DNA of 64,000 bases from Candidatus Obscuribacterales bacterium (GTDB lineage: Bacteria; Cyanobacteriota; Vampirovibrionia; Obscuribacterales; Obscuribacteraceae): assembly GCA_019745415.1 (NCBI GenBank), contig JAIETF010000056.1:1-64000 (forward strand), read 5' to 3'. The position numbers and the translations under genes were made by a program. This document shows positions 1 to 64,000 of this stretch, in pieces. The notes under the pieces were generated by a model, which made no database searches, was not told where the DNA came from, and was given only the letters and a program-made list of their open reading frames with translations. Every line of letters begins with the position of its first letter. Position 1 is the stretch's first letter.

Positions 1-1
1 G

Positions 2-46
2 CTCGGCATCGGCACCCCGGCGAACGGCGGCACCGACCAGAAGTAA
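2..46 (+). CDS. C-terminal tail of an upstream gene (partial)
   Basis: Only the last 14 codons of a gene that begins outside the window are present. The tail is Gly/Thr-rich (ends GGTDQK) and stops at TAA 44-46. It is followed at once by two terminator-like hairpins, which supports it as a real gene end. The family cannot be told from so little. Its GC-rich codons match the Ter-type operon downstream, so it may belong to the same locus, for example a TerD-type gene, but that is a guess. Confidence 0.5.
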   Translation, partial: LGIGTPANGGTDQK

Positions 47-57
47 GAAGTTGCGGA

Positions 58-94
58 AGAGAGCGTCGGTCTTCGGGCTGAACGCTCTCTTTTC
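58..94 (+). terminator. Intrinsic terminator of the upstream gene
   Basis: AGAGAGCGT (58-66) pairs perfectly with ACGCTCTCT (82-90) and runs into a short T tract. It sits 12 bases after the TAA at 44-46. Confidence 0.75.
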
Positions 95-116
95 GCCTCA
101 TTTGCACGAACGAATA

Positions 117-154
117 GGACGCACTCGGGCTTTGTCTCGAGTGCGTCCGTTTTT
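117..154 (+). terminator. Second terminator hairpin before the Ter-type operon
   Basis: GGACGCACTCG (117-127) pairs with CGAGTGCGTCC (138-148), an 11-bp perfect stem followed by GTTTTTC. With the hairpin at 58-94 it makes a double barrier to read-through into the operon starting at 217. The operon promoter should therefore lie in 150-205 or inside the hairpin region. Confidence 0.75.
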
Positions 155-216
155 CAAAGCGTCAAAAAAATTTTGGCGCCACCACTTGAAAACTTTGACT
201 TCTGTGGAGATAAGCT

Positions 217-1386
217 ATGACCCAACATCTGTCTAACGCCAGCGCTCAGACTCGCCGAGTGGAACTGCCCACCGGCGTCATCGAGGTGGATGTGCATGAA
301 GCTCTCATGCCACTCGACGAACTGTGCGGCTTCGCCGCCAGGCGCAATCCGAAGCGCGGCTTCCTCTTTGTCTCCAAGGTGCTCGGCAAGCACATCCCGG
401 TTCGCCCGTCGCTGATGCTCGCCGTACACGAACAACTCGCCAGCCAGGTCCCCGCTGATCTGCCCGGCCCCATCGTCATGGTCGGCATGGCCGAGACCGC
501 AACCTGTCTCGGCCAGGGTGTCTTCGAAGCGTTCAAGCGCATGACCGGACGGGACGACGTCGTCTTCATTCACTCGACGCGCTACAACCTCGACCGCGCC
601 AAGGTGCTCGAGTTCAAGGAAGAGCACTGCCACGCCGCCGACCACATCATGTATCTGCCGGAAATGCCGATGGATGCCCAGATGTTCAAGCAGGCGCGCA
701 GCATCGTCCTCGTCGACGATGAAGCTTCCACCGGCAAGACTTTCGTCAACCTGACCCAGGCTTTCAAGGCGGCAATCCCCTCCATCGAACGCGCCGTCAC
801 CGCCGTCATCACCGACTGGCGCGGTCCGGAGCGCACCAGCGCCACCCACCAAGCCATGCCTGTGCCCTGCATCGGTGTCGCTATGCTCAAGGGCGAGTAC
901 CGCTTCGAAGCTTCGCCCAATCTGGCCGCCATGGAGATGCCGAAAGCCACCGGCAATGGTGCCAACAAGGATCGCCTGCTGCCGCGCAACCATGGAAGAC
1001 TGGGCGCCAGCTCCCTCTTCGAACTGTCGCCGGCGGTCAAGGTCTTTGCCGAGTCCAGCCTGCGTCGTTTCGGCGGTGCACCGGTCCTGGTGCTGGGCAC
1101 TGGTGAGTTCTCCTTCCCTCCTTTCCGGCTGGCTTTGCACATGGAAGAGATGGGCATGGACGTGAGCTTCCAGACGACCACCCGCTCGCCCATCATCGAC
1201 ATGCCCGGCACCGCCATCCTCAGCGCCATGGAGTTCGGCGACAACTACGACGACGGCATCGCCAACTATGTCTACAACGTCACTCCGGGCATGTACGCCG
1301 GTGTGGTCATCGCCCACGAGACTCCGGCGCGCTCCATCGATCGAGTGCTGACGGCTGAACTCGAGGCCTTCTGTGTGGAGATCTGA
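217..1386 (+). CDS. Phosphoribosyltransferase with C-terminal TRSP domain (Ter-type biosynthetic operon)
   Basis: 389 aa, with GGAG 8 bases before the ATG. The N-terminal half is a type I phosphoribosyltransferase of the PRTase_2 kind: VLVDDEASTGKT around residues 164-175 is the PRPP-binding loop, with acidic D167-D168 for ribose contact. The C-terminal third carries the TTRSP signature that gives the TRSP domain its name. In Ter-associated stress operons this fusion is predicted to make or break an N-glycosidic bond of a nucleoside-like metabolite (family knowledge; the product is not established). It is the first gene of an unbroken same-strand run to 7434, and the next ATG is 4 bases after its stop. 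Codons are strongly C-ending, unlike genes at 8-16 kb. Confidence 0.85.
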   Translation: MTQHLSNASAQTRRVELPTGVIEVDVHEALMPLDELCGFAARRNPKRGFLFVSKVLGKHIPVRPSLMLAVHEQLASQVPADLPGPIVMVGMAETATCLGQGVFEAFKRMTGRDDVVFIHSTRYNLDRAKVLEFKEEHCHAADHIMYLPEMPMDAQMFKQARSIVLVDDEASTGKTFVNLTQAFKAAIPSIERAVTAVITDWRGPERTSATHQAMPVPCIGVAMLKGEYRFEASPNLAAMEMPKATGNGANKDRLLPRNHGRLGASSLFELSPAVKVFAESSLRRFGGAPVLVLGTGEFSFPPFRLALHMEEMGMDVSFQTTTRSPIIDMPGTAILSAMEFGDNYDDGIANYVYNVTPGMYAGVVIAHETPARSIDRVLTAELEAFCVEI

Positions 1387-1389
1387 CCG

Positions 1390-2157
1390 ATGAATTTCAC
1401 TCTGAAAGCCGGCTGCGTCGCCTTCTGCGACGTGGACGACAGCCTGATTAGCAACAGCCGCACAGCGCCCTGTGCGCAGTCCGAGCCCTGCGCTTTCGAC
1501 GACAAGGGCGCGGTCTGCGGTTACGTCACTCCTCGGCAGAAGGCTCTCAACAAGCTGCTCAGCCAAGGTGCGGTGATCGTGCCCACCACGGCTCGCTCCT
1601 CCAAGGGCCTGGCCGGTGTGCAGTTCGCCTTCCCGGTCGCCTATTCCATCGTCAGTTTCGGTGGGCTGATCCTCTGCCCTGACGGTGAACCCGAACCGCG
1701 TTTCTACGCCATGATCAAGCAAGGCGCCGAGCGCTACAAGGGCGTTCTGGAGGACCTGCTCGCCCTGGTGCAGCGTGAAGCGGAAAGTCGCGGTATCTGC
1801 CTGCGAAGCCGCGTGGTGGTGGACTGCGGTCTGCCTCTCTATCTCTCGGTCAAGCACAACGACAAGTCGCGACCCGGCTATAAGGAAGAGCTGGCTCTCA
1901 TTCGTAACCTGGCGGCTGAGTACATCGCCGTCATGGCTCCCGAATTCGCCATCCATCTGAACGGCAACTTCCTGGCCGTGCTGCCGCCTTTCCTGCGCAA
2001 GGAGTATGCGGTGCGTTGGTTCCTCGAGAACATCGCCCCCGGTGTCATGAGCATCGGTTTCGGCGACAGCGTCACCGACCTCGATTTTGCAGCCGAGTGC
2101 GATTACGTGCTCATGCCCAGCGTCTCTCAAGCCTTTGAACATCTGACCGCGGCCTAA
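1390..2157 (+). CDS. HAD-superfamily phosphatase of the Ter-type operon
   Basis: 255 aa. Motif I is FCDVDDS (nucleophile D14, general acid D16), and motif IV is GFGDSVTDLDF near the C-terminus, as in sugar-phosphatase-like HAD enzymes. A cap domain fits between them. Expected to dephosphorylate an intermediate or product of the pathway run by its neighbours; the substrate is unknown. It starts 4 bases after the PRTase stop, so translation is probably coupled. A second HAD enzyme lies at 4441-5202 with the same motifs but clearly different sequence, so the operon has two phosphatase steps or two specificities. Confidence 0.85.
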   Translation: MNFTLKAGCVAFCDVDDSLISNSRTAPCAQSEPCAFDDKGAVCGYVTPRQKALNKLLSQGAVIVPTTARSSKGLAGVQFAFPVAYSIVSFGGLILCPDGEPEPRFYAMIKQGAERYKGVLEDLLALVQREAESRGICLRSRVVVDCGLPLYLSVKHNDKSRPGYKEELALIRNLAAEYIAVMAPEFAIHLNGNFLAVLPPFLRKEYAVRWFLENIAPGVMSIGFGDSVTDLDFAAECDYVLMPSVSQAFEHLTAA

Positions 2158-2173
2158 AGCCTGAGGAGGTTAC

Positions 2174-3319
2174 ATGCCTGATATCTCTTTTACAAGCTCT
2201 CTCTCTGCCAACTCTGCCGGCGCCGGCTGCGAGCCCTTCAGCGGCAGCTATGCCCGGGGCGACGTTCTCTTCCTGCTCAAACGGGTCGAGATCGTGCCGG
2301 TGAGCATCGCCGAGAAGGAGCGCCTGATCCAGAGTGGCGAAGCGCACTACTCCGAGATGCTCTCGGTTGAGAAGGCGCCTGGTCGTCAGTACCTGGAGCT
2401 CTTCTACCAGGCGCTGGAGCAGAATGCCGGCTTGCTCGGCGGGCACATCGCTGCTTTGGCGCACACCCTGGTCGACGACAAGAAAGCTCGCCGCGGCAAG
2501 GAGGTGGTGCTGGTCAGCCTGGCTCGCGCCGGCACCCCGATGGGTGTTCTGCTCAAGCGTGCCATCCATGCGCTCGGTCACCAGGTGGTGCACTACAGTG
2601 TCTCCATCATCCGCGATCGCGGCATTGACTGGGTGGCGCTCGACTACATCCGCGCACGCCACGCCGACCGCGATATCGTCTTCGTGGACGGCTGGACCGG
2701 CAAGGGCACCATCACCGGTGAACTGCACGCCAGCATCAAGGACTACAACCAGTCGCGCCAAGCGCAGGTCATCCCGCAGTTGGTGGTGGTGGCCGATCTG
2801 GCTGGTGTTGCCGACCTGGCTGCCACCGCGACCGACTATCTGATACCGTCAGCGGTGTTGAACTCGGTGGTCTCCGGCTTGGTCAGTCGCACTGTGCTCA
2901 GCCCTCAGTACGTGGGCCCGGGCGACTTCCACGCCTGTGTCTTCTATGCCGACAAGGCTCGTGAAGACCTGTCGCGTTACTTCATCGAGGCGGTCATGCC
3001 CTATGTGCTGGAGGCGCTGGAGGAGACCGGACCGGTGGAATGGGACCACCAGACCAAGTCGCGACTGCAGGCGCGGTCGCGTGCTTTCGTCGACTATGCC
3101 ATGAGCAATTACGGCATCGCCGACCGCAACTACGTCAAGCCCGGCATCGGCGAATCGACCCGGGTTCTCCTGCGGCGCGTGCCAGACCGGCTCGTGCTGC
3201 GCGAAATGGCACAGGATGTGCAACACCTGGTTGCGCTGGCCGAAGCTGCCGGTGTGCCTGTCGAGTTCAATCCCGAGCTGCCGTACCGCGCGGCCGCTTT
3301 CATCAAGTCCGTTGACTGA
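2174..3319 (+). CDS. StiP-family cysteine-protease-like protein with C-terminal PELOTA domain
   Basis: 381 aa, with an ideal AGGAGG upstream of the ATG. The N-terminal region has the conserved StiP/CYPL signatures GSYARGDVLFLLK, SLARAGTPMGVLLKR, HYSVSIIRDRGIDW and FVDGWTGKG. The last ~60 residues (from about GESTRVLLRR) resemble the PELOTA RNA-binding-like domain usually fused to this family. Despite the name, the core looks phosphoribosyltransferase-like (VDGWTGKG resembles a PRPP loop), so the true chemistry may be nucleotide-related rather than proteolytic. Family knowledge ties it to Ter-associated operons. Same strand and tight spacing with both neighbours. Confidence 0.8.
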   Translation: MPDISFTSSLSANSAGAGCEPFSGSYARGDVLFLLKRVEIVPVSIAEKERLIQSGEAHYSEMLSVEKAPGRQYLELFYQALEQNAGLLGGHIAALAHTLVDDKKARRGKEVVLVSLARAGTPMGVLLKRAIHALGHQVVHYSVSIIRDRGIDWVALDYIRARHADRDIVFVDGWTGKGTITGELHASIKDYNQSRQAQVIPQLVVVADLAGVADLAATATDYLIPSAVLNSVVSGLVSRTVLSPQYVGPGDFHACVFYADKAREDLSRYFIEAVMPYVLEALEETGPVEWDHQTKSRLQARSRAFVDYAMSNYGIADRNYVKPGIGESTRVLLRRVPDRLVLREMAQDVQHLVALAEAAGVPVEFNPELPYRAAAFIKSVD

Positions 3320-3329
3320 GGAGACCTTC

Positions 3330-4310
3330 ATGCTGCAGAATTTTCGTGACCTGGTCGGTGCCACCGGCGCTCATTTCGCTTCGCCCATGAGCGAAGTCGC
3401 TTCCGTGCGTCCGGTGAAGGGGCAGCTCCATCTCGGGGCTTCCATGTACGTGCCCTGCACCCAAGACCCCGAGACCCTGGCCGCCATCGCCAACGGCGAG
3501 AAGTATCCCTTCCTGCGTTCGGTCATCTTCTGCACCGAAGATGCCGTGCGCGAGGACAAGCTCAATGCCGCTCTCGAGAACCTGAAGCAGGCGCTGCGCC
3601 TGTTCCGCGATGTCGACCACCCGATGCGCTTCATCCGCGTGCGCAACCCGCACGTGCTGGGGCGCTGCATCGCCTTCCGCGGCATCGAGCAGGTGGACGG
3701 TTTCGTGCTGCCCAAGATCACGGCCGAGACGCTTCCCGGCTATCTGAGTCAGCTCACCAACCGTGACAGCTTCTCGCTCATGCCCACGCTGGAGACCGAA
3801 GAGATCTTCGATCCCATTCAGCGCCGCGAGCTCAAGAAGCTGCTCATGCGTGACAAGGTGCGCAATCGCATCCTCTGCCTGCGCATCGGCGGTAACGACC
3901 TGCTCAACTGCATCGGGCAGCGTCGTCCCAAGGATCGCACCATCTACGACACTCCGGTGGGCGCCCTCATCGGCGAGCTGGTGCGCGAATTCCTGCCCCA
4001 TGGCTTCGGGCTGACGGCGCCGGTCTTCGAACTGATCGACGACCGCTACCAGGAACTGCTGGAGGAAGAAATCCGGCGCGACCTGGCCAACGGGCTCTTC
4101 GGCAAGACTGCCATCCATCCCGGACAGATCGCCAAGATCGAATCCATGTTCCGGGTGGAGCGCTCCGACCTGGAAGAAGCCGAGGCCATCCTCGCACCCG
4201 ATGCGCCGGCGGTCTTCCGCATGGGCGGTCGCATGTGCGAGCCCACCACCCACAGCCGCTGGGCCCGCGACATCATGCTGCGGGCGCAGGTCTACGGTAC
4301 CCTGGACTGA
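3330..4310 (+). CDS. TIM-barrel C-C bond lyase, HpcH/HpaI-CitE-like (Ter-type operon)
   Basis: 326 aa. I chose the ATG at 3330, 10 bases after the upstream stop with TGAGGAGA just before it. The open frame extends further upstream, but only inside the StiP gene. Motifs typical of the CitE/HpcH barrel include RFIRVRNPHVLG, a conserved LPKI strand and a SLMPTLET strand end, then LRIGGNDLLN and GKTAIHPGQI, where IHPGQ is the hallmark of CitE-type aldolases. The predicted role is C-C bond cleavage or formation on the pathway intermediate. A hairpin at 4366-4387 separates it from the next gene. Confidence 0.85.
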   Translation: MLQNFRDLVGATGAHFASPMSEVASVRPVKGQLHLGASMYVPCTQDPETLAAIANGEKYPFLRSVIFCTEDAVREDKLNAALENLKQALRLFRDVDHPMRFIRVRNPHVLGRCIAFRGIEQVDGFVLPKITAETLPGYLSQLTNRDSFSLMPTLETEEIFDPIQRRELKKLLMRDKVRNRILCLRIGGNDLLNCIGQRRPKDRTIYDTPVGALIGELVREFLPHGFGLTAPVFELIDDRYQELLEEEIRRDLANGLFGKTAIHPGQIAKIESMFRVERSDLEEAEAILAPDAPAVFRMGGRMCEPTTHSRWARDIMLRAQVYGTLD

Positions 4311-4365
4311 GCCAGATTGGCTTCGGCACTGCTGTTCGCCGAGCCGTCTCAAGCGCCTATCTCGA

Positions 4366-4387
4366 GCCCCCTTCTTCCGAAGGGGGC
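4366..4387 (+). promoter_or_regulatory. Intra-operon hairpin (attenuator or processing site)
   Basis: GCCCCCTTC (4366-4374) pairs perfectly with GAAGGGGGC (4379-4387) around a TTCC loop. What follows is GTGTTCTGTATTT rather than a clean T tract, so it is more likely a partial terminator or an mRNA processing/stability element. The 130-base gap it sits in is the largest between 217 and 6278 and splits the operon into two blocks, each beginning its downstream part with a HAD gene. Confidence 0.55.
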
Positions 4388-4440
4388 GTGTTCTGTATTT
4401 ATCTATATCTGGTTCACAAGACCGGAAAGGAGACCTCTAT

Positions 4441-5202
4441 ATGAACGGTTATCTAATAGCCGACCTGGACGGCTCAGTCTTCGACTCGGGAGGCAAGAGC
4501 TGGGGCGATGAATCGCAGGCGGTGGCGATGAACAGTCACGGCAAGGTGTCGTCGGTGATGAACCGGCAGCAGCGCTTGCTTCTGTCCATGCTCACCGCCG
4601 GTGATCTCACCGTCGTTCCCAACACGGCTCGCGACTTCGAGTCTTTCAAGCGAGTGCAGTTGCGCTTCACCGATTACGCCATCCTCTCGTTCGGCGCGGT
4701 GATTTTGCAACCGCCCGCGCTCGGTCAAGACTTCGGTCAGCCCGACCCCGAGTGGGATGCCTTCATTCGCCCGCAGTCGCAGGAACTGTCTCGCGAACTC
4801 GACTACGTGCTCTCTCTCATGCAGAGCACCGCCGAGCGCCTGGGCCTTTGCGAAAGCGTGCGTGTCGAAGAGCTGGGCGATATGGGCATGCGTCTCTACG
4901 CCAATGCCAAGGACAAGTCGCCTGAGCAGCAGGGGATGAATCGCTTGCAGGAAGCCTGCGTCGTGCATCTACCGGCAGGCTGGTGGGTGCACCGCAACGG
5001 GCACAACCTGGCTTTCCTCCCGCCCTACCTGGGCAAAGATAAAGCCCTGTCCTGGTTCCTCCGGCACCGCGCCGACCCGGTGCGAGCCGCAGGACTGCTC
5101 ATCGGTCTGGGCGACAGCGCCTCCGACCTTCCCTTCATGGGCGACTGCCACTACGCACTCGTGCCCAAGCGCTCGAGCGTGGTTGCTGCGCTCAAGCGCT
5201 GA
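4441..5202 (+). CDS. Second HAD-superfamily phosphatase of the Ter-type operon
   Basis: 253 aa. The ATG at 4441 is preceded by GGAAAGGAGACC, a strong ribosome-binding site; the open frame continues upstream to 4201 but runs back into the lyase gene. Motif I is IADLDGS (D8, D10) and motif IV is GLGDSASDLPF. The layout parallels the HAD gene at 1390-2157, including the final Y-x-L-x-P strand, so the two are distant paralogs. It sits between the lyase and the two ATP-grasp genes. Confidence 0.85.
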   Translation: MNGYLIADLDGSVFDSGGKSWGDESQAVAMNSHGKVSSVMNRQQRLLLSMLTAGDLTVVPNTARDFESFKRVQLRFTDYAILSFGAVILQPPALGQDFGQPDPEWDAFIRPQSQELSRELDYVLSLMQSTAERLGLCESVRVEELGDMGMRLYANAKDKSPEQQGMNRLQEACVVHLPAGWWVHRNGHNLAFLPPYLGKDKALSWFLRHRADPVRAAGLLIGLGDSASDLPFMGDCHYALVPKRSSVVAALKR

Positions 5203-5243
5203 TTATCTTCAAGCAACTTGAACTTCAAAGTAGAGAGGTATTC

Positions 5244-6278
5244 ATGAGTCACAGTCCTGTGAAAATCTGGTTCAACAAGAGCGGTCTGAGCAACTACGCT
5301 GTCATCGAGAGCATCAAGGCCAGCGCGCAAGCCGGCGAAGAGTTCTACTTCATCGGCAGTCACAGCCGCGGCGACTTCGCTCTGCGGGCCATCTGCGACA
5401 AGTTCGTGGTCGAACCCGACGGTCTCAAGGGTGACGAGTATGTGGAATGGTGCCTGCAGTTCGCCATCGAGAACGGCGTGCAGGTCTTCTTCCCCGACCG
5501 CGGCGTGGAAGGCATCACCGCCGCCCGCGAGCGCTTCGCCGCTGCCGGCGTGCATCTGATGGTGCCTACCGACAGCGCCACCCTCGACATCATCGACCAC
5601 AAAGGCCGGCAGTACGACTTCATCGGCCCCGAAGCTGCCAACATCCCCGACTACCGCATCGTCTCCAACCTGGCCGAGTTCGACCGTGCTTGCGCTGAAC
5701 TGAAGGAGCGCCACTCCCGCATCTGCTTCAAGCCTGCCGTCTCCATCTTCGGCGCCGGCTTCCGCTACATCACCGAGGACGGAAGCGCTGTCTCTCGCCT
5801 GATGAACGGCAACAACATCGCCGTCTCCATGGAAGAAGCGCGCTTCATCCTCGGGCAGGAAGACTCATTCCGAGACCTTATGGTCATGGAGTACCTTCCT
5901 GGACCGGAGTACAGCGTCGACTGCCTGGCGGTCAAGGGCAAGGTGGTGCAGGGTGTCTGCCGCGTCAAGGTGGCCGACCGTGTGCAGGAACTGCCCGACA
6001 AGCCCGAAGCTCTCGCCGCGGCGGCCCGCCTGGCAGAGCGCTTCGGCTTCGATGGCATCTTCAACGCCCAGTTCCGCAACAAGGACGGCGTTCTTTACCT
6101 CCTGGAGGTGAATGCCCGTATGTCCGGCGGTCTCTACGTCACCTTCCACTCGGGGCTCTCCCTGCCCTACTGGGCTGTGCGTCTGGCTGTCGGTTCCGCC
6201 GATGCCCAGGACGTACCGGCTCCCAAGACGGGCGTTCGGGTCGGGCAGATGCATCGCTCCGTGACGCTTCCCGACTAG
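5244..6278 (+). CDS. ATP-grasp ligase A of the Ter-type operon
   Basis: 344 aa, with AGAGAGG before the ATG. It has an N-terminal Rossmann-like preATP-grasp region, then the ATP-grasp fold: a nucleotide-binding Lys in RICFKPAVSIFGAGFR, MVMEYLPGPEYSVDCLA, and the Mg-binding LLEVNARMSGG. ATP-grasp enzymes join a carboxylate to an amine or thiol through an acyl-phosphate; here the acceptor is unknown. The closest relative in the window is the next gene (6304-7434), which shares MPYLPGPERSVDCLA and LEINTRMSGG, so the pair arose by tandem duplication. Confidence 0.85.
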   Translation: MSHSPVKIWFNKSGLSNYAVIESIKASAQAGEEFYFIGSHSRGDFALRAICDKFVVEPDGLKGDEYVEWCLQFAIENGVQVFFPDRGVEGITAARERFAAAGVHLMVPTDSATLDIIDHKGRQYDFIGPEAANIPDYRIVSNLAEFDRACAELKERHSRICFKPAVSIFGAGFRYITEDGSAVSRLMNGNNIAVSMEEARFILGQEDSFRDLMVMEYLPGPEYSVDCLAVKGKVVQGVCRVKVADRVQELPDKPEALAAAARLAERFGFDGIFNAQFRNKDGVLYLLEVNARMSGGLYVTFHSGLSLPYWAVRLAVGSADAQDVPAPKTGVRVGQMHRSVTLPD

Positions 6279-6303
6279 TCGTCGCCTGAGAAAAGAGGTG
6301 TTT

Positions 6304-7434
6304 ATGATGAATGACTCTAACTCTGCCGCAACGGCCTCGCCTGTGCCCGGAGAACCTGAGCAAGGTTCAGTGCCGACGTGCACCGAGTCCGACGCCCCCG
6401 CCGGGCACACCGAGGGCGGCGAAAGCACGGTTGTCACCGTGCTCTTCGTCGGCGGTATATTCAGTGCTCCCCAGGTGATCGCCAGTATTCATGCTGCGGC
6501 GCAGGCCAACCCTCTCGGACCCGAGGTGCAGATTGTTGTGTCTCACCGCTCCAACGAGCGGCGTGGCATCGACGAAGCCGACGCCTTCATCCTCGAGCCG
6601 GATGAGATCAGTCGGGATCCAGTCGCCTTCATCGACTGGTGTCTCGAGGTGGCCGCCGGACTGGGTGTGGATGTGATCGTCCCTCGTCGCAACGTTGCCT
6701 GGTTCGCCGATGCTCGTCAACGCTTCGAAGAACTCGGTGTGCAGGTCATCGTTCCTGGTGATTCCGCCTTGCTTTCGTCCATTGAGAACAAGGCGGCGCT
6801 CTACCAGGCTTTGCCATCACATCTGGTGGCGATTCCGCAGTTCCGTACTGCTCTCACCATGACCGAGTTCGATGAAGCCTATGCCGAACTCTCCAAGCTC
6901 GGCACGGTATGCATCAAGCCGACGGTCGGCATTGCTGCTCGAGGATTCCGCGTTCTCAATCCTGCTCTTGGTGTCGGCAGACCGGACGCGGATGTCTATG
7001 TCAGCTTGGAAGATGCCCGGCAGGAGTTGTCATCGCTCAAGCGTTTTCCCGAACTCATGGTGATGCCATATCTACCTGGTCCGGAGCGTTCGGTTGACTG
7101 TCTGGCGCACCATGGTCGCCTGGTAGTCGGTATCGTCCGGCGCAAGTTGGATGTCGGCGAGCAGCTCCTAGAAGACCATCCTGAGCTCCTCGAATTGGCG
7201 AACAAGTTGACCGAGCACCTGCAATTGCATGGGCTGTTCAACATCCAGTTCATGCAGGGCAGCAGCGGGCAGCAGTTCCTTCTCGAAATCAATACCCGCA
7301 TGTCTGGCGGCATCTATCTGTCGGCGCGCTCGGGCGTGTGCTTGCCCTACTGGGCTGTTCTGCTTGCGTTGGGTCTTTCGAGTCCTACTGAGGTACCAGC
7401 TCCAGTTCTGGGTGTGCGAGCGAGTAAGCGCTAG
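6304..7434 (+). CDS. ATP-grasp ligase B of the Ter-type operon (tandem paralog)
   Basis: 376 aa. I chose ATG 6304, 5-6 bases after AAGAGG, over the GTG at 6298 that would overlap the ribosome-binding site. A ~45-residue Ser/Pro/Glu-rich N-terminal extension is absent from paralog A. The ATP-grasp signatures are intact: VCIKPTVGIAARGFR, MPYLPGPERSVDCLA and LEINTRMSGG. Codon bias is weaker than in the genes upstream (more T-ending codons), which may mean lower expression or a more recent arrival. Two ligases in one locus suggest two successive condensations or a two-component ligase. Confidence 0.82.
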   Translation: MMNDSNSAATASPVPGEPEQGSVPTCTESDAPAGHTEGGESTVVTVLFVGGIFSAPQVIASIHAAAQANPLGPEVQIVVSHRSNERRGIDEADAFILEPDEISRDPVAFIDWCLEVAAGLGVDVIVPRRNVAWFADARQRFEELGVQVIVPGDSALLSSIENKAALYQALPSHLVAIPQFRTALTMTEFDEAYAELSKLGTVCIKPTVGIAARGFRVLNPALGVGRPDADVYVSLEDARQELSSLKRFPELMVMPYLPGPERSVDCLAHHGRLVVGIVRRKLDVGEQLLEDHPELLELANKLTEHLQLHGLFNIQFMQGSSGQQFLLEINTRMSGGIYLSARSGVCLPYWAVLLALGLSSPTEVPAPVLGVRASKR

Positions 7435-7596
7435 CGAAAGCGCCTGCTCAGTCAGTACTTCCTCTTTCCTCCACTCTCCACTCGGTTCCTATGCCGAGTC
7501 GTTTTCTTTGTCGGTTTGGACGTCGGCTGGATGCCGAGTCTGACCGACAAAAAGCTCAACCCTCTGCGGCAAGACCGCATTCCAAGGAGTCTTCAG

Positions 7597-7902
7597 ATGA
7601 TTCTCTCCAGCTCGATTCTCTCCCTCGCCCTCTTTCTCGTCGTGCTGATCGGCGCCAAGAAGGTCTTCGACGCTCTGGTCAAGTTCTTCTCCAGCCCGTT
7701 CAAGTCGGTGCCCATCCAGCGCGTGCGACGCTCTGCCTTCATCGTCGTGGCCATCTCCATCGGCGTCATGGCTGCGCCGCTGCTGATTCCCTTCGGTGGG
7801 CCGGCTCGCGTCGTCGTCTTCGCGCTGTACACCATCTACCTGGGCTGCGGCTTCTGGCAGGTCTGGACCTGGTTCCAGGGCTCCGAGAACACCAGCAAGT
7901 GA
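7597..7902 (+). CDS. Small membrane protein after the Ter-type operon
   Basis: 101 aa. ATG 7597 is preceded by AAGGAG at the right distance; the longer open frame from 7516 has no such site. Three hydrophobic stretches are visible: residues about 1-20 (ILSLALFLVVLIGA), 47-66 (FIVVAISIGVMAAPLLIPF) and 70-92 (VVVFALYTIYLGCGFWQVW). A basic loop lies between the first two. C-ending codons match the operon, and a strong terminator follows at 7934-7960, so it may be its last gene or have its own promoter in 7435-7596. No family recognised. Confidence 0.7.
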   Translation: MILSSSILSLALFLVVLIGAKKVFDALVKFFSSPFKSVPIQRVRRSAFIVVAISIGVMAAPLLIPFGGPARVVVFALYTIYLGCGFWQVWTWFQGSENTSK

Positions 7903-7933
7903 TGGGGGTGGTCGCATAGTCGACTGATGTATG

Positions 7934-7960
7934 GGGTGGCTACCTTAACGGTAGCCACCC
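7934..7960 (+). terminator. Terminator closing the Ter-type operon region
   Basis: GGGTGGCTACC (7934-7944) pairs perfectly with GGTAGCCACCC (7950-7960) around TTAAC. The following sequence is only weakly T-rich (TGTTACTT), with a T7 run further on at 7982-7988. Base composition falls sharply after this point. Confidence 0.7.
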
Positions 7961-8043
7961 TGTTACTTGAAGCTCAACAAATTTTTTTGTAAATGGAAAA
8001 TATGATATGCTGTAGTAAAAAATGAAGCTGCGTTTTTGTTTGG

Positions 8044-8075
8044 TGGAAGTGGAACCGATATCGGTTCCACTTCCA
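8044..8075. repeat. Palindrome copy 1 (32 bp, core AACCGATATCGGTT)
   Basis: A perfect 32-bp palindrome centred between 8059 and 8060. It lies about 100 bases before the start of the transposase-derived protein at 8174. The inner 24 bp are identical to copy 2 at 10429-10456; the outer arms differ between copies yet are self-complementary in each. It could be an operator for the gene downstream or a member of a dispersed palindromic element family. Confidence 0.85.
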
Positions 8076-8173
8076 GGTTCAAATCGCAGCATCAACAATT
8101 AATCCAATTTCGTTGAACTTTTTTCAGCAAAAGTACGTTATATAGTCAGACCCCATTGGCTGGAGCTCTTCTT

Positions 8174-9382
8174 ATGTTCAATTTTGCCAATTGTTCTTTT
8201 GCTTCAACGGCTGGCGCATCTCTTGATCTGGAAGAGTATGCTTCAAAGAGGCAGAAGCTTCTGGATAGTTTTTCTGAAGCTTTTCCTGATGACCAGAGAT
8301 GCTGGGAACATCTATTGGACAAGATGGTTCTTAGCGGTCTAGTGAGGTGCTTGAGCTGTTCTGAGCTCAAGCTCGAAATTTCTCCGTGCTTTCGCAAGTT
8401 TAAATGCTTGCTCTGCAAGCGAAATTACTTCACGACCTCCGGAACATTCTTCCATGGCGTTCGCAGGATACGTGCTTGGATGTTTGCTATATGGATTGTT
8501 GAACATGGCTTCTACGTTAGCTCCAAATGGCTAGCTTTGGCTATATCTGTTTCCCAGTCAAGCGCGTTGCATATTCTCAAGACGGTGCTATCGGTGGCAG
8601 AGAGAAGTCAGCAAGCCATTTCTAGGGAGTCTATGGACACAAAGCTATTCCGCGATTTCTTTGCGAAACGTACTTTCTTGACTCCGGCTGGGCAGAAGCC
8701 TAGAAAGGAATTAGGTAATGAAGAAGAATCTCGGGATAGCTCTGCCGGTTCTGATGATCTTGGGGCTGATTTTGTTGATGAACAAGACAGTCAAGCAACT
8801 TCTGAGAAGCGGAGCGCTGGGGCTAGGAATGACACAGCCTCTGACAATGGTAATGGTATAGCCTCTGGCACGTCCAACCGTATTCTTGAGGCGTTGAAAG
8901 AGAGTGCCAAAAGTGTTGATGAACTCTCTTCGGCTCTTGGGGAAGAAGAGCGAAGCATCTTGGTTTCAATTACTGAACTTGAGCTTGAAGGATTGATCTT
9001 AAGGTTGGGGGGCGGTCGTTATTCTTTGACCGGTGCATCTGACCTTAGCGATGAAAGCAAACTGCTATCAATCAGTTCAGCGGCGATTTTTGTGGGTTCA
9101 AGATCAAGTTGCGTCGAGCAGTTAGATTTGCGTTTCTTAGAAGCACTGCTGGTATTTGCTAAACTAAGCAAGGTGGTCCTAAAGGGAGTCAGCCGAAAGT
9201 ATTTGAGGCTTTACATAGCTGCTGCAAACGAGATTGTTGGACGTTCAATTCAAGCAGATGCGCTCGAATTCTGCTTGCAGGCTGGTTATGTAGGTTCACG
9301 AAGGCTGAAACAGTCTGTTACCGGTCCCAAGGTCGAATTCGTCAATCAGGTATCGAATTCAGTGCAGTTGTCTAAGGTCTGA
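8174..9382 (+). CDS. Transposase-derived protein: IS1595-type zinc ribbon/HTH with DprA-like winged helix, no DDE core
   Basis: 402 aa. ATG 8174 is preceded by GGAG with 9-base spacing; a TTG at 8156 is less likely. The N-terminal ~120 residues match the zinc-ribbon and helix-turn-helix start of ISXO2/IS1595 transposases: CLSC and CLLC knuckles, then FTTSGTFFHGVRRIRAW and VSQSSALHILKTVL. The DDE nuclease domain that should follow is missing. Instead there is a Ser/Asp/Glu-rich linker, a winged-helix segment (ILEALKESAKSVDELSSAL to GGRYSLTG) that resembles the C-terminal domain of DprA, and a C-terminal GVSRKYLRLYIAA stretch like the transposase tail. It looks like a domesticated DNA-binding protein, probably a regulator. 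A 32-bp palindrome stands just upstream. Confidence 0.7.
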   Translation: MFNFANCSFASTAGASLDLEEYASKRQKLLDSFSEAFPDDQRCWEHLLDKMVLSGLVRCLSCSELKLEISPCFRKFKCLLCKRNYFTTSGTFFHGVRRIRAWMFAIWIVEHGFYVSSKWLALAISVSQSSALHILKTVLSVAERSQQAISRESMDTKLFRDFFAKRTFLTPAGQKPRKELGNEEESRDSSAGSDDLGADFVDEQDSQATSEKRSAGARNDTASDNGNGIASGTSNRILEALKESAKSVDELSSALGEEERSILVSITELELEGLILRLGGGRYSLTGASDLSDESKLLSISSAAIFVGSRSSCVEQLDLRFLEALLVFAKLSKVVLKGVSRKYLRLYIAAANEIVGRSIQADALEFCLQAGYVGSRRLKQSVTGPKVEFVNQVSNSVQLSKV

Positions 9383-9440
9383 GCGCCAATGGTGCGTGAA
9401 ATCTAGGATGGGCGAATTTAGGTTTGGTCCGAAAGCTGAT

Positions 9441-10616
9441 TTAGATGGGATCGAATGTATCAAGGATCGTCTTGATCGATTTCGTATGGGCTATTGCTGA
9501 CTCCGGTCCGTATCCACCAGCTAATGCCATAGCGAGGGGGATGTTTCTTCTTCGACATTCTGTAACCACATACAGGTCTCGGCTGACCATGTCATCAACC
9601 GTTAGTCTTAGTGTGGCCAGCGGGTCAGTGACCAGCACATCCGAGCCAGCGTTGTAAAAGACAAGATCTGGTTCTACTTTGTCGAGTACGAAAGGCAGCA
9701 TACTCTTAAGTTCGCTAAGGTACTTGGCTCCGTTAGTGCATCTAGGCAGTGGCACTGAGAAATCTTCTTCCACTTTGGGATAGGGGTAGACAGATTCGTC
9801 GAAGAAGTCCAGGACTGTGAGAAATTTCTCGGTTTTTGCTACATTGGCAAAGCCATTTCCTTGGTGAGCGTCAGTGTCGACAATCAAGGCTCTCTTGATC
9901 AGACCTTCTTCTTTCATGACCTTGAGACTAATGGGACCATCACAATAGACGCAGAATCCACCTCCTCTATTTCGGTCGGCATGGTGATAGCCACCTCCAA
10001 CATTAATCGCTAGACCGGTCTTCAGAGCTTCTCTGCAAGCTCTGAGACTGCCACCAGAAGCTAGACGCATAGGAAAGAGAAGTCGCCAATCTAAGATTGG
10101 ACCTGGTACTAGGCTTAGTATCGGAACCTCTAGGATCCTGCTTAGTAATCTGCTATCTGAGAGAGAGTCAAGGTAAGCTTTAGTGTGCACTTTCAGCAGC
10201 AGCTCTCTGTTGAGTTCTTCTGGATTGTGAAATTCCGAAGTTACCCTCCTCTTTTCCTTGATGAGTGTGTTCGCAATTTTGGCGTATTTCTTTGAGTCAA
10301 AACTATGAAGCTTCTCAAAAGCTAACAGTTTGAAGTTGTATTTTGTTGAATAAATTAGTGGTACCTTGCTCTCGCATCTAGCGCCTGCTGCTGGGTTGTT
10401 GAGCGGTAATTTGAAGGATTCTGAGGCATTAGTGGAACCGATATCGGTTCCACTAACAGCTATCGAATCGTCGTTTGCAATTTTTGTCTCATAGCCTTGA
10501 AGATCGACAACATCTGCGCAATCTTCATCGAGTTTGCTTAACAAGTATGCAATGGCGCCAGAAAATGTGGAAAGCCAAATGCCCGAAAGTATCAGTCTTC
10601 TCTTTGATCTGTCCAT
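9441..10616 (-). CDS. Histone-deacetylase-like amidohydrolase (AcuC/HDAC11-type) with N-terminal membrane anchor
   Basis: 391 aa. The arginase/deacetylase catalytic set is present: tandem His in GGGYHHADRNRGGGF, zinc ligands in VDTDAHQGNG and YNAGSDV, and the final AGGYG loop. Family members hydrolyse acetyl-lysine or acetyl-polyamine amides. Residues about 9-25 form a hydrophobic segment, so the enzyme may be membrane-anchored, unusual for the family. The N-terminal linker before the catalytic domain is encoded in part by palindrome copy 2 (residues SGTDIGST), an apparent in-frame insertion. It is convergent with the gene at 8174. The start region is divergent from the MocR gene at 10770, with ~150 bases between for both promoters. 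Confidence 0.85.
   Translation of the reverse strand: MDRSKRRLILSGIWLSTFSGAIAYLLSKLDEDCADVVDLQGYETKIANDDSIAVSGTDIGSTNASESFKLPLNNPAAGARCESKVPLIYSTKYNFKLLAFEKLHSFDSKKYAKIANTLIKEKRRVTSEFHNPEELNRELLLKVHTKAYLDSLSDSRLLSRILEVPILSLVPGPILDWRLLFPMRLASGGSLRACREALKTGLAINVGGGYHHADRNRGGGFCVYCDGPISLKVMKEEGLIKRALIVDTDAHQGNGFANVAKTEKFLTVLDFFDESVYPYPKVEEDFSVPLPRCTNGAKYLSELKSMLPFVLDKVEPDLVFYNAGSDVLVTDPLATLRLTVDDMVSRDLYVVTECRRRNIPLAMALAGGYGPESAIAHTKSIKTILDTFDPI
10429..10456. repeat. Palindrome copy 2 (28 bp) inside the deacetylase gene
   Basis: A perfect 28-bp palindrome centred between 10442 and 10443, sharing its inner 24 bp with copy 1. It is read in frame as SGTDIGST in the linker between membrane anchor and catalytic domain, where insertions should be tolerated. 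Confidence 0.85.
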
Positions 10617-10769
10617 TTTTAAGCCTATTCCGCCTCCTCTTTCTTATACCCGCGAGGCCTCGACTACAAAATTAGTTCTTCTGGGCGTATAACCAATGGA
10701 ATTTATTGGCAAATTTGGCTACTATGCTATACATTCCTACGCTTCCAGGCGTTTTGGTTAGAGGATGTC

Positions 10770-12374
10770 TTGAGACTAAAGATCAAACTTGATAGAAGGC
10801 TGGAAATTGACCTAAGCCGCCAAGTATACGAGCAGCTTAAGGAAGCTATTCTGACTGGAAGAATAAAGCCTGGCGAGAAATTACCTTCCTCTCGCGAGCT
10901 AGCTAGCGAATTAGAAGTCTCGAGACCGACTATAAATGCTGCTTTTGACTTATTGAGTTCCGAAGGGTTTATTGAAAGACGTTTAGGCTCAGGCACGTTT
11001 ATCAAGGAGTTAGATGGGCGATATTTGAGATTTAAAAGTGCAGACTCGATTGCAGCGGCAACGACCACAGTTTCCGAGTTGACGAAGTTCACAAGGAGTC
11101 TTGTTCTTCGCCAAGAGAGAAGCGAAGGTAGTGCTTCTCTGACAAATGCTGTGTCGAGTCTTTCTGTTGGCCGGAAACGTTTTGCAAGGGAGAAGTTCAT
11201 TGATTTTCAGTACGGAATGCCATCCTTGACTGAGTTTCCGATAGCTGAATGGAATCGTATAGTTGGACGTAGTTCCAGAGTGCTTGGACCAGAAGAACTC
11301 ATGAAATCAGGCGCCGCGTGGGGAGAACTTTTCTTGCGGGAGAGTATCGCGAATTGGCTTCAGCGAGTGCGCGGGTTGAATGTTAGTCCTGAGCAGGTGA
11401 TTGTACTGCACGGTCTCAATCGTGCGATTGATTTGACCGCTCGGATTTTTCTCGAATCCGGTGTTTCTGCCCTTGTTGAAACTCCCGGATACAAGGATTG
11501 CCTGCAATTGTTTGCTGGTATTGGAGCAAAGGTTCGCCCTGCCTTTGTCGATCAGGAGGGCTTGGACCTGTCAATCTGGAGAGGTCGCTACGGTCGTCAC
11601 CTTGAACGGTTGCGCTTGATTTACACCACTCCGTCTCATCAGTTTCCTACAGGTGTGACGATGACTCTGGAACGCCGTTTGGAGCTTTTGGAATTTGCTA
11701 GACGAAGAGGAGCCTTTGTCTTCGAAGATGATTTTGATAGTGAGTATTTTGAGGAAGGCAAGCCGTTGCCGGCATTAATGAGTCTTGATAAGTTTCAGGG
11801 GGTCATTTACTGCGGCACCTTTAATCAGCTCGTTTTTCCGGCGCTAGGATTAGGCTATCTGGTGGTGCCTGAATCTTTGATTGAAATTTATCGTAGTGCT
11901 TGTTCTCTCTTGAATGAGCCTGTTAGCTTGATTTTGCAAAAGTGCTTGGACGAGTTCATGCGCTCTGGCGAAATGGAAAGGTCCTGGAGGCGAAGCTTAT
12001 TGCTCTACTCCGAGCGGCGCAAGGTATTCTTGAACGAGATTGACAGGAGATTTAAGCAAGAAGCAAGAATACTTGGTTCTGCTACTGGTGTCTTCACGAC
12101 TGTGCACTTAAAAAGTTTGACCGTGGCTAAGAGTCAAAAATTCAGGGCGGAGGCCAGAGCTAGAGGTGTTCTTGTTTATCCGATATCGCATTTCCTGGGT
12201 GAGTTTTCAGTTGAGTGCCGAGATGAAAAACTCACTGAACTTCTCCAAGGCGCTCTTTCAGCCCGGGATGCCGCTGCTGCTCAGCAATTTATTTTCGGTT
12301 TGGGGGCGACAAAACGAAGCGAAATTATAAGAGGGATAAAGATTCTCTCTCAAGTTTATTCAGAGCTTGAATAA
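10770..12374 (+). CDS. MocR-type GntR regulator with aminotransferase domain lacking the PLP lysine
   Basis: 534 aa, TTG start at 10770 with GAGG five bases before it. Residues about 10-75 are a GntR winged helix (RQVYEQLKEAILTGRIKPGE, LPSSRELASELEVSRPTI). The rest is a fold-type I aminotransferase domain (VLHGLNRAIDL, ETPGYKD, TTPSHQFPTGVTM, EDDFDSEY). In MocR proteins and aminotransferases the PLP-binding lysine sits in GTFSK; here the motif is GTFNQ, with Gln353 in place of Lys. The following R-L-G-Y arginine is Gly (ALGLGY). It therefore probably cannot form the usual internal aldimine and may sense another ligand. Divergent from the deacetylase gene, which is its most likely regulatory target by position. 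Confidence 0.85.
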   Translation: MRLKIKLDRRLEIDLSRQVYEQLKEAILTGRIKPGEKLPSSRELASELEVSRPTINAAFDLLSSEGFIERRLGSGTFIKELDGRYLRFKSADSIAAATTTVSELTKFTRSLVLRQERSEGSASLTNAVSSLSVGRKRFAREKFIDFQYGMPSLTEFPIAEWNRIVGRSSRVLGPEELMKSGAAWGELFLRESIANWLQRVRGLNVSPEQVIVLHGLNRAIDLTARIFLESGVSALVETPGYKDCLQLFAGIGAKVRPAFVDQEGLDLSIWRGRYGRHLERLRLIYTTPSHQFPTGVTMTLERRLELLEFARRRGAFVFEDDFDSEYFEEGKPLPALMSLDKFQGVIYCGTFNQLVFPALGLGYLVVPESLIEIYRSACSLLNEPVSLILQKCLDEFMRSGEMERSWRRSLLLYSERRKVFLNEIDRRFKQEARILGSATGVFTTVHLKSLTVAKSQKFRAEARARGVLVYPISHFLGEFSVECRDEKLTELLQGALSARDAAAAQQFIFGLGATKRSEIIRGIKILSQVYSELE

Positions 12375-12448
12375 TTGATTGGTTTAAGGGTTACTTCTTA
12401 GAAGAGTCTGTAAATAGTGCGGACTGCGGGTTTGCTTTACTTTAGAGG

Positions 12449-12811
12449 TTACTTTTGGGCTGAATCTGCCGAATCTTCAGTTTTGGTCTCGCCGTTGTTC
12501 TTTTCGGTGAGTCCAGCTACTTCAGCACCGGAGGTGGTCTGCGATGAGGCAGTATGAGCCACTTTCTTGTTTTTGAGTTTGCTCATTAGACCGCTTTTCA
12601 TTGTGGCAAACTTGCTTTCTTTAGGAGACTTATCTTTCTTGGACTCTTCAGAAAGAACTTTTGCGTATTTCTTGTAGTCGCTATCTTTGGGGAACTTATA
12701 TGTCGCTTGAGTGGGTAGTTGAGCATGAGCGCTCAGGACTGTTAGAGAAAGTGCAGTTGACGCCATAATGATTTTTTTGACTGAGCGAAGGCACAAACCA
12801 TTGTTTTTCAT
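12449..12811 (-). CDS. Small secreted protein of unknown function
   Basis: 120 aa, with GGAGA six bases before the ATG. It has a clear signal peptide: basic start, hydrophobic core around ASTALSLTVL, and a likely cleavage after SAHA. The mature part is Lys- and Ser-rich, low in complexity and probably unstructured (KESKFATMKSGLMSKLKNKK). Single gene, convergent with the MocR gene. No family recognised. Confidence 0.65.
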   Translation of the reverse strand: MKNNGLCLRSVKKIIMASTALSLTVLSAHAQLPTQATYKFPKDSDYKKYAKVLSEESKKDKSPKESKFATMKSGLMSKLKNKKVAHTASSQTTSGAEVAGLTEKNNGETKTEDSADSAQK

Positions 12812-12942
12812 TGCTTTCTCCGAGCTGAATTGCTGATTTCAGTACTACTTTTGCCGATACGCCACATTATGATAGCAGGCTCTTCTTGCCTTTGAACGCT
12901 AATTACTATAATCTGTAAGAGAAAGATCTAAAAAAGGGAAAA

Positions 12943-12967
12943 GGTAGAGGTCTGGAAGACCTCTACC
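12943..12967 (-). terminator. Terminator of the small TPR gene at 13084
   Basis: GGTAGAGGTCT (12943-12953) pairs with AGACCTCTACC (12957-12967). Read on the minus strand the stem is followed by CCTTTTCCCTTTTTT, so it terminates transcription coming from 13470 toward 13084. Confidence 0.7.
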
Positions 12968-13083
12968 GATAAGAGTTCGCGGCATCAGCATGTTTCTAAG
13001 CGAAGCAGCGAGAGTTTTATTAGATGGTCTTTATGTCGCCCCTGGAGGCTGCTTCTCGACTGGTCTCGTCGAAGATGCTCGAC

Positions 13084-13470
13084 TCAAAGCCTGAAGAGGT
13101 GGTGAAGCCTGCCGAAGATGTCCAGCGTAACAGGGTGATTGTTGCCGAGTTGCGGTTCCAGGATATGCAAGGCCTCCACGAAGTTGTGTCGAGCATTGAT
13201 TTCGTCGCCCTTGCTTTCCTGCAACTGAGCGAGGTCAGCCAGGGCGTATCCGAGCACCTGGTGCTTGGCGCCGAGCTTCTGGCGAGCCATAGACACCGCG
13301 TCAGCGTAGAAACCCTCCGCCTTGTCGAGTTCTTGCCAGCGCTGGTGCTCGCTTCCTTGCTTGAGAAGTTCGGCGATTTCGCTCAAGGTCGGGCAGCCCT
13401 TGTCATTCGGCTCACCTGTTTCGGCGAGTTCATTCTCAGGAAGAATCAGAGTCGTCTGCGGTTTTGTCAT
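13084..13470 (-). CDS. Small TPR protein
   Basis: 128 aa, with GAAAGGACC before the ATG. The middle and end form about two and a half tetratricopeptide helical pairs of the TPR_12 kind (WQELDKAEGFYADAVSMARQ, GYALADLAQLQESKGDEINA, NFVEALHILEPQLG). It is probably a protein-protein adaptor. An overlapping plus-strand frame (13024-13581) is rejected because it lacks any domain and this strand has the ribosome-binding site and terminator. Codons are C-ending and GC-rich compared with neighbours at 8-16 kb, as in the Ter-type operon, suggesting high expression. Confidence 0.75.
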   Translation of the reverse strand: MTKPQTTLILPENELAETGEPNDKGCPTLSEIAELLKQGSEHQRWQELDKAEGFYADAVSMARQKLGAKHQVLGYALADLAQLQESKGDEINARHNFVEALHILEPQLGNNHPVTLDIFGRLHHLFRL

Positions 13471-13742
13471 GTTGGTCCTTTCGAGGGATTTAGCTTCAAT
13501 TTGACTGAAGGCTGGCTCTATTTACTCTACTTTTCTCTTCTAAGACTCAGGGGGCAAACGAAGGCGCTTGCTTGTCGGTAGCGCTTCTGGTAGGCGGACA
13601 GAATGTCGCCAGCAAGCTCACATCGTGCTCTGTAGGAGCGTTCCTCATCTAGTCGGACCTTTTCGTCCTAGACCCTGCCAAGGGAACCGAGTCCTCTTGA
13701 GGGAATTACTTTTCAGAAGCTACCAAACGCGGCTAAACTCAC

Positions 13743-13969
13743 TTGCCTGAAGCTCTGCAAGATTTGATTCGGGTCTGCCAGTGGCTTGTTTCTGATCTAG
13801 ATGAAGGGATACCTGAGGTAAGAATTGAAAAGAGACTTTTGTTCTACGACATGAGTTGGTGGCTAAGCAGCAACTTCGAACTCTTGCTTTACATGAGCTA
13901 TTGAGGCTTCTGGGGTTCCATCCTGAAGATTGTGGCGAGATAGCGACCGACGGCAATAAGACTATGTAA
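13743..13969 (+). pseudogene. Possible frameshifted gene remnant
   Basis: The 780-base gap 13471-14250 has no intact gene, but 13743-13904 reads open as a protein-like sequence (LQDLIRVCQWLVSDLDEGIP). The same character continues to TAA 13967 in a shifted frame (KQQLRTLALHELLRLLGFH). Joined by one frameshift near 13860 this gives about 75 residues of plausible helical protein. No family is recognised. It is either a decayed gene or chance; the rest of the gap holds nothing I can name. Confidence 0.3.
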
Positions 13970-14184
13970 GCCAGATCAATGTTTTCGATTTAATGAATGC
14001 CCCGAAAAGCTTATGAAAGAAAGGCTTACTCCAGTGCTTCAATCATTACGACAATGCTAAGATTGTAGTTTCAGTTGGGATTTTGGCTGGCGTAGGTGCG
14101 CTAGCGAGAAGACCGGCGGACAGGTCTGCTTGTCCAAAGCCGAGTCAAGCCAATCCGATCGAGTGTGCAGAAGGGATTTGATTT

Positions 14185-14226
14185 AGGGGATTTTGCTTAG
14201 GGGATTTGGCTTAGGGGATTAAGCTG
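14185..14226 (+). repeat. Three 14-bp direct repeats ahead of the ABC transporter
   Basis: AGGGGATTTTGCTT, AGGGGATTTGGCTT and AGGGGATTAAGCTG follow each other at exactly 14-base spacing, ending 24 bases before the ATG at 14251. A related AAGGGATTT occurs on either side, the downstream one forming the ribosome-binding site. This is either replication slippage that multiplied a ribosome-binding site or a set of regulator half-sites. Confidence 0.7.
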
Positions 14227-14250
14227 ACTGAATTTATCTGAAGGGATTTA

Positions 14251-15009
14251 ATGGCTGAAATCGTCGACATTGTTGAAGTTGAAAATCTAGCTAAGCGTTT
14301 CGATAATTCAGTCGCTATACAAGATGTCTCTTTTACCATCAGGAAAGGCGAGTTTGTCGGGCTTCTCGGTTCGAATGGTGCTGGTAAATCCACCACTATT
14401 CAGATTCTTCTTGGTCTCATTACCCCGACTGCGGGTACCGTGAGAATCTTTGGCTTGAGCCCTTGGAAAGAGCGGGTGCAAGTTCTAGCCCGCACCAATT
14501 TTAGTTCTGCCTATATCGCCATGCCACCCAATTTGAAAGTAATTGAGAATCTGGAAGTTTTTGCCCGGCTCTATGGTGTCAGTAGGCGAAAAGAGAAGAT
14601 TCAAGAATTGATGTCCTTGTTTGGCATAGAACAGTTGTCGCAGAAGATGACTGGTGCGCTCTCTTCTGGTGAGTCGACGAGGGTCAATCTCTGCAAAGCT
14701 CTGCTCAACGACCCTGAGCTTTTACTCTTGGACGAACCAACTGCCAGTCTTGATCCTGATATCGCCGACAAGGTTAGAAACTTGCTCAAGCAAGTTCAAA
14801 GAGAGCGAGCCCTAACCGTGGTCTATACTTCGCACAACATGATTGACGTCGAGGAGCTTTGTCAGAGGGTATTGTTTTTGCACCAAGGGCGCATAATCGC
14901 CCAGGGGACGCCTGCAGAGCTGGTAGCGAATCTTGGGGAGGAATCACTAGAGGAGGTTTTCATCTCGATTGCTAGAGACAAAGTGCGGCTGCCTGAGTGT
15001 CAGGAATAA
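14251..15009 (+). CDS. ABC transporter ATP-binding protein (ABC-2 type exporter)
   Basis: 252 aa, AAGGGA before the ATG. Walker A is GSNGAGKSTT (preceded by LL), the signature is LSSGESTRVNLCKAL, Walker B is LLLLDEPTASLDP, and the switch His is in YTSHN. The signature has LSSGE rather than LSGGQ, common in the DrrA/NatA export group. The C-terminal LEEVFISIAR is typical of ABC-2 export ATPases. It forms a transporter with the permease at 15075. The substrate is unknown; drug, lipid or polysaccharide export are the usual roles. Confidence 0.9.
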   Translation: MAEIVDIVEVENLAKRFDNSVAIQDVSFTIRKGEFVGLLGSNGAGKSTTIQILLGLITPTAGTVRIFGLSPWKERVQVLARTNFSSAYIAMPPNLKVIENLEVFARLYGVSRRKEKIQELMSLFGIEQLSQKMTGALSSGESTRVNLCKALLNDPELLLLDEPTASLDPDIADKVRNLLKQVQRERALTVVYTSHNMIDVEELCQRVLFLHQGRIIAQGTPAELVANLGEESLEEVFISIARDKVRLPECQE

Positions 15010-15074
15010 ATGCATAGCCTGGAGTTGCTGCACATTCAAGAAGGGCAAAGAAAGTTGTTCGAGGAGGCGTCAAG

Positions 15075-15881
15075 GTGCTAAGCGTTCGTTTAGACAGGGT
15101 CTTTGCCTTGTGTTATCGGTATTTTTTAGTACTATCTCGAAGCAGCTTTCGTGTGATGGATATAGTCTTTTGGCCTGTTATGGACCTTCTTGTCTGGGGA
15201 TTCGTTAGTAGTTACTTCGCGAAAAGCGGCGGCGTGATGTCGCCAGCGGTATCATTTTTGGTTGGCGGGATTATCTTTTTCAATGTTCTCTATAGAGCCC
15301 AGCAGTCGATTTCAGTTTCTTTCCTGGAAGATCTGTGGTCTAGAAACCTCTTGAGCATTTTTGTCTCACCCATAACGGTGGCTGAGTTCGTTTCGGCTAC
15401 ATATGCTGTGGGCGTAGCTCAGTCGGTAATGGTCACTATCATCATGTCGTTAATGGCTTCGTTGCTTTATGCCTTTGACATTTTTTCAATGAGTTGGTAC
15501 CTCATCCCACTTTTTGTCAATTTATTGGTTATGGGATGGTGGCTTGGTCTTGGCACTACTGGCTTTATTCTGCGCTATGGCTATCAAGCAGAGGCCCTGG
15601 CTTGGGCTGTTCCCTTCCTTCTTCAACCAGTCAGTGCTGTCTTTTACCCCGTAGCGGTTTTGCCGACAGCTTTGCAGGCAGTCGCCTGGTTGCTGCCCTC
15701 AACCTATGTTTTCGAAGGTATGCGCAACATTCTGCAGGGGGGCTCCGATTCGACATCGACAATGTATCTCATTAAGGCATCCGTCTTCAATTTGTTCTAC
15801 TGGACTGGCACGGTATTGTTCTTCGGCAAAATGCTGAGTCGAGCTAGAGAACGCGGTTCGCTAGCCAAGATTGTTGTGTAG
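15075..15881 (+). CDS. ABC-2 type permease
   Basis: 268 aa, GTG start at 15075 after AGGAGG. Six hydrophobic segments are spread along the protein, with the ABC-2 signature region near the end (LLQPVSAVFYPVAVLPTALQ, then WLLPSTYVFEGMR), as in the DrrB/NodJ group. It lies 65 bases after the ATPase gene and forms its membrane partner. No terminator is evident before the intergenic region. Confidence 0.88.
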   Translation: MLSVRLDRVFALCYRYFLVLSRSSFRVMDIVFWPVMDLLVWGFVSSYFAKSGGVMSPAVSFLVGGIIFFNVLYRAQQSISVSFLEDLWSRNLLSIFVSPITVAEFVSATYAVGVAQSVMVTIIMSLMASLLYAFDIFSMSWYLIPLFVNLLVMGWWLGLGTTGFILRYGYQAEALAWAVPFLLQPVSAVFYPVAVLPTALQAVAWLLPSTYVFEGMRNILQGGSDSTSTMYLIKASVFNLFYWTGTVLFFGKMLSRARERGSLAKIVV

Positions 15882-16193
15882 AGTGAACACTGCAAAAGAA
15901 TGGAAACCGTTATCAAATCTGAATTTGCGGGAATTTGAATTGATTCGATAATTTAACGATTCTGGGAATCGCAGCCTGTACTGGGATTCGATGCGTTGAA
16001 TTCAAAATGGTGTTGTATTTGGTGTTGACTGAACAGCCTGGGCTTGTTTCAATGTTGCTAGAGCCGCATGGAAAGACGCTTTCAAGCATTCGGCTTTTGA
16101 AAAACGTTATCATTTTTATTTGCGAATTGAATTGGGAATCGTTTTCAAACTAGTTACCAAAGCAATTTCTATAGAGCATTCAGGAGAACAGAA
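15882..16193 (+). promoter_or_regulatory. Intergenic region with Fur/Zur-like box upstream of the His-rich gene
   Basis: TGAAAAACGTTATCA at 16098-16112, read on the minus strand, matches the classical Fur/Zur 15-mer TGATAATNATTATCA at 12 of 14 defined positions. A weaker related copy lies near 15905-15915. Both are followed by a similar ATTTGCG...AATTGAATTG stretch, so part of the region is an imperfect duplication. A metalloregulator site would suit the His/Cys-rich gene at 16194. Nothing else is seen in these 312 bases. Confidence 0.4.
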
Positions 16194-16541
16194 ATGAGTT
16201 GTGATAAGGAACACAAAGGGCACGAGCATAAGCACGGAGCTGGCTGTGGACATAAAGTCGTAGAGCATGAAGGACATCAAGACTATTTGCATGATGGGCA
16301 TCTTCATAACGTGCATGGTGACCATGTGCATGACCATAGCTTAGCGGTTGGTGGTGCCAATAATGCTAGCTGTACGCCTGAGCACAAATGCTCGGGGCAT
16401 GATAGTGCGCATAAACATGAGGCCGGGTGCGGGCACGAAGCCATTCCGCACGGCGACCATGTTGATTACATCGTTAGCGGTCATTTGCATCATCCATGCG
16501 GGGATCATTGCGATGACCATGGTCCGGTAAAGGTAAGTTAG
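16194..16541 (+). CDS. Histidine-rich metal-binding protein
   Basis: 115 aa, AGGAGAAC before the ATG. More than a quarter of the residues are His, with several Cys and Asp. It is a tandem duplication: each half has AGCGH, then DY, then GHLH and a GDH-x-DDH tail (first half HGDHVHDH, second half CGDHCDDHG). Such proteins bind Zn, Ni or Cu for storage or delivery. No signal peptide, so it is cytoplasmic. A Fur/Zur-like box upstream and a strong terminator at 16565 make it a likely single-gene metal-responsive unit. Confidence 0.8.
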   Translation: MSCDKEHKGHEHKHGAGCGHKVVEHEGHQDYLHDGHLHNVHGDHVHDHSLAVGGANNASCTPEHKCSGHDSAHKHEAGCGHEAIPHGDHVDYIVSGHLHHPCGDHCDDHGPVKVS

Positions 16542-16564
16542 TCAAAGGAAGTTTTAGGTTCTCT

Positions 16565-16600
16565 GAAGAGAGGGGTGCTTGGCAGCCCTCTCTTCTTTTT
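16565..16600 (+). terminator. Terminator of the His-rich gene
   Basis: GAAGAGAGGG (16565-16574) pairs with CCCTCTCTTC (16586-16595), followed directly by TTTTT. Confidence 0.85.
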
Positions 16601-16625
16601 CTACGAGAATATCGGATTTGAGAGC

Positions 16626-16805
16626 TGAACCGATATCGGTTCAAAAGCAAGTTGGTTCGGCTAGTCAAACCGATATCGGTTCAAAAGCAAGTTGGTTCGG
16701 CTAGTCAAACCGATATCGGTTCAAAAGCAAGTTGGTCCGGCTAGTCAAACCGATATCGGTTCAAAGGCAAGTTGGTCCGGCTAGTCAAACCGATATCGGT
16801 TTGAC
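16626..16805. repeat. Array of five AACCGATATCGGTT palindromes at exact 40-bp spacing
   Basis: The 14-bp palindrome occurs at 16628, 16668, 16708, 16748 and 16788, an exact 40-base period. The four 26-base spacers are almost identical (single-base changes T to C and A to G in the later copies), so this is a tandem repeat rather than a CRISPR. The first copy extends to an 18-bp palindrome and the last to 22 bp (16784-16805). The array lies between two convergent genes, away from promoters, and resembles iterons or a protein-loading site. Confidence 0.9.
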
Positions 16806-16834
16806 GGTTACCCCTAAAGACTAGTAGTACAAAA

Positions 16835-19027
16835 CTACCTTAAGACCAGCATAGCGTCTGACATAGTTTTCCTTGACAAGCAGTAGTACTTGTCAGCCTC
16901 TCCTTCTCTGCGCATGCGACTCAAGAGAACGCCGTGGTCTTTATAAATTAGAGCCAAGCGCTTCTTCAGGAGGCTTCCAAGTGTGCAATGCTCACCTGTC
17001 TGAGTTGATAGAAGTAGATACCCTTTCAGAGAAGCAGTGTGGAGAAGCTCGGCTGCCTTTTTGAAGTGTTTTTCAGCCTTGAATAGTAAGCCAAGATGGC
17101 AGTAGGTCAAAGCTAATCGATGATATAGCAAGCCGAGGAGGGCTTCGTCCGCTCTGTTTACAGCCTCTGCTTGCGCGATGGAGCGTTTTAAGAGTTTTTC
17201 CGATTGCCAACTCTTGCCTGTTTTGAGGCAATTGCATGCCATGAAGTTGAGGTCGGAAAGCAAAAACTCCTCAAGGGCGAAGGTTTGTGTCAGTGCCAGG
17301 CTTTCCTCAAAAAGCTCTTCCGCTTGCAACCATTCGCCTCTTTTGAGGAAGCTCCGTCCAAGTCGGCTTTTGACTTGATGGAGGGCCTTAAAGAAGGCTT
17401 GCTTCTCTTTCAGGTCGCAAGATCTGACGAAAGGAAAAGAACTGGGGAAGAGAGATTTGTAAGATTCACTTTCTATCTCAAGTTCAGTTTCGCCCTTTAG
17501 TTCGCAGCCAGCGATTGGCGATTGACGGTTATCTAGTTCTGAAACTAGTCTCAGGGCTTCCCTCGCTCCTAGAGAATCTTCTGCTTTGCTCTTTTCTTCA
17601 GTTTGTGAGCCTGAGTTTCGGGTAGTTTCAATTAACCCCATGGCTTCTTCTAGTCTTTGGGGAGTCATTGCGGGCAATTCATTGACTGTTCTTGAGGCGG
17701 CAGATAATTTGTCTTGCCTCTTGAAATAGCCGCTTAGTTCCGGCAAATCCCGACGCTTCGAAGTGTTTTGGCTAGGTGGTGTCTGCTTTAGTCTGTGCAA
17801 TTCAAGAATGCATTCAGACACGGTGCGATCGGTAGTGAAAACTTTGACCATGCAGGCAGAGGCATCGCCGGTGCTTAAATTACCGTTTTTGACCATCTGT
17901 TGAAGGTTAAGAGCCGCGTCCAAAAGGGCTCTAGTGATAAAGCCTCTGGCTACGAGCATTTCACCAATAGGATGTCCATGTGCCAAGGCCAATTCGAGAG
18001 CTTGGCTAATGTCGTTTTGGGTGAGAATACCGGCACGCACAAACAGCTCACCCAATCGCAAGGTACTTACTGGCTTTACCGCAACTTCTGAATTGGCAGA
18101 AAGTGCTGGGGCGTTTGAATAAACTGAAGCCGAGACCAGAGCCGGGGAATTGGCCGGTTGACCGGTGGTATTGTTGGAAGAGTTAGAAGCGGTGTGTCTT
18201 TTAGTGTTTGCTGCGATATCGGGTTCTTGCTCAATTTGAATTTTCTGTGTTGAGTTTTCGCAGTCAGAAGTGACTCCCGGCTGTTCTTCTAATTCGGCTT
18301 CGCTAAACTTTTGAGCAGGTGCCAAATGACTAGCAATGCTTTCTGTCGCTTCTTGTTTCTCTTGATTTTCTTTTGCTTCTTCTTGTTCTTTTTTCTCTGT
18401 TTCTCTTTTCTCGTCAGACTTTATTGCCGTAGGCGAGAATTCGGGAGACATCAGCTTTAGGAACTGACAGGGATCTTGGCTAAGTGCCTCGATTACCTGG
18501 CTTCTGGAATAGAGTCCGTCGCGGATGCGAATCTGCAGTTCTAGTGCGGCCTCGATGTAGGGTTGGCTCAGTAGCCCCTCTTTAACCAGCTCTGTACCAA
18601 GCGGCTCTCCGCTTTCCATTGACTTAATTGAGACGGCCTGCAAGTTTTCGGCGGAGATGGCGCCTGCCTCAAGCAAGAGTTCGCCCAACTTACAGGTCTC
18701 TTTCTGAGCGCTGAGGTGAAGATTAACCTGGTTTTGACTCTTCACCAGTGCTAGAGCGGCTTCAAAACTCAGCGCCATACTGCAGGCGTTTGATAAGGCT
18801 CTAAAGGCTGTGTGACTGTCTATCACTCCGTCTCGCAAAAGCGATTGCGCTTGCAAAGCTGCTTCGAGATTTTCTCGACTCAGTTGTCCGCGTTTTATCA
18901 ATGTTTTACCGAGCAGTCTGGCACGAGTGCCAGAGTCTTTTACGGCTGCATCAATTTCGCTTTGGGATACAAGCCCGGCTTTAACCAAGAGCTCGCCGAT
19001 TGGTAAATCGGAAGCATACACTTTCAA
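16835..19027 (-). CDS. MshEN/GspE-N-like repeat protein with C-terminal TPRs
   Basis: 730 aa, TTG start at 19027. Three modules are related to the N-terminal domain of type II secretion/type IV pilus ATPases (pattern LGELLVxAGxLxxxxLxxAL, each as two half-repeats): near residues 7-90, 115-195 and 325-400. Between modules two and three is an acidic, low-complexity linker (EKRETEKKEQEEAKENQEKQ). The last ~190 residues are TPR-like (ALHQVKSRLGRSFLKRGEWL, RSIAQAEAVNRADEALLGLL). MshEN domains bind c-di-GMP in some proteins, but no ATPase domain is present, so this may be a c-di-GMP- or pilus-linked scaffold. Long intergenic 19028-19347 upstream shows no recognisable element. Confidence 0.7.
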   Translation of the reverse strand: MKVYASDLPIGELLVKAGLVSQSEIDAAVKDSGTRARLLGKTLIKRGQLSRENLEAALQAQSLLRDGVIDSHTAFRALSNACSMALSFEAALALVKSQNQVNLHLSAQKETCKLGELLLEAGAISAENLQAVSIKSMESGEPLGTELVKEGLLSQPYIEAALELQIRIRDGLYSRSQVIEALSQDPCQFLKLMSPEFSPTAIKSDEKRETEKKEQEEAKENQEKQEATESIASHLAPAQKFSEAELEEQPGVTSDCENSTQKIQIEQEPDIAANTKRHTASNSSNNTTGQPANSPALVSASVYSNAPALSANSEVAVKPVSTLRLGELFVRAGILTQNDISQALELALAHGHPIGEMLVARGFITRALLDAALNLQQMVKNGNLSTGDASACMVKVFTTDRTVSECILELHRLKQTPPSQNTSKRRDLPELSGYFKRQDKLSAASRTVNELPAMTPQRLEEAMGLIETTRNSGSQTEEKSKAEDSLGAREALRLVSELDNRQSPIAGCELKGETELEIESESYKSLFPSSFPFVRSCDLKEKQAFFKALHQVKSRLGRSFLKRGEWLQAEELFEESLALTQTFALEEFLLSDLNFMACNCLKTGKSWQSEKLLKRSIAQAEAVNRADEALLGLLYHRLALTYCHLGLLFKAEKHFKKAAELLHTASLKGYLLLSTQTGEHCTLGSLLKKRLALIYKDHGVLLSRMRREGEADKYYCLSRKTMSDAMLVLR

Positions 19028-19347
19028 GTCTCTCAGACCTCAACGTATGTTTTGTGGAGAAGGAGGTAGGTTTCCAGTAGATGCCTTATGTATTTTCATA
19101 CATGAGGTCAGATCATAAGGCTAAAACTTTATCAGAATGCATCAGGGTTTCTTACCTGAATTATGTGTTTACATTGACCTTGGGCTCTTTCAAATGACTG
19201 CAAGAAAGCTCGGTGCAGTCAGTCAGGGGGATTCTCCCGACTAGAAGCAGTGTTGAAAAGTGAACAAACTTTCAAAAGTTTTTGATTTATGTCACTTGTT
19301 GCCATAATTTTGGAACGCTTTCGGATTTTTTTTAGAGACGGTTGACG

Positions 19348-19824
19348 ATGAAGACTAATGCAGTTCGAATTCTTGATAGCCTCAATATTGATTACGAGTT
19401 GAAGGAGTACCAGGTAGATCCAGATGACTTGAGTGCTGAAACGGTGGCAAGCAAAATAGGCTTTCCGCCTGAGCAGGTCTTCAAGACCTTGGTGGTTCGA
19501 GGTGATCGCACCGGTATACTTCTAGCGGTTGTTGCCGGCGACGCGCAGCTGGATCCTAAGTCATTAGCGCGTTTGACCGGCGATAGAAAGTGCGAAGTTG
19601 TGCCCTTGAAAGAAGTACAACCTCTTACTGGTTATATCAGAGGTGGTGTCACAGCCTTGGCTTGCAAAAAGGATTATCCAGTCTTTGTTGATGAAAACGT
19701 CTATCTCTTCGAGAAGATATCTATTTCAGCCGGAGTGCGGGGAACGCAAATAATCATAGATCCCGAAAGTTATATTCGAGTGACCAAAGCCACAGTCGGC
19801 GCCATTGGGCGCAAAGACTCCTAG
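19348..19824 (+). CDS. ybaK: YbaK/EbsC-family aminoacyl-tRNA deacylase
   Basis: 158 aa, ATG 19348 (a TTG two codons earlier is possible). YbaK fold signatures: the N-terminal EYQVD strand, VFKTLVV containing the conserved Lys, then AVVAGDAQLD and GYIRGGVTALACKKDYPVF. The family removes Cys mischarged onto tRNA(Pro). The length and single-domain architecture fit YbaK rather than ProX or an INS domain. It stands alone, convergent with the RNB ribonuclease. Confidence 0.88.
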   Translation: MKTNAVRILDSLNIDYELKEYQVDPDDLSAETVASKIGFPPEQVFKTLVVRGDRTGILLAVVAGDAQLDPKSLARLTGDRKCEVVPLKEVQPLTGYIRGGVTALACKKDYPVFVDENVYLFEKISISAGVRGTQIIIDPESYIRVTKATVGAIGRKDS

Positions 19825-19841
19825 CTTTTGTTTCTGATGGC

Positions 19842-21389
19842 TTATCTTCTCACGTAGGCAAAGTCGATAAAGGCATTGGTTTCATCCACCATTAAGAGTT
19901 TTACTCTTACTTCATCGCCTACATCCAGTCCTGAGCCACCTTCTACGATGCGTCCTTCAGCTGGTGGCTTGAGAAGTCTTACATAAACTTCGTCGTCTTT
20001 GACACCGGTAACGATACCATCGAAGGAACGACCGATTTGGCTTTCCAACAAGCTGGCGGCTGCGATTTTGCGCATGGTGCGCTCGATTTTTTTAGCCAAA
20101 CTGGTTTTGCGAGTGCATTCGAGAGCTAGGTCTGAAAGTTCATCTTCGCTATAGGGACAAGGCTTGCTATCGATAGCTGCCTTGAGAAGTCTCTGCGTGA
20201 TCAGATCTACATAGCGGCGATTGGGGGCGGTGGAATGAGTATAGTCGTTGACGGCAAGGGCGAAGTGGCCAGGGTTGTTTTCACCGGGTGGGTCCAAGAT
20301 ATATTCGCCCTTGCCTAAAAGTTTCACGATACGTAGTGACAAGTCGGGAAAGCGCAACGGATCTTTCTCTCTCATTTTTAGCAAGAAGGCTTGCAGTTTC
20401 CGAGCATCGGGTGTTTGAGGTAGATGCTCCCCATGGTAAGCCGCTAGTTCGACTATCTTTGGCCATCGTTCCGGCGTGCGTACCACCCTTTTGATCGAGG
20501 GATAACCCTTTTGGTCGAGAAAGCCTGAAACAGCCATATTCGCTACGATCATGAGATTTTCTATCAAGTCGCGGGCGGGGTTCTCTTCCACAAGTTCGAG
20601 GTCTAGAACCTGTCCTTCCACCGCCACAGCTCTTGCTTCAACTGTGCGCAGAAATAGCGAACCATGTTTTTGTCTAAGTTCGGCGATTAGTTCTTTGATA
20701 TGGTTTTGCAGAAGAATTTGTTCGGTCAGTCCGGCAATCTTCTTCACTTCCCGCGGCACCGCGCTCTTGCCGTCCAGCCAGTCACCGATGCTGCGATAGT
20801 CAAGCTTAGCTTTGTTGACCACCAAGGCTCGGTAGACCTTGCTTTCTATAACGTGCCCTTTGCTGCCCACGGTCATTTCATAGACCATGGCCAGGCGCTC
20901 GACATCCGGCAAGAGGGACGTCATATCGTAGCTGAGCTCATCAGGCAGCATCGGAAAGTTGATTATGCCAGTATAGACTGAGGTGGTGTTCTGTCTGGCT
21001 GCTTCATCGATTGGGCTCTTCTCTGGAACAAATGAGTCGACATCGGCAATGGCGATATAGACCCTGGTCTCTCCGTCTGATAATCTTTCGGCATACTCAA
21101 TTTGGTCCAAATCTTTCGAGTCTGGATTGTCTATAGAAGACCAGAGCAGGTGCCGCATATCTTTTGTTGCCGACTTTTTGCCTAGGCTTAGCAAGCCTTC
21201 TCCATTGTCGAATTTATGCAAGAGGTCTCGAATCTGTTTTCGGGCTTCCTCTGAGAAGACTGAGCGCATGCCGTTCAAAGCCATTTCAAGACGAGCTCGG
21301 TCCCTCAGATCTTGCTTTGGCGAGCGGGGCATCGCCTCTGGGTGAAAGTCCTGATCATTTCGGTGGTGCCGTTTTCTTCTTCTGGGCAA
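19842..21389 (-). CDS. RNB-domain exoribonuclease (RNase II/R family)
   Basis: 515 aa, TTG start at 21389 with AGGAG upstream. The RNB catalytic domain shows DNPDSKDLDQIEYAERL (metal-binding Asp cluster), RVYIAIADVDSFV, FPMLPDELSYDMTSLLP and HSTAPNRRYVDLITQRLL. A short S1-like beta domain ends the protein. The N-terminus is basic (RRRKRHHR), possibly RNA-binding, and lacks the cold-shock domains of E. coli RNase R, so it is a minimal RNase II-like form of the cyanobacterial/actinobacterial type. Expected 3'-to-5' degradation of RNA. Confidence 0.9.
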   Translation of the reverse strand: MPRRRKRHHRNDQDFHPEAMPRSPKQDLRDRARLEMALNGMRSVFSEEARKQIRDLLHKFDNGEGLLSLGKKSATKDMRHLLWSSIDNPDSKDLDQIEYAERLSDGETRVYIAIADVDSFVPEKSPIDEAARQNTTSVYTGIINFPMLPDELSYDMTSLLPDVERLAMVYEMTVGSKGHVIESKVYRALVVNKAKLDYRSIGDWLDGKSAVPREVKKIAGLTEQILLQNHIKELIAELRQKHGSLFLRTVEARAVAVEGQVLDLELVEENPARDLIENLMIVANMAVSGFLDQKGYPSIKRVVRTPERWPKIVELAAYHGEHLPQTPDARKLQAFLLKMREKDPLRFPDLSLRIVKLLGKGEYILDPPGENNPGHFALAVNDYTHSTAPNRRYVDLITQRLLKAAIDSKPCPYSEDELSDLALECTRKTSLAKKIERTMRKIAAASLLESQIGRSFDGIVTGVKDDEVYVRLLKPPAEGRIVEGGSGLDVGDEVRVKLLMVDETNAFIDFAYVRR

Positions 21390-21584
21390 ATTCTTGGCTC
21401 CTGCTTCGCTTATTTGTGACCGATTTGCAACATATCTTGGTTATATTCCCGAGCGCATCAAGAGCCAGTATTCTAACAAAAGGCAGAATAAGGCATATTG
21501 CACCCTGTGCCAAGTCTGCTTATACTTCTCGGGCGCAGCCCCTAAACCCAAGGCGATTGCCTCTTCACCAAAGGATAGCCCTCT

Positions 21585-22745
21585 ATGAACTCGGTATTTC
21601 TTTCGCCGCATTTTCCGCCGAATTTCGATACTTTTGCTCTTCGTTTAAGGGAGTGCGGCGCCAATGTTTTAGGAGTGGCAGACCAGCCTTATGAGAGTCT
21701 CAGCCCTTTGCTCAAGAGTTCTTTGACTGAGTATTACTATGTTTCAGATATGCATGACTATGACCAGCTTGTTCGTGCGCTCGGCTACTTCACGCACAAG
21801 TACGGCAAACTAGATCATGTTGATAGTCACAGTGAATATTGGTTGGAGACAGAAGCTAGGTTGCGTACCGACTTCAATATCGATGGTATCAAAACCGGTG
21901 AGATTGAGACGATAAAATGCAAGTCTAAGATGAAAGAAATTTTTCGCAGTGCCGGGTTAAGTCCGGCTCGTGGCGCTGTTTGTCGTGACGCGGAAAGCTT
22001 TTGGAAGTTTGTCTCAGAAGTGGGATATCCGGTAGTAGCCAAGCCTGACAATGGGGTAGGAGCGGCTGCAACTTTTAAGATTGAAAATAGAACGGATGCC
22101 GAAAGATTTATAGTTGAGAAACCGCCTCTCGACTATATTGTAGAAGAGTTCGTCAAGGGCGATATTGTTACCTTCGACGGCTTGGTTGATCGTGACGGCG
22201 ATCTGGTTTTTTCTTCTTCTCTGCGCTATAGCAGCGGCATTATGGATATCGTCAATCAAGATGATGATCTTTTCTATTGGGCCGTGAGAACCATTGAGCC
22301 CGAGCTTGAGACGCTTGGTCGCGCCGTTTTGAAGGCTTTTGATCTGAAGGCGCGCTTCTTTCACTTCGAGTTTTTCAAGACCGAAAGCGGCCGTATAGTT
22401 CCTCTTGAAGTGAACATGCGTCCTCCGGGCGGGCTGACTCTCAACATGTTCAACTATATGTTCGACTTTGATGCCTGTCGCGTTTGGTCCGAGATGATTG
22501 TGCAGGGCAAGAAAGCTAATTACGCTCTCAGACCATATTTTGTAATTTATGTCGGACGCAAAGACAGAATGAATTACAAACTCAATCACATGCAAGTTGT
22601 TGAGCGCTATAGAGAACTTTTAGTGCACGATGAACGCATCCAAGAAGTTTTCGCCAGAGTGATTGGCAACCATGGCTATATATTGCGCGAGCATACTTTA
22701 GAGCCTCTCCTAGAGTCAGCGCGACTAATGCTCAGCCGCTCCTAA
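21585..22745 (+). CDS. ATP-grasp carboxylate-amine ligase
   Basis: 386 aa. A preATP-grasp Rossmann-like domain (to about residue 110) is followed by the ATP-grasp fold: VVAKPDNGVGAAATF for nucleotide binding, IVEEFVKGDIVTFDGLV, and PLEVNMRPPGGLT for Mg2+. It is not closely related to the two ATP-grasp enzymes at 5244 and 6304. The acceptor is unknown; relatives include BacD-like dipeptide ligases and carbamoyl-phosphate-synthase-like proteins. Stand-alone gene, convergent with 22747. Confidence 0.82.
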   Translation: MNSVFLSPHFPPNFDTFALRLRECGANVLGVADQPYESLSPLLKSSLTEYYYVSDMHDYDQLVRALGYFTHKYGKLDHVDSHSEYWLETEARLRTDFNIDGIKTGEIETIKCKSKMKEIFRSAGLSPARGAVCRDAESFWKFVSEVGYPVVAKPDNGVGAAATFKIENRTDAERFIVEKPPLDYIVEEFVKGDIVTFDGLVDRDGDLVFSSSLRYSSGIMDIVNQDDDLFYWAVRTIEPELETLGRAVLKAFDLKARFFHFEFFKTESGRIVPLEVNMRPPGGLTLNMFNYMFDFDACRVWSEMIVQGKKANYALRPYFVIYVGRKDRMNYKLNHMQVVERYRELLVHDERIQEVFARVIGNHGYILREHTLEPLLESARLMLSRS

Positions 22746-22746
22746 A

Positions 22747-23475
22747 TTATTCTTCCTGCAGAGCTTCTGCCTCTAGGTTGTTTTGATTGATTTCGCGGCT
22801 CAACCATGCTGGATATTTGTTGTCACTGGTCAATTTCAAATAGCTCTGTCTAGGGTCGAAGAGCTTGGTTTGACTTTCTCCATTCATATTGACGTTTTCT
22901 GAGAAGTTCTCCACTAATCTTCTTGCCTCTTCCCCGCTGGCGTCAGTAATGTTTAGCTCGGCAAGCATTTCTTTAGTGGTTTGATTGAGCAGTTCCTGTC
23001 TGGGATCTCGACTGCTGGCATCTGCGTCCATGGCCGGACTATTCATTTCTTGGCTTGAGTTTAAGCCGATGCGGCTGAAATAGAGATGTTCGAATGGTGC
23101 AGTGAGGGCATCAAGCTTTTGCTTCTCATCGGCCTTTAAGCCGGCTTTATCTCCGCTGTCAAACAGGTCGATGCGGTTTAGATTTTTTACCGGGTCATTC
23201 GGGTCGGCTGTTCCGAGGATGTCAATGTCTTTAACTGTACCGTCGTTATTGTCGAGGCGTGCTTCTAGATAGAGAGTGTCCTGGGTGCCGCCCAGTTTCT
23301 GGTTGTGTTCTCCCACTTTTTCTTGCAGGTCTTTAACCAGGCTTAGTCTTTGGTCATCGGTCATCTGACTGATTTCAGCTCTGAAAGATTCGCCGTTTCC
23401 ACCTCTGGCGCTGTCTTCCACTATTTGTTCAGCCAGGTCTTTCCTGCCTTGGTTTCTATCGGCCTGGTCCACCAT
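22747..23475 (-). CDS. Hypothetical acidic protein
   Basis: 242 aa from ATG 23475, which has AAAGGA about ten bases upstream; a TTG at 23547 would add 24 residues. The protein is acidic, Gln/Asn/Asp-rich and helical, without signal peptide or membrane segment. A middle stretch (LDNNDGTVKDIDILGTADPN and FDSGDKAGLKADEKQKLDAL) has spaced Asp/Asn residues that could be EF-hand-like, but this is not a strict match. It overlaps nothing and ends one base after the convergent ATP-grasp gene. Confidence 0.6.
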   Translation of the reverse strand: MVDQADRNQGRKDLAEQIVEDSARGGNGESFRAEISQMTDDQRLSLVKDLQEKVGEHNQKLGGTQDTLYLEARLDNNDGTVKDIDILGTADPNDPVKNLNRIDLFDSGDKAGLKADEKQKLDALTAPFEHLYFSRIGLNSSQEMNSPAMDADASSRDPRQELLNQTTKEMLAELNITDASGEEARRLVENFSENVNMNGESQTKLFDPRQSYLKLTSDNKYPAWLSREINQNNLEAEALQEE

Positions 23476-23762
23476 GCTTAATCTGTCCTTTGGGATTTTG
23501 AGCAGAGATTGATTCGAGATTAGGTTTCCGGTTTTGCGTTGGATCAATATACCCCGCTTGCTTAAAGATCCGTCGGTTAACCGATGGGGCTGGATGCACG
23601 CAGCTGCTAGCCTGGAATAAGACGCTTGCGCCAGTGGTAATGCGAGCGCGGTGGTGGTCTAAACGGTTTAGGTGACGGTGTTGGTTTGGTTGCAAGAAGA
23701 AAAGTAGAAAGAACATTGATTCTTTGCTTTGGTAGTTTGGGTTCGAACAAGGCGGGTGGCAA

Positions 23763-24035
23763 ATGGCGTTGACTGCGGATGACTATAGAAGGCTTACTAG
23801 ACTGGATGCTTCAGCTATGAATACCAAGTCTAGGGCGGAGGCTGCTAGAAAGATGGTGGAGGCGTTAGAGCTTTTAAAAGGGGCGGAGGACGGAGAGAGT
23901 CTCTATGACAGTTATTGGCTGACTCATAAGCTTGGCAACCTTTTACTAGAAATCGGCGATACCGAGAGCGCAACTGAATGGCTCATGCAATCGATGGAAT
24001 ATTGGCAACAGTATAAGGCGCGAAGCCTTGTCTGA
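23763..24035 (+). CDS. Small TPR-like protein
   Basis: 90 aa, starting three bases after GGGTGGC. It is helical, with one TPR-like pair near the end (LTHKLGNLLLEIGDTESATE, then WLMQSMEYW). No signal peptide. The protein resembles other small TPR genes of this window (13084, 61642) in style and probably acts as an adaptor. Start support is modest. Confidence 0.5.
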   Translation: MALTADDYRRLTRLDASAMNTKSRAEAARKMVEALELLKGAEDGESLYDSYWLTHKLGNLLLEIGDTESATEWLMQSMEYWQQYKARSLV

Positions 24036-24193
24036 GCTTCCTTTGCTCATAGTGTTTTTTGAGATGCCACTGTATATGATGCAGAACGGTGTTTTGATTT
24101 AGAAATAGTGGGGTTGAGCCAGGCAGCGCTAAGTTGCAGCCCTAATAATTTGCACTATAATCGAGTCATCCCCTGGGCACTAAAACCAAAACT

Positions 24194-25012
24194 ATGAAGC
24201 TGGCAAATAATTGGCTGCTCGCTCTGGCATTTCTATTGGCTTGGGCATACAGTTGCACAGGCGCGCCTGGTCCTCTCGGCTGTTTCGCTCGCGAGCCTGG
24301 AGATAAGGGCGGCCAACCTGCTGACAATAACCGGCAGATTTCTGCTATTGGCAAAGCCAATAGCGTTTTTCTCAAACTGACAGCTTACTGCCAAAAAACT
24401 CGAAAACTGCTCATTTCCAACCGTTTTCAGCAAGTGGTTAAGGACGCGGATGCTGCTATTAAGGACCTTCCTGGTCAAGCTATGCCTTATTATTTCCGGG
24501 GGGTGGCTTATACCGAACTAAATGAAGCCAAAGCCGGGTTGGCTGATTTAGAACTATTCGAGCGTCTGCAAAAGCGCGCAAACATACCGGTGGAAGGTTA
24601 TGTATATGATTGCAAAGCCCGCAACTTTGCCGAGCTTGGGCAGTGGTCTAAAGCTTTGTATGAGGTAGAGCAGGCTCAAAAGACCGGGCAGTCTCTGGAG
24701 CGCTTTAAGTTGAAAGGGCAGATTCTGCGCAATTTGGGTCGGGAGGAAGAAGCGTCACAGCAGTTCATCAAGGCGCTCAAGATAGATCCTAAGCATTATT
24801 GGTCTGCGTATGAACTGGCCCGTTCATACGAGAACCGCAAAATGTACGACAAAGCGGTCGAGTCTGCCTCGCAAATGATTAAAATAAGGCCTAGCGAACC
24901 ATATGCCTACGGTTACAGGGCCCAACTTTTCAAGAAAATGGGCAAAGCCAAAGAAGCTCTAAAGGATGAACAGAGTGCCAAACAGATGGCCCAATCAGAA
25001 TTTCCCTTCTAG
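24194..25012 (+). CDS. Secreted TPR protein
   Basis: 272 aa. A hydrophobic N-terminus (NNWLLALAFLLAWAYSCTGA) is a signal peptide or, with the Cys, a non-canonical lipobox. Four to five TPR pairs follow (for example FRGVAYTELNEAKAGLADLE, GQILRNLGREEEASQQFIKA, YELARSYENRKMYDKAVESA, GYRAQLFKKMGKAKEALKDE). Its stop lies 47 bases inside the kinase gene that starts at 24966, so the two are translationally coupled and probably work together, perhaps as a periplasmic sensor partner. Confidence 0.78.
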   Translation: MKLANNWLLALAFLLAWAYSCTGAPGPLGCFAREPGDKGGQPADNNRQISAIGKANSVFLKLTAYCQKTRKLLISNRFQQVVKDADAAIKDLPGQAMPYYFRGVAYTELNEAKAGLADLELFERLQKRANIPVEGYVYDCKARNFAELGQWSKALYEVEQAQKTGQSLERFKLKGQILRNLGREEEASQQFIKALKIDPKHYWSAYELARSYENRKMYDKAVESASQMIKIRPSEPYAYGYRAQLFKKMGKAKEALKDEQSAKQMAQSEFPF

Positions 25013-28000
25013 ATTCAGTTCTTCTTTCTTTTTCATGGGGCTCTGTATTACTGTTTTGCCCTTTCTTGTTGGTCTTGCGGCGCTTGCTTCGATGTATTTT
25101 GTCGTACTTGCCGGACAGAACTATGCCAGGCAGGCCGAAGCTATTTGGGGTTCCTCGCAGGCTGTAGAAACTGCTTTCGCCGATCTGGTCTTGCATGGCT
25201 ATCGCAGGCTTAGTCCAATTTTTTCCGGTGAGGCGGTGGGCGAATTGCAGTTGCCGGAAAAGCTCTCCGGGCAGCCGCCAGTGCATGATCGACAAGCGGC
25301 TGGGCTTGCTGATTTATGCCGGTCGCTGCAGTCGGTGGTTGATCGAGAGTCGAACCGTTTGGCTGGTCAATCGTTCCACAGCAATCAGGCGAGACTGGTT
25401 AGTTATGCCGGACTTTCTCTAAAGACCTTGGGGGCAGCTGGTGCGGTTGATGATTATCTGCACCGCAATGAAGTGCAGGCGGAAGCTATCTGGCTGTCCT
25501 GGCAGCGTCTCTGTTCGTTGTTTTGGTTGCTTGCTTGGCTATCTATCGCTGTAAGCATCTCACTAGCCTTGATCATTGCCTCGTATTTCAATAAAGGAAT
25601 TGTGGCGCGCCTTTTTGCATTAGAGAATTTGGTCGCCGGTTTGGGGAAAGGCCAGTTCGCTTTTGCCCAGTTGGAAGAGAATGCTATCGTGTCTCATTCT
25701 TTGGCGGAGCCCGGAGCCTGGTGGTCTACTGCCGCTGCCTTTAGGTCAATTGAACAGGCCTTCACCAGGCTCTTTTGTCAGATAAACAAGAGTCGGCGTG
25801 AAAGTGCTGCCATTGTCGGTTTGTTGGCGGCCGATTTAGACACGACAGTGAAAGAACTGAAAGCAATTGAGGGCAATGAGGATAAGGCGCGGAAGATTAA
25901 TGCTGCACTGCACAAAATAAGCGACTTTGTTGGCGAACTGACGGCTCTATCAGATGCAATTGTGCCGGCCAGTCTAGAGAAGCTTTTCATCTCTGAGTTT
26001 AGGGTGAAAGAAGCTGTTGAAAAGGTTATTTTGGAACTATCGGCTCTGGCGTCCAGCCGAGAAATTGAGCTTGTTTTCGAAGGCAATGAAGAAACTCTTC
26101 TCGCCACCGATCGAAGAGTATTCGAGAATGTCTTGGCTAATCTATTAGGCAATGCCATTAAGTTTGCGCCAAGCCCTTCCAAAGTCAAGACTAAGCTATG
26201 GAGGCCTTCGTCGAGAAGCGGACTTTCGCAAGATTCGGTGGTTTTGCAAGTTATCGACAGTGGACCGGGGCTCAATCAAGAACAGGTAGACCAGATTTGG
26301 GGGAGTGGGGAGAGTAAGAGCCGGACTGCCATTGTCAGCGAGAAGTTCGGGCAAGGTTTTGGCCTTGGCTTAGCCTTCTGTCGTCTTATTCTAGAGCGTT
26401 GCGGTGCTCGACTCTCATATAGCAAAGAGGACGAACAGTCGATCTTCACCCTTACTTTTCCTTCTCAGCAGTTGGATCTGCTTGGTCTTGATCAAGTCGA
26501 TTCGGATAATGTCCGAAATCTCGCCTCGGAATCCCCTTCAAGAGCCGATTCGGCTTCTTGGCAGAAGACAGCGGTATCTCCCTTCCTCAAGAAGACAGTC
26601 TTGCTTATTTGCCTTCCAATTTTGTTTCAGGCTTGTCTTTTGGGTGCTCTAGCCATTAGCGTGCTCGACTCAGATAAGCTACTGATGCAAATAAAGTCTA
26701 GACAAGAAATCAGTGCTTATGCTGGTCGAGCTTGGCTCAATCTCTTCGCTGGCGGCTACTGGACGGCGCTCTCTTTAGCCATGCAGAACAGTCGGTATGC
26801 AGACAAGGCCACAACCTCTCTGGTTACCGTGCGCCAGGTATTGAACCGCCTTGATCTCTGCTCTCGCGACGAGATGAGAGATGAAGCGCTCTGGCGAGGC
26901 GTTATACCCACACTAGAAGGAGAATTGGGCCGATTGGATTCGGCTTTTGAGTCGACTATGGCTTCAGTTGGCTTTGGTCGAGAAGATATGCTTGGTTCGC
27001 TGGCCTTTTCGATCAAGCGGGGACAACTATTTTCTTTGCGAATGATGCAGGTCTTGTCGGGACAGTTCAGACAAATAGATGAAATTCTCTCACTGCAAGC
27101 GCAACGATTCCGCTTTTTACAATTTCAGTTTTTGTTCTTGACCCTGCTTTGCCTGGCTTGTTGTATCGCTTTGCCCGTTGTGTTCAGCCGCAATCTGGTG
27201 AGAAGGTTGGAGGTTTTAACAGCCCTGGCCTCAGGCGATGCCAGGCGCCAACTTAGAGAACACTCTGAATTTGCTGAAGTCGGCCCAGGTGACGAGATTG
27301 ATAGACTGCAAGCAAAGCTAGTCTCGATGTTAGTTCAGTTGGAAGAGAGTGAGAGCATGAAGGAGCGCCTGATCGCAGCTATTGCCCATGATATTCGCTC
27401 GCCTATTCAGAACTTGGTACTCTTGCTGGAAGACGGTCTGTCGGCAACTAGTTCTAGTGCCGATGAGGCGCTAAGTAGGTTTAAGCGCTCACTGGCTATT
27501 ATTCAAGATTTGCTCGTCTCTCAGAAACTCGCGGCTAGAGCAGAGATGCTAGACTTTGTCGACTCACCAAGCACTGTGGTCTCGCTGCAAGAATTGCTTG
27601 CCGACCAAGTGGCTGAGTTCGCTGATGAAGCCGGTCTCAAAGATGTCTTTATCGAAATGTCCGGCAGTTTTCCCGAGATTAAAGGCGATAGAAGTCTCAC
27701 TGCTCTTATGATCAGATATTTGATCAAATTTGCTCTTTCTCTCTGCCCAGATGGCCAGGTCTTGGTTCTTAAGGCTTCGCCGCCTCCGTCCCCAGATTCT
27801 AGTCATGGAGATGCCGCCGGTCTAACTTTGGCTGCCGGCATTACCGGAGATATAAGAGAGGCAATCAATGCCTGCACACGCTTTTCAGTAGAAGGGGGCA
27901 AAGACATAGAGGCTTATGCACTCTCTTTGATTTGGCAAAACTTAACCCGGCTAGTCGCTTTAACCGGTACTTCCTTGCAGGTGCGCTATAACAAAGAACT

Positions 28001-28031
28001 GCATGAAAGTCTGCTTGAAATTGACTTTTGA
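24966..28031 (+). CDS. Two-core membrane histidine kinase with complementary degenerate halves
   Basis: 1021 aa, overlapping the TPR gene. It is a fusion of two kinase units. Unit 1: TM helix (residues about 23-50), extracytoplasmic loop, TM helix (about 175-205), DHp-like helices, then an intact ATPase core (N box NLLGNAIKFAP, G1 DSGPGL, G2 GQGFGLGL). In its H box the phosphoacceptor is Ala289 (LAADLDTT). Unit 2: TM helix (about 535-560), loop, TM helix (about 720-745), HAMP-like linker, an intact H box with His808 (IAAIAHDIRSP), but an ATPase region lacking N and G boxes. The two halves may complement each other. The OmpR-type regulator at 28044 is convergent, 12 bases away, and is the obvious partner. 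Confidence 0.85.
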   Translation: MNRVPNRWPNQNFPSRFSSSFFFMGLCITVLPFLVGLAALASMYFVVLAGQNYARQAEAIWGSSQAVETAFADLVLHGYRRLSPIFSGEAVGELQLPEKLSGQPPVHDRQAAGLADLCRSLQSVVDRESNRLAGQSFHSNQARLVSYAGLSLKTLGAAGAVDDYLHRNEVQAEAIWLSWQRLCSLFWLLAWLSIAVSISLALIIASYFNKGIVARLFALENLVAGLGKGQFAFAQLEENAIVSHSLAEPGAWWSTAAAFRSIEQAFTRLFCQINKSRRESAAIVGLLAADLDTTVKELKAIEGNEDKARKINAALHKISDFVGELTALSDAIVPASLEKLFISEFRVKEAVEKVILELSALASSREIELVFEGNEETLLATDRRVFENVLANLLGNAIKFAPSPSKVKTKLWRPSSRSGLSQDSVVLQVIDSGPGLNQEQVDQIWGSGESKSRTAIVSEKFGQGFGLGLAFCRLILERCGARLSYSKEDEQSIFTLTFPSQQLDLLGLDQVDSDNVRNLASESPSRADSASWQKTAVSPFLKKTVLLICLPILFQACLLGALAISVLDSDKLLMQIKSRQEISAYAGRAWLNLFAGGYWTALSLAMQNSRYADKATTSLVTVRQVLNRLDLCSRDEMRDEALWRGVIPTLEGELGRLDSAFESTMASVGFGREDMLGSLAFSIKRGQLFSLRMMQVLSGQFRQIDEILSLQAQRFRFLQFQFLFLTLLCLACCIALPVVFSRNLVRRLEVLTALASGDARRQLREHSEFAEVGPGDEIDRLQAKLVSMLVQLEESESMKERLIAAIAHDIRSPIQNLVLLLEDGLSATSSSADEALSRFKRSLAIIQDLLVSQKLAARAEMLDFVDSPSTVVSLQELLADQVAEFADEAGLKDVFIEMSGSFPEIKGDRSLTALMIRYLIKFALSLCPDGQVLVLKASPPPSPDSSHGDAAGLTLAAGITGDIREAINACTRFSVEGGKDIEAYALSLIWQNLTRLVALTGTSLQVRYNKELHESLLEIDF

Positions 28032-28043
28032 TAGCTGTTCTCT

Positions 28044-28715
28044 TTAGCGTTCTAGAATATAGCCGGCACCTGGAATGGTTTTGATCAGGTCTTGCTGATT
28101 GAACAAACTCAGCTTTTGTCTCAAAAGACCCATCCAAGTGCGTACAGTGTTTGAGGTGGCAGCGCTGTCGGAAGACCAGACCATGTCTAGTAACTGTTGA
28201 GCGCTGAATATTTTATTGGGATTGCGCAGTAGAAACTCCAAAAGAGCTGTTTCTTTAGGACGGAGAGTGATTTTTTCATTGCCGTCGGTGAGCAAATTCA
28301 TCTCTGGTTTAAGCAAGAGCCCATTGGCTGTCAGTTCTGCTTCGAAGGCGCCTTGTCTTCTGCGCAAAAGACTGCGCAGTCGCGCTGCCAGCTCTCTCGC
28401 TGCAAAGGGTTTAGTGAGATAGTCGTCAGCCCCCGCTGATAGACCGCGCTCTAGAAATTCTATGTCGTTTTGACCAGTCAAGAATATGATTGGAGTCTGA
28501 CCGCCCCGCCGGCGGTACTCTTTGCAAATGGCTTCCCCGCTCAATCCAGGCAGATTCCAATCCAGCACTATCGCATCGTAGTGAAAGGACGAAAGCATTT
28601 GCAGGGCATCTTCGCCATCGTGGACCGATTCGATTTGGTAGGACTGTTCCTCTAAGAACTGAGTCAAACCGGCAACTAGATTTTGATCGTCATCGACAAG
28701 AAGAATTTTCGCCAT
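28044..28715 (-). CDS. OmpR/PhoB-family response regulator
   Basis: 223 aa from ATG 28715; a start five codons earlier is less likely. Receiver domain: acidic pocket VDDDQ, phosphoacceptor Asp52 (VLDWNLPG), switch Thr in FLTGQ, and Lys in DYLTKPF. Then a winged-helix DNA-binding domain (LRPKETALLEFLLRNPNKIF, SNTVRTWMGLLRQKL, IKTIPGAGYIL). Convergent with the two-core kinase. The unusual arrangement, kinase and regulator on opposite strands end to end, may use overlapping 3' ends for mutual control. Confidence 0.92.
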   Translation of the reverse strand: MAKILLVDDDQNLVAGLTQFLEEQSYQIESVHDGEDALQMLSSFHYDAIVLDWNLPGLSGEAICKEYRRRGGQTPIIFLTGQNDIEFLERGLSAGADDYLTKPFAARELAARLRSLLRRRQGAFEAELTANGLLLKPEMNLLTDGNEKITLRPKETALLEFLLRNPNKIFSAQQLLDMVWSSDSAATSNTVRTWMGLLRQKLSLFNQQDLIKTIPGAGYILER

Positions 28716-28806
28716 GCGTGCATTATACAAATTTGACGCTGGTTTTATATCGCTTCGCCTAACCTCGCACTATTGGAAATTACTGACGCTTTCCTGTGAG
28801 GTTGCA

Positions 28807-30147
28807 ATGATAACTGGCGAAATTAGGGCGACATATGTTGACAAACCTGCCGTGGCAATGCCTCCGAGTAAGCCGAATGAAGGCGAAGGACTCTGCCTAA
28901 TTGATCAGCTGACTGTACAGTTGCAAGAATTCGAGAAGCTATATAGAAATGTGCCGGAGTCTATGGCAAGCGGCGCAATCGAGCATTTTCGAGGCTTGAT
29001 TGCCATTTTCGATGAGCGTTACAGTAGGCTATCGGGGCTGGCCTTGGCTGAAATTAGTCGCATACAAATCGAGCTGATAGAGAACTCTTCGGCCGGGCGG
29101 TCTCTGCGCCAACGTCTTGAGTGCTATTTTGAGCAATCAAGTCAACCCTATGCCAAAACCTTGACGGCCCTGATTAATGATGTACTTTGCGGCAGCGATG
29201 TCAGCCTTGCCGACTTTATGAGAGCTGGTTTTGATTCAGATGAGGCGCTTATCTATCTAATCACTGCCTTTCTTGTCTGCCAAAGAAAAGAGGGAGAGCT
29301 TACCGAAAGGCTGGCAGTTTTGGAAAGAGAGGTGCACGAGTCTAAAGAGGCGCGATTGCAGGCCCGGCTCTTGTTGGCAAAAAGCTTAGAGAATTTAGGC
29401 TATATTCGCGATGCTCACAGTCTGGTTGAAGAATGGCAAAAGTTATTTGGTGCCGGACAGGGTCTAGCCGGCTCTGGGCCGGTCATAGGGTGGCAGAGTC
29501 GAACCGAAGTCATTCTCGACCGTCAGTCTAACTTTCAAGCCATGCTTGCTGAGTTGAAGAATTTTAGAGAAGAGTTTGGGCATTGCGACGTACCGAGGCG
29601 CTACAAAGAGAATCAGCGTTTAGCTATTTGGGTGGCCAATCTGCGCAGTCGACGCAAAAAGGGACTTCTTAGTCGCGAACGTGTTGAAGCGCTTGATCAA
29701 TTAGGCTTTCTCTGGGAGAGCAATAGACGACTGTGGCAGAATTACTTTGATGCTCTAGCTCAATTCATCAAAGAGCATGGTCATAGCTTTGTGCCAATAG
29801 ACTATGAAGAGAACCCAAGCCTGGCTAAATGGGTGCGCAATTTGCGCAAAGATGTACGCCGCCAATCTGTATCGGAAAGAAGAATCGCTGCCTTGAGAGC
29901 TATAGGCTTTGATTTTGAAGTGCGGGAGAAGGTCTGGTGTGAGCGCTTTGATCAGTTGCGTCTCTTTAAGGAGAGATTCGGTCACTGTCTTGTACCAAAC
30001 TCTTGGCCCGAGGATCGTACGCTATCGCGCTGGGTTTCACACCAGAGACAATGCTATAAGAACGGGCAGATTGAGCCTGAGCGGGTGGCTCTACTTGAGT
30101 CGCTGGGCTTCGTTTGGGCTCCGCAAAGAGGTCGGCCGAGCAAATAG
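28807..30147 (+). CDS. Protein with three helicase-associated (HA) repeats
   Basis: 446 aa from ATG 28807 (GAGG six bases upstream). The N-terminal half is helical without a named domain. The C-terminal ~210 residues hold three HA domains (pattern W-F-L-x-F-x-x-x-x-G-H-x-x-V-P...L-A-x-W-V...R), e.g. FREEFGHCDVPRRYKENQRL, FIKEHGHSFVPIDYEENPSL and FKERFGHCLVPNSWPEDRTL. HA repeats usually follow helicase domains and are thought to bind nucleic acid, but no helicase is present here. The C-terminus is basic. Likely DNA- or RNA-binding. Confidence 0.78.
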   Translation: MITGEIRATYVDKPAVAMPPSKPNEGEGLCLIDQLTVQLQEFEKLYRNVPESMASGAIEHFRGLIAIFDERYSRLSGLALAEISRIQIELIENSSAGRSLRQRLECYFEQSSQPYAKTLTALINDVLCGSDVSLADFMRAGFDSDEALIYLITAFLVCQRKEGELTERLAVLEREVHESKEARLQARLLLAKSLENLGYIRDAHSLVEEWQKLFGAGQGLAGSGPVIGWQSRTEVILDRQSNFQAMLAELKNFREEFGHCDVPRRYKENQRLAIWVANLRSRRKKGLLSRERVEALDQLGFLWESNRRLWQNYFDALAQFIKEHGHSFVPIDYEENPSLAKWVRNLRKDVRRQSVSERRIAALRAIGFDFEVREKVWCERFDQLRLFKERFGHCLVPNSWPEDRTLSRWVSHQRQCYKNGQIEPERVALLESLGFVWAPQRGRPSK

Positions 30148-30213
30148 AATTTGACGTGGATTTTATTCACCTTTGCGTATTCTTTCCTCACTTGATTTTC
30201 TTGGAGTGGAAAG

Positions 30214-31695
30214 ATGGACAAGACGCACGAACCGGTCGAATCTGAGCTGGCGCAGAAGCACCATAATGAGCAGCAAAGTGATGGTTTGCATTTGCTCTAT
30301 GATTTTGTTACCTCGCCCTTGCTTGCCCACAGAAAGCCTGATAATCAGTCGTCTGAGCTTAAGTTGGATGCTAAGGAACTCTATAATACTTGCGTCAAAC
30401 AAGGCGATAATTCAGTGCTCGGCATGTTGGGCTTGCACAGTCGCAGCAAGGAAGAGCAGGAGAAGCAAGAGTCTGGTTGCTACAAATCGGTTTTGGAGCA
30501 ACATCAGAAGGCGGTCGGTGAATATTGGAACCAGGTGGAACTAGATAAGAGCTTCGGACGCCTGATCTATCAGTTCCCGCCCGATTTTAACGGACCGCCT
30601 AAGCCGGCCCATGTCGAAGATAAAGTCTTGAAGACACCCTCGGCGAAATTGCCTTCTGCAAATGACATGCTCGACAATGCTAAGGAATTGAATCGGTTGG
30701 CGGAACACAGTCCTGATGCGCCTGATTTTAAGCCTCGTCAGCTTTCGGAAGGCGAGTTTAAACAAGGCTATGCCAAAGAAGCCTTGAACGTGGGTAAGAA
30801 ACTTGGCTTGACCGCCGAGGAAACTGAGAAAGTAGTGATGAATATCTACGCTTTCGAGTGCGGCGGACGCGGAACTTATGATTTGCTATCGGGTGTAGAC
30901 AAAAGGCTGACTCAGCCGGATAAACCCGGACATAGCGAAATACAAGAAGCCCGCCGGTCAGCCCATCCAATTTCTTCGGCGGTTGGCTATAACCAGATAA
31001 TAATGAGCACCAATCTAGCTATTCACGATAAAGAAGCGGCACCGGTTGCCGAGCGCCTGCGTGAATTAGCGAAAGACTCGCCACGGGGTGCCGAAATAGA
31101 GGGCAAGGCAAAACTATACGAAGACTTGCAGAACAACCTGCACAAGGAACTTTTGTCATTTGCCGCCGAGCACCCGGGCAGGCGACAAAAGTACCTAGAC
31201 CACGATGGCAATCCGCGTTATAAACTCTATCAAGATTTTGCCGCTTCCCATAAACCAACCGCCAGTGGTTTGACTGGGCGCCAGTTTTCCTCGGCTTTGC
31301 ACGCCCTCAATCTTGACGGCGATCTGGGGCCGGTGATTCAAGCTAGGCAGTTGGAACATACGATGCAACATATGCTTTCGCCGGAGGTACGCGCCAATCT
31401 TAGTAAGTTAAAGGGCGATAAAGCAGGAGAGTATTTCGGCGCTGCGGTGGAAATGGCTAATCTAGCCGGTGAGAAGAATGGCGCCGCTATGCTTAAGCCC
31501 GGTCGCAGTCATTTGCCCACGGTCAATTTCTTCGACCGCAAAGGCTATGAGGCTAATCCGATTGTGCAAAAACGAAATGCCGGACAATTATTGGAAGCGG
31601 TGTATCGAGTTATGCACGGGGCTAATGCCAGCCCAGAACTCTGGGGCAATGCCCAGTTTGCAGAGTCTTTTAAGACTGAGCAAATGCAGCAGTAA
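30214..31695 (+). CDS. Large hypothetical protein, possible lysozyme-like fold
   Basis: 493 aa, GGAG seven bases before the ATG. No signal peptide or membrane helix. Residues about 215-270 read FECGGRGTYDLLSG ... HPISSAVGYNQIIMS. This resembles the pattern of lytic transglycosylases and related lysozyme-fold enzymes, where a catalytic Glu is followed by a S-A-x-G-x-x-Q motif; the match is weak and not proof. The rest is hydrophilic and helical. A strong terminator at 31729 ends it, so it is a single-gene unit. Confidence 0.65.
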   Translation: MDKTHEPVESELAQKHHNEQQSDGLHLLYDFVTSPLLAHRKPDNQSSELKLDAKELYNTCVKQGDNSVLGMLGLHSRSKEEQEKQESGCYKSVLEQHQKAVGEYWNQVELDKSFGRLIYQFPPDFNGPPKPAHVEDKVLKTPSAKLPSANDMLDNAKELNRLAEHSPDAPDFKPRQLSEGEFKQGYAKEALNVGKKLGLTAEETEKVVMNIYAFECGGRGTYDLLSGVDKRLTQPDKPGHSEIQEARRSAHPISSAVGYNQIIMSTNLAIHDKEAAPVAERLRELAKDSPRGAEIEGKAKLYEDLQNNLHKELLSFAAEHPGRRQKYLDHDGNPRYKLYQDFAASHKPTASGLTGRQFSSALHALNLDGDLGPVIQARQLEHTMQHMLSPEVRANLSKLKGDKAGEYFGAAVEMANLAGEKNGAAMLKPGRSHLPTVNFFDRKGYEANPIVQKRNAGQLLEAVYRVMHGANASPELWGNAQFAESFKTEQMQQ

Positions 31696-31728
31696 GACTA
31701 GTCGACGATTGAATTTTCCCAGGGGAGT

Positions 31729-31758
31729 GAAGAGGCGCTTAGCGCGCCTCTTCTTTTT
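31729..31758 (+). terminator. Terminator of the gene at 30214
   Basis: GAAGAGGCGC (31729-31738) pairs with GCGCCTCTTC (31744-31753), followed by TTTTT. The remaining ~270 bases to the next gene show no clear feature. Confidence 0.85.
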
Positions 31759-32027
31759 GCTTCAATAAGACAGAGGGGTGGTATGTCTTTCTAACTGTCA
31801 CCATGAGCGGTGCTTGTCTCTCTTGATAAGCCGCCTGTGGCTGTTTCATTATCAGGGTATGTTCGGTTTTTTGTCTCTGTAAGGAAATACGTCGTCTCTG
31901 TCAAGAACAAAGTAAGAGCCAAATTCAACTGATTGAGACCTTGCCTGTAGGCAAGTTGAACCGAACCTAGTCTTTCAAGTTAACTCAAGAGAAAGGAGAT
32001 GCAGCGATTGCCTCTCAAGAAAAAGGC

Positions 32028-32549
32028 GTGCCGCGAGCGGCGCTAGCAGTCATCGTGGTTGGAATAATCTGGCAGTTGCTGCTGGTTTATTTTGACCTTG
32101 GCTTAGATTTGCTCAACCTACCAAACTGGTTGAATCGTCTAATTCAATTAACTACCGCTTTCTTGCTCTATAGCTGGTCGGCAGTATGCTTTTGCATAGG
32201 GTTGAGTGCCGGTTCTAGGGTTAATCAAGGGCGCGATTTCTGTAAGCACTCCTGGGCACTCGCCCAAGCATATCTCTACTTAAGAGAGACTATACAACTG
32301 GCCGCTCACCTTTTGGAAAGAGCCAGCGGCGCCAGTGCGCCCTCTAGTTCTCTTACATTAGGCTTGCGCTATCTAGCTCTAGCCCTATTCGCCTACCAGG
32401 TAATCTTCAAAATGGGTTCTCCAACCCTGGTAGCTCACTTGTCCGGCTTGACGCTGGGCTATCTCTGTGCCGGCTTCATTGAGAAATTCAAAGGATGGAA
32501 AGCCGGTATCCAAAAGAAGGAAAATGAAAATGTTTCCGAAACTTCCTAA
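32028..32549 (+). CDS. Four-helix membrane protein coupled to the divergent FtsH
   Basis: 173 aa from GTG 32028. No ATG or TTG is available further upstream with the AAAGGAG near 31994-31999; an ATT codon about seven codons before the GTG is at ideal distance, so a rare AUU start is possible. Four hydrophobic segments: ALAVIVVGIIWQLLLVYF, IQLTTAFLLYSWSAVCFCIG, LRYLALALFAYQVIF and VAHLSGLTLGYLCAGF. The last resembles the His-bearing helix of rhomboid proteases (AHxxG), but no GxSG serine motif is present, so at most it is a pseudorhomboid. It overlaps the FtsH-like gene by about 20 bases, implying translational coupling and probably a complex. Confidence 0.65.
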   Translation: MPRAALAVIVVGIIWQLLLVYFDLGLDLLNLPNWLNRLIQLTTAFLLYSWSAVCFCIGLSAGSRVNQGRDFCKHSWALAQAYLYLRETIQLAAHLLERASGASAPSSSLTLGLRYLALALFAYQVIFKMGSPTLVAHLSGLTLGYLCAGFIEKFKGWKAGIQKKENENVSETS

Positions 32550-34626
32550 AGCAACAATGAACTGGTTTCTCTATGCTGCTGTTGCCTTTGTCATCATTGG
32601 CGCAGTGGCTTTCGTTTGGCCCCATGACGAAGATGGAGACGACCTGTTAAAGTTTCACTCGCAGATGGATCTCTCGCGAGTGCAGCAAGTGATTCGCGAG
32701 AATCCAGCCACTGTCAAAACTATCACCTTTGTGCGAGTTAAGGGTGAGGCTTTCCCCGGTAAAGTGCTGCTCGACAGCTCTGGGGAAGAGAGTATCTGGA
32801 GTCCTCTCGCCGGCGAAGAGGAGTATCGTCGCATCAGTGCCACTGCTGATAGTGCTAAGATAGCAATCAACAGCAAGGTGGTCGAGCCTTCTCAGAAGAC
32901 ATCACTGGTCTTGCAGCTTGCCATCACTATAGTGCCTTGGCTGCTCTTCATGCTGGTTGGCTGGCTGATGTTCTCGAAAATGTCGGCAACCGCTCAGAAT
33001 GGTTCGCAGAATAAGAACGCCAAACTGACTCGTCTGGATCTGGTCTCGAAGAAAGTCTCGCTTAAAGACGTGGCGGGCATCGATGACGAGAAGCGCACCT
33101 TGGAAGAGCTTATCTTTGATCTCAAGCACCCCGAGTTGCTCACCAGTCTCAATGGTCAGATTCCGCGCGCTGTCTTGCTGAAAGGACCTCCTGGTGTGGG
33201 CAAGACTTATATCGTGCAAGCTATCGCTGGAGAGACCGGCATTCCGGTTTTGTCCGGCGCCGGCTCGGACTTTGTGGAAATGTATGTCGGTGTGGGCGCC
33301 GCCCGCATTCGCGATGCCTTTGCCCAGGCTCGGCGTTTGCGAGATGAGTTGAACTCTTGGGTGATAATCTTTATAGATGAGTTCACCTCTATCGGTCAGA
33401 ACCGCGCCGAAGGCAATAATAACGAGCACAAGCAGACTGTCGACCAGTTGCTGGTCGAACTGAACGGCGCCGGTGATTTGAATGAGCGCATTCTTTTCAT
33501 CGCCGCCACTAACCAACCTGAAGCGCTCGACGCGGCTGTGACCCGCTCTGGCCGGCTGGGTGATCTGGTTATCGAGATCTCTAAACCCGACAAGGACGGA
33601 CGCCTGGCTATCTTGAGAGTCAAGCTTGAGAACATGCCCATCGCCGATGATGTCGATCTTGAGAAGATCGCCAACGAGATGACCGGCATGACCGGCGCCG
33701 ATATCGATACCCTGGTGCGCAAACGGGCTCCGGCTCAGGCAAAGCGTCGCCTCCTGCGCGGCGTCTCGCCGGCTCTGCTCTTTTCTGAGAAGGGATTCCG
33801 AGTCTCGGACCATTTTCAGGCGGGGGCGGTGAAAATCACCATGGATGACCTTTGGGTTTCACTCATGGAGATGGTCTTGGGCAATATCAATGAGACCAAG
33901 GGCCGGCGACTCGATCCCCAGCTGAAGAGAATGATCGCCTATCACGAAACCGGTCATCTCACTGTCGCTATGCGTAAGTTGCTGCAGAATACTGAACGCT
34001 GGGATGGTCAGTATGGTGACGAGATTACCGATATCAGCATACTCGGTCCAAATGGCACCGGTGGCTTCGTGCGCACCAATCCCCGTCATGATATGCCCAC
34101 TGCTCGCAATCTCAAGTCGCGCCTGGCTGTCGCCATGGCCGGTAACGTCGCTGAATCTCTCTTCCTCGGCGAGACCACCGGTGGCTGTCAGAATGACGTT
34201 GAGATGGCAAATCGCATCATCAAGGTGATGATAATGCAGATCAATATGTCGGGCTATCATAACTTCCGCAAAGGTGAAAGCCTCATCAAGCTGCCGGCTA
34301 TTTCGGTCAAGCAGCAGGGTGGGTCGCGCTATCTGGGCGGCACCATGACCGAGGCTCCGCAGTACGGCATGTCCGATTATTCCGCTAGCCAGGTGGATGA
34401 ACTGATCAAAGTTTATCTCGAGGAAGCGGAAGCTGAGGCTCGGGCATATTTGCATGAAGAGAGGGAGTGGGTCGAGTATTTCGTGCCTGTCTTGGTCCAG
34501 AAGGAGCGCATGCGCTTTGCCGAGATCAAGGAGCACTGGGACCGCTTCCACAAGGGTAAGGATCTTTCCCGGTCCTTTGCCTTCGTTTATGATTGGGACG
34601 AGAACCACCAAGTCCCCAATTCATAA
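32530..34626 (+). CDS. Divergent FtsH-family AAA+ metalloprotease
   Basis: 698 aa; ATG 32530 is eight bases from AAGG, and ATG 32524 is possible. Two TM helices flank an extracytoplasmic domain (about residues 10-30 and 125-150). AAA domain: Walker A GPPGVGKT, pore loop MYVGVGAARIRDAF, Walker B VIIFIDEF, arginine fingers in RSGRLGD (canonical RPGRFDR). Protease domain: zinc motif HETGH, with the third ligand Asp in GGCQNDVEMA. All catalytic residues are present, but the family consensus is eroded throughout, unlike the canonical FtsH at 36675. It is therefore probably a specialised protease with a dedicated partner, the membrane protein upstream. Confidence 0.88.
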   Translation: MFPKLPKATMNWFLYAAVAFVIIGAVAFVWPHDEDGDDLLKFHSQMDLSRVQQVIRENPATVKTITFVRVKGEAFPGKVLLDSSGEESIWSPLAGEEEYRRISATADSAKIAINSKVVEPSQKTSLVLQLAITIVPWLLFMLVGWLMFSKMSATAQNGSQNKNAKLTRLDLVSKKVSLKDVAGIDDEKRTLEELIFDLKHPELLTSLNGQIPRAVLLKGPPGVGKTYIVQAIAGETGIPVLSGAGSDFVEMYVGVGAARIRDAFAQARRLRDELNSWVIIFIDEFTSIGQNRAEGNNNEHKQTVDQLLVELNGAGDLNERILFIAATNQPEALDAAVTRSGRLGDLVIEISKPDKDGRLAILRVKLENMPIADDVDLEKIANEMTGMTGADIDTLVRKRAPAQAKRRLLRGVSPALLFSEKGFRVSDHFQAGAVKITMDDLWVSLMEMVLGNINETKGRRLDPQLKRMIAYHETGHLTVAMRKLLQNTERWDGQYGDEITDISILGPNGTGGFVRTNPRHDMPTARNLKSRLAVAMAGNVAESLFLGETTGGCQNDVEMANRIIKVMIMQINMSGYHNFRKGESLIKLPAISVKQQGGSRYLGGTMTEAPQYGMSDYSASQVDELIKVYLEEAEAEARAYLHEEREWVEYFVPVLVQKERMRFAEIKEHWDRFHKGKDLSRSFAFVYDWDENHQVPNS

Positions 34627-34643
34627 AATCTAAAGTGTGTGCG

Positions 34644-34670
34644 AGAGAAGGGCGCTTTGCGCCCTTCTCT
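34644..34670 (+). terminator. Terminator of the divergent ftsH gene
   Basis: AGAGAAGGGCGC (34644-34655) and GCGCCCTTCTCT (34659-34670) form a perfect 12-bp stem with a TTT loop. Its right arm is duplicated by the tandem repeat that follows. Confidence 0.8.
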
Positions 34671-34736
34671 TAAAACTAGATCTAATACAGGCGCAAAGCG
34701 CCCTTCTCTTAAAACTAGATCTAATACAGGCGCAAA
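34659..34736 (+). repeat. 39-bp tandem duplication starting in the terminator
   Basis: Two identical 39-base units begin at 34659 and 34698. Each carries the terminator's right arm, AAAACTAGATCTAATACAGG and GCGCAAA. A third partial GCGCCCTTC appears near 34750. The left arm in the terminator can pair with either right arm, giving alternative hairpins. Confidence 0.85.
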
Positions 34737-34881
34737 GCTAAATAGACGGCGCCCTTCACTGGAGTAGAACATCTGTAGAGCCTTTCTCAATGAGCTGTCA
34801 TTACTTCGCGTGACGACATTTCATCGAGAAGCGCTTTGCTTCACTCTAGATATAGCTAGTTCAACTAACTATGAGGTAGTC

Positions 34882-35118
34882 ATGTTTGCAAAGCTGGCAA
34901 AGCCGCTCTATGAGATTCTTTTCGGCAAAGCCTCTATGGCGGTCTTTGTTGGGAAGAATCTTGTCGGGTTGGCTTTCTCGGTAAGCGGCTGCCAGACGGT
35001 CGAAGCTATGGCTTGCGCTGCTTCTCCTTGGCTTGCAGTTATCTCTGCCGATCTAGTCTGGTATAACATGCCGACTTTACTTCGACTCATCCGTCAGGAG
35101 AGAGTCTTGAGCCGTTGA
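34882..35118 (+). CDS. Small hypothetical protein
   Basis: 78 aa from ATG 34882 (GAGG nearby); the open frame extends upstream to a GTG at 34810. It is mildly hydrophobic in the middle (MAVFVGKNLVGLAFSVSG, then MACAASPWLAVISADLVWY) and ends basic. Could be membrane-associated. No family recognised. It is followed by a CT-rich run. Confidence 0.45.
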   Translation: MFAKLAKPLYEILFGKASMAVFVGKNLVGLAFSVSGCQTVEAMACAASPWLAVISADLVWYNMPTLLRLIRQERVLSR

Positions 35119-35172
35119 AGGAAGGGGGCGACCCCTTTCTTCTTCTTCTTTTTCTTCTTCTTTTGTGTGTGT

Positions 35173-35190
35173 AATACTAAGCGGTATAGT
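35173..35190. repeat. Dispersed element AATACTAAGCNGTATAGT, copy 1
   Basis: AATACTAAGCGGTATAGT lies between the gene at 34882 and that at 35307. Two further copies occur at 56932-56949 (one base different) and 62321-62340 (related). Each has an ATAC...GTAT inverted repeat with a 5-6 base centre and TATAGT/TATAAT at the right end, which could be a -10 hexamer. Confidence 0.6.
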
Positions 35191-35248
35191 GTAATTCGAA
35201 TTCCGCTTGTCAATTGCCGATGGCGGGTGTATTCTGGTCTTAACTTAT

Positions 35249-35296
35249 GTAAGTCTCTTCTGTCGTAAGTCTCTTCGGTCGTAAGTCTCTTCGGTG
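35249..35296 (+). repeat. Three 16-bp direct repeats before the thioredoxin-like gene
   Basis: GTAAGTCTCTTCTGTC, GTAAGTCTCTTCGGTC and GTAAGTCTCTTCGGTG follow one another without gaps, ending ten bases before the TTG start at 35307. The unit is not a multiple of three, so it is not coding. It lies in the 5' leader of the gene. Confidence 0.8.
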
Positions 35297-35306
35297 GCGG
35301 TTTGTT

Positions 35307-36587
35307 TTGTCCTTCAGTCGAACACTCGCTTTTTTGATTGTGTCTGGAATTTTCTTCTCCAGCGCACTGCCGCTTATGGCTGAGGATGCCAAAGTAGATC
35401 CTGGTCCAGAGCTTTCTATGGTCGTACCTGGTTCTGAAAACAAGACTAGGAGTCAGCGCCTGGCCACAACTCTGCCCTGGTATGCTGATCTCGATGCCGC
35501 GGCTGAAGCGGCGACGCGCCAGGGAAAGCTGGTCTTTTGGCTGCATTTGCTTGGCAATATCGATGGCTTTACTTGATCGGCCGGTAACAGTCTGAGAGCC
35601 GTGTCGCTTTCTAAGGAATCAACAATTGCAGAGCTGAAGCGTAACTTTATAGTCGGCTATCGCAATATTAAAGACGAAAAGTATGCAGGTAATTCGGGGG
35701 TGCATCCTCTTGATGGTGCTGCTGTTGGTACTACCAACGGTGCTGGTCCGCATAATGTGCAGATGTTTGTTTTGAGCGGCGACGGTACGGTTTTGCATTG
35801 TTTGCCTGGTTATTGGCAGTCTGATGACCTGAACTGTGAACTGGAATTGGCTAAGCGCCTAAATAATATTTGGCTGGACAAGGCTATGAAGTTAGCGGAC
35901 AAAAAGCAGCTTTTTGTCCGCCTGCATAAAGAGCATGCTCAAGCACATAGCGATGAGTTAAGGGCTCGCAGTCAGCTACAAGGGTTTGATGCTCTGCATA
36001 TTTACGAACATCGGCTTGAGCTGGGAGATTGCATCAGTGATAAGGAAGCTATAAAGGCTGTGCAAGACCCTCATAAAGGTGTGCCTATCGAGGCTTTCAA
36101 AACTACCGACCAGATTATGCATAGTCGCCTGGCCGAGCAACCTTTTGTTTCATACAAATCTTTCAACGTAGAAAAGTTTGCCGATTATGGCTGTCAATAT
36201 TATGACCGCGAAGAGCGAAAACTGGCCGAGAACCCTTATGATCACGCTTATAGGAAGCGCAGTCTGCGCGAGCTTACTGCTAGTCATAGTTCTGAGCCCA
36301 AGCCCCAGGCTAGATCGGAAAAGGCCGCGCCTCTCACTCTCAAGCAAGAATACATTAAGGCAATCGCCAATCAAAATTGGCGACTGGCGCTTCAGATTTC
36401 TGAAAAACTCATTTTGGAGAACCGGCAGCGCCCGCAGGCACAACCTTTTGAAATGCACGCCCTAGCTTGTCTAAAGCTCAATATGAAAAAGGAAGCGGCT
36501 AATAGTGCTCGGCGAGCTATTTATCTAGGTGCTAAGGGGCAAGGAGTGCGCTTGGTCTTGAGTAAGGCCCAGAGCAATTGTATTTAG
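35307..36587 (+). CDS. Thioredoxin-fold-like secreted protein with an in-frame TGA (candidate selenoprotein or broken gene)
   Basis: Two open stretches in the same frame, 35307-35576 and 35577-36587, are separated only by TGA 35574-35576. Read through, they make about 426 aa: signal peptide (SRTLAFLIVSGIFFSSALPL, cleavage near MAEDA), a thioredoxin-like core (KLVFWLHLLGNIDGFT, [TGA], SAGNSLRA ... FIVGYRNI ... HNVQMFVLSGDGTVLHCLPG), then a helical C-terminal region. The TGA falls right after the first core strand, where thioredoxin-fold proteins carry the redox Cys. A short hairpin (GAGAGC 35594-35599 / GCTTTC 35606-35611, loop CGTGTC) begins 17 bases after the TGA, within the range for bacterial SECIS. 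Alternatives: simple nonsense mutation Cys to stop, or sequencing error. Confidence 0.6.
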
Positions 36588-36674
36588 CCTTTCTTCGGCG
36601 CCTTGGTCTCGGCTTGTCAATGACATACAATTTCAAGGTCAGCATCAGCTGTTTCCCTTAACTTAGGTGGAATT

Positions 36675-38762
36675 TTGTCAGAATCTTCACCGCAGAAGCC
36701 GCTCACGCCAGAATCGCAATCTGGAAATAAGCCTGCAAAAGCAAGAATAAATCAAGAATCGTCCTCGCAAAAGTCTTCTGGTTTCAACAGTATTCGGCAG
36801 GCTGATGGTTCGGGCGGTAATTTCTCGAACTTTGATAATTGGCTCTGGTATCTGTTTCTCTCTTTCTGGCTGGCTGTTCTTTTCTCTGGTTTTTTCAACG
36901 CCGCTCAAACTGAGACAATTTCCTACAGCGATTTTATGAGCTATGTACAGAAAGGTTGTGTCAACGATCTTGTCATAAGCAGTCATGAAATTCGCGGTAA
37001 TTTGTCGGAATCTCAGTTGGCAAAGATGCCCGTTCACTCAGGCAAAGACTTTGAACAGACATCTAGCAAGCTGTCTAAAGAGCCATCTGGTAAGCCCGGT
37101 GAAACGCAATCGGAGAGCAAGTCGAATCCAGTCAAGACTCGCAAGTTTCGGACCATTAGAGTAGACGACCCTCAATTGGCTGCCAAGCTTGAGGTCAATC
37201 ACATCAAGTTTCAGGGCGAAATCGAAGATACCTTTGGCAAAGCTCTTTTGGGCTGGATTTTGCCGGTGGTCTTTTTTGTCGGTATGTGGTCGATGATTGT
37301 GCGTCGTTTTGGACCGAAAGATGGCTCGTCTACTGGAGGTCCGCCCGGTTTCGGCTTTATGTCGATAGAAAAGAACCGTGCCAGAGTCTATGTCGAAAGT
37401 AAGGTCAAGACTACGTTTGCTGATGTGGCTGGTGTCGATGAAGCCAAAGAAGAGCTACAAGAAGTGGTTGGATTCTTGCGCGAGCCCGAGCGTTACAATA
37501 GGCTGGGCGGGCACCTGCCTAAAGGTATTTTACTAGTCGGTCCTCCTGGTACAGGCAAAACCCTTTTGGCAAGAGCGGTGGCTGGCGAGGCCGGCGTTCC
37601 CTTCTTTTCAATCAGTGGTTCCGAGTTTGTCGAGATGTTCGTTGGCGTAGGCGCAGCCAGAGTGCGCGATTTGTTTGCTCAAGCTCAACGAAGTGCACCG
37701 TGCATAATCTTTATTGATGAATTGGATGCTCTCGGGCGGGCGCGTGGCGTTGCCAGCCTGGGCGGCGGGCATGATGAGAAAGAACAGACACTCAATCAGC
37801 TATTAGTGGAAATGGATGGCTTTGATCCTCGGCAGGGCGTGGTCTTGCTTGCTGCCACCAATCGCCCTGAAATTCTTGATCAGGCGCTTTTGCGAGCTGG
37901 TCGTTTTGATCGCCATGTACTAGTTGACCGACCCGATCGCATCGGGCGAGAGCAAATCTTGAGGGTGCATGTCAAAGGAAAGTCTCTCGATGAAGCCAGT
38001 GTCGATCTAAAGGAGATTGCCGCTACAACAGCCGGCTTTACCGGTGCCGATCTGGCTAATTTGATTAATGAGGCTGTTTTGCTCGCCACTAGACGCGGTG
38101 CCGAGAAGGTGCAAGGTTCAGACTTTACTCTGGCTCTGGAGCGCATTGTTGCCGGGCTTGAAAAGAAGAATCGCCTGCTCAACAAACTCGAACGTGAGCG
38201 GGTCGCATTCCATGAAATGGGGCATGCATTGGTAGCGATGTCTCTGCCTGGAGCCGATCCTATTCAGAAGGTCTCTATTATTCCGAGGGGCATAGGTGCA
38301 CTGGGCTACACGATGCAGCGACCTACCGAAGATCGATTTCTCATGTCACAAGAGGAATTAGAGAATAAGTTGGCGGTCTTGCTCGGTGGCAGGGCGGCAG
38401 AATCGCTTGTCTTCGCTAGTGTCTCAACCGGGGCTGCTGATGATTTGAGCAAGGCTACCGATGTGGCTCGCAGCATGGCCACACGTTATGGCATGGTCAA
38501 AGAATTAGGACCAATCACTTATGAGAATGATGGACAGACTATTCTGAATGGCTATCAAAACCCTTATCCAGATTCTAGGCACTTTAGCGAGGAAACTGCG
38601 CGCGAGATTGATTGTGCCGTTAGAGACTTGATAAATGCAGCGCAGGCGAGGGCTCTGGAAATTCTTACTGGCAAAAGAAGTAAGCTGGATGCTGCCGCCC
38701 AGCTATTGTTGTCGAAAGAGAGTCTAACCGGAGACGAACTTAAGCAACTATGCAGTGAGTAG
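36675..38762 (+). CDS. ftsH: ATP-dependent zinc metalloprotease FtsH
   Basis: 695 aa, TTG start at 36675 with AGGTGG five bases upstream. A ~45-residue Ser/Gln-rich N-terminal extension comes first, then TM helix 1 ([16 protein letters not shown]), periplasmic FtsH_ext with an inserted Ser/Lys-rich stretch, TM helix 2 ([16 protein letters not shown]), and the AAA domain: Walker A GPPGTGKT, pore [13 protein letters not shown], Walker [21 protein letters not shown] (A for P). The protease domain has HEMGH and third ligand Asp in [12 protein letters not shown]. Close to family consensus, so it is the general housekeeping FtsH degrading membrane and regulatory proteins. Confidence 0.95.
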
Positions 38763-38903
38763 CTAAGCAATGCTGTCTTGATCAAGAAAAACATCAAGAG
38801 AAGCATCAAGAAAAGCTGACTTGCAGTCTCTAATTGCTCTTTCGGAGTTCACTTTGGTTTCTTGGGTACTTTCTTAAGAGCTTCACTCGCGGGAAAAGCC
38901 CTC

Positions 38904-38940
38904 TTGACGATTGTAGAGTGTGTAGTATATGCTACACATA
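38904..38940 (+). promoter_or_regulatory. Promoter/operator of the XRE gene, probably leaderless
   Basis: TTGACG (38904-38909) and TATATG (38926-38931) with a 16-base spacer form a sigma-70-like promoter. An inverted repeat, TGTGTAG (38919-38925) and CTACACA (38932-38938), covers the -10 and the expected transcription start. The ATG of the regulator is at 38940, and no ribosome-binding site precedes it, so the mRNA is probably leaderless. The layout fits autorepression. Confidence 0.6.
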
Positions 38941-39296
38941 TGAGCGAATTTGGAGACTACATTAAAGCCCGACGCGAGCAACTGCAAAAGCAGAATGCTG
39001 CTGCCTTTTCTTTGCGAAAGGTGGCGGCGCAAGCCCAGATCGAACCTTCTTATCTCAGTAAGATTGAACGAGGTCTGCAGCCTCCGCCTGGTGAGGCAAC
39101 CATAGTTTCCCTGGCCTTAGCCCTTGGAGAGGATCCTGATGTCCTTCTCGCTCTGGCGGGGAAGGTTTCAGAGGAACTGAAAAAGATAATTCAACAGCGA
39201 CCAAAATTATTTGGTCAACTAATACGTCAACTCAAAGATATGCCTGATCACGCGGTTCTTCATTTAGTAAGAGAAGTGCGTGACGGCAATTGGTAA
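38940..39296 (+). CDS. XRE-family transcriptional regulator
   Basis: 118 aa from ATG 38940; the open frame begins 26 codons earlier, but that would run through the promoter. The HTH_3 domain is clear: FSLRKVAAQAQIEPSYLSKI followed by ERG. C-terminal helices are short (LFGQLIRQLKDMPDHAVLHL). It is 12 bases ahead of the gene at 39309, with TAAGGAG between, so the two form an operon. It probably represses its own promoter through the inverted repeat at 38919-38938. Confidence 0.88.
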   Translation: MSEFGDYIKARREQLQKQNAAAFSLRKVAAQAQIEPSYLSKIERGLQPPPGEATIVSLALALGEDPDVLLALAGKVSEELKKIIQQRPKLFGQLIRQLKDMPDHAVLHLVREVRDGNW

Positions 39297-39308
39297 GGAG
39301 ATTTCTCG

Positions 39309-40514
39309 ATGATAAGTCTGGAACACAATGAGCTTGTAATTTCCTTTCCCGAGGTGCACAAGCTTGCCCGGGTGGGTCTCAATTTTCAGAGAACACTGCG
39401 CATTCCCGACAATGACCAGGTTTATCCTCTGCCGCCGGGTTTGGGTTCCTTTCCTATGGTCCATGTCGATGATTACAAGAATACTATTCCAGCCAACTGG
39501 ATCGAGCACGGTGGAGTGGTTCTGCCTATGTATCAATCTGAAGCGATGTGGATCTGTTTTAATCCCAGATCGGCACCGGGAAGAGCTTCTGCTTACCCAT
39601 TTGCGATAAAGATTTCAACCGGCAAGATCGATGCCATTACCGGTGAGGAACTGAAGAAAGGTTTGCACCGTAATAAACAAGATTATGTTGTGGTGCCAGG
39701 ACAACCTTGGCTTGATGGTTATTGCGTGAAAAAGGGAGTAATTAGGCAGTTCGTGGCTATGCCGCTCGGACAAGGTTATTCAGCAGAAGAGCAGATCACA
39801 AAGAAAGCCGAATTTGGAGGAATCCAAATTGTGGTTTATCCACTCAAGGCAGAAGTTTATGAGCGACTCTACCCAGAGGGGTCCATCGATCAGCTGCGTG
39901 CTCGTTTGGGCAGTAATCCAGATGACTCTCCTTGGAATTGGGGCGCTAGTTCCAAAGGCGCAAAAAGCGGCTGGGGCTCGGCTTCTCCTTATTTGGATAT
40001 CGCCGGAGCTGCCTATCCACCAGCTCCTGGCGGTTCTGGAGGCTTTGAATCTACGGGAGCTTGGGGGGCTTCACCGGCCGCTTCTCCAGTACCCGCGCAG
40101 GCGTCTGCTATGAAAGCCGCAAAAGCTTTTGCTGCCCCTGATATGGGTATAGCGCCCGGAGGGCGAATGAAGCAAGAAATCTATAAAGACACATTCAGCT
40201 TGGATGATTGGGATATTGAAAACGGCAGTCGTTGCTTTATTCATCTCGCCAATTCTTTAGCCTGGAAGAATATTACCGGCGCCGTACCTCCACACGAGCC
40301 ACCTTCTGCGAATGTTTATGCTTGTTACGGGTTGCCTTGGTATGACTATTATGATGGTGATTTGGACGCTCTGAGCGGTTCCGGCAAGCTGGCCAATTTG
40401 AAAAGCGTTCAGGAACTGTCGCAGAAGAAGGGCGAGCCGATTGACAATAAGCCTTTGAAAAAACTTCCGGTTGTCAATCAGCCGCAGAAGCCGGTTAGAG
40501 AAGGCGATTTTTAG
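39309..40514 (+). CDS. Conserved protein of unknown function, partner of the XRE regulator
   Basis: 401 aa, with AAGGAG before the ATG. I recognise the conserved features of a family found across many bacteria but without assigned function: YPLPPGLGSFP, MYQSEAMWICF, PFAIKISTGKIDAITGE, VVPGQPWLDGYCVKKGVIRQ, and later GMxIAPGGRMKQEIY and SRCFIHLANSLAWKNITG. Between about residues 205 and 285 is a Gly/Ala/Ser/Pro-rich linker specific to this member. No signal peptide. Coupled to the XRE gene. A 38-bp palindrome at 40543 follows. Confidence 0.75.
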   Translation: MISLEHNELVISFPEVHKLARVGLNFQRTLRIPDNDQVYPLPPGLGSFPMVHVDDYKNTIPANWIEHGGVVLPMYQSEAMWICFNPRSAPGRASAYPFAIKISTGKIDAITGEELKKGLHRNKQDYVVVPGQPWLDGYCVKKGVIRQFVAMPLGQGYSAEEQITKKAEFGGIQIVVYPLKAEVYERLYPEGSIDQLRARLGSNPDDSPWNWGASSKGAKSGWGSASPYLDIAGAAYPPAPGGSGGFESTGAWGASPAASPVPAQASAMKAAKAFAAPDMGIAPGGRMKQEIYKDTFSLDDWDIENGSRCFIHLANSLAWKNITGAVPPHEPPSANVYACYGLPWYDYYDGDLDALSGSGKLANLKSVQELSQKKGEPIDNKPLKKLPVVNQPQKPVREGDF

Positions 40515-40542
40515 ATTTTCTGGTTTGCTTGGGTTTGTAGAT

Positions 40543-40580
40543 GAAATAGCAAGAAATTCTCGAGAATTTCTTGCTATTTC
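40543..40580. terminator. 38-bp perfect palindrome, probable terminator of the 39309 gene
   Basis: The sequence from 40543 to 40580 is a perfect inverted repeat without loop (left arm GAAATAGCAAGAAATTCTC). It lies 29 bases after the stop. There is no clear T tract after it on the plus strand, so it may be an RNA-stability hairpin rather than a terminator. Confidence 0.65.
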
Positions 40581-40659
40581 GCTGAATGCCGGATGCTGTT
40601 ATTTCTTTCGAGCTTACCTTGTTGTTTGGAGTATATTATAGGCAATAGTAGGAATGATT

Positions 40660-40691
40660 AAAAAAGCGAGGGATCTTATCGATCCGCTCGC
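40660..40691 (-). terminator. Terminator of the pyrophosphatase gene
   Basis: GCGAGGGATC (40666-40675) pairs with GATCCGCTCGC (40681-40691) with one bulged G. Read on the minus strand it is followed by TTTTTT, as expected for the gene ending at 40719. Confidence 0.8.
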
Positions 40692-40696
40692 CAGAA

Positions 40697-40720
40697 AAAT
40701 GAACCGATATCGGTTCATTT
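40697..40720. repeat. Palindrome copy 8 (24 bp, core AACCGATATCGGTT)
   Basis: A perfect 24-bp palindrome centred between 40708 and 40709, reaching into the stop codon of the pyrophosphatase gene (40719). The arms (AAATG/CATTT) differ from all other copies. Confidence 0.85.
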
Positions 40721-41492
40721 ATTTTCGACTTTTCTTTTCGTCTTTTTTGCGTTTGCCTGCTTTCGGCTTTTGGCTGGTGCAGTTTTCGTGCAAGCCTTCA
40801 CTCAAAAGCTGACGAAGCTCTTCTAGGCGGCTTTCCTCACTGCCAAATGCTGTCTCGTAGTCTTGCATGCTTTGGCGGATTACCTGCTGTGCGCGGTCTG
40901 GACCGTAGACCTCGTCGATATAGACCACCAGCTTGTCGTTGTCGCTCTGACCGGGAGGTCGCTTGTAGCTGAGGAAGTAATGCTTTAGGCGTTCAATTAC
41001 GCCGGGAGGAACTTCGCTCAAACTTTTGATATGCCCGAAGGTGATGTCGGCATCGAGAACGGCGATGATCTTGTCGTCGGCTTCCCCTTTGTCGACCATG
41101 AGTAAGCCGCCGATGACGCGTGCGCTCAAAAGGAGGTCTCCTTGCACGATCTCCTTTTCGGTGAGTACGCAAATGTCCAGAGGGTCTCCATCGCCTTTGG
41201 TGATTTTTCTTTTGGCGTGCTGGTTGGCTAGTTTACCGATCCCGTCACCGCAGTAGGTCTGGGGGATAAAGCCATAGAGCGTTGGGCTGACCGAAGAAAA
41301 GCGCTGGGGACGGTCGATTCGCAGATGTCCTGTGGCTTTGTCTAGTTCTAGCTTGACTGAGCCGGGTGGGACAATTTCGATATAGCAAGTGACAACTTCA
41401 GGCGCCTGTGGTCCAGCTGGAACGCCGTGCCAGGGGTGCGATTTGAAGATAGTAGAAAGCAGTTCTTTGAAGCGCTGGGTCTTCTTGTTCAT
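40719..41492 (-). CDS. ppa: Family I inorganic pyrophosphatase
   Basis: 257 aa. The family I signature DGDPLDICV is present, with upstream YGFIPQTYCGDG and downstream VIGGLLMVDKGEADDKIIAV. It hydrolyses PPi to two phosphates with Mg2+. It is longer than the usual ~175 aa; the extra length is in an N-terminal segment (~40 aa) and a Lys-rich C-terminal tail (KPKAGKRKKDEKKSRK), which could bind nucleic acid or membrane surface. The stop codon overlaps palindrome copy 8. Confidence 0.92.
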   Translation of the reverse strand: MNKKTQRFKELLSTIFKSHPWHGVPAGPQAPEVVTCYIEIVPPGSVKLELDKATGHLRIDRPQRFSSVSPTLYGFIPQTYCGDGIGKLANQHAKRKITKGDGDPLDICVLTEKEIVQGDLLLSARVIGGLLMVDKGEADDKIIAVLDADITFGHIKSLSEVPPGVIERLKHYFLSYKRPPGQSDNDKLVVYIDEVYGPDRAQQVIRQSMQDYETAFGSEESRLEELRQLLSEGLHENCTSQKPKAGKRKKDEKKSRK

Positions 41493-41980
41493 AGAATATT
41501 TCCTGAAAGATGAGATTTTGCGTTAGGCCAAGCGAGGATTCCAAAATACCAGTTACTTGGGGTTAGCTTTTTTCGTCCAGATAATTCATCCTGCTGGCGG
41601 CTGGCAATCTAAGACCGAAGACCCTTTCTGATGGCTCTCTTGCGTCTATTGTTGTCGCTTGTGTCAGTGGTTGGCTTGTGGACGGTTTTTTCTAGAATGC
41701 TGGAGTCTTGGGAGATTGGTTGGTTTGAGCAATTATCATATGAATCTTGGACAATATGCTTCAATACCCCTATGGCTTCTTGACTAGTGGGCTCAGTTGC
41801 TTTTCTGTAGTTCTCCTATATCTTGGGTCTGGTTAGTAAAGAATTAGCAGGTTTGGAAGGTTGGCCCGGCTAGCAATGGTTCTTACTTTTCAACTGCTAG
41901 CTTGGAAACGAGAAGTGATCTAATTGGGATCTGATCGAGATCCGGTGGGGCAGTTAGAGCTCTCAAAAGGTGACAAGTTA

Positions 41981-42838
41981 ATGCCTAACATGAAGGGACT
42001 TAGGAAAATGCACAATATCGATGCTGAGACTAGAAGTTTGATCGACAGCCTGAAGATTGCCAGTCCCTGTCCGATGCTCTGGGAGAACATGCTGCAAACC
42101 GGTGACGAAGCAGTGCGCTTTTGTGGTGAGTGCAAGAAGGATGTCTATGATGTCTCCAAGATGAGCGCTGAAAGAACGAGTTTGCTTTTGCAGCGAAACT
42201 GCATTACTGGCGGGTCTTCTTGTATGCAGCTCTATCGCAGAGCGGACGGGACTATTATTACTGACGATTGTCCTGTGGGCTTGCGGCGAGTTCGCGATCT
42301 GTGGAGGCGCGTCAAGTCTTTTGCTGCAGCCTCTTTAGCATTTGGTTTGGCTGCGCTCCCAGGACTAGTGGGAGCGCAGAATGCCTCAGGGCAGTCGAAG
42401 AGCAATGAGAAAGTGCTTTCCAACCCGGAAAAGCTCATGGGCGAACCCACTGTCCTGAGGGGCAAACCCATGATGGGTGGGGCTGTTCGTCCTGTTGACT
42501 GGAATGAAGTAGCGATGAGAGATGCCGGTGTGAAGAAAATCGCCGATCAAATCGAGGCTATCAATAAAAGCAAGGGCGGTGCCCTGAGTCGCGAGGAGAA
42601 ATTGAAAGTGGCTCGTCTGCGCATTCGTATGGCTGAGCAAGCGCAGAAGGCGAAGGTGCCTTACTTTGCTGTCAGTGAACTGGCTCGGTTGCAGACTGAT
42701 GCTGCCTGTATAGGCGATAACGCGCTCATGTCCGATATCATCAAGGCTCGTATCGCAGCTAATGAAGCTCTCCACCTTGATGTCGCATCTTTGCAGAAAG
42801 AGTTGGATGCGCTCAATGCCAAGAAAGGCGAGAAATAG
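41981..42838 (+). CDS. Cys-rich N-domain protein with membrane helix
   Basis: 285 aa from ATG 41981 (AAAGGTGA eight bases upstream; a TTG at 41924 would add 19). Residues about 28-105 hold spaced Cys: SPCPMLWENM, VRFCGECKKDVYDVSKMS, then SCMQLYRRADGTIITDDCPVG. This pattern recurs in small proteins of Planctomycetes, Bacteroidetes and others and probably binds Zn or an iron-sulfur centre. A hydrophobic helix (AAASLAFGLAALPGLVGA) follows, then a helical outer region. Orientation would put the Cys domain in the cytoplasm. The preceding 490 bases (41493-41980) hold nothing recognisable. Confidence 0.7.
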   Translation: MPNMKGLRKMHNIDAETRSLIDSLKIASPCPMLWENMLQTGDEAVRFCGECKKDVYDVSKMSAERTSLLLQRNCITGGSSCMQLYRRADGTIITDDCPVGLRRVRDLWRRVKSFAAASLAFGLAALPGLVGAQNASGQSKSNEKVLSNPEKLMGEPTVLRGKPMMGGAVRPVDWNEVAMRDAGVKKIADQIEAINKSKGGALSREEKLKVARLRIRMAEQAQKAKVPYFAVSELARLQTDAACIGDNALMSDIIKARIAANEALHLDVASLQKELDALNAKKGEK

Positions 42839-42884
42839 AAAATAGACGATGCCGGGCAGAGACCTTCTGTCTGACTGGCTGAAA

Positions 42885-42912
42885 AAAAGGAGAGGCAATC
42901 GCCTCTCCTTTT
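42885..42912. terminator. Bidirectional terminator
   Basis: AAAAGGAGAGGC (42885-42896) pairs with GCCTCTCCTTTT (42901-42912) around AATC. The A and T runs at both ends serve both the gene at 41981 and the convergent aldolase gene. Confidence 0.88.
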
Positions 42913-42942
42913 CTATTTTGTGTTCTTTGATTATCAGAGCGT

Positions 42943-44022
42943 TTAAGCGATGGTTACATCGTCGCAGAGATAAACATCTTGAATGGCGTTGAGCAATTCA
43001 ACGCCGTCTTTCATCGGCTTCTGGAAGGCTTTGCGTCCAGAAATCAGACCCATGCCGCCAGCTCTCTTGTTGATAACAGCAGTCATGATTGCTTGTTCGA
43101 GGTCGTTCTCACCGGAGGGACCGCCGGAGTTGATGAGACCCTGTCTGCCCATGTAGCAGTTGGCTACTTGGTAGCGGGTGAGATCGATCGGGTGATCAGT
43201 GGTGAGTTCGCTGTAAACGCGCTTGTCTGTTTTGCCGAACTTGATGGCGTTGTAGCCGCCGTTGTTTTCGGGCAATTTCTGCTTGATGATGTCGGCTTCG
43301 ATGGTGACGCCAAGGTGGTTGGCCTGACCGGTCAAGTCGGCTGAGACATGATAGTCGGTTTCGCCTTGCTTGAAGCCATTGTTGCGCAGATAGCACCAGA
43401 GAATAGTAGCCATGCCCAGTTCATGGGCTTCGCGGAAGGCGTGGGCGACTTCTTGAATCTGGCGGGCTGATTCGGGCGAACCGAAGTAGATTGTGGCACC
43501 GACTGCAACTGCACCCATATCGTATGCTTGCTTGACGTTTCCAAAGAGAATTTGGTCAAACTTGTTGGGGTACGAAAGGAACTCGTTGTGGTTGATCTTG
43601 ACGATGAAAGGAATCTTGTGGGCATATTTGCGAGCCACAGATCCGAGCACGCCGTAGGTCGAGGCAACAGCGTTACAACCACCTTCTATCGCTAGTTTGA
43701 CGATATTTTCGCCGTCGAAGTAAATCGGATTTTTTGCGAAAGAGGCACCGGCTGAGTGCTCGATACCTTGGTCTACTGGAAGAATTGAGAGGTAGCCGCT
43801 ACCAGCCAGACGACCATGATTGAACAGGGTCTGCAGGCTCTGCAAGACTCTCGGGGAGCGGTCGGAAATCTGGGCGACGCGATCTACGAAGTCACCACCG
43901 GGAAGATGCAAGTGCTCTTTGGCGATGGTGGTGCACTTGTGCTCAAGGTAGAATCCGGCTTGGCTGCCGAGAGCCTTTTCGATTTTGGAAAGTTCTGTCA
44001 TTACTGGCATCTTTGAGACCAT
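42943..44022 (-). CDS. fbaB: Class I fructose-bisphosphate aldolase (FbaB/DhnA type)
   Basis: 359 aa; GGGAGG lies just before ATG 44022, and ATG 44010 is possible. Family marks: [39 protein letters not shown] with a Lys-bearing strand, and [10 protein letters not shown] where the Schiff-base Lys is expected, plus [10 protein letters not shown] for phosphate binding. It cleaves fructose 1,6-bisphosphate in glycolysis/gluconeogenesis. Codons are C-biased as expected of an abundant enzyme, a useful yardstick for the same bias in the Ter-type operon. Confidence 0.92.
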
Positions 44023-44277
44023 TGCCTCCCTTTAGTTTAGCTTGTATGTGAGAATGACTCTTTGACATCAGGTGGCAAAAGTTCCTGGGTGCCAATATCT
44101 TGGACGGATACTTTTGTCGGTCCGGACGCCGGTCTTATGGTGGCAATAATTTAGCAGGTCGGCTGCCTGTATTGGCTAATTACTCAGGAAAGCTCAACAA
44201 TTGTGACTTGATCGATCAGTTTTTCAATTTCTGGGCTAATCAGAATTTGCCAGACTGGGCAGGCCTGACGTCTTTCA

Positions 44278-44742
44278 TTATTCTTGTGGTTGGGAAAGCT
44301 CCAAAAGTACTCCGCCGGTTGCTTTGGGGTGAACGAAGGCGATTTGGGCTCCGCCTGCGCCAATACGTGGCTCGTCGTTAATCAGGCGGGTGTTACTTTG
44401 CTTGAGCAGGTCGAGGTCGGCTTTGATATCTTTGACTCCCAAGCAGATATGGTGCAAACCCGGACCATTTTTGGCCAGGAATTTGCCCACGGGGGTATCG
44501 GGTGAAAGTGGTTCCAAGAGCTCAATATGGGTGTTGCCGGTGCAAAGCTTGGCTACTCTCACGCCTTGTTCCTCAACCACTTCGATGTCAAGCAAGGTTA
44601 GTCCCAGGTTGTCTCTATAAAAGACCAGTGATTCTTCAAGGTTTTCAACAGCAATCGCTATGTGATCCAGTCTTTTGCCGTCTTTAGTTTCATTTTGCCT
44701 GTGCTTCTGCATAAAAGTTTGACCTTTTGGCTTTTCCGGCAT
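44278..44742 (-). CDS. mce: Methylmalonyl-CoA epimerase (VOC/glyoxalase family)
   Basis: 154 aa. VOC fold with metal ligands: RLDHIAIAV (His), HIELLEPL (Glu), GLHHICLGV (His) and LLELSQ (final Glu). The spacing fits methylmalonyl-CoA epimerase, which interconverts the (S)- and (R)-forms between propionyl-CoA carboxylase and methylmalonyl-CoA mutase; neither partner gene is in the window. The ATG overlaps the stop of the upstream gene (TAAATG), so the two are coupled. Confidence 0.85.
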   Translation of the reverse strand: MPEKPKGQTFMQKHRQNETKDGKRLDHIAIAVENLEESLVFYRDNLGLTLLDIEVVEEQGVRVAKLCTGNTHIELLEPLSPDTPVGKFLAKNGPGLHHICLGVKDIKADLDLLKQSNTRLINDEPRIGAGGAQIAFVHPKATGGVLLELSQPQE

Positions 44743-45213
44743 TTATGGGCCGAAGCCTGAGTATTTCTCGAAAGTTTTGTTGACTTTGTTAAAGAGGCGC
44801 AGTGTTGAGAACTGGTCGTACTCTTGCCATGTTGACATCAGCCTTGTTGAGCGTTCGATTAAGGAGACTTGGTCGAACGGGGCCCAAACTTCGCCTCGCC
44901 ACTTGGGATCGTAGTAAAAGCTGGAAATCGCGTCTGTAAGGTTGATAGTGGTGTCTATGTTGAGCAGGAACGGTTGACCGTCGGCGCGGACTGGAAAATA
45001 AATTTCTTCACTAGGTGGCGGCACAAGATTGTCTTCAGCCGGCTGCGGAGCCGCTGGTTCGGGTAAGGTTTCTTTCTTGCTTCCCCAGGCCAGTAGGTTG
45101 TTTTGTCCGGCTGCCTGTGTCTCAGTGGTTGTCATAGTCAAGAGGGTGAAGAGGCTAAAGCAGAGCGAGATTGTTAGTGTTTTGCTCGGCTTCCGGCTTG
45201 CTCTTGTTTTCAC
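44743..45213 (-). CDS. Secreted hypothetical protein upstream of the epimerase
   Basis: 156 aa. Signal peptide: basic start then LTISLCFSLFTLLTM, cleavage near TQAAG. The mature part has a Pro-rich stretch (PEPAAPQPAED), then a compact domain rich in aromatic residues (FYYDPKWRGEVWAPFDQV). No family recognised. It shares TAAATG with the epimerase gene, though a functional link between a secreted protein and the epimerase is not obvious. Confidence 0.65.
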   Translation of the reverse strand: MKTRASRKPSKTLTISLCFSLFTLLTMTTTETQAAGQNNLLAWGSKKETLPEPAAPQPAEDNLVPPPSEEIYFPVRADGQPFLLNIDTTINLTDAISSFYYDPKWRGEVWAPFDQVSLIERSTRLMSTWQEYDQFSTLRLFNKVNKTFEKYSGFGP

Positions 45214-45487
45214 TTCTGCTGTCCGACGTTAGCTGGGATGTCTTGCTCTTCGCCCTTGATTTGAGGCGGAGCGTCAATTATATGCTGTTCTCTTCTATCT
45301 GGCAAAATACCGCTTGGCTAACGAGAGCCGCTAAGGTAAAGGTCTTTCTCAGCCTTCTTTTACTCTCGGGGCTTAAAATCTACTCAGCTTGCCGCTCTAA
45401 ATTAAACGGAGTTGCTAAAAACATCCGCCCACCTTTAGTAAACTTGAGTAGATTAGCGTCTCCTGTTTTATTCAAAGGGCAAGAACG

Positions 45488-47644
45488 ATGACCGAAACGA
45501 ACGCAGTTGTTGACAGACTGGTATTTGTGCAGGGATTGCAAGGAGCCGTCTCCAGACTACCGGGTATTACCCTTAGAGCCGGTCTTCTGCTCAGTTGCAC
45601 CCTTCTGATTGGCGTCACCGGACCGGAGGTTGTCTCTTCTTCCTTCGTCGGCTTACCTGCTGCCCAGGCGCAAGCGGATGGTCTTCCCATTAGAGATTTG
45701 ACCCTGGACGGCAATGGCCAGTTGGTCGTTGTTTTTGGCACTGGGGGAGCCTTTCCTCCATCTCCCAGCATTTCTGAGATGGCCCCGCCCAACAAGAGGT
45801 TGGTGATTGATTTTCATGATGCTGGTTTTGACGGCGCTGTGCCCAGTGGCGATGTTCTGACCGGTCGTTTTGTCGGAGCAATTCCTTCGGTGAAGGCTTT
45901 CCGCTGTTCTGCGGTTAAGGGGGTAAAGGGTTCTATCGCCAGGCTCATTCTCGAGCTTGATGATGCCTCCGATTTGAAAGCGAGAGTAGCAAAAGTTGAA
46001 GAGGGGGCAGTGACAATCTCTTTCACTGGCGGGCGCAGTGGTTCTCAAACAGCGACTACTGCTTCCTCAAGCGGTGTCGCCGGTGGTGCGGCGACGGCGG
46101 GTTCTTCTCAGTCGAGCGCTGACGCCTATGATGCCTACTATAATCAATTTCGCCAACAGAAAGAAGCCGACAACACAATCAGCAATGAGTGGACAGCGCG
46201 CAAAGGAAACCTTTCTGAAGTTGGCGGCAAAATGGCTATTAAGCCTATCACCAATGTCTCTAATTGGATGGGTTCCTTCTGGAAGAAAGACAAGCCGGAT
46301 GCCGCGGCTCCAAGCGAACCTCTTGTTGAGAAAACAGCAGTCGAGAAGCCTGCAAAAGAAAAGTTCGGTTCTGCTGGCTTGCCTCAGATCTCTAACCAAG
46401 CAGCGGAAGCTGTAGCTAAAGATGCCGAGACTTCGTCCAAGACCGGCGGTGTCTCCGGTATGACCGAGGCTGCTGCCGGCAAAGCTAAGGCCGCGGCCGC
46501 CATGCTGACCAAAGGCATGAAAATTTGGAAGCGTAAAGGCGGAGAGCAGCCGGCGGCGCAATCGCAAACTCAAGAGCAGACTCAAGAAGCAAGTCAGAAG
46601 AGCTTCACTCAGCCTGTGGCGAGTTTATCCAATGCCAATTCTTCTAATCTGAATTCAGGGACCCCCTCTATCACTGCTCAAGCTTCTGGTGGTCAGGCTA
46701 AAGCTCCTGAAGAGACCACCCTGGCGGAAGAACCGAGCAGCGCCAAGGCGTCAGAGTCTGATACCGGTAGCGGTGGCTGGGGGGAATGGGGTGCTCAGTC
46801 TGGATCGGCTAAAAGTCCTGATACTGCTAGTGGTGGCGGTGCCGTGACTTCTTTGGCTTCTGCCGCTCCTGCTTCTAATGCGGCAGCGTCTTCCTCTTCC
46901 TCTTCTTCTGAATCTCAGCCTGCCTCGACTGGCTCTGAAGAGGCAACGCCAACCCAGCACACTCTGAAAAATAAGAGCAGCGAACCAGTAGAGAAAGCTC
47001 CGGAGAAAGAGGCGCCGGCAGAAGCAGTCGAGCCCGCCGAGGCGGTTCCATCCAGCGGTGATTCACCAAGAATCCAAGCGCGCAAACTCTATAACAAGGC
47101 TCAGTTGCAGCATCTGTCCGGTAATCTTGATGGTGCGATCGCCGGCTATAAAGCGGCTGTTGCCGCTGATTCGGAGTTGGGCCCAGCGTATTGCAACTTG
47201 GGGTTGGCCTATAACCAGATGCACAATTATCATGAAGCTTTGGAAGCCTTCCGTAAGGCATTGGCATGCAATGCCAGTGATGCTATCGCTTATAACGGCA
47301 TCGGCGCAGCGCTGAAGGCTCAGAAAGATATCGCCGGTGCCGCTAAGAACTGGCAAACAGCGGTAAAGCTCAATCCTAAGCTCGGTGTGGCGCATTACAA
47401 TCTAGGCACTGCTTACGAGCAGCAAGGCGAATTCGATAAAGCTCTTGCCTCTTATCAGGCTTCAGTCAAATGTGATTCACGCATGGGCGAGGCTCACTAT
47501 CGCATTGGTTTGATCTTGCAAAAGCAGAAGCGTCTTAGCGAGGCTCGGCATCATTTCGAGCTTGCCCTCAAGCTATCTGGCAAGTCTGAATACTCCGATG
47601 ATGCTAGGCAGAGATTGGCTTTGCTTGAGAAGGCCGCTAAATAA
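45488..47644 (+). CDS. AMIN-like domain plus TPR cell-envelope protein
   Basis: 718 aa, AAAGGGC before the ATG. N-terminal signal or anchor (LRAGLLLSCTLLIGVTGP), then an AMIN-like beta domain (IRDLTLDGNGQLVVVFGTGG ... KRLVIDFHDAGF ... VKAFRCSAVK ... SIARLILELDDASDLKARV), as in pilus and amidase proteins that bind peptidoglycan. A ~340-residue Ser/Ala/Gln-rich disordered region follows, then about five TPRs (AQLQHLSGNLDGAIAGYKAA, NLGLAYNQMHNYHEALEAFR, GAALKAQKDIAGAAKNWQTA). It probably links envelope assembly or type IV pilus machinery to partner proteins. Confidence 0.75.
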   Translation: MTETNAVVDRLVFVQGLQGAVSRLPGITLRAGLLLSCTLLIGVTGPEVVSSSFVGLPAAQAQADGLPIRDLTLDGNGQLVVVFGTGGAFPPSPSISEMAPPNKRLVIDFHDAGFDGAVPSGDVLTGRFVGAIPSVKAFRCSAVKGVKGSIARLILELDDASDLKARVAKVEEGAVTISFTGGRSGSQTATTASSSGVAGGAATAGSSQSSADAYDAYYNQFRQQKEADNTISNEWTARKGNLSEVGGKMAIKPITNVSNWMGSFWKKDKPDAAAPSEPLVEKTAVEKPAKEKFGSAGLPQISNQAAEAVAKDAETSSKTGGVSGMTEAAAGKAKAAAAMLTKGMKIWKRKGGEQPAAQSQTQEQTQEASQKSFTQPVASLSNANSSNLNSGTPSITAQASGGQAKAPEETTLAEEPSSAKASESDTGSGGWGEWGAQSGSAKSPDTASGGGAVTSLASAAPASNAAASSSSSSSESQPASTGSEEATPTQHTLKNKSSEPVEKAPEKEAPAEAVEPAEAVPSSGDSPRIQARKLYNKAQLQHLSGNLDGAIAGYKAAVAADSELGPAYCNLGLAYNQMHNYHEALEAFRKALACNASDAIAYNGIGAALKAQKDIAGAAKNWQTAVKLNPKLGVAHYNLGTAYEQQGEFDKALASYQASVKCDSRMGEAHYRIGLILQKQKRLSEARHHFELALKLSGKSEYSDDARQRLALLEKAAK

Positions 47645-47664
47645 ATCCCTTGTTTGTGGGTCTG

Positions 47665-48135
47665 TTAGCCTTGCTTGATTTTCTCCACCACAGAGGTGGT
47701 GCTCTTGGCGGGGACGAGTGAGAGTAGTCGTACTTCTCCGCCGAATGCTTCAACTACAGGGGTTTCGGCTAATTTTTCCTTGGTGTAGTCAGCCCCTTTG
47801 ACGTGAATCATGGGGCGGGCCGCTTGCAGAAATTCCACCGGTGTATCTTCGCTGAAGATATAGACATAGTCGACGCTTCTTAAGTGGGTCAGCATTTCGG
47901 CTCGGTCTGCTTGATTGTTGATTGGTCTACTTTCGCCCTTCAGCCTTTTCACAGAGTCATCGCTGTTAAGACCAACCACTAGAACATCGCCTAGTTTTCG
48001 AGCCTCTGCTAGTATGCGTGCGTGTCCCACATGTAAGATGTCAAAGCAGCCATTGGTAGTGACGAGTTTTTTGCCTTCTTGCTTGAGCTTCTCTGAGAGT
48101 TGTCTTAATTCATCTAATGCGAGTACTTTGCTCAT
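47665..48135 (-). CDS. Cytidylyl/adenylyltransferase, HldE C-terminal (RfaE2) type
   Basis: 156 aa from ATG 48135 (a TTG four codons earlier is possible). Nucleotidyltransferase motifs: TTNGCFDILHVGH (HxGH), GLNSDDSVKRLKG, ADRAEMLTHLRSVDYV and KGADYTKE. It matches the ADP-heptose synthase half (RfaE2) rather than the kinase half, which is absent here. The product would be an ADP- or related nucleotide-activated sugar for envelope glycans. Confidence 0.88.
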   Translation of the reverse strand: MSKVLALDELRQLSEKLKQEGKKLVTTNGCFDILHVGHARILAEARKLGDVLVVGLNSDDSVKRLKGESRPINNQADRAEMLTHLRSVDYVYIFSEDTPVEFLQAARPMIHVKGADYTKEKLAETPVVEAFGGEVRLLSLVPAKSTTSVVEKIKQG

Positions 48136-48486
48136 TTTCTTTCCCAACTGGTTTTCTCTTCTTGCAAAAGTTTAGCAATTCAAGAGCTGTTGCATCCAGT
48201 GATAGCGCTAGCTAAGTTACTGAGTAACATATTAAATGCTCATGATTAATAAAAGAGACTAAGTATAAGAAGCACTCTTGGTCGTTCTTCTAGGATCCCT
48301 TACTTGCTTCTATCTTGAGATTTACTTTACGGTGAAGCAGTTGTTTATCTTCTCAATCTAACTGGGTCTCTTTCCGAACAGGTAATGCTCCGTAGCTATT
48401 TTCGCGCTCTCTCTAGTCTCTTTCGAGGCGAGTGTGCGGCAACGGCTGTTGATCTCTAGGAACGACCTCTAACTTGTGAGACTGCT

Positions 48487-49668
48487 ATGAACCAAAACGA
48501 AACCGTCATCACCATCACCGATGCCGCTGCCGCCGCCTCGGGTGGTTGCAGTTCTTGCCAAGGGTCCTGTGCCGGCGCTTGCGCTGGTTACCCCTATGTT
48601 TGTCTCGACATCCGTGCTCAGAAGCCGGCCTCGCTGCGCAGTTTGAGCCGTCGTCTTGGTGACTTCACCATCGAAACAAGGAAGATTCTCACCACCTTGC
48701 CTGGTGTCGAGGGTCCCTTTGCCGACGAAGACGACTACATGAAACGCGCTGTTGTGGAAGTGGACACCGAAGTACGGGTCTACAAGATCAAGGGTCATGT
48801 CGGCGAGATCATCGTGCCGACGGCCTACGACCTTGACCCGGTCCGCTCCCTCCGCCAGCAAATCGAAGATCTGCCGTCTGATGCTGCTCCTCAGTCGCGC
48901 ACCGATCTTCTCGGTCATCTGGCAACTCATCCCTATGGCGACCGCTTCCTGCCGGAAGACATCGTCGCTCATCTGGATGAGTGCCCGGATGCTCGATACT
49001 TTGGCACCATCTACATGCTCAACCAGAGTAACCACCTGGAGCTTTGGCTGCGACTCTCCTACGACCGCAACTTCGTTTCTTCCGCATCGGTCAAGCCCAA
49101 CGGCGACATCATGTTCTATCGTGGCAAGAAGGATATCTTCCTGCGCGACAACGTGTTTCACGAGTGGAGCCATCGACTGGAGCAGAAGTTTCCGGCGCTG
49201 TCCAAGTGCTGGGCCGACACTCTGGAGCTGGAGAATGGTTGGGTGCCCCGCACCTATGCCTTCCGCAGCTACGAAGAGCATTTCGCCGTAATTGCCGAGC
49301 CGATTCTGGCTCTTGATTGCGGGCGCTTCCTGGAGGCGGCTAATAATGCCCCCCTGCGTGTGGTTGTCTGGTTGGCCGGTCTCAAGAAGGCTCTCGTCGA
49401 GTCTCTCGAGTCGCGCCCCAGCTGCTATCACGTGCTCTACTGCGAGCGGGCGCGCTATGGTCTGGAAGTGCTCAAGCCGAAGGCGCTGGAGTATCTCAAG
49501 GGCGCCAAATCCAGGGCGGAGCAGGAGGTGGAGTCGGCTCGCAAGGCTGTCGCTGAAAACCCCAGCGACAACCATCGCAACTGGCTGTCGCGTGCCGAAA
49601 AGCTCCTGCCCGAGGCTGAAGAGAAAGCGGCTCGCGTTGCTGCTTTCCTCAACACCTGGCTGGTCTGA
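48487..49668 (+). CDS. HExxH metalloprotease-like protein with Cys-rich N-terminus
   Basis: 393 aa. Residues about 20-40 are unusually Cys/Gly-rich (GGCSSCQGSCAGACAGYPYVC). The middle has a zincin-type motif FHEWSHRLEQ and, ~45 residues on, YEEHFAVIAEP, where the Glu could be the third ligand (gluzincin-like). The C-terminal third is a charged coiled coil (AKSRAEQEVESARKAVAENP, LPEAEEKAARVAAFL). C-ending codons are strong, as in the Ter-type operon. It could be a protease active only under stress. The 340 bases upstream (48148-48486) show no clear element beyond AT-rich sequence. Confidence 0.7.
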   Translation: MNQNETVITITDAAAAASGGCSSCQGSCAGACAGYPYVCLDIRAQKPASLRSLSRRLGDFTIETRKILTTLPGVEGPFADEDDYMKRAVVEVDTEVRVYKIKGHVGEIIVPTAYDLDPVRSLRQQIEDLPSDAAPQSRTDLLGHLATHPYGDRFLPEDIVAHLDECPDARYFGTIYMLNQSNHLELWLRLSYDRNFVSSASVKPNGDIMFYRGKKDIFLRDNVFHEWSHRLEQKFPALSKCWADTLELENGWVPRTYAFRSYEEHFAVIAEPILALDCGRFLEAANNAPLRVVVWLAGLKKALVESLESRPSCYHVLYCERARYGLEVLKPKALEYLKGAKSRAEQEVESARKAVAENPSDNHRNWLSRAEKLLPEAEEKAARVAAFLNTWLV

Positions 49669-49689
49669 CTTCTCCAAAGTCTAACCGGC

Positions 49690-50400
49690 AACTTAGAAGA
49701 AGAGGGATAAAGTGGGAAGGCGCAAGCTTTCCTTCTTAGCTCTCTTTCTTCTTTCTTTTCTTTAAGATACTGTGCCATATAATAGAAAGTGGATGCGGCT
49801 ATCTTTTCTTGTTTGGTAGCTTGTTTCTAAGCCTAATTTCATTGACCCTTCGTAACTTGCCCTTGTCAGCCGTTCTCATCAGCCATATGCTCTATTGCAT
49901 GTGTTCTCAGCCTTCTAGCAATGCTATACCAAGAACTCACAGGTGCGCCCCTCTGTGTCTGTTCTTGGTTATGAGCATGTCTATGGCAATGAATATGCCC
50001 GGTTGGGCATAGACTAAGTTTTTGCGGCAGTACCGCTCTCAAAATCACATAGCATTTGATGCTTGCAGGGAAGCAGGACATTTGAGCAGCTTGGTTTGAC
50101 AATCTGTTCTTTTGTTCTGCTTCTCTTTGGTATCGTATTTGGTGTCAAAATTAGCACATCTCTGCTAGCCTGGTTTTGGGCGTGTTTAGCCCCGTATGCG
50201 GGATTTCATCGCTGCGGCGGCCTGGAAGGAGAGAAACTTAAGCTGGGGCTGCTTAATTTTAATTGCGGTCTTATCGATTGCGCCGTTATGGTGTCGGGAA
50301 ACAATCAGTTTTCTAGATACAGGAAGCGAACAGCAACAATCTCAAGACAGTCAGATCAGCTGAGTATTCAATTTTCTAACCGCTTATCAGAGAGGTGCAG
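49690..50400. other. 731-base intergenic region
   Basis: Near the start a GGAAGGC-GCAA-GCTTTCC hairpin (about 49712-49729) followed by a T/C-rich run may terminate the upstream gene. CCAAGAAC and GTTCTTGG near 49929-49969 can form an imperfect hairpin. I see no credible gene; the open frames here lack ribosome-binding sites and domain character. Confidence 0.4.
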
Positions 50401-51123
50401 ATGTATACGGCAAAAATGCGAATCATTGGTTTACGAGAACGCCCCTGGGTGCGCAAGTCTACCCAACACGCTTTAGGGCGTTTTTGTCGAGACGAAGAAT
50501 CGGGCATCTATTTTGAAGAGAGTATGAATGCCGAGCACAGAGATCTAATCTGTCAGGCTATTGCCTGGGTACCCGCTCCTCTGCTCGAGAATGCCCGTGA
50601 ATTGGGCTTGACGATGACCAGTTGCTCAGGGCTTACGCCGGCTGGCAACAGTGCCACAACCTACGCCGATTTCAATAGCCACAGTAAGGCCGGCATCTCA
50701 CCGCATATCGTCATGGGGGGACCTAGTTTAGAGCCCGATTTCGTTTTGCCTCATCTCGTTCATGAACTCAGCCATCTCTATTTTTCCAACCTGTCCTCTC
50801 ATCTTAGGGGACTCTGGCTAGATTTGCTGGCCAGGCAAGAGCGAGACGAGCAAGGTATCGAGACCGCTGAAGTGACCAGATATGCCCAGAGTTTCAAGTC
50901 TAGTTTCTTAGCCTGCCGTCTGGCTGAGAGTGCGAGCGATTACTGTCGCCGTGATGCATCTCTCAAGTGTTACGCGGCTGAATCGTTCTGTGAGACCGTA
51001 GCTTGTCTGGTTTGCCCATGGTATCTGGACAATATTTGTTCGGTCGACTTGGCTGAGAGACGACTTATTCTTGCCCAGATGGGCCTTCCCTTGGCGCCAG
51101 TTCGCGCTAGGCTGGTTGCCTGA
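50401..51123 (+). CDS. HExxH metalloprotease-like protein
   Basis: 240 aa from ATG 50401, with AGAGAGG six bases upstream. A zincin motif LVHELSHLYFSN lies near residue 120, and a downstream YAAESFCETVACLVCPW could supply the third ligand Glu, as in gluzincins. The rest is helical with several Cys near the C-terminus. No signal peptide. It is unlike the HEWSH protein at 48487 outside the motif. A terminator follows at 51136. Whether it is an active protease is unknown. Confidence 0.65.
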   Translation: MYTAKMRIIGLRERPWVRKSTQHALGRFCRDEESGIYFEESMNAEHRDLICQAIAWVPAPLLENARELGLTMTSCSGLTPAGNSATTYADFNSHSKAGISPHIVMGGPSLEPDFVLPHLVHELSHLYFSNLSSHLRGLWLDLLARQERDEQGIETAEVTRYAQSFKSSFLACRLAESASDYCRRDASLKCYAAESFCETVACLVCPWYLDNICSVDLAERRLILAQMGLPLAPVRARLVA

Positions 51124-51135
51124 TTTGAGGCTAGA

Positions 51136-51164
51136 GGCGGGGGAGAAATTCCCCGTCTTTTTTT
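51136..51164 (+). terminator. Terminator of the gene at 50401
   Basis: GGCGGGG (51136-51142) pairs with CCCCGTC (51151-51157, one G-T), followed by a T7 run. Confidence 0.85.
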
Positions 51165-51223
51165 GCTTTAAGTTGCCAAGGGGATGGTTCTTTTGAGATT
51201 TACCCAAGTCGGCTGATGGCGCG

Positions 51224-51300
51224 GTTGACGTAATCAACGTAAAGGCTGACCGGGCAAAGGTTGAAAGCCCCTAAGTCAGGTGCAGCAAAAGTTTTACCTG
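51224..51300 (+). ncRNA. Candidate structured RNA with alternative hairpins
   Basis: In the 448-base gap before the M17_N-like operon three hairpins are packed together. GTTGA/TCAAC (51224-51238) is first. CTGAC/GTCAG (51246-51250 with 51275-51279) encloses GGGC/GCCC (51252-51255 with 51267-51270). CAGGT/ACCTG (51277-51281 with 51296-51300) overlaps the second by three bases, so the two exclude each other. This switch-like layout suggests a leader RNA. It fits no riboswitch class I know. Confidence 0.35.
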
Positions 51301-51572
51301 CAAAAAAAAATTGCCTTTGATCGTCCTATCGATTGAGCAGAAATGTTTGCCAACACTGATGAAAGGATGATTTCTCCTAACTTGGGGGCACCATGGCTTT
51401 GTCCCTGTATCTTTCTTTGGCTGCGTTTGCATAGGCTGGGGCTATCTTTCGCTCGATAACTTTTCAGGACCAGAAGCACAAAACACCCAAATAGAAGGCG
51501 CAAAACAGTCAGTTTCAGTTTCCTGAGCGGAAGCTTGTTTTGTGTCGATGGTCCATTTCCAGGAGAAAAACT

Positions 51573-52367
51573 ATGTTATGTCCTCACTGTAATTCGCCTC
51601 GGCACATGCTTTGCGCCGATGGCTTCCGTCACAAAGTCGCCGTCAATGTTGACTTCTCAATCGTCGGTGCTGATGCCGATGCTGCTTCTGTGCTTTCAGC
51701 CTTGGCTCGCGGCGAGAGCAATAATCTGCTTGGTCCCGGTACTTCGGAGTCTAATGTCGGCGTGAGCGGCTTGATCAAGCCGGTTCGTAAAGATGAAAGT
51801 TTGCTGGTGGTTTTGCCGGTCTATGCCGATATCGGTTTGGCTGACTTTGGCAGAGCGCTGTTTCGCACCTTCTTGCCTGCTTCGCTGGTTGATACCGCAA
51901 GTGGTGTCACTGTGCGCGGCGCTGACGGGCTTGTCTTCCCCGGCACCTTTGGTTCGACCATGTCTATCGCTCTTCCCGAGCAGAATGGTCAGCGTACAAC
52001 TGCTTTACTGATCGGGCTCGGCTCTCGTTCCGATTGCGAACGCAAGGGGCTTTGTGGTCTTGTCGGTACGTCTCTCGACAGCGCCTTGAGCGGTCTCTAC
52101 AGCCACCTTGTCATTGACCTTGCCGACTTCACCGATACCGCCGTACACGGGCGCGAAATCGGTTCCGTCTCCCGTTGTCGCCTTTCTCTGGCCATTCTCG
52201 AAGATGACGCTCAGCTTGTGCTCAGCGAGATGTCTCTTTTGGTCAAGCCCAACCAGGTTTCAGCTTTGTGCGAAGGCATCGACGTGGCTGGACCACTTTG
52301 CTCTCATTGCAATCATCCGCGCACCGGCACCATCAAGCTGAAGCGTCCTGAACCGCATCAAGACTAA
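51573..52367 (+). CDS. Free-standing M17_N/macro-like protein A with terminal CxxC motifs
   Basis: 264 aa from ATG 51573 (AGGAGA six bases upstream). It begins with CPHCNSPRHMLC and has CSHCNHP near the end, so the termini could share a metal site. The core resembles the N-terminal domain of leucyl aminopeptidases (M17_N, a macro-clan fold): a strand-helix pattern ending in TTALLIGLGSRSDCERKGLC. The M17 catalytic domain is absent. Eleven bases before the related gene at 52378; the three genes to 53566 form an operon. Confidence 0.65.
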   Translation: MLCPHCNSPRHMLCADGFRHKVAVNVDFSIVGADADAASVLSALARGESNNLLGPGTSESNVGVSGLIKPVRKDESLLVVLPVYADIGLADFGRALFRTFLPASLVDTASGVTVRGADGLVFPGTFGSTMSIALPEQNGQRTTALLIGLGSRSDCERKGLCGLVGTSLDSALSGLYSHLVIDLADFTDTAVHGREIGSVSRCRLSLAILEDDAQLVLSEMSLLVKPNQVSALCEGIDVAGPLCSHCNHPRTGTIKLKRPEPHQD

Positions 52368-52377
52368 GGAGTTCGAA

Positions 52378-52962
52378 ATGAAACCTGTGATTAAGGTAAT
52401 CGGGGGTATTAGCCCCAAGCATGAGCATGGCGTCGAGTATGACCAGGCTGACCTGTTGATTCTCACTAAGGTCTATGGCCAAGACCTCGGCGGCGGTCCG
52501 CAGTCTTTTGATTTGCATCATGGCGGCGCCATAAGCAAGGCGATAGCTGAACAGAACTTTCACGGCGCTGCCGGGGAGCATCTCATTCTCTCTTTTGCCG
52601 GGCAGGACGGTGCTCGGCGCTATGTGGCCGTAGTCGGCTTGGGTAAGCCTGAGGAAGTGGGCAAGCGGAGGGTTTGCGCTCTCTTCAACTATGCCTTCGA
52701 CCTGGCTCGCCTGCCCGAGATTCAGGCTAAGAGCCTCATCTTTCCTATCTTTCCTTATCGCAGCACCGGCGCTGTTTTGAACTTGCGAGCTACCGGGGCA
52801 ATCTTGCGTTGCCTTGTTGCTGAGCGGGCTGAACGCGGTACGCTCGCCCCCTTGGAGGAAATTCGCGTGCTTTGCGCCCCGCAGGCCCGCGCCCACATCG
52901 AGAGCGGTATGGCTGTGGAGCATTCGCTTTGCAGTCAGTGTCGCATTCCCAAACTTCGCTAA
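52378..52962 (+). CDS. Free-standing M17_N/macro-like protein B with C-terminal CxxC
   Basis: 194 aa, AAGGAG before the ATG. The order of elements matches M17_N: YDQADLLILTKVYGQDLGGG, AISKAIAEQNFHGAAGEHLI, RYVAVVGLGKPEEVGKRRVC and SLIFPIFPYRSTGAVLNLRA, with RVLC as the last strand. It ends with LCSQCRIPKLR, parallel to LCSHCNHP in protein A, so the two are paralogs with a shared zinc-finger-like end. No peptidase domain. It may bind a nucleotide or ADP-ribose-like ligand, as macro folds do, but that is inference. Confidence 0.7.
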   Translation: MKPVIKVIGGISPKHEHGVEYDQADLLILTKVYGQDLGGGPQSFDLHHGGAISKAIAEQNFHGAAGEHLILSFAGQDGARRYVAVVGLGKPEEVGKRRVCALFNYAFDLARLPEIQAKSLIFPIFPYRSTGAVLNLRATGAILRCLVAERAERGTLAPLEEIRVLCAPQARAHIESGMAVEHSLCSQCRIPKLR

Positions 52963-52990
52963 TTCCTAGACCCTAAGAGAGGAACTGACC

Positions 52991-53566
52991 ATGATCACCG
53001 ACAAAATCGACCTTCAGCAGATTCGCAAGAGCGTTCTGCGTTCGCAATTGCTTGCTTTGGAGTCGCAGGCTCAGGCCATCTATTATCTTGGCACGGAGCA
53101 CCGGCAGGGCATCGATCTGGGTCGCAATCCCGAGATCTACCTGGTGGTGCAAGATGTGAAGGACATCGCCCAGACTGCCAGGGCCACCGTGGACGAAGCG
53201 AAGAACCTGAGCGGCGAGGAGATTCTCGCTCGCCTGCAGGGACTGCAGACCATCGCCCACAGCGTGGTGGCGCGCGCCGAAGAGGCTTATCAGCACATGG
53301 CTACCGATGCCGATCGGCGCTTGGATGAACACCTGAGCGACAATCTCGACAAGGGCGAGAAGGCCAGTGAACTGCCCGAAGTGCCTGAGGACAAGCGGCA
53401 TCTCCGGGCGCGAGCCTATATGGCTTGTCACTGTGCCGAGACCGACCAGCATCTCACCTTCAAGATTCAAGTGCGGGCAATCTGCGACCTGGCTCTGGAG
53501 CTTGCTTTCACCGCGGCGGCTGAGAGCGGTCACGACTATCCCCGTGACAGCAAGTACTGGGATTGA
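52991..53566 (+). CDS. Helical protein, third gene of the M17_N-like operon
   Basis: 191 aa, AGAGGAA before the ATG. Entirely helical and charged, with no signal peptide or membrane segment (SQLLALESQAQAIYYLGTEH, RARAYMACHCAETDQHLTFK). His/Cys in YMACHCAETDQH could bind metal. GC-rich, C-ending codons. Terminators follow directly. No family recognised; function presumably tied to the two M17_N-like proteins. Confidence 0.65.
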   Translation: MITDKIDLQQIRKSVLRSQLLALESQAQAIYYLGTEHRQGIDLGRNPEIYLVVQDVKDIAQTARATVDEAKNLSGEEILARLQGLQTIAHSVVARAEEAYQHMATDADRRLDEHLSDNLDKGEKASELPEVPEDKRHLRARAYMACHCAETDQHLTFKIQVRAICDLALELAFTAAAESGHDYPRDSKYWD

Positions 53567-53576
53567 TCCGGCAGCG

Positions 53577-53650
53577 AATTAGCGCTCTAGGGCGCTAATT
53601 TGTCGCGCTTTGTTACCGGGAAGGGCGCTTTGTCGCTCTTCCCGGTCTTC
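53577..53650 (+). terminator. Double terminator of the M17_N-like operon
   Basis: AATTAGCGC/GCGCTAATT (53577-53600) is a perfect 9-bp stem. CCGGGAAGGGCG (53616-53627) pairs with CGCTCTTCCCGG (53634-53645, one G-T) and is followed by TCTTCCTTTTT. The rest of the 461-base gap to 54029 is AT-rich without a recognisable element. Confidence 0.82.
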
Positions 53651-54028
53651 CTTTTTGCTCTCTAAATATGATATAAAATAGTAGAAAAATTTACTGTTGA
53701 TGATTACCAGTCTTGCGCAAGAGAGTTTGCTTGAAGGGGCTGTCAAGGAGGGGCTTTGCGACGCTGCGCTAACTGCTTCACTTGGCAATATTGGGTTGTT
53801 CCAGGCTCTATGAAAGCTTTAGTTGAAGAGATTCATGATTCAAAGAACGAAATCAGTTGAACCGCTAGGTTTCTGCTTCATAAACTTTACTGGCATTTAT
53901 TTTCTTCTTTCTCAACACATACACCCACAATACGAAATGCTTTTCGGTCTGACTTAGAGGAACGTTTGTTCTCTAGATCGAGCCGTATTGGGGTGACCTC
54001 TCAGAACATCCAAAATATGGAGGTCCAT

Positions 54029-55087
54029 ATGTTCAAGAAGTACCGGATCATCGGACCCGATGATCCAAACTATTCGCGCATGAAAAAGCGCCTTCTGGAG
54101 ACTTGGCTCAAGACCTTGGCCGGCTATGGTTTGATGGGATTGCTTGTCTTTGCCGCTTTCTGGGGATTTGGCTACAGCTATCGTTTTCAGCTCGGTTTTG
54201 GGCTCTTGTGGTTCCTGGTGCCGGTGCTCTCCTGGTGGTTCAGCGCCAAGATCGCCATTGCCATGACCAAGTCGACGCCTGCCGACCCTCAGAACCCCGA
54301 GCACAAGCGTCTCATCGATATCGTCGACAGAGTCTATGCTCGCAGCGGGCTGAAGTTCAAGCCGCCGGTCTACATCTCCGACAATCCGCTGCCCAACGCC
54401 TTCGCCACCGGTCCCATCCATCGCAAGGCAGTGGTTGCCGCCACCCGCGGACTTTTCCTCACCGGTATGACCGATGCCGAAATCGAAGCAGTCTTTGCTC
54501 ACGAACTTGGGCACGTCAAAAACTATGATGTGGCGATCAATTCGATGCTTTCGGTTTTGTCGATGATCTTCTTCATGATCGTCGATGCCGGTGTCAAGGT
54601 TCTCATGGCCGGCATCCGTATCTTCAACAAAGATTTCGGTGTGCGTCCTGAGTTGCGCAGCAAACCGCGAGGATTCTTTACCGGCGTTCTGGAATGGGTG
54701 GTCATGTATCTCATCTTCCAGCTTACCGGGCAGATGACCAAGGTGGTGCAGATGTTCGTCATGCGCTCGCGCGAATCGGCTGCCGATGCCACCGGCTCGC
54801 TCATGACCGGCAAGCCCTGCGACTTGGCTACGGCACTGCTGAAGCTGGTCGCCTATGTGGAAAAGAATCGGCCGCGCGGACGTGATGCAGAACTCTACCG
54901 GGCGCTGCGTCCAGTCATGACCATCGATCCTCTCTTTGATGCCAGCCGTGCCGAGCCAGAGCCCCAGGGGCTTTGGCAGCGTTTGGTGCGCTTCTGGCGT
55001 ATGCTTCAGCTCACTCATCCGCCTGTGCCCGAGCGGGTGCAGGCTCTGGAGAAGATGAACGGCTCAGCCTGTAATCTCCAGATCTAA
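54029..55087 (+). CDS. htpX: HtpX-family membrane metalloprotease
   Basis: 352 aa from ATG 54029 (GGAGG upstream; the open frame begins 21 codons earlier). N-terminal TM helices (YGLMGLLVFAAFWGFGYSYR, LGFGLLWFLVPVLSWWF), the M48 motif FAHELGHVKNYD, a second hydrophobic hairpin (LSVLSMIFFMIVDAGVKVLM, VVMYLIFQLTG), and the third zinc ligand Glu in SRESAADATG. The C-terminal HPPVPERVQAL is typical of HtpX. It degrades misfolded inner-membrane proteins alongside FtsH, two of which are in this window. Followed 12 bases later by a sedolisin gene. Confidence 0.92.
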   Translation: MFKKYRIIGPDDPNYSRMKKRLLETWLKTLAGYGLMGLLVFAAFWGFGYSYRFQLGFGLLWFLVPVLSWWFSAKIAIAMTKSTPADPQNPEHKRLIDIVDRVYARSGLKFKPPVYISDNPLPNAFATGPIHRKAVVAATRGLFLTGMTDAEIEAVFAHELGHVKNYDVAINSMLSVLSMIFFMIVDAGVKVLMAGIRIFNKDFGVRPELRSKPRGFFTGVLEWVVMYLIFQLTGQMTKVVQMFVMRSRESAADATGSLMTGKPCDLATALLKLVAYVEKNRPRGRDAELYRALRPVMTIDPLFDASRAEPEPQGLWQRLVRFWRMLQLTHPPVPERVQALEKMNGSACNLQI

Positions 55088-55099
55088 TCAGGAAGAACT

Positions 55100-56860
55100 A
55101 TGCGTAAGAAAATCTCCGGCAGGCTACTCGGCATCGTCGCCGTGGTCAGCCTGCTTTCTGTTTGTGCCTGGTATCTCACTGACGCCGGGCGCAGTTTGGG
55201 CAATCTTTTCGGAATTTCCAGCTCGGAAGTGACCCTCTCCGGATCCACTCCCGATACCGTTGGTAATTCCACGCTCATCGGTCGCAGTGACCGCGAGCGG
55301 AAGATTGAGTTTGTGGTTGGTTTGGCTCTCAATGACGAAGCGGACCTGGACGCTCTGCTCGAAAGACAGGCCAATCCTCAGTCGGTCGACTATCTGCGTT
55401 TTCTGACACCGGCCGATTTCGCGCTTCGTTATGCGCCCAGCCAGACCAACGTCGACGAAGTGGTTAAGTTTCTCGCCGCCAACGGCATCAAGGTCAAGGC
55501 AATAGCTCCCAACCGCTTGCTCATTCAGGCAGAGGGCACTGTTGCGCAAGTTGAGAGGGCCTTCAAGGTCGAGATCAATGACTATCGCATTGCCTCAGGT
55601 AATTCCGCCAATGGCTCTGTCTCAAGCTTCTTCAGCAATGACCGAGATCCCTCCATTCCGCAGCATCTCAAGGACATCGTTGTCTCGGTGCTTGGTTTGA
55701 ATGATATCGACCGCATGGAGAGCCGCGCTCAGCGAGAGCCTCGCAACCTCGACAGTCAGTCGATGGCCAAGCCGAGGGCGTCGCAGTCGGCTCTGACGCC
55801 GCAGCAAGTGGCTTCCGCCTATAATTTGCCCAATGCCAATAACCCCGACGCCGGACGCACGCTTTCCGGTAAGGGGGTCGATATGGCCATCGTCACTGCT
55901 GAAGGTTACAAGAAAACCGATGTGGAGACCTACTGGCGTCATCATGGCGTCAACCGTACCGGGCGTGTCGTCGACATTCCCATTGGCGGCACTACCACTG
56001 CCGTGAATGATGAAACAACTATGGATCTCGAGCTAATGGGGGCGCAGATTCCCGCCGCCGATATCTATATGTACATCGCTGCCGATGCCCGTTTCGTCAA
56101 CTTTGCTTTGGCTTTCAACCAGATGGTCACCGATAATAAAGCTGATGTGATGAGCGTTAGCTGGGGGCTTTGCGAGCGGGGGACCGGCTGGCTCATGATC
56201 AAGACCGAGAATGCCATCTTCAAACAGGCTGCGGCCCAGGGTATCGCCCTGTTCGCCTCTTCGGGCGATGACGGCGTTTACGACTGCAAAGAAAAGAAGC
56301 TGCGCTGGGAAGTGGACTTTCCCTCTTCCAGTCCTTATGTCACCGCTGTTGGTGGCACGTCGCTCTATTTGAGCCGCGGCAAGCGCTCTAGCGAATCGGC
56401 TTGGTCCGGCTCAGGCGGCGGCATTTCCAATCATTTTGCCCGTCCGTCCTGGCAGCATGGCAGCGGTGTGCCTCAGGGCGACAAGCGTGTTTCTGCCGAC
56501 ATAGCCATGGCTGCCGATCCGTACACCGGCTATTCGGTTTACTTTGAAGGGCAGTGGGCTAAAATTGGCGGCACAAGCGCCAGTTCGCCCAGTTGGGCCG
56601 CGCTCTGGGGGCTATCAGTCGAGGCTCTGGGCAAGAGGCTCGGACCTGCCAATGCTCATATCTACCGTCTTGGTCGTTCGGCTGACAGTGACAAAGCCTT
56701 CTTCGACATTCTCACCGGCGAGAACGGTGCTGGTCGAGGACCTGGCTATAAAGCTGCTCCTGGCTTTGATCATCCGACCGGGTGGGGTAGCCCCGACGGT
56801 GTCGAACTGATTCGTCTGCTTGAGGCTCAGCATCCCAAGGCTGCACGTCCCAAGTCTTGA
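55100..56860 (+). CDS. S53 (sedolisin/kumamolisin) serine-carboxyl peptidase
   Basis: 586 aa. N-terminal anchor or signal (ISGRLLGIVAVVSLLSVCAW), an activation pro-domain (EFVVGLALNDEADLDALLER ... YLRFLTPADFALRYAPS), then the catalytic domain: Glu and Asp in NDETTMDLELMGAQ, oxyanion Asp in FASSGDDGVYD, Ser in GGTSASSPSWAAL, and a C-terminal Ca2+ site starting DILTGENGAG. The family is active at acid pH outside the cell. An operon with htpX (12-base gap) is unusual and links it to envelope protein turnover. Confidence 0.93.
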   Translation: MRKKISGRLLGIVAVVSLLSVCAWYLTDAGRSLGNLFGISSSEVTLSGSTPDTVGNSTLIGRSDRERKIEFVVGLALNDEADLDALLERQANPQSVDYLRFLTPADFALRYAPSQTNVDEVVKFLAANGIKVKAIAPNRLLIQAEGTVAQVERAFKVEINDYRIASGNSANGSVSSFFSNDRDPSIPQHLKDIVVSVLGLNDIDRMESRAQREPRNLDSQSMAKPRASQSALTPQQVASAYNLPNANNPDAGRTLSGKGVDMAIVTAEGYKKTDVETYWRHHGVNRTGRVVDIPIGGTTTAVNDETTMDLELMGAQIPAADIYMYIAADARFVNFALAFNQMVTDNKADVMSVSWGLCERGTGWLMIKTENAIFKQAAAQGIALFASSGDDGVYDCKEKKLRWEVDFPSSSPYVTAVGGTSLYLSRGKRSSESAWSGSGGGISNHFARPSWQHGSGVPQGDKRVSADIAMAADPYTGYSVYFEGQWAKIGGTSASSPSWAALWGLSVEALGKRLGPANAHIYRLGRSADSDKAFFDILTGENGAGRGPGYKAAPGFDHPTGWGSPDGVELIRLLEAQHPKAARPKS

Positions 56861-56886
56861 TTGGATTGGATTAGATTGGCGATTGC

Positions 56887-56923
56887 GAGAGGGTAGCTTC
56901 GGCTACCCTCTCCAATTTTTTTT
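56887..56923 (+). terminator. Terminator of the htpX-sedolisin operon
   Basis: GAGAGGGTAGC (56887-56897) and GCTACCCTCTC (56902-56912) close a stable TTCG tetraloop, followed by a T8 run. Confidence 0.93.
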
Positions 56924-56931
56924 GTTTCTTT

Positions 56932-56949
56932 AATACTAAGCAGTATAGT
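56932..56949. repeat. Dispersed element AATACTAAGCNGTATAGT, copy 2
   Basis: AATACTAAGCAGTATAGT differs by one base from copy 1 at 35173. It lies between convergent genes, right after the T run of the terminator, so a simple promoter role for the plus strand is unlikely here. Confidence 0.65.
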
Positions 56950-56986
56950 AAGCTGAATTTATAGTTAAATAAATTGTCTATACTCT

Positions 56987-57574
56987 TTAGTCGCCGCTGC
57001 GTGCCCGGTTGAGCATTAGTTTGGTGATTGACTTGAGGGTGCTGAATACACCTTTTCCTTCCATGGCCACTGCTTCAAAGGCTGGAACTTTTGTGTGATT
57101 CAGCTCTGCTTCCATCCTTTCTACATCCATGGCGGTTGTCAGGTCGCGTTTGTTATATTGCAAGACCCAGGGGATGTCTTCCAGAGTAAGGCGATATTCT
57201 CTCAGGTTGTCCATCATGTTTCGCAGTGATGCCTGATTCTCTTCCGAACGGGTGACGTTAGAGTCGGCAACAAAAACAATGCCGTCTACATCGCGCAAAA
57301 TTAGCTTGCGGCTTTTGTTGTACTCTTCCTGTCCCGGCACCGTGTACATCGAAATTCTAGCCTTGAAGCCATTAATCGAACCTAGGTCGAGAGGCATAAA
57401 GTCGAAGAATAATGTCCTTTCTGTTTCAGTGGCGAGACTGACCAGTTCGCCTCTTGATTGCGGAGCCAGCTGACTGTGGATGATTTTCAGATTGGTCGTC
57501 TTGCCGCCCAAGCCTGTGCCGTAATAGACCAGCTTGAAGTTGATTTCTTTAGTTCCGTAGTTGACTAGGGCCAT
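56987..57574 (-). CDS. mglA: MglA-like small Ras-family GTPase
   Basis: 195 aa. P loop GTGLGGKTTN (residues ~19-28), switch region TERTLFFDFMPLDLG, TVPGQEEYNKSRK, and guanine specificity in YNKRDL. MglA sets cell polarity and drives gliding or twitching in Myxococcus and others. No MglB-type roadblock activator is next to it. The gene upstream (57663-59327) carries a PATAN domain; PATAN proteins and MglA recur together in bacteria with surface motility, so they probably work together. Confidence 0.92.
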   Translation of the reverse strand: MALVNYGTKEINFKLVYYGTGLGGKTTNLKIIHSQLAPQSRGELVSLATETERTLFFDFMPLDLGSINGFKARISMYTVPGQEEYNKSRKLILRDVDGIVFVADSNVTRSEENQASLRNMMDNLREYRLTLEDIPWVLQYNKRDLTTAMDVERMEAELNHTKVPAFEAVAMEGKGVFSTLKSITKLMLNRARSGD

Positions 57575-57662
57575 TGTGACTGCGTTCTTCCAATCTAGTT
57601 TGATTTGTTTACTTTCAATTCTTCATTCAATTCTTCATTCTTTTCTTACCCTGGATTTCAGG

Positions 57663-59327
57663 TCATGTCTTACCTTCACATGACTTGAACTCAACTATGG
57701 GGAGATTATTTCGTCTTGCGTATTTTTTTGCTTCCGAGGCGACGCTCAAAAGTCCACCGGCAGTCTTGCAGTCTTGCGGAATAGCAGCAATGCCGAAAGC
57801 CATACTAAGGTTTGCAGTTTCCATACCAGGAATGGGTGAGGCTTTCATTCTCTCCAAAATGCGTTGAGCCACTACGATAGCAGACTTACTGCTTGTCTGG
57901 GGCAGCAAGATACCAAAGTCGAAAGTTTCAAAATGACCCAATATGTCAATTTCGCGCTTTACACCTTTCACTCTATGCAATAAGGCTTTGGCTATGCCAC
58001 TCGGCACGATCTCTAAACTACTGCCGTTATCTGACATGAGGTCGAAAATAATCAGTGAAAAAGCTTTGCCGTCGCGCTCAAAGCGCCCTAGTTCTTGTTT
58101 GACAAAGAACTGTAGCACTGGATAGGAATAAACCTCGGTTTCCGGTCTCATTAGGGTCTTCAGTGCATTCTGAATTGCAGCTTCATCTATCTGATAGGCA
58201 GGCTCAATCGAGGCTTCGCTCGGTGTTTGATTGCTGGCTTGCAGAGCCAATTGCACAAGTCCGACCTGAAGCAAATTGTAAAGTACCGGCACCCATTCCA
58301 GCTTGGTTAGGGGCATGCGTCTGAGCAAATCAAAAAGATTGGTTTGATTGTCAATCTCAACATAAAAGTCTTTCTGCAACTGCATGTTATAGCCTGTGCC
58401 GCGACCAGCCAGCTGCTCAAATTGTGCTTCAGACAAATTGGGATAGACCTGTCTGAGAAAAGTGTCCATGGTAAGACCAATGTTTTTCAGATAATTGCTC
58501 TGGTCTAGAAAGCCCATGCTTTCAATTATCAGACTGTCGAGTCTTTTGGTCACTGTTCTATCAGATGAAACCTCATTCTCGTAGAACTTGAATTTGCCTG
58601 AAACCCAGGTCAGGACGTCGATTATGGCGTTGTCTCCGCTAAATTCACCGCAGAGGGCATGGGTGGGTTGCCCGTCTTCCATATAAATTTCTGCACCGCT
58701 ATCAGTGCCGCCCAGGGTCAGTCGTCCGCTTTTCTTGCCTAGATGTAGTGATTGCAATACCGCAGGCAGAGCTAGTTTCTCCAAGTCTCCTTCCAAGGCG
58801 GCTTGCTGGTTATCGGTGCGGTTCGGGTCTTTCGGTCCCAGGTTGCGTGTGTAATCAGTAATCCCTTGCATGCTCTGACTGACAGCTTGCTGTTCCGGTG
58901 CTTCCGGAATCGAGAAATTGCCCGTGCTGGAGCGCTGATAGCTGGGTTGCTGTGAATGATCAGAGATCAGATCAACTGAGTCTTGCCCGGTGCATTCTGA
59001 TAAAACCAAGTTGTGAACCAATAGAACATCAATTGAAGGTAGGGTCCATTTCACTTCAGTGGAGGTGAGCGAGCCGATATAAAATGTCCAGAGCGGGTCG
59101 CCGTCCGCTGGACAAGAGACCTTGATCAGGTAGAGGGCATTTTGTCCGCTCACTGAAAAGGGGAGTTCCACATCAAAGCCGTCGCGCTTCTTGGCCTGGG
59201 CAAGGATGCTGTTCAGATCCTCCAAGGCTGGAGCGTTCCAAAGACGCGGCAATTTGAGCGGGCCTGAACCGCTCTCTTTAGGCTTTTGATTTTGTGATTG
59301 GCCGCGATTGAGATTGGATTTGAACAT
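57663..59327 (-). CDS. PATAN (DUF4388) protein with degenerate GGDEF-like C-terminus
   Basis: 554 aa from ATG 59327 (TTG two codons earlier possible). A PATAN domain spans about residues 185-280 (LEGDLEKLALPAVLQSLHLG, GRLTLGG, GAEIYMEDGQPTHALCGE). The C-terminal ~160 residues have the outline of a GGDEF domain (FSLIIFDLMSDNGSSLEI, DILGHFETFDFGILLP, LSMAFGIAAIP), but the GGDEF signature reads ETFDF, so cyclase activity is lost and it may only bind. Directly before mglA on the same strand. Confidence 0.82.
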   Translation of the reverse strand: MFKSNLNRGQSQNQKPKESGSGPLKLPRLWNAPALEDLNSILAQAKKRDGFDVELPFSVSGQNALYLIKVSCPADGDPLWTFYIGSLTSTEVKWTLPSIDVLLVHNLVLSECTGQDSVDLISDHSQQPSYQRSSTGNFSIPEAPEQQAVSQSMQGITDYTRNLGPKDPNRTDNQQAALEGDLEKLALPAVLQSLHLGKKSGRLTLGGTDSGAEIYMEDGQPTHALCGEFSGDNAIIDVLTWVSGKFKFYENEVSSDRTVTKRLDSLIIESMGFLDQSNYLKNIGLTMDTFLRQVYPNLSEAQFEQLAGRGTGYNMQLQKDFYVEIDNQTNLFDLLRRMPLTKLEWVPVLYNLLQVGLVQLALQASNQTPSEASIEPAYQIDEAAIQNALKTLMRPETEVYSYPVLQFFVKQELGRFERDGKAFSLIIFDLMSDNGSSLEIVPSGIAKALLHRVKGVKREIDILGHFETFDFGILLPQTSSKSAIVVAQRILERMKASPIPGMETANLSMAFGIAAIPQDCKTAGGLLSVASEAKKYARRNNLPIVEFKSCEGKT

Positions 59328-59462
59328 CAGCAAGAAAGAGTTTCCGGTTTTGGGCTTAAAAAAGAGGACTTAATCAATTTCATACCACCCTGATATATCT
59401 TTATGTCGCTTGATAATCACTTCTTTCTCAAACTTGCCCAAGCCGGTCTTTGGCGGTTAAGT

Positions 59463-61637
59463 CTATTGCCGGCTCAACCAGGTCTGCCAGCGCATCAATT
59501 CGGCCGTGGAGAGGGCATAAGCCGGGCAACCCCTGGCCAGGTGAGGACGGGCGCCGTCAAAGATTTCGGAAACCCCTCCCACCAGTGATTCTTGACCGAG
59601 GTGCTCGAGCAAGGGGGAAAGAATGATTTTGATACGACTCTTGGTTTCCGGTAAGGGTCCATAAACATTGAGCAGGGCATCGCAATAGAAGCCTAGAAGA
59701 AAAGGCCAGGCTGTGCCCTGGTGGTAAGAAAGATCGCGGTGGTACTGATCGGCATGTTCAAAGCCGCATCCGTAGAGACCTTGATATTGGGCATCGGTCG
59801 GCGAAAGAGTTCTTATGCCCATGGGAGTTATGAGCTCGTTCTCGATAGCGGCGAGGATTTGTTTTTCTTGATCTCTTTCAAAAGCCCTGTAGGGTAGAGC
59901 CACGGCGAATAGCTGGTTTGGTCTTAGGCTTGCATCTTTCTTGCGATTTTTTTCTTTCTCGTTTGCACTTGGTGTGTCGATAACATCGTATAGACAGGAA
60001 AGTTCGCTGTTCCAGAATTTCTTTAAGCCTTCTTTCGTTTGCTTTAGCCTGTTTTCAAGACGATTGAGCAGCTTTTCATCAGCTTTGTACTCAAGTTCGC
60101 TTTCGTTCAACAAATTATGCAGAGAAGCGAGGGCGTTATACCAAAGACTATTGAGGTCTACTGCTTTGCCGGCTCTCGGGGTAATGGGAATTTCGGCCAC
60201 TCGAGAATCCATCCAAGAGAACTCTACCGAGGGCAGTTCGCAACTAATTAAACCGTCATTGTTATCGAGTTTGATGCCATATATGGTGTCATCTTCTAGG
60301 GCGGTGAAAATGGCGCAGAGTTGATCGAGCAGTGCAGAGACTGTCTCTTTGTCTCTAGTTATTCGGTAGTAGTGCCAGGTTGACCAGAAAAACCAAAAAG
60401 AAGTATCGAGGGCGTTGTACTCCAGAGTCGGGCTTTTCTCGCCGTCCTCTTTGGGATTGACAGTGCGATTGGCTACTAGGGCATCCTTTCTTCTTCCGGC
60501 AAAGGTTCTTAAAACCGCCTTGGCTTGGGCGAAGCGTCTGGTAGAAAGGCAGAGTCCGGGCAAGCTCATCAGAGCCGCACGTCCTGAATCATTAAACCAG
60601 GGATAGCCTTCCAGAACCGAGAGGTCGCGGTTTTCGTCTTTATTGGCTTCCGGGAAGCGGCTTCCAGCTTTGCGATCCTCTTCGAAAGCTGGCACCAAAA
60701 ATTGGTCGCAAGCCAGAATGAGCTGGTCTGTGCGTTGTGAACGAGGCAAGCTCGCTCTTTTGATTAAGTGGTTTTGTCTTTCTATCAACTTTTCAATTTC
60801 GGCATGACCGTCTGGATTGGCAATGGCATTTTCAAAACTGGCGCCTATGGAAAGATCTTTGCCTTTGCGCAGATTGCTGGTTACGGCTCCCACTAAGAAG
60901 AGATCTTCATTGTCCGGTTCGCCCCGATTTGTTTCTTCGGTGTATTTATAGTCCCACCACCATTGTTTCTGGGCTTCATATTGTCCTTCTTGCCAGGTCA
61001 AGCAAAGCCGCGCTCCGCTTTCGTTGAGAATGACCATCGATTGATTGGGTGAGACGAATTGCGGATAGCGGTCATCGGATGAACCTTTGACTTGTTTATG
61101 GAAGTCGCGGAAGCCGACTAGGAAGCGGCAAGTCAATACCGGCTTTTCGCTCGACTGCTGTTTAGTGTTTTCACTAAGGGAAAGGTCGCCTAAATAGTGG
61201 TAATTGAGGTAAACCTCGTTTTTGCCATGGGGCATGACCAGCTGTTTGATAAGGTAGCGACCGTTTAGCTCGAAAACCCAGGTGGGAACGGGAAGAAATG
61301 TGAAGGACTCGAGATGCTTGTAACCGGTCGGTGAGATAACCCCGGATGTCCAGCTGCTTGTCGCTAATTCATAGGTATTGGCACCAATTGTAATTAGTTC
61401 TTCTACCCTGGAAAGAACAATATGCCTCCATACTGGAGGATAGAGAGCAGCTGCCAGGACGCAGTGGTAACGCCTTCTATTGGCCCCGCAGATTGTACCC
61501 ATGCTGTATCCGCCCAAGCCGTTGACCACGAGCCATTCACGGTTGTCTCGTTTGTCCCGGCTTGGATAATAGACTGGTATATCGTAATCAATCGCTTTGT
61601 GGCGAGATTTGAGCCAGCCGATCAGACCGAAAGTCAT
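59463..61637 (-). CDS. Glycogen debranching enzyme (amylo-alpha-1,6-glucosidase, GH133 type)
   Basis: 724 aa. N-terminal GDE_N domain (WLVVNGLGGYSMGTICGANR, RRYHCVLAAALYPP), then an (alpha/alpha)6 catalytic domain: EYNALDTSFWFFW, and acidic residues near NDSGRAALMS and the C-terminal YHQGTAWPFLLGFYCDAL. It removes alpha-1,6 branches from glycogen-like storage glucan. An inserted charged stretch (PSANEKEKNRKKDASLRPNQ) is not typical. Starts 4 bases after the stop of the TPR gene, so they are co-transcribed. Confidence 0.92.
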   Translation of the reverse strand: MTFGLIGWLKSRHKAIDYDIPVYYPSRDKRDNREWLVVNGLGGYSMGTICGANRRRYHCVLAAALYPPVWRHIVLSRVEELITIGANTYELATSSWTSGVISPTGYKHLESFTFLPVPTWVFELNGRYLIKQLVMPHGKNEVYLNYHYLGDLSLSENTKQQSSEKPVLTCRFLVGFRDFHKQVKGSSDDRYPQFVSPNQSMVILNESGARLCLTWQEGQYEAQKQWWWDYKYTEETNRGEPDNEDLFLVGAVTSNLRKGKDLSIGASFENAIANPDGHAEIEKLIERQNHLIKRASLPRSQRTDQLILACDQFLVPAFEEDRKAGSRFPEANKDENRDLSVLEGYPWFNDSGRAALMSLPGLCLSTRRFAQAKAVLRTFAGRRKDALVANRTVNPKEDGEKSPTLEYNALDTSFWFFWSTWHYYRITRDKETVSALLDQLCAIFTALEDDTIYGIKLDNNDGLISCELPSVEFSWMDSRVAEIPITPRAGKAVDLNSLWYNALASLHNLLNESELEYKADEKLLNRLENRLKQTKEGLKKFWNSELSCLYDVIDTPSANEKEKNRKKDASLRPNQLFAVALPYRAFERDQEKQILAAIENELITPMGIRTLSPTDAQYQGLYGCGFEHADQYHRDLSYHQGTAWPFLLGFYCDALLNVYGPLPETKSRIKIILSPLLEHLGQESLVGGVSEIFDGARPHLARGCPAYALSTAELMRWQTWLSRQ

Positions 61638-61641
61638 TTAC

Positions 61642-62211
61642 TTACTTTTGACTGGAGAGTGTTTCGCTGTTCTCCGGTGTGGGCATGGCTTGCCAGTTTC
61701 CGGTTTTTTTCCAGCTTGTTGCTTTCACCTTTTCTGCCAAGGCTTTTAGTTCACGGGCTTCTTCTACGCGGTCAAGCATAAGCAAAAGGTCGGCATAGTT
61801 GCCCAGAAGGGCAATCACTTCAGGATGTCTGCCGCCCAGAACCCTGGTTTTTACAGACATTGAGAGTTTGTAAAAGGGTTCGGCTTCAACATATTTGCCC
61901 CAGGAATGATAGAGCAAGGCTAGGTTGTAAGACATAGTGCCCACGTCTTGATGATTATGGCCGAGCTTTTGTTCATACATCCGAAGCAGTCTGCGGCATA
62001 TGGGCGCGGCAAACTCATGTTTGCCCTGGTACCAAAAAACTTCTGCAAGACCTTCAAGAGAAGTAGTAAGCATGGCGTTGTCGGGTCCGTAGTCTTCAGC
62101 TACTTCCAAGGCCGCCAGCCAAAGTCTTTCAGCATCGGCGTATTGACCTGCCTTAACACAGCTTTCGGCTGACGCTCTATAGATTTTCCAGATGTCGTTG
62201 ACTATCGACAT
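61642..62211 (-). CDS. TPR protein in operon with the debranching enzyme
   Basis: 189 aa. Three TPR_12-type pairs (AESCVKAGQYADAERLWLAA, LEGLAEVFWYQGKHEFAAPI, YNLALLYHSWGKYVEAEPFY, LGNYADLLLMLDRVEEAREL). The kinesin-light-chain-like spacing suggests peptide binding. Its stop lies just before the debranching enzyme start, so the pair is co-translated. It may anchor or regulate the enzyme, but no direct evidence is in the sequence. Confidence 0.82.
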   Translation of the reverse strand: MSIVNDIWKIYRASAESCVKAGQYADAERLWLAALEVAEDYGPDNAMLTTSLEGLAEVFWYQGKHEFAAPICRRLLRMYEQKLGHNHQDVGTMSYNLALLYHSWGKYVEAEPFYKLSMSVKTRVLGGRHPEVIALLGNYADLLLMLDRVEEARELKALAEKVKATSWKKTGNWQAMPTPENSETLSSQK

Positions 62212-62320
62212 GGCTTGTTTCTTGATCTCTCGTTTGGATTGAAGTCTTCAATCATAACCTTATTGTACCGGTTGGATAGCTCTTCAGAACCAAACTTTCC
62301 AGCTTTTAGGTCTTTGCATC

Positions 62321-62340
62321 AATACTAAAAAGTATAATAG
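62321..62340. repeat. Dispersed element, copy 3 (related)
   Basis: AATACTAAAAAGTATAATAG: the same ATACT...AGTAT inverted repeat with a four-base A centre and a TATAAT right end. It lies ~110 bases upstream of the TPR gene start. Confidence 0.5.
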
Positions 62341-62354
62341 AAATAGGTAAAAGA

Positions 62355-62386
62355 GAAAGCAGGAGAGCCGGGGCTCTCTTGCTTTC
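62355..62386 (-). terminator. Terminator of the HD-domain gene
   Basis: GAAAGC and GGAGAGCC (62355-62369) pair with GGCTCTC and GCTTTC (62372-62386), imperfectly. On the minus strand it is followed by TCTTTTACC. Suits the HD gene ending at 62487. Confidence 0.7.
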
Positions 62387-62486
62387 AGGCAGGGCTTGCG
62401 AAGGGTCGGGCTAACCAAGCCAGATTAATCGGATGATTTACCTGGATTAGTCGACCCGACCCAACGCCTGCGCGCATGCTTGGCGT

Positions 62487-63347
62487 TTACGGCAACGGCA
62501 CGTTGAAGCCCTTGAGCGGCAGCCAGGCGCCCTTGTCATCGTCGAAGTAGAAACGAACACCGTTCACTTCGATGCGGAAAACAAAGCCGAGCGACTTGGC
62601 ACCGCGACCGCAGGAATGGAAGCGGCGGGCGTACAAGTCGAGCAGCTCGCGGGCCGGGGCGACGCGTTCGTCCAGCTTGAGCTTGAGCACGATGGCGCCG
62701 GCGTGCTCCATGGTTGGCGCATCGTCGGAGTCCACGAAGAGCTCGCTCTTCTTGATGGCGAAGTTGACGCGGTCGTGCTGGGCGTTGTTCCACCAGTTGA
62801 TGCGCGCCAGACCGACCGCGCTGAAAAGGCGGAGTGCCATGGCGCGACCCGGGCGGACACGGTCTTCATCACCGACGCACTTGTCGGCGATGACAACGAT
62901 GGCCAGTTCCGGGAACTTCTTCAGACCCTCGATGGAGATCTTGAGGAAGGTGTCGGAGCGGTGGCAGGCAACCACAGCGGCGACGCGGCTGGCCATGCGG
63001 TTGGAGAAGCCCTTCTTGCCAAGGTAGTCGAGGGCGATTTGCTTGCCGGCGGTGGCATGGTCGTCCACCGACACTGCGCGACCGATGTCGTGCAGGAAGG
63101 CACCGGCGGGGATGACGACCTGGGCCGCCACTTCGTCGAGCACCGAGGGGAAGCGCTTGAGCACTTCGGCCTTGAGGTACTCGGCGGTGCTGAGCACAGA
63201 ATAGGCGTGAGCCACATCGTGCTTGGTTTGCGAGCTGGAAACCTTGTCGCCCTCGTCATAGAGTTTGAGAAGTTCCGGGTCGCTGGTCATGGTCTGAACG
63301 ACCGCGACCATCTCAGAAACAGACAGCTTTTCTTCTTGATTGGACAT
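62487..63347 (-). CDS. HD-domain phosphohydrolase
   Basis: 286 aa, GAGGAG five bases before the ATG. HD motif residues: His47 (or His43) in KHDVAHAYS, His86-Asp87 in FLHDIGR, His97, His129 in VACHRSD and Asp155 in IADKCVGD. The family cleaves phosphomono- or diesters of nucleotides with divalent metal; with this short single domain, a nucleotidase or phosphodiesterase is likely but the substrate is open. A ~120-residue C-terminal beta-rich region follows (AGAIVLKLKLDERVAP, LGFVFRIEVNGVRFYFDDD). Strong C-ending codons as in the Ter-type operon. Confidence 0.85.
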   Translation of the reverse strand: MSNQEEKLSVSEMVAVVQTMTSDPELLKLYDEGDKVSSSQTKHDVAHAYSVLSTAEYLKAEVLKRFPSVLDEVAAQVVIPAGAFLHDIGRAVSVDDHATAGKQIALDYLGKKGFSNRMASRVAAVVACHRSDTFLKISIEGLKKFPELAIVVIADKCVGDEDRVRPGRAMALRLFSAVGLARINWWNNAQHDRVNFAIKKSELFVDSDDAPTMEHAGAIVLKLKLDERVAPARELLDLYARRFHSCGRGAKSLGFVFRIEVNGVRFYFDDDKGAWLPLKGFNVPLP

Positions 63348-63594
63348 ATTGCTCCTCTGTTAAAGCAAAGCCGATGCATTCAAAGTGAGCTGCATCGGTA
63401 TGGATTGATAGATAGTTGCTACAAGTCCCCGAATCTCAAGTGGAGACGGACTGAAAGCTCAAAACTAGGACCAGGCGCTGGTTGTTGGCTTTAGTCGGCT
63501 TCCTCTCAATTTAAATAAAACGGGTACTCTTTATCCCTAGCAAAGACCTATTCAAGATATCAAGTATTTTTTTTGGCAAAATCTTTTCTAAGAA
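63348..63594. other. Leader region of the HD gene
   Basis: About 250 AT-rich bases with a T8 run near 63567. Apart from the ribosome-binding site at its left end I see no defined element. Confidence 0.4.
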
Positions 63595-63630
63595 AGAAAG
63601 GCGCTAACCTGTTGCAGTTAGCGCCTTTCT
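63595..63630 (-). terminator. Terminator hairpin downstream of the last gene
   Basis: AGAAAGGCGCTAAC (63595-63608) and GTTAGCGCCTTTCT (63617-63630) form a perfect 14-bp stem. On the minus strand CTTTCTTAG follows. Confidence 0.7.
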
Positions 63631-63813
63631 GGATTTTGAATTGGTCGCAGGACCGGTGCCGCCCTCGGTAACAACCATCCCTGGTCATTCTCCCTGGAGA
63701 ACCTGCGATGTCGAGATTGGAATTGCCCTCGGCTTATGCTTAGTTCAACTCTCAATGTCGATATATTAGGGTGTTTTTGGGGCTTTGTCAGTGGGGTAAA
63801 TACGAGTTTTTCT

Positions 63814-63996
63814 CTAAAGCTGCTCTTTGAGCAGGGCAATCAGATGGGCCACAAGCTTTTCGGCCTGACTGCGACCTAGTTCGTCCCAATGCGGCACGCC
63901 AAAAGCCTTGAAAGAATAAGTGTCTGCTTGTTCGTCGGTCCAGCCGATTAAGTCTAGAGCCCGACCCAGAACTGTGAGATAGTTCTGGTCTGTCAC
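63814..63996 (-). CDS. C-terminal or short protein at the window edge (partial)
   Basis: 60 codons on the minus strand ending at 63814, open to the edge. A GTG at 63996 could be its start, but the frame stays open upstream, so it may be the tail of a longer protein. Mostly helical (YLTVLGRALDLIGW, SQAEKLVAHLIALLKEQL). No family recognised. Confidence 0.45.
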   Translation of the reverse strand: MTDQNYLTVLGRALDLIGWTDEQADTYSFKAFGVPHWDELGRSQAEKLVAHLIALLKEQL

Positions 63997-64000
63997 TTCG

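Follow-up and report, generated by a model that had tools for sequence, protein, structure and literature searches.

A tandem histidine kinase of Obscuribacteraceae with complementary loss of the phosphoacceptor histidine and the ATP-binding site in its two units

Introduction

How can a histidine kinase work if it carries two kinase cores in one chain and each core lacks the catalytic site that the other has kept? This question is raised by an ORF of a Candidatus Obscuribacterales bacterium, located in a stretch of 64,000 nucleotides (contig JAIETF010000056.1, positions 1 to 64,000) that was analysed as a whole and is referred to here as the window. The host genome of the window comprises 5.7 Mb; a near relative that has been named is Candidatus Obscuribacter phosphatis. 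As a rule, a histidine kinase is a symmetric homodimer, and it has been settled kinase by kinase whether phosphorylation takes place within or between the subunits.

Materials and methods

The survey of relatives was seeded with the architecture of the window kinase; it started from a protein search of 50 genomes of the family and was extended with profiles of two tandem groups, which added about 60 further stretches. Scoring combined an iterated core HMM with column reading. The 73 rows obtained correspond to 71 distinct genes, leaving out one duplicate (L053b and L062 are one gene) and L032, which was rejected as an intact tandem kinase, being a TodS-like hybrid with a receiver. Losses were counted on a tree made without the motif columns (INDEPENDENCE); independent-pair sign tests comprised too few pairs and have low power.

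Results

The kinase ORF and its surroundings contain the following features (window coordinates):

24194..25012, + strand: TPR protein with hydrophobic N-terminus (TPR families)
24966..28031, + strand: tandem histidine kinase ORF, 1021 aa, two sensor-kinase units in tandem
25008..25589, + strand: unit 1 TM1 - helical sensor - TM2 (AlphaFold helices 18-87, 109-134, 140-227)
25731..25964, + strand: unit 1 DHp without phosphoacceptor His (alignment)
25830..25832, + strand: Ala289 codon in the His column of the H box, LLAADLD (global alignment and direct reading)
25983..26471, + strand: unit 1 CA (ATPase) domain, intact (PF02518, key residues 8/8)
26139..26162, + strand: N box NLLGNAIK, residues 392-399 (direct reading)
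26256..26273, + strand: G1 box DSGPGL, residues 431-436 (direct reading)
26349..26372, + strand: G2 box GQGFGLGL, residues 462-469 (direct reading)
26580..27170, + strand: unit 2 TM3 - helical sensor - TM4 (AlphaFold helices 539-606, 609-633, 646-666, 679-755)
27303..27551, + strand: unit 2 DHp with intact H box (PF00512 HMM, alignment, AlphaFold)
27387..27389, + strand: codon of His808, the predicted phosphoacceptor, AIAHDIRSP (direct reading)
27567..28028, + strand: unit 2 degenerate CA domain, ATP boxes gone and fold retained (no motif; PDB fold matches)
28044..28730, - strand: OmpR-type response regulator, predicted cognate (PF00072 E=2e-30, PF00486 E=2e-20)

The single HATPase_c match of Pfam in the tandem kinase falls in unit 1 (residues 382-501, E=2e-16), where the N, G1 and G2 boxes are present and the position of the phosphoacceptor is taken by Ala289. 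A Lys that the HMM column alignment had placed at this position was rejected as a local misalignment, which leaves the class of the kinase unaffected, and a His near residue 314, seen in the translation, lies in the second DHp helix and not at an H-box position. The only HisKA match is found in unit 2 (residues 798-850, E=0.008); it lies under the curated gathering cut-off, and the region was counted as an H-box DHp because the H box, the alignment and the predicted fold all point the same way. Motif reading and the core HMM columns revealed no N, G1 or G2 box in unit 2, and the window kinase gave no match to the Response_reg domain of Pfam. Hence the HATPase domain with its three boxes is a property of unit 1 and not of unit 2, the phosphoacceptor His in an H box is a property of unit 2 and not of unit 1, and the two sites, which stand within one unit in a HisKA-type kinase, are placed in different units of the chain. 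This is the division that a preliminary description of the locus had read from its letters, and Pfam, alignment and direct reading confirm it. The same description had given each unit its own TM pair and sensor loop; the TM pairs stand, whereas the sensors are predicted by AlphaFold as long helical bundles instead of loops.

The start of the kinase is uncertain, with Met24 as an alternative. The first 47 nt of the ORF are shared with the upstream TPR gene, which has the same position in the ortholog L001 of Ca. Obscuribacter phosphatis, and the TPR protein is possibly an accessory protein of the sensor. L001 shares 76-80% identity with the window kinase along its full length and is split in the same way; in its sole ATPase the second Gly of G1 is replaced by Glu.

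AlphaFold modelled the whole chain with a pLDDT of 75.5 and a pTM of 0.59, and unit 2 alone with 82.0 and 0.75, respectively. In these models the C-terminal domain of unit 2 adopts a CA-like alpha/beta fold, and the best PDB matches of the unit 2 model are histidine kinase cores (RetS, DivL, GacS, ZraS and CusS), with RetS and DivL the closest. Nevertheless, it appears unlikely that unit 2 conceals an ATP site, because every motif residue is gone.

The search for the same pattern in relatives, proposed with the preliminary description, gave 53 complementary kinases among the 71 tandem kinases, together with 10 that have both cores intact, 7 with a single loss and 1 dead kinase. Both polarities occur: 41 of the 71 have lost H1 and ATP2 as has the window kinase (type A, ATP-then-His), and 12 have lost ATP1 and H2 (type B, His-then-ATP). 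None of the 71 retains both His and ATP site in one of its units while the other is dead, whereas random placing of the surviving His and ATP site after a double loss would leave them in the same unit in half of the cases. Because the complementary split recurs in 53 of the 71, we do not regard it as a product of chance. In five type B kinases (L116-L119 and L120) the whole CA domain of unit 1 is absent, and HAMP and the His-bearing DHp remain. The single losses concern ATP1 (L042, L065, L106), H1 (L063_2211, L086, L100) or H2 (L041). The dead kinase (L083:1990-4461, G029:C7), which shares its genome with the type A kinase L038, has lost both His and has damaged ATP sites, and is possibly a pure pseudokinase. 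L071, with an intact unit 1, is truncated ahead of the second DHp and was left unscored; it is a possible case of same-unit retention.

Relatives with both His residues, which the preliminary description had named as evidence against its reading, do exist (L039, L042 and L065); the related kinases L042 and L065, with both His and one ATPase, are an intermediate that would be expected. We do not take these relatives as refuting the split, because in the light of the loss pattern they are ancestral or intermediate. In a sample of 386 genomes of the phylum, with few candidates scored per genome, no match was obtained outside the family at E<=1e-110. Two clusters were observed in the course of the survey: at least six tandem-core kinase genes lie within about 25 kb at L062 and L063 (G032:C66:15067-40378), and three consecutive tandem kinases of 1250 aa, all with both cores intact, at L089:1585-13030 (G018:C2).

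If losses are treated as irreversible, the tree requires at least five losses of H1 and about eight of H2, and unrestricted parsimony gives 5 changes for H1, 7 for ATP1, 6 for H2 and 6 for ATP2; all these counts are estimates, as the deep branches are weak. In trees of the separate units, the first units of the large groups cluster together and the second units likewise, from which we conclude that the tandems of these groups are old; L059 has a recent duplication of its own. In the 57 units without His, this residue has been replaced by ten different residues, and the structural, helix-kinking Pro is kept in 55 of these DHps. The T/S+4 residue, at the place that the phosphatase residue has in EnvZ-type kinases, is kept in only 16 of the 57, compared with 73 of 81 His-bearing units; its loss from most His-less DHps is expected if the regulator meets only the His-bearing DHp.

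Comparison of the window kinase with L001 gave dN/dS values of 0.09 for DHp1, 0.14 for CA1, 0.13 for DHp2 and 0.21 for CA2, and of 0.11 and 0.06 for the sensors of unit 1 and unit 2, with 0.06-0.24 for the domains overall; only the linker of 26 codons reaches about 1. Purifying selection thus acts even on the DHp without His and on the dead ATPase domain, and the low dN/dS in both kinase halves indicates that both are retained.

The same division is found between separate genes. A complementary split is shown by five neighbouring pairs of kinase genes that are not fused (L080, L082, L108, L109 and L133); in these pairs the gene of the ATP partner precedes that of the His partner. One of them, L133 (G000:C2, L133:1213-4918), belongs to the host genome of the window and encodes proteins of 613 aa (Gln at the H site, ATP site intact) and 623 aa (His present, ATP site lost) in genes that overlap by 8 nt. 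Of the remaining single kinases examined in the host genome, most retain both His and ATP site.

A linked response regulator, as is typical of two-component systems, is present beside the window kinase: the OmpR-type gene is convergent with it across a gap of 12 nt. Convergent regulators, overlapping by up to 4 nt or separated by up to 25 nt, stand beside the kinases of the window, L001, L038, L041, L047, L057 and L070, and in L069 and L081 the regulator is on the same strand as the kinase. In the regulator tree, those linked to the type A kinases of the window, L001 and L038 form one clade (support 99/97), those of the type B kinases L041, L047, L057, L069, L070 and L081 (L041 being borderline) form another (95/76), and the two are joined with support 98/93. 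Within the window's clan, ATP-first kinases are therefore found beside one regulator subclade and His-first kinases beside the other, and these regulators are orthologous. Compared with the window locus, the regulators are about 50-53% identical and the kinases about 24%. Further downstream, the ORF 28714..30147 (+) gave three matches to Helicase-associated (HA) domains; a helicase domain was not found in it.

Discussion

We consider it probable that the window kinase is an obligate asymmetric sensor kinase acting from CA1 through His808 on the adjacent OmpR regulator, likely as a single-chain pseudo-heterodimer. ATP-bound CA1 would phosphorylate His808 in the unit 2 DHp, and the phosphate would then move from His808 to the regulator encoded at 28044..28730. 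DHp1 and DHp2 would form one four-helix bundle within a single chain, the four TM helices of the chain would replace the two pairs of an ordinary dimer, and each half would provide the part that the other is missing. The protein would have arisen when two complete kinases that phosphorylate between subunits were fused in tandem; after fusion each pair could spare an ATP site and a His, which would open the way to complementary loss.

Phosphorylation between the units is strongly supported at the level of sequence by decay in both polarities, in many lineages, by the lack of same-unit retention among the scored tandems, by single-loss intermediates and by the unfused pairs. Since about 50 relatives show complementary loss in either order, neither half is likely to work without the other. 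The proposal of the preliminary description, one kinase made of two units acting in cis or trans, is thus upheld by the loss pattern of the relatives as far as complementation between the units is concerned. We infer the direction of phosphotransfer and the partnership with the regulator, and more weakly, because of the fusion and the unfused pairs, intrachain over interchain pairing. The conservation of both sensors fits two inputs. An AND gate, as suggested earlier, is possible; AND, OR and graded integration would all look alike in the sequence.

A more conventional arrangement deserves attention, although we consider it rather unlikely. The chains might form an ordinary homodimer (DHp1 with DHp1, DHp2 with DHp2), with CA1 reaching His808 of the other or its own chain across two bundles. 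Kinases of the HisKA type dimerise via DHp, nothing in the sequence speaks against DHp2-DHp2 pairing, and the stoichiometry does not follow from complementation alone. However, a pair of DHp2 domains would hold two His without an active CA adjoining them, and the five two-gene versions with the same split fit pairing of unit 1 with unit 2. It is less probable still that unit 1 is a regulatory, ATP-binding pseudokinase and that His808 is phosphorylated by another kinase, or that the protein is only a phosphatase. Repurposed and pseudo-histidine kinases, DivL among them, have been described (PMC4211667; PMC9430884), and RetS and DivL are the nearest structures to unit 2, but this explanation does not predict losses in opposite units, in both orders and in many lineages. 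Neutral decay of a redundant gene with accidental complementarity, to which the fast divergence of the kinases (about 24% identity vs about 53% for the linked regulators) and the one dead relative L083 might point, is hardly credible in view of dN/dS far under 1 in all domains except the linker, 53 complementary against 0 same-unit cases and the conserved linked regulator.

The division between complementary subunits preferred here has a laboratory counterpart in EnvZ, where G2-box and H243A mutants, one subunit without an ATP site and one without His, complement each other in vitro and restore autophosphorylation in trans (PMC4734776). ArcB and EvgS phosphorylate in cis (PMC4734776), and the tandem families of Obscuribacteraceae would descend from the between-subunit type. 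The EnvZ heterodimers are a construct derived from a homodimer, whereas the tandem kinases are natural, fused and repeatedly evolved. Split histidine kinases on separate proteins are represented by CheA3/CheA4 of Rhodobacter sphaeroides, and potentially split and bifunctional kinases have been estimated at 1.7% of kinases (PMC3591291). In CheA3/CheA4, ATP binding and phosphorylatable His lie in separate, mutually dependent modules, and by motif content the window kinase likewise divides ATPase and His between two incomplete partners; these are, however, not separate proteins but parts of one ORF without a stop. CheA3 and CheA4 are two soluble chemotaxis proteins of the CheA type with entire domains missing, whereas the tandem kinases are fused HisKA-type membrane sensors of both polarities, mostly with point-decayed domains that have kept their fold.

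TodS is also a single polypeptide with two kinase cores; it has a receiver between them, a His-Asp-His-Asp relay and no TM helices, and both its autokinase modules have been described as working (PMC4321377). A receiver between the cores is absent from the window protein and present in L032 of the same host genome (G000:C23), which contains PAS and two receiver matches in addition to its two intact kinase cores. RetS/GacS and DivL/CckA resemble the tandem kinases in that a kinase-like protein acts via a partner kinase, and unit 2 is structurally similar to RetS and DivL; the PDB holds a structure in which the kinase region of RetS is complexed with the DHp of GacS (7n0e). These are separate genes with regulatory interactions and without a complementary division of ATP site and His. 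For the evolutionary route only, mammalian adenylyl cyclase, an unrelated enzyme, offers an analogy: its C1 and C2 form a fused pseudo-heterodimer descended from a homodimer, and the catalytic residues that one half has retained differ from those of the other. A fused tandem kinase with reciprocal loss, or a mention of one for Obscuribacter, was not found in the literature searched, which leaves most subscription journals outside, and the best 25 NCBIfam matches listed include no model of the tandem type. Split kinases being already known, we file the fused form, repeatedly evolved in both polarities, as a new variant.

For the family as a whole, we lean towards the view that Obscuribacteraceae possess a class of single-chain pseudo-heterodimeric kinases, in which repeated loss of His and ATP site, either way round, locks two sensors into an obligate kinase. 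If this is true, one natural family records both phosphorylation between subunits and the route from homodimer to heterodimer, and each tandem protein integrates two inputs. Evolution would have repeated the classical complementation experiment many times and either way round, leaving intermediates that are still intact or half decayed, and the path from a homodimer to an obligate heterodimer, as well as two-input sensing by a single kinase, would become testable in purified proteins.
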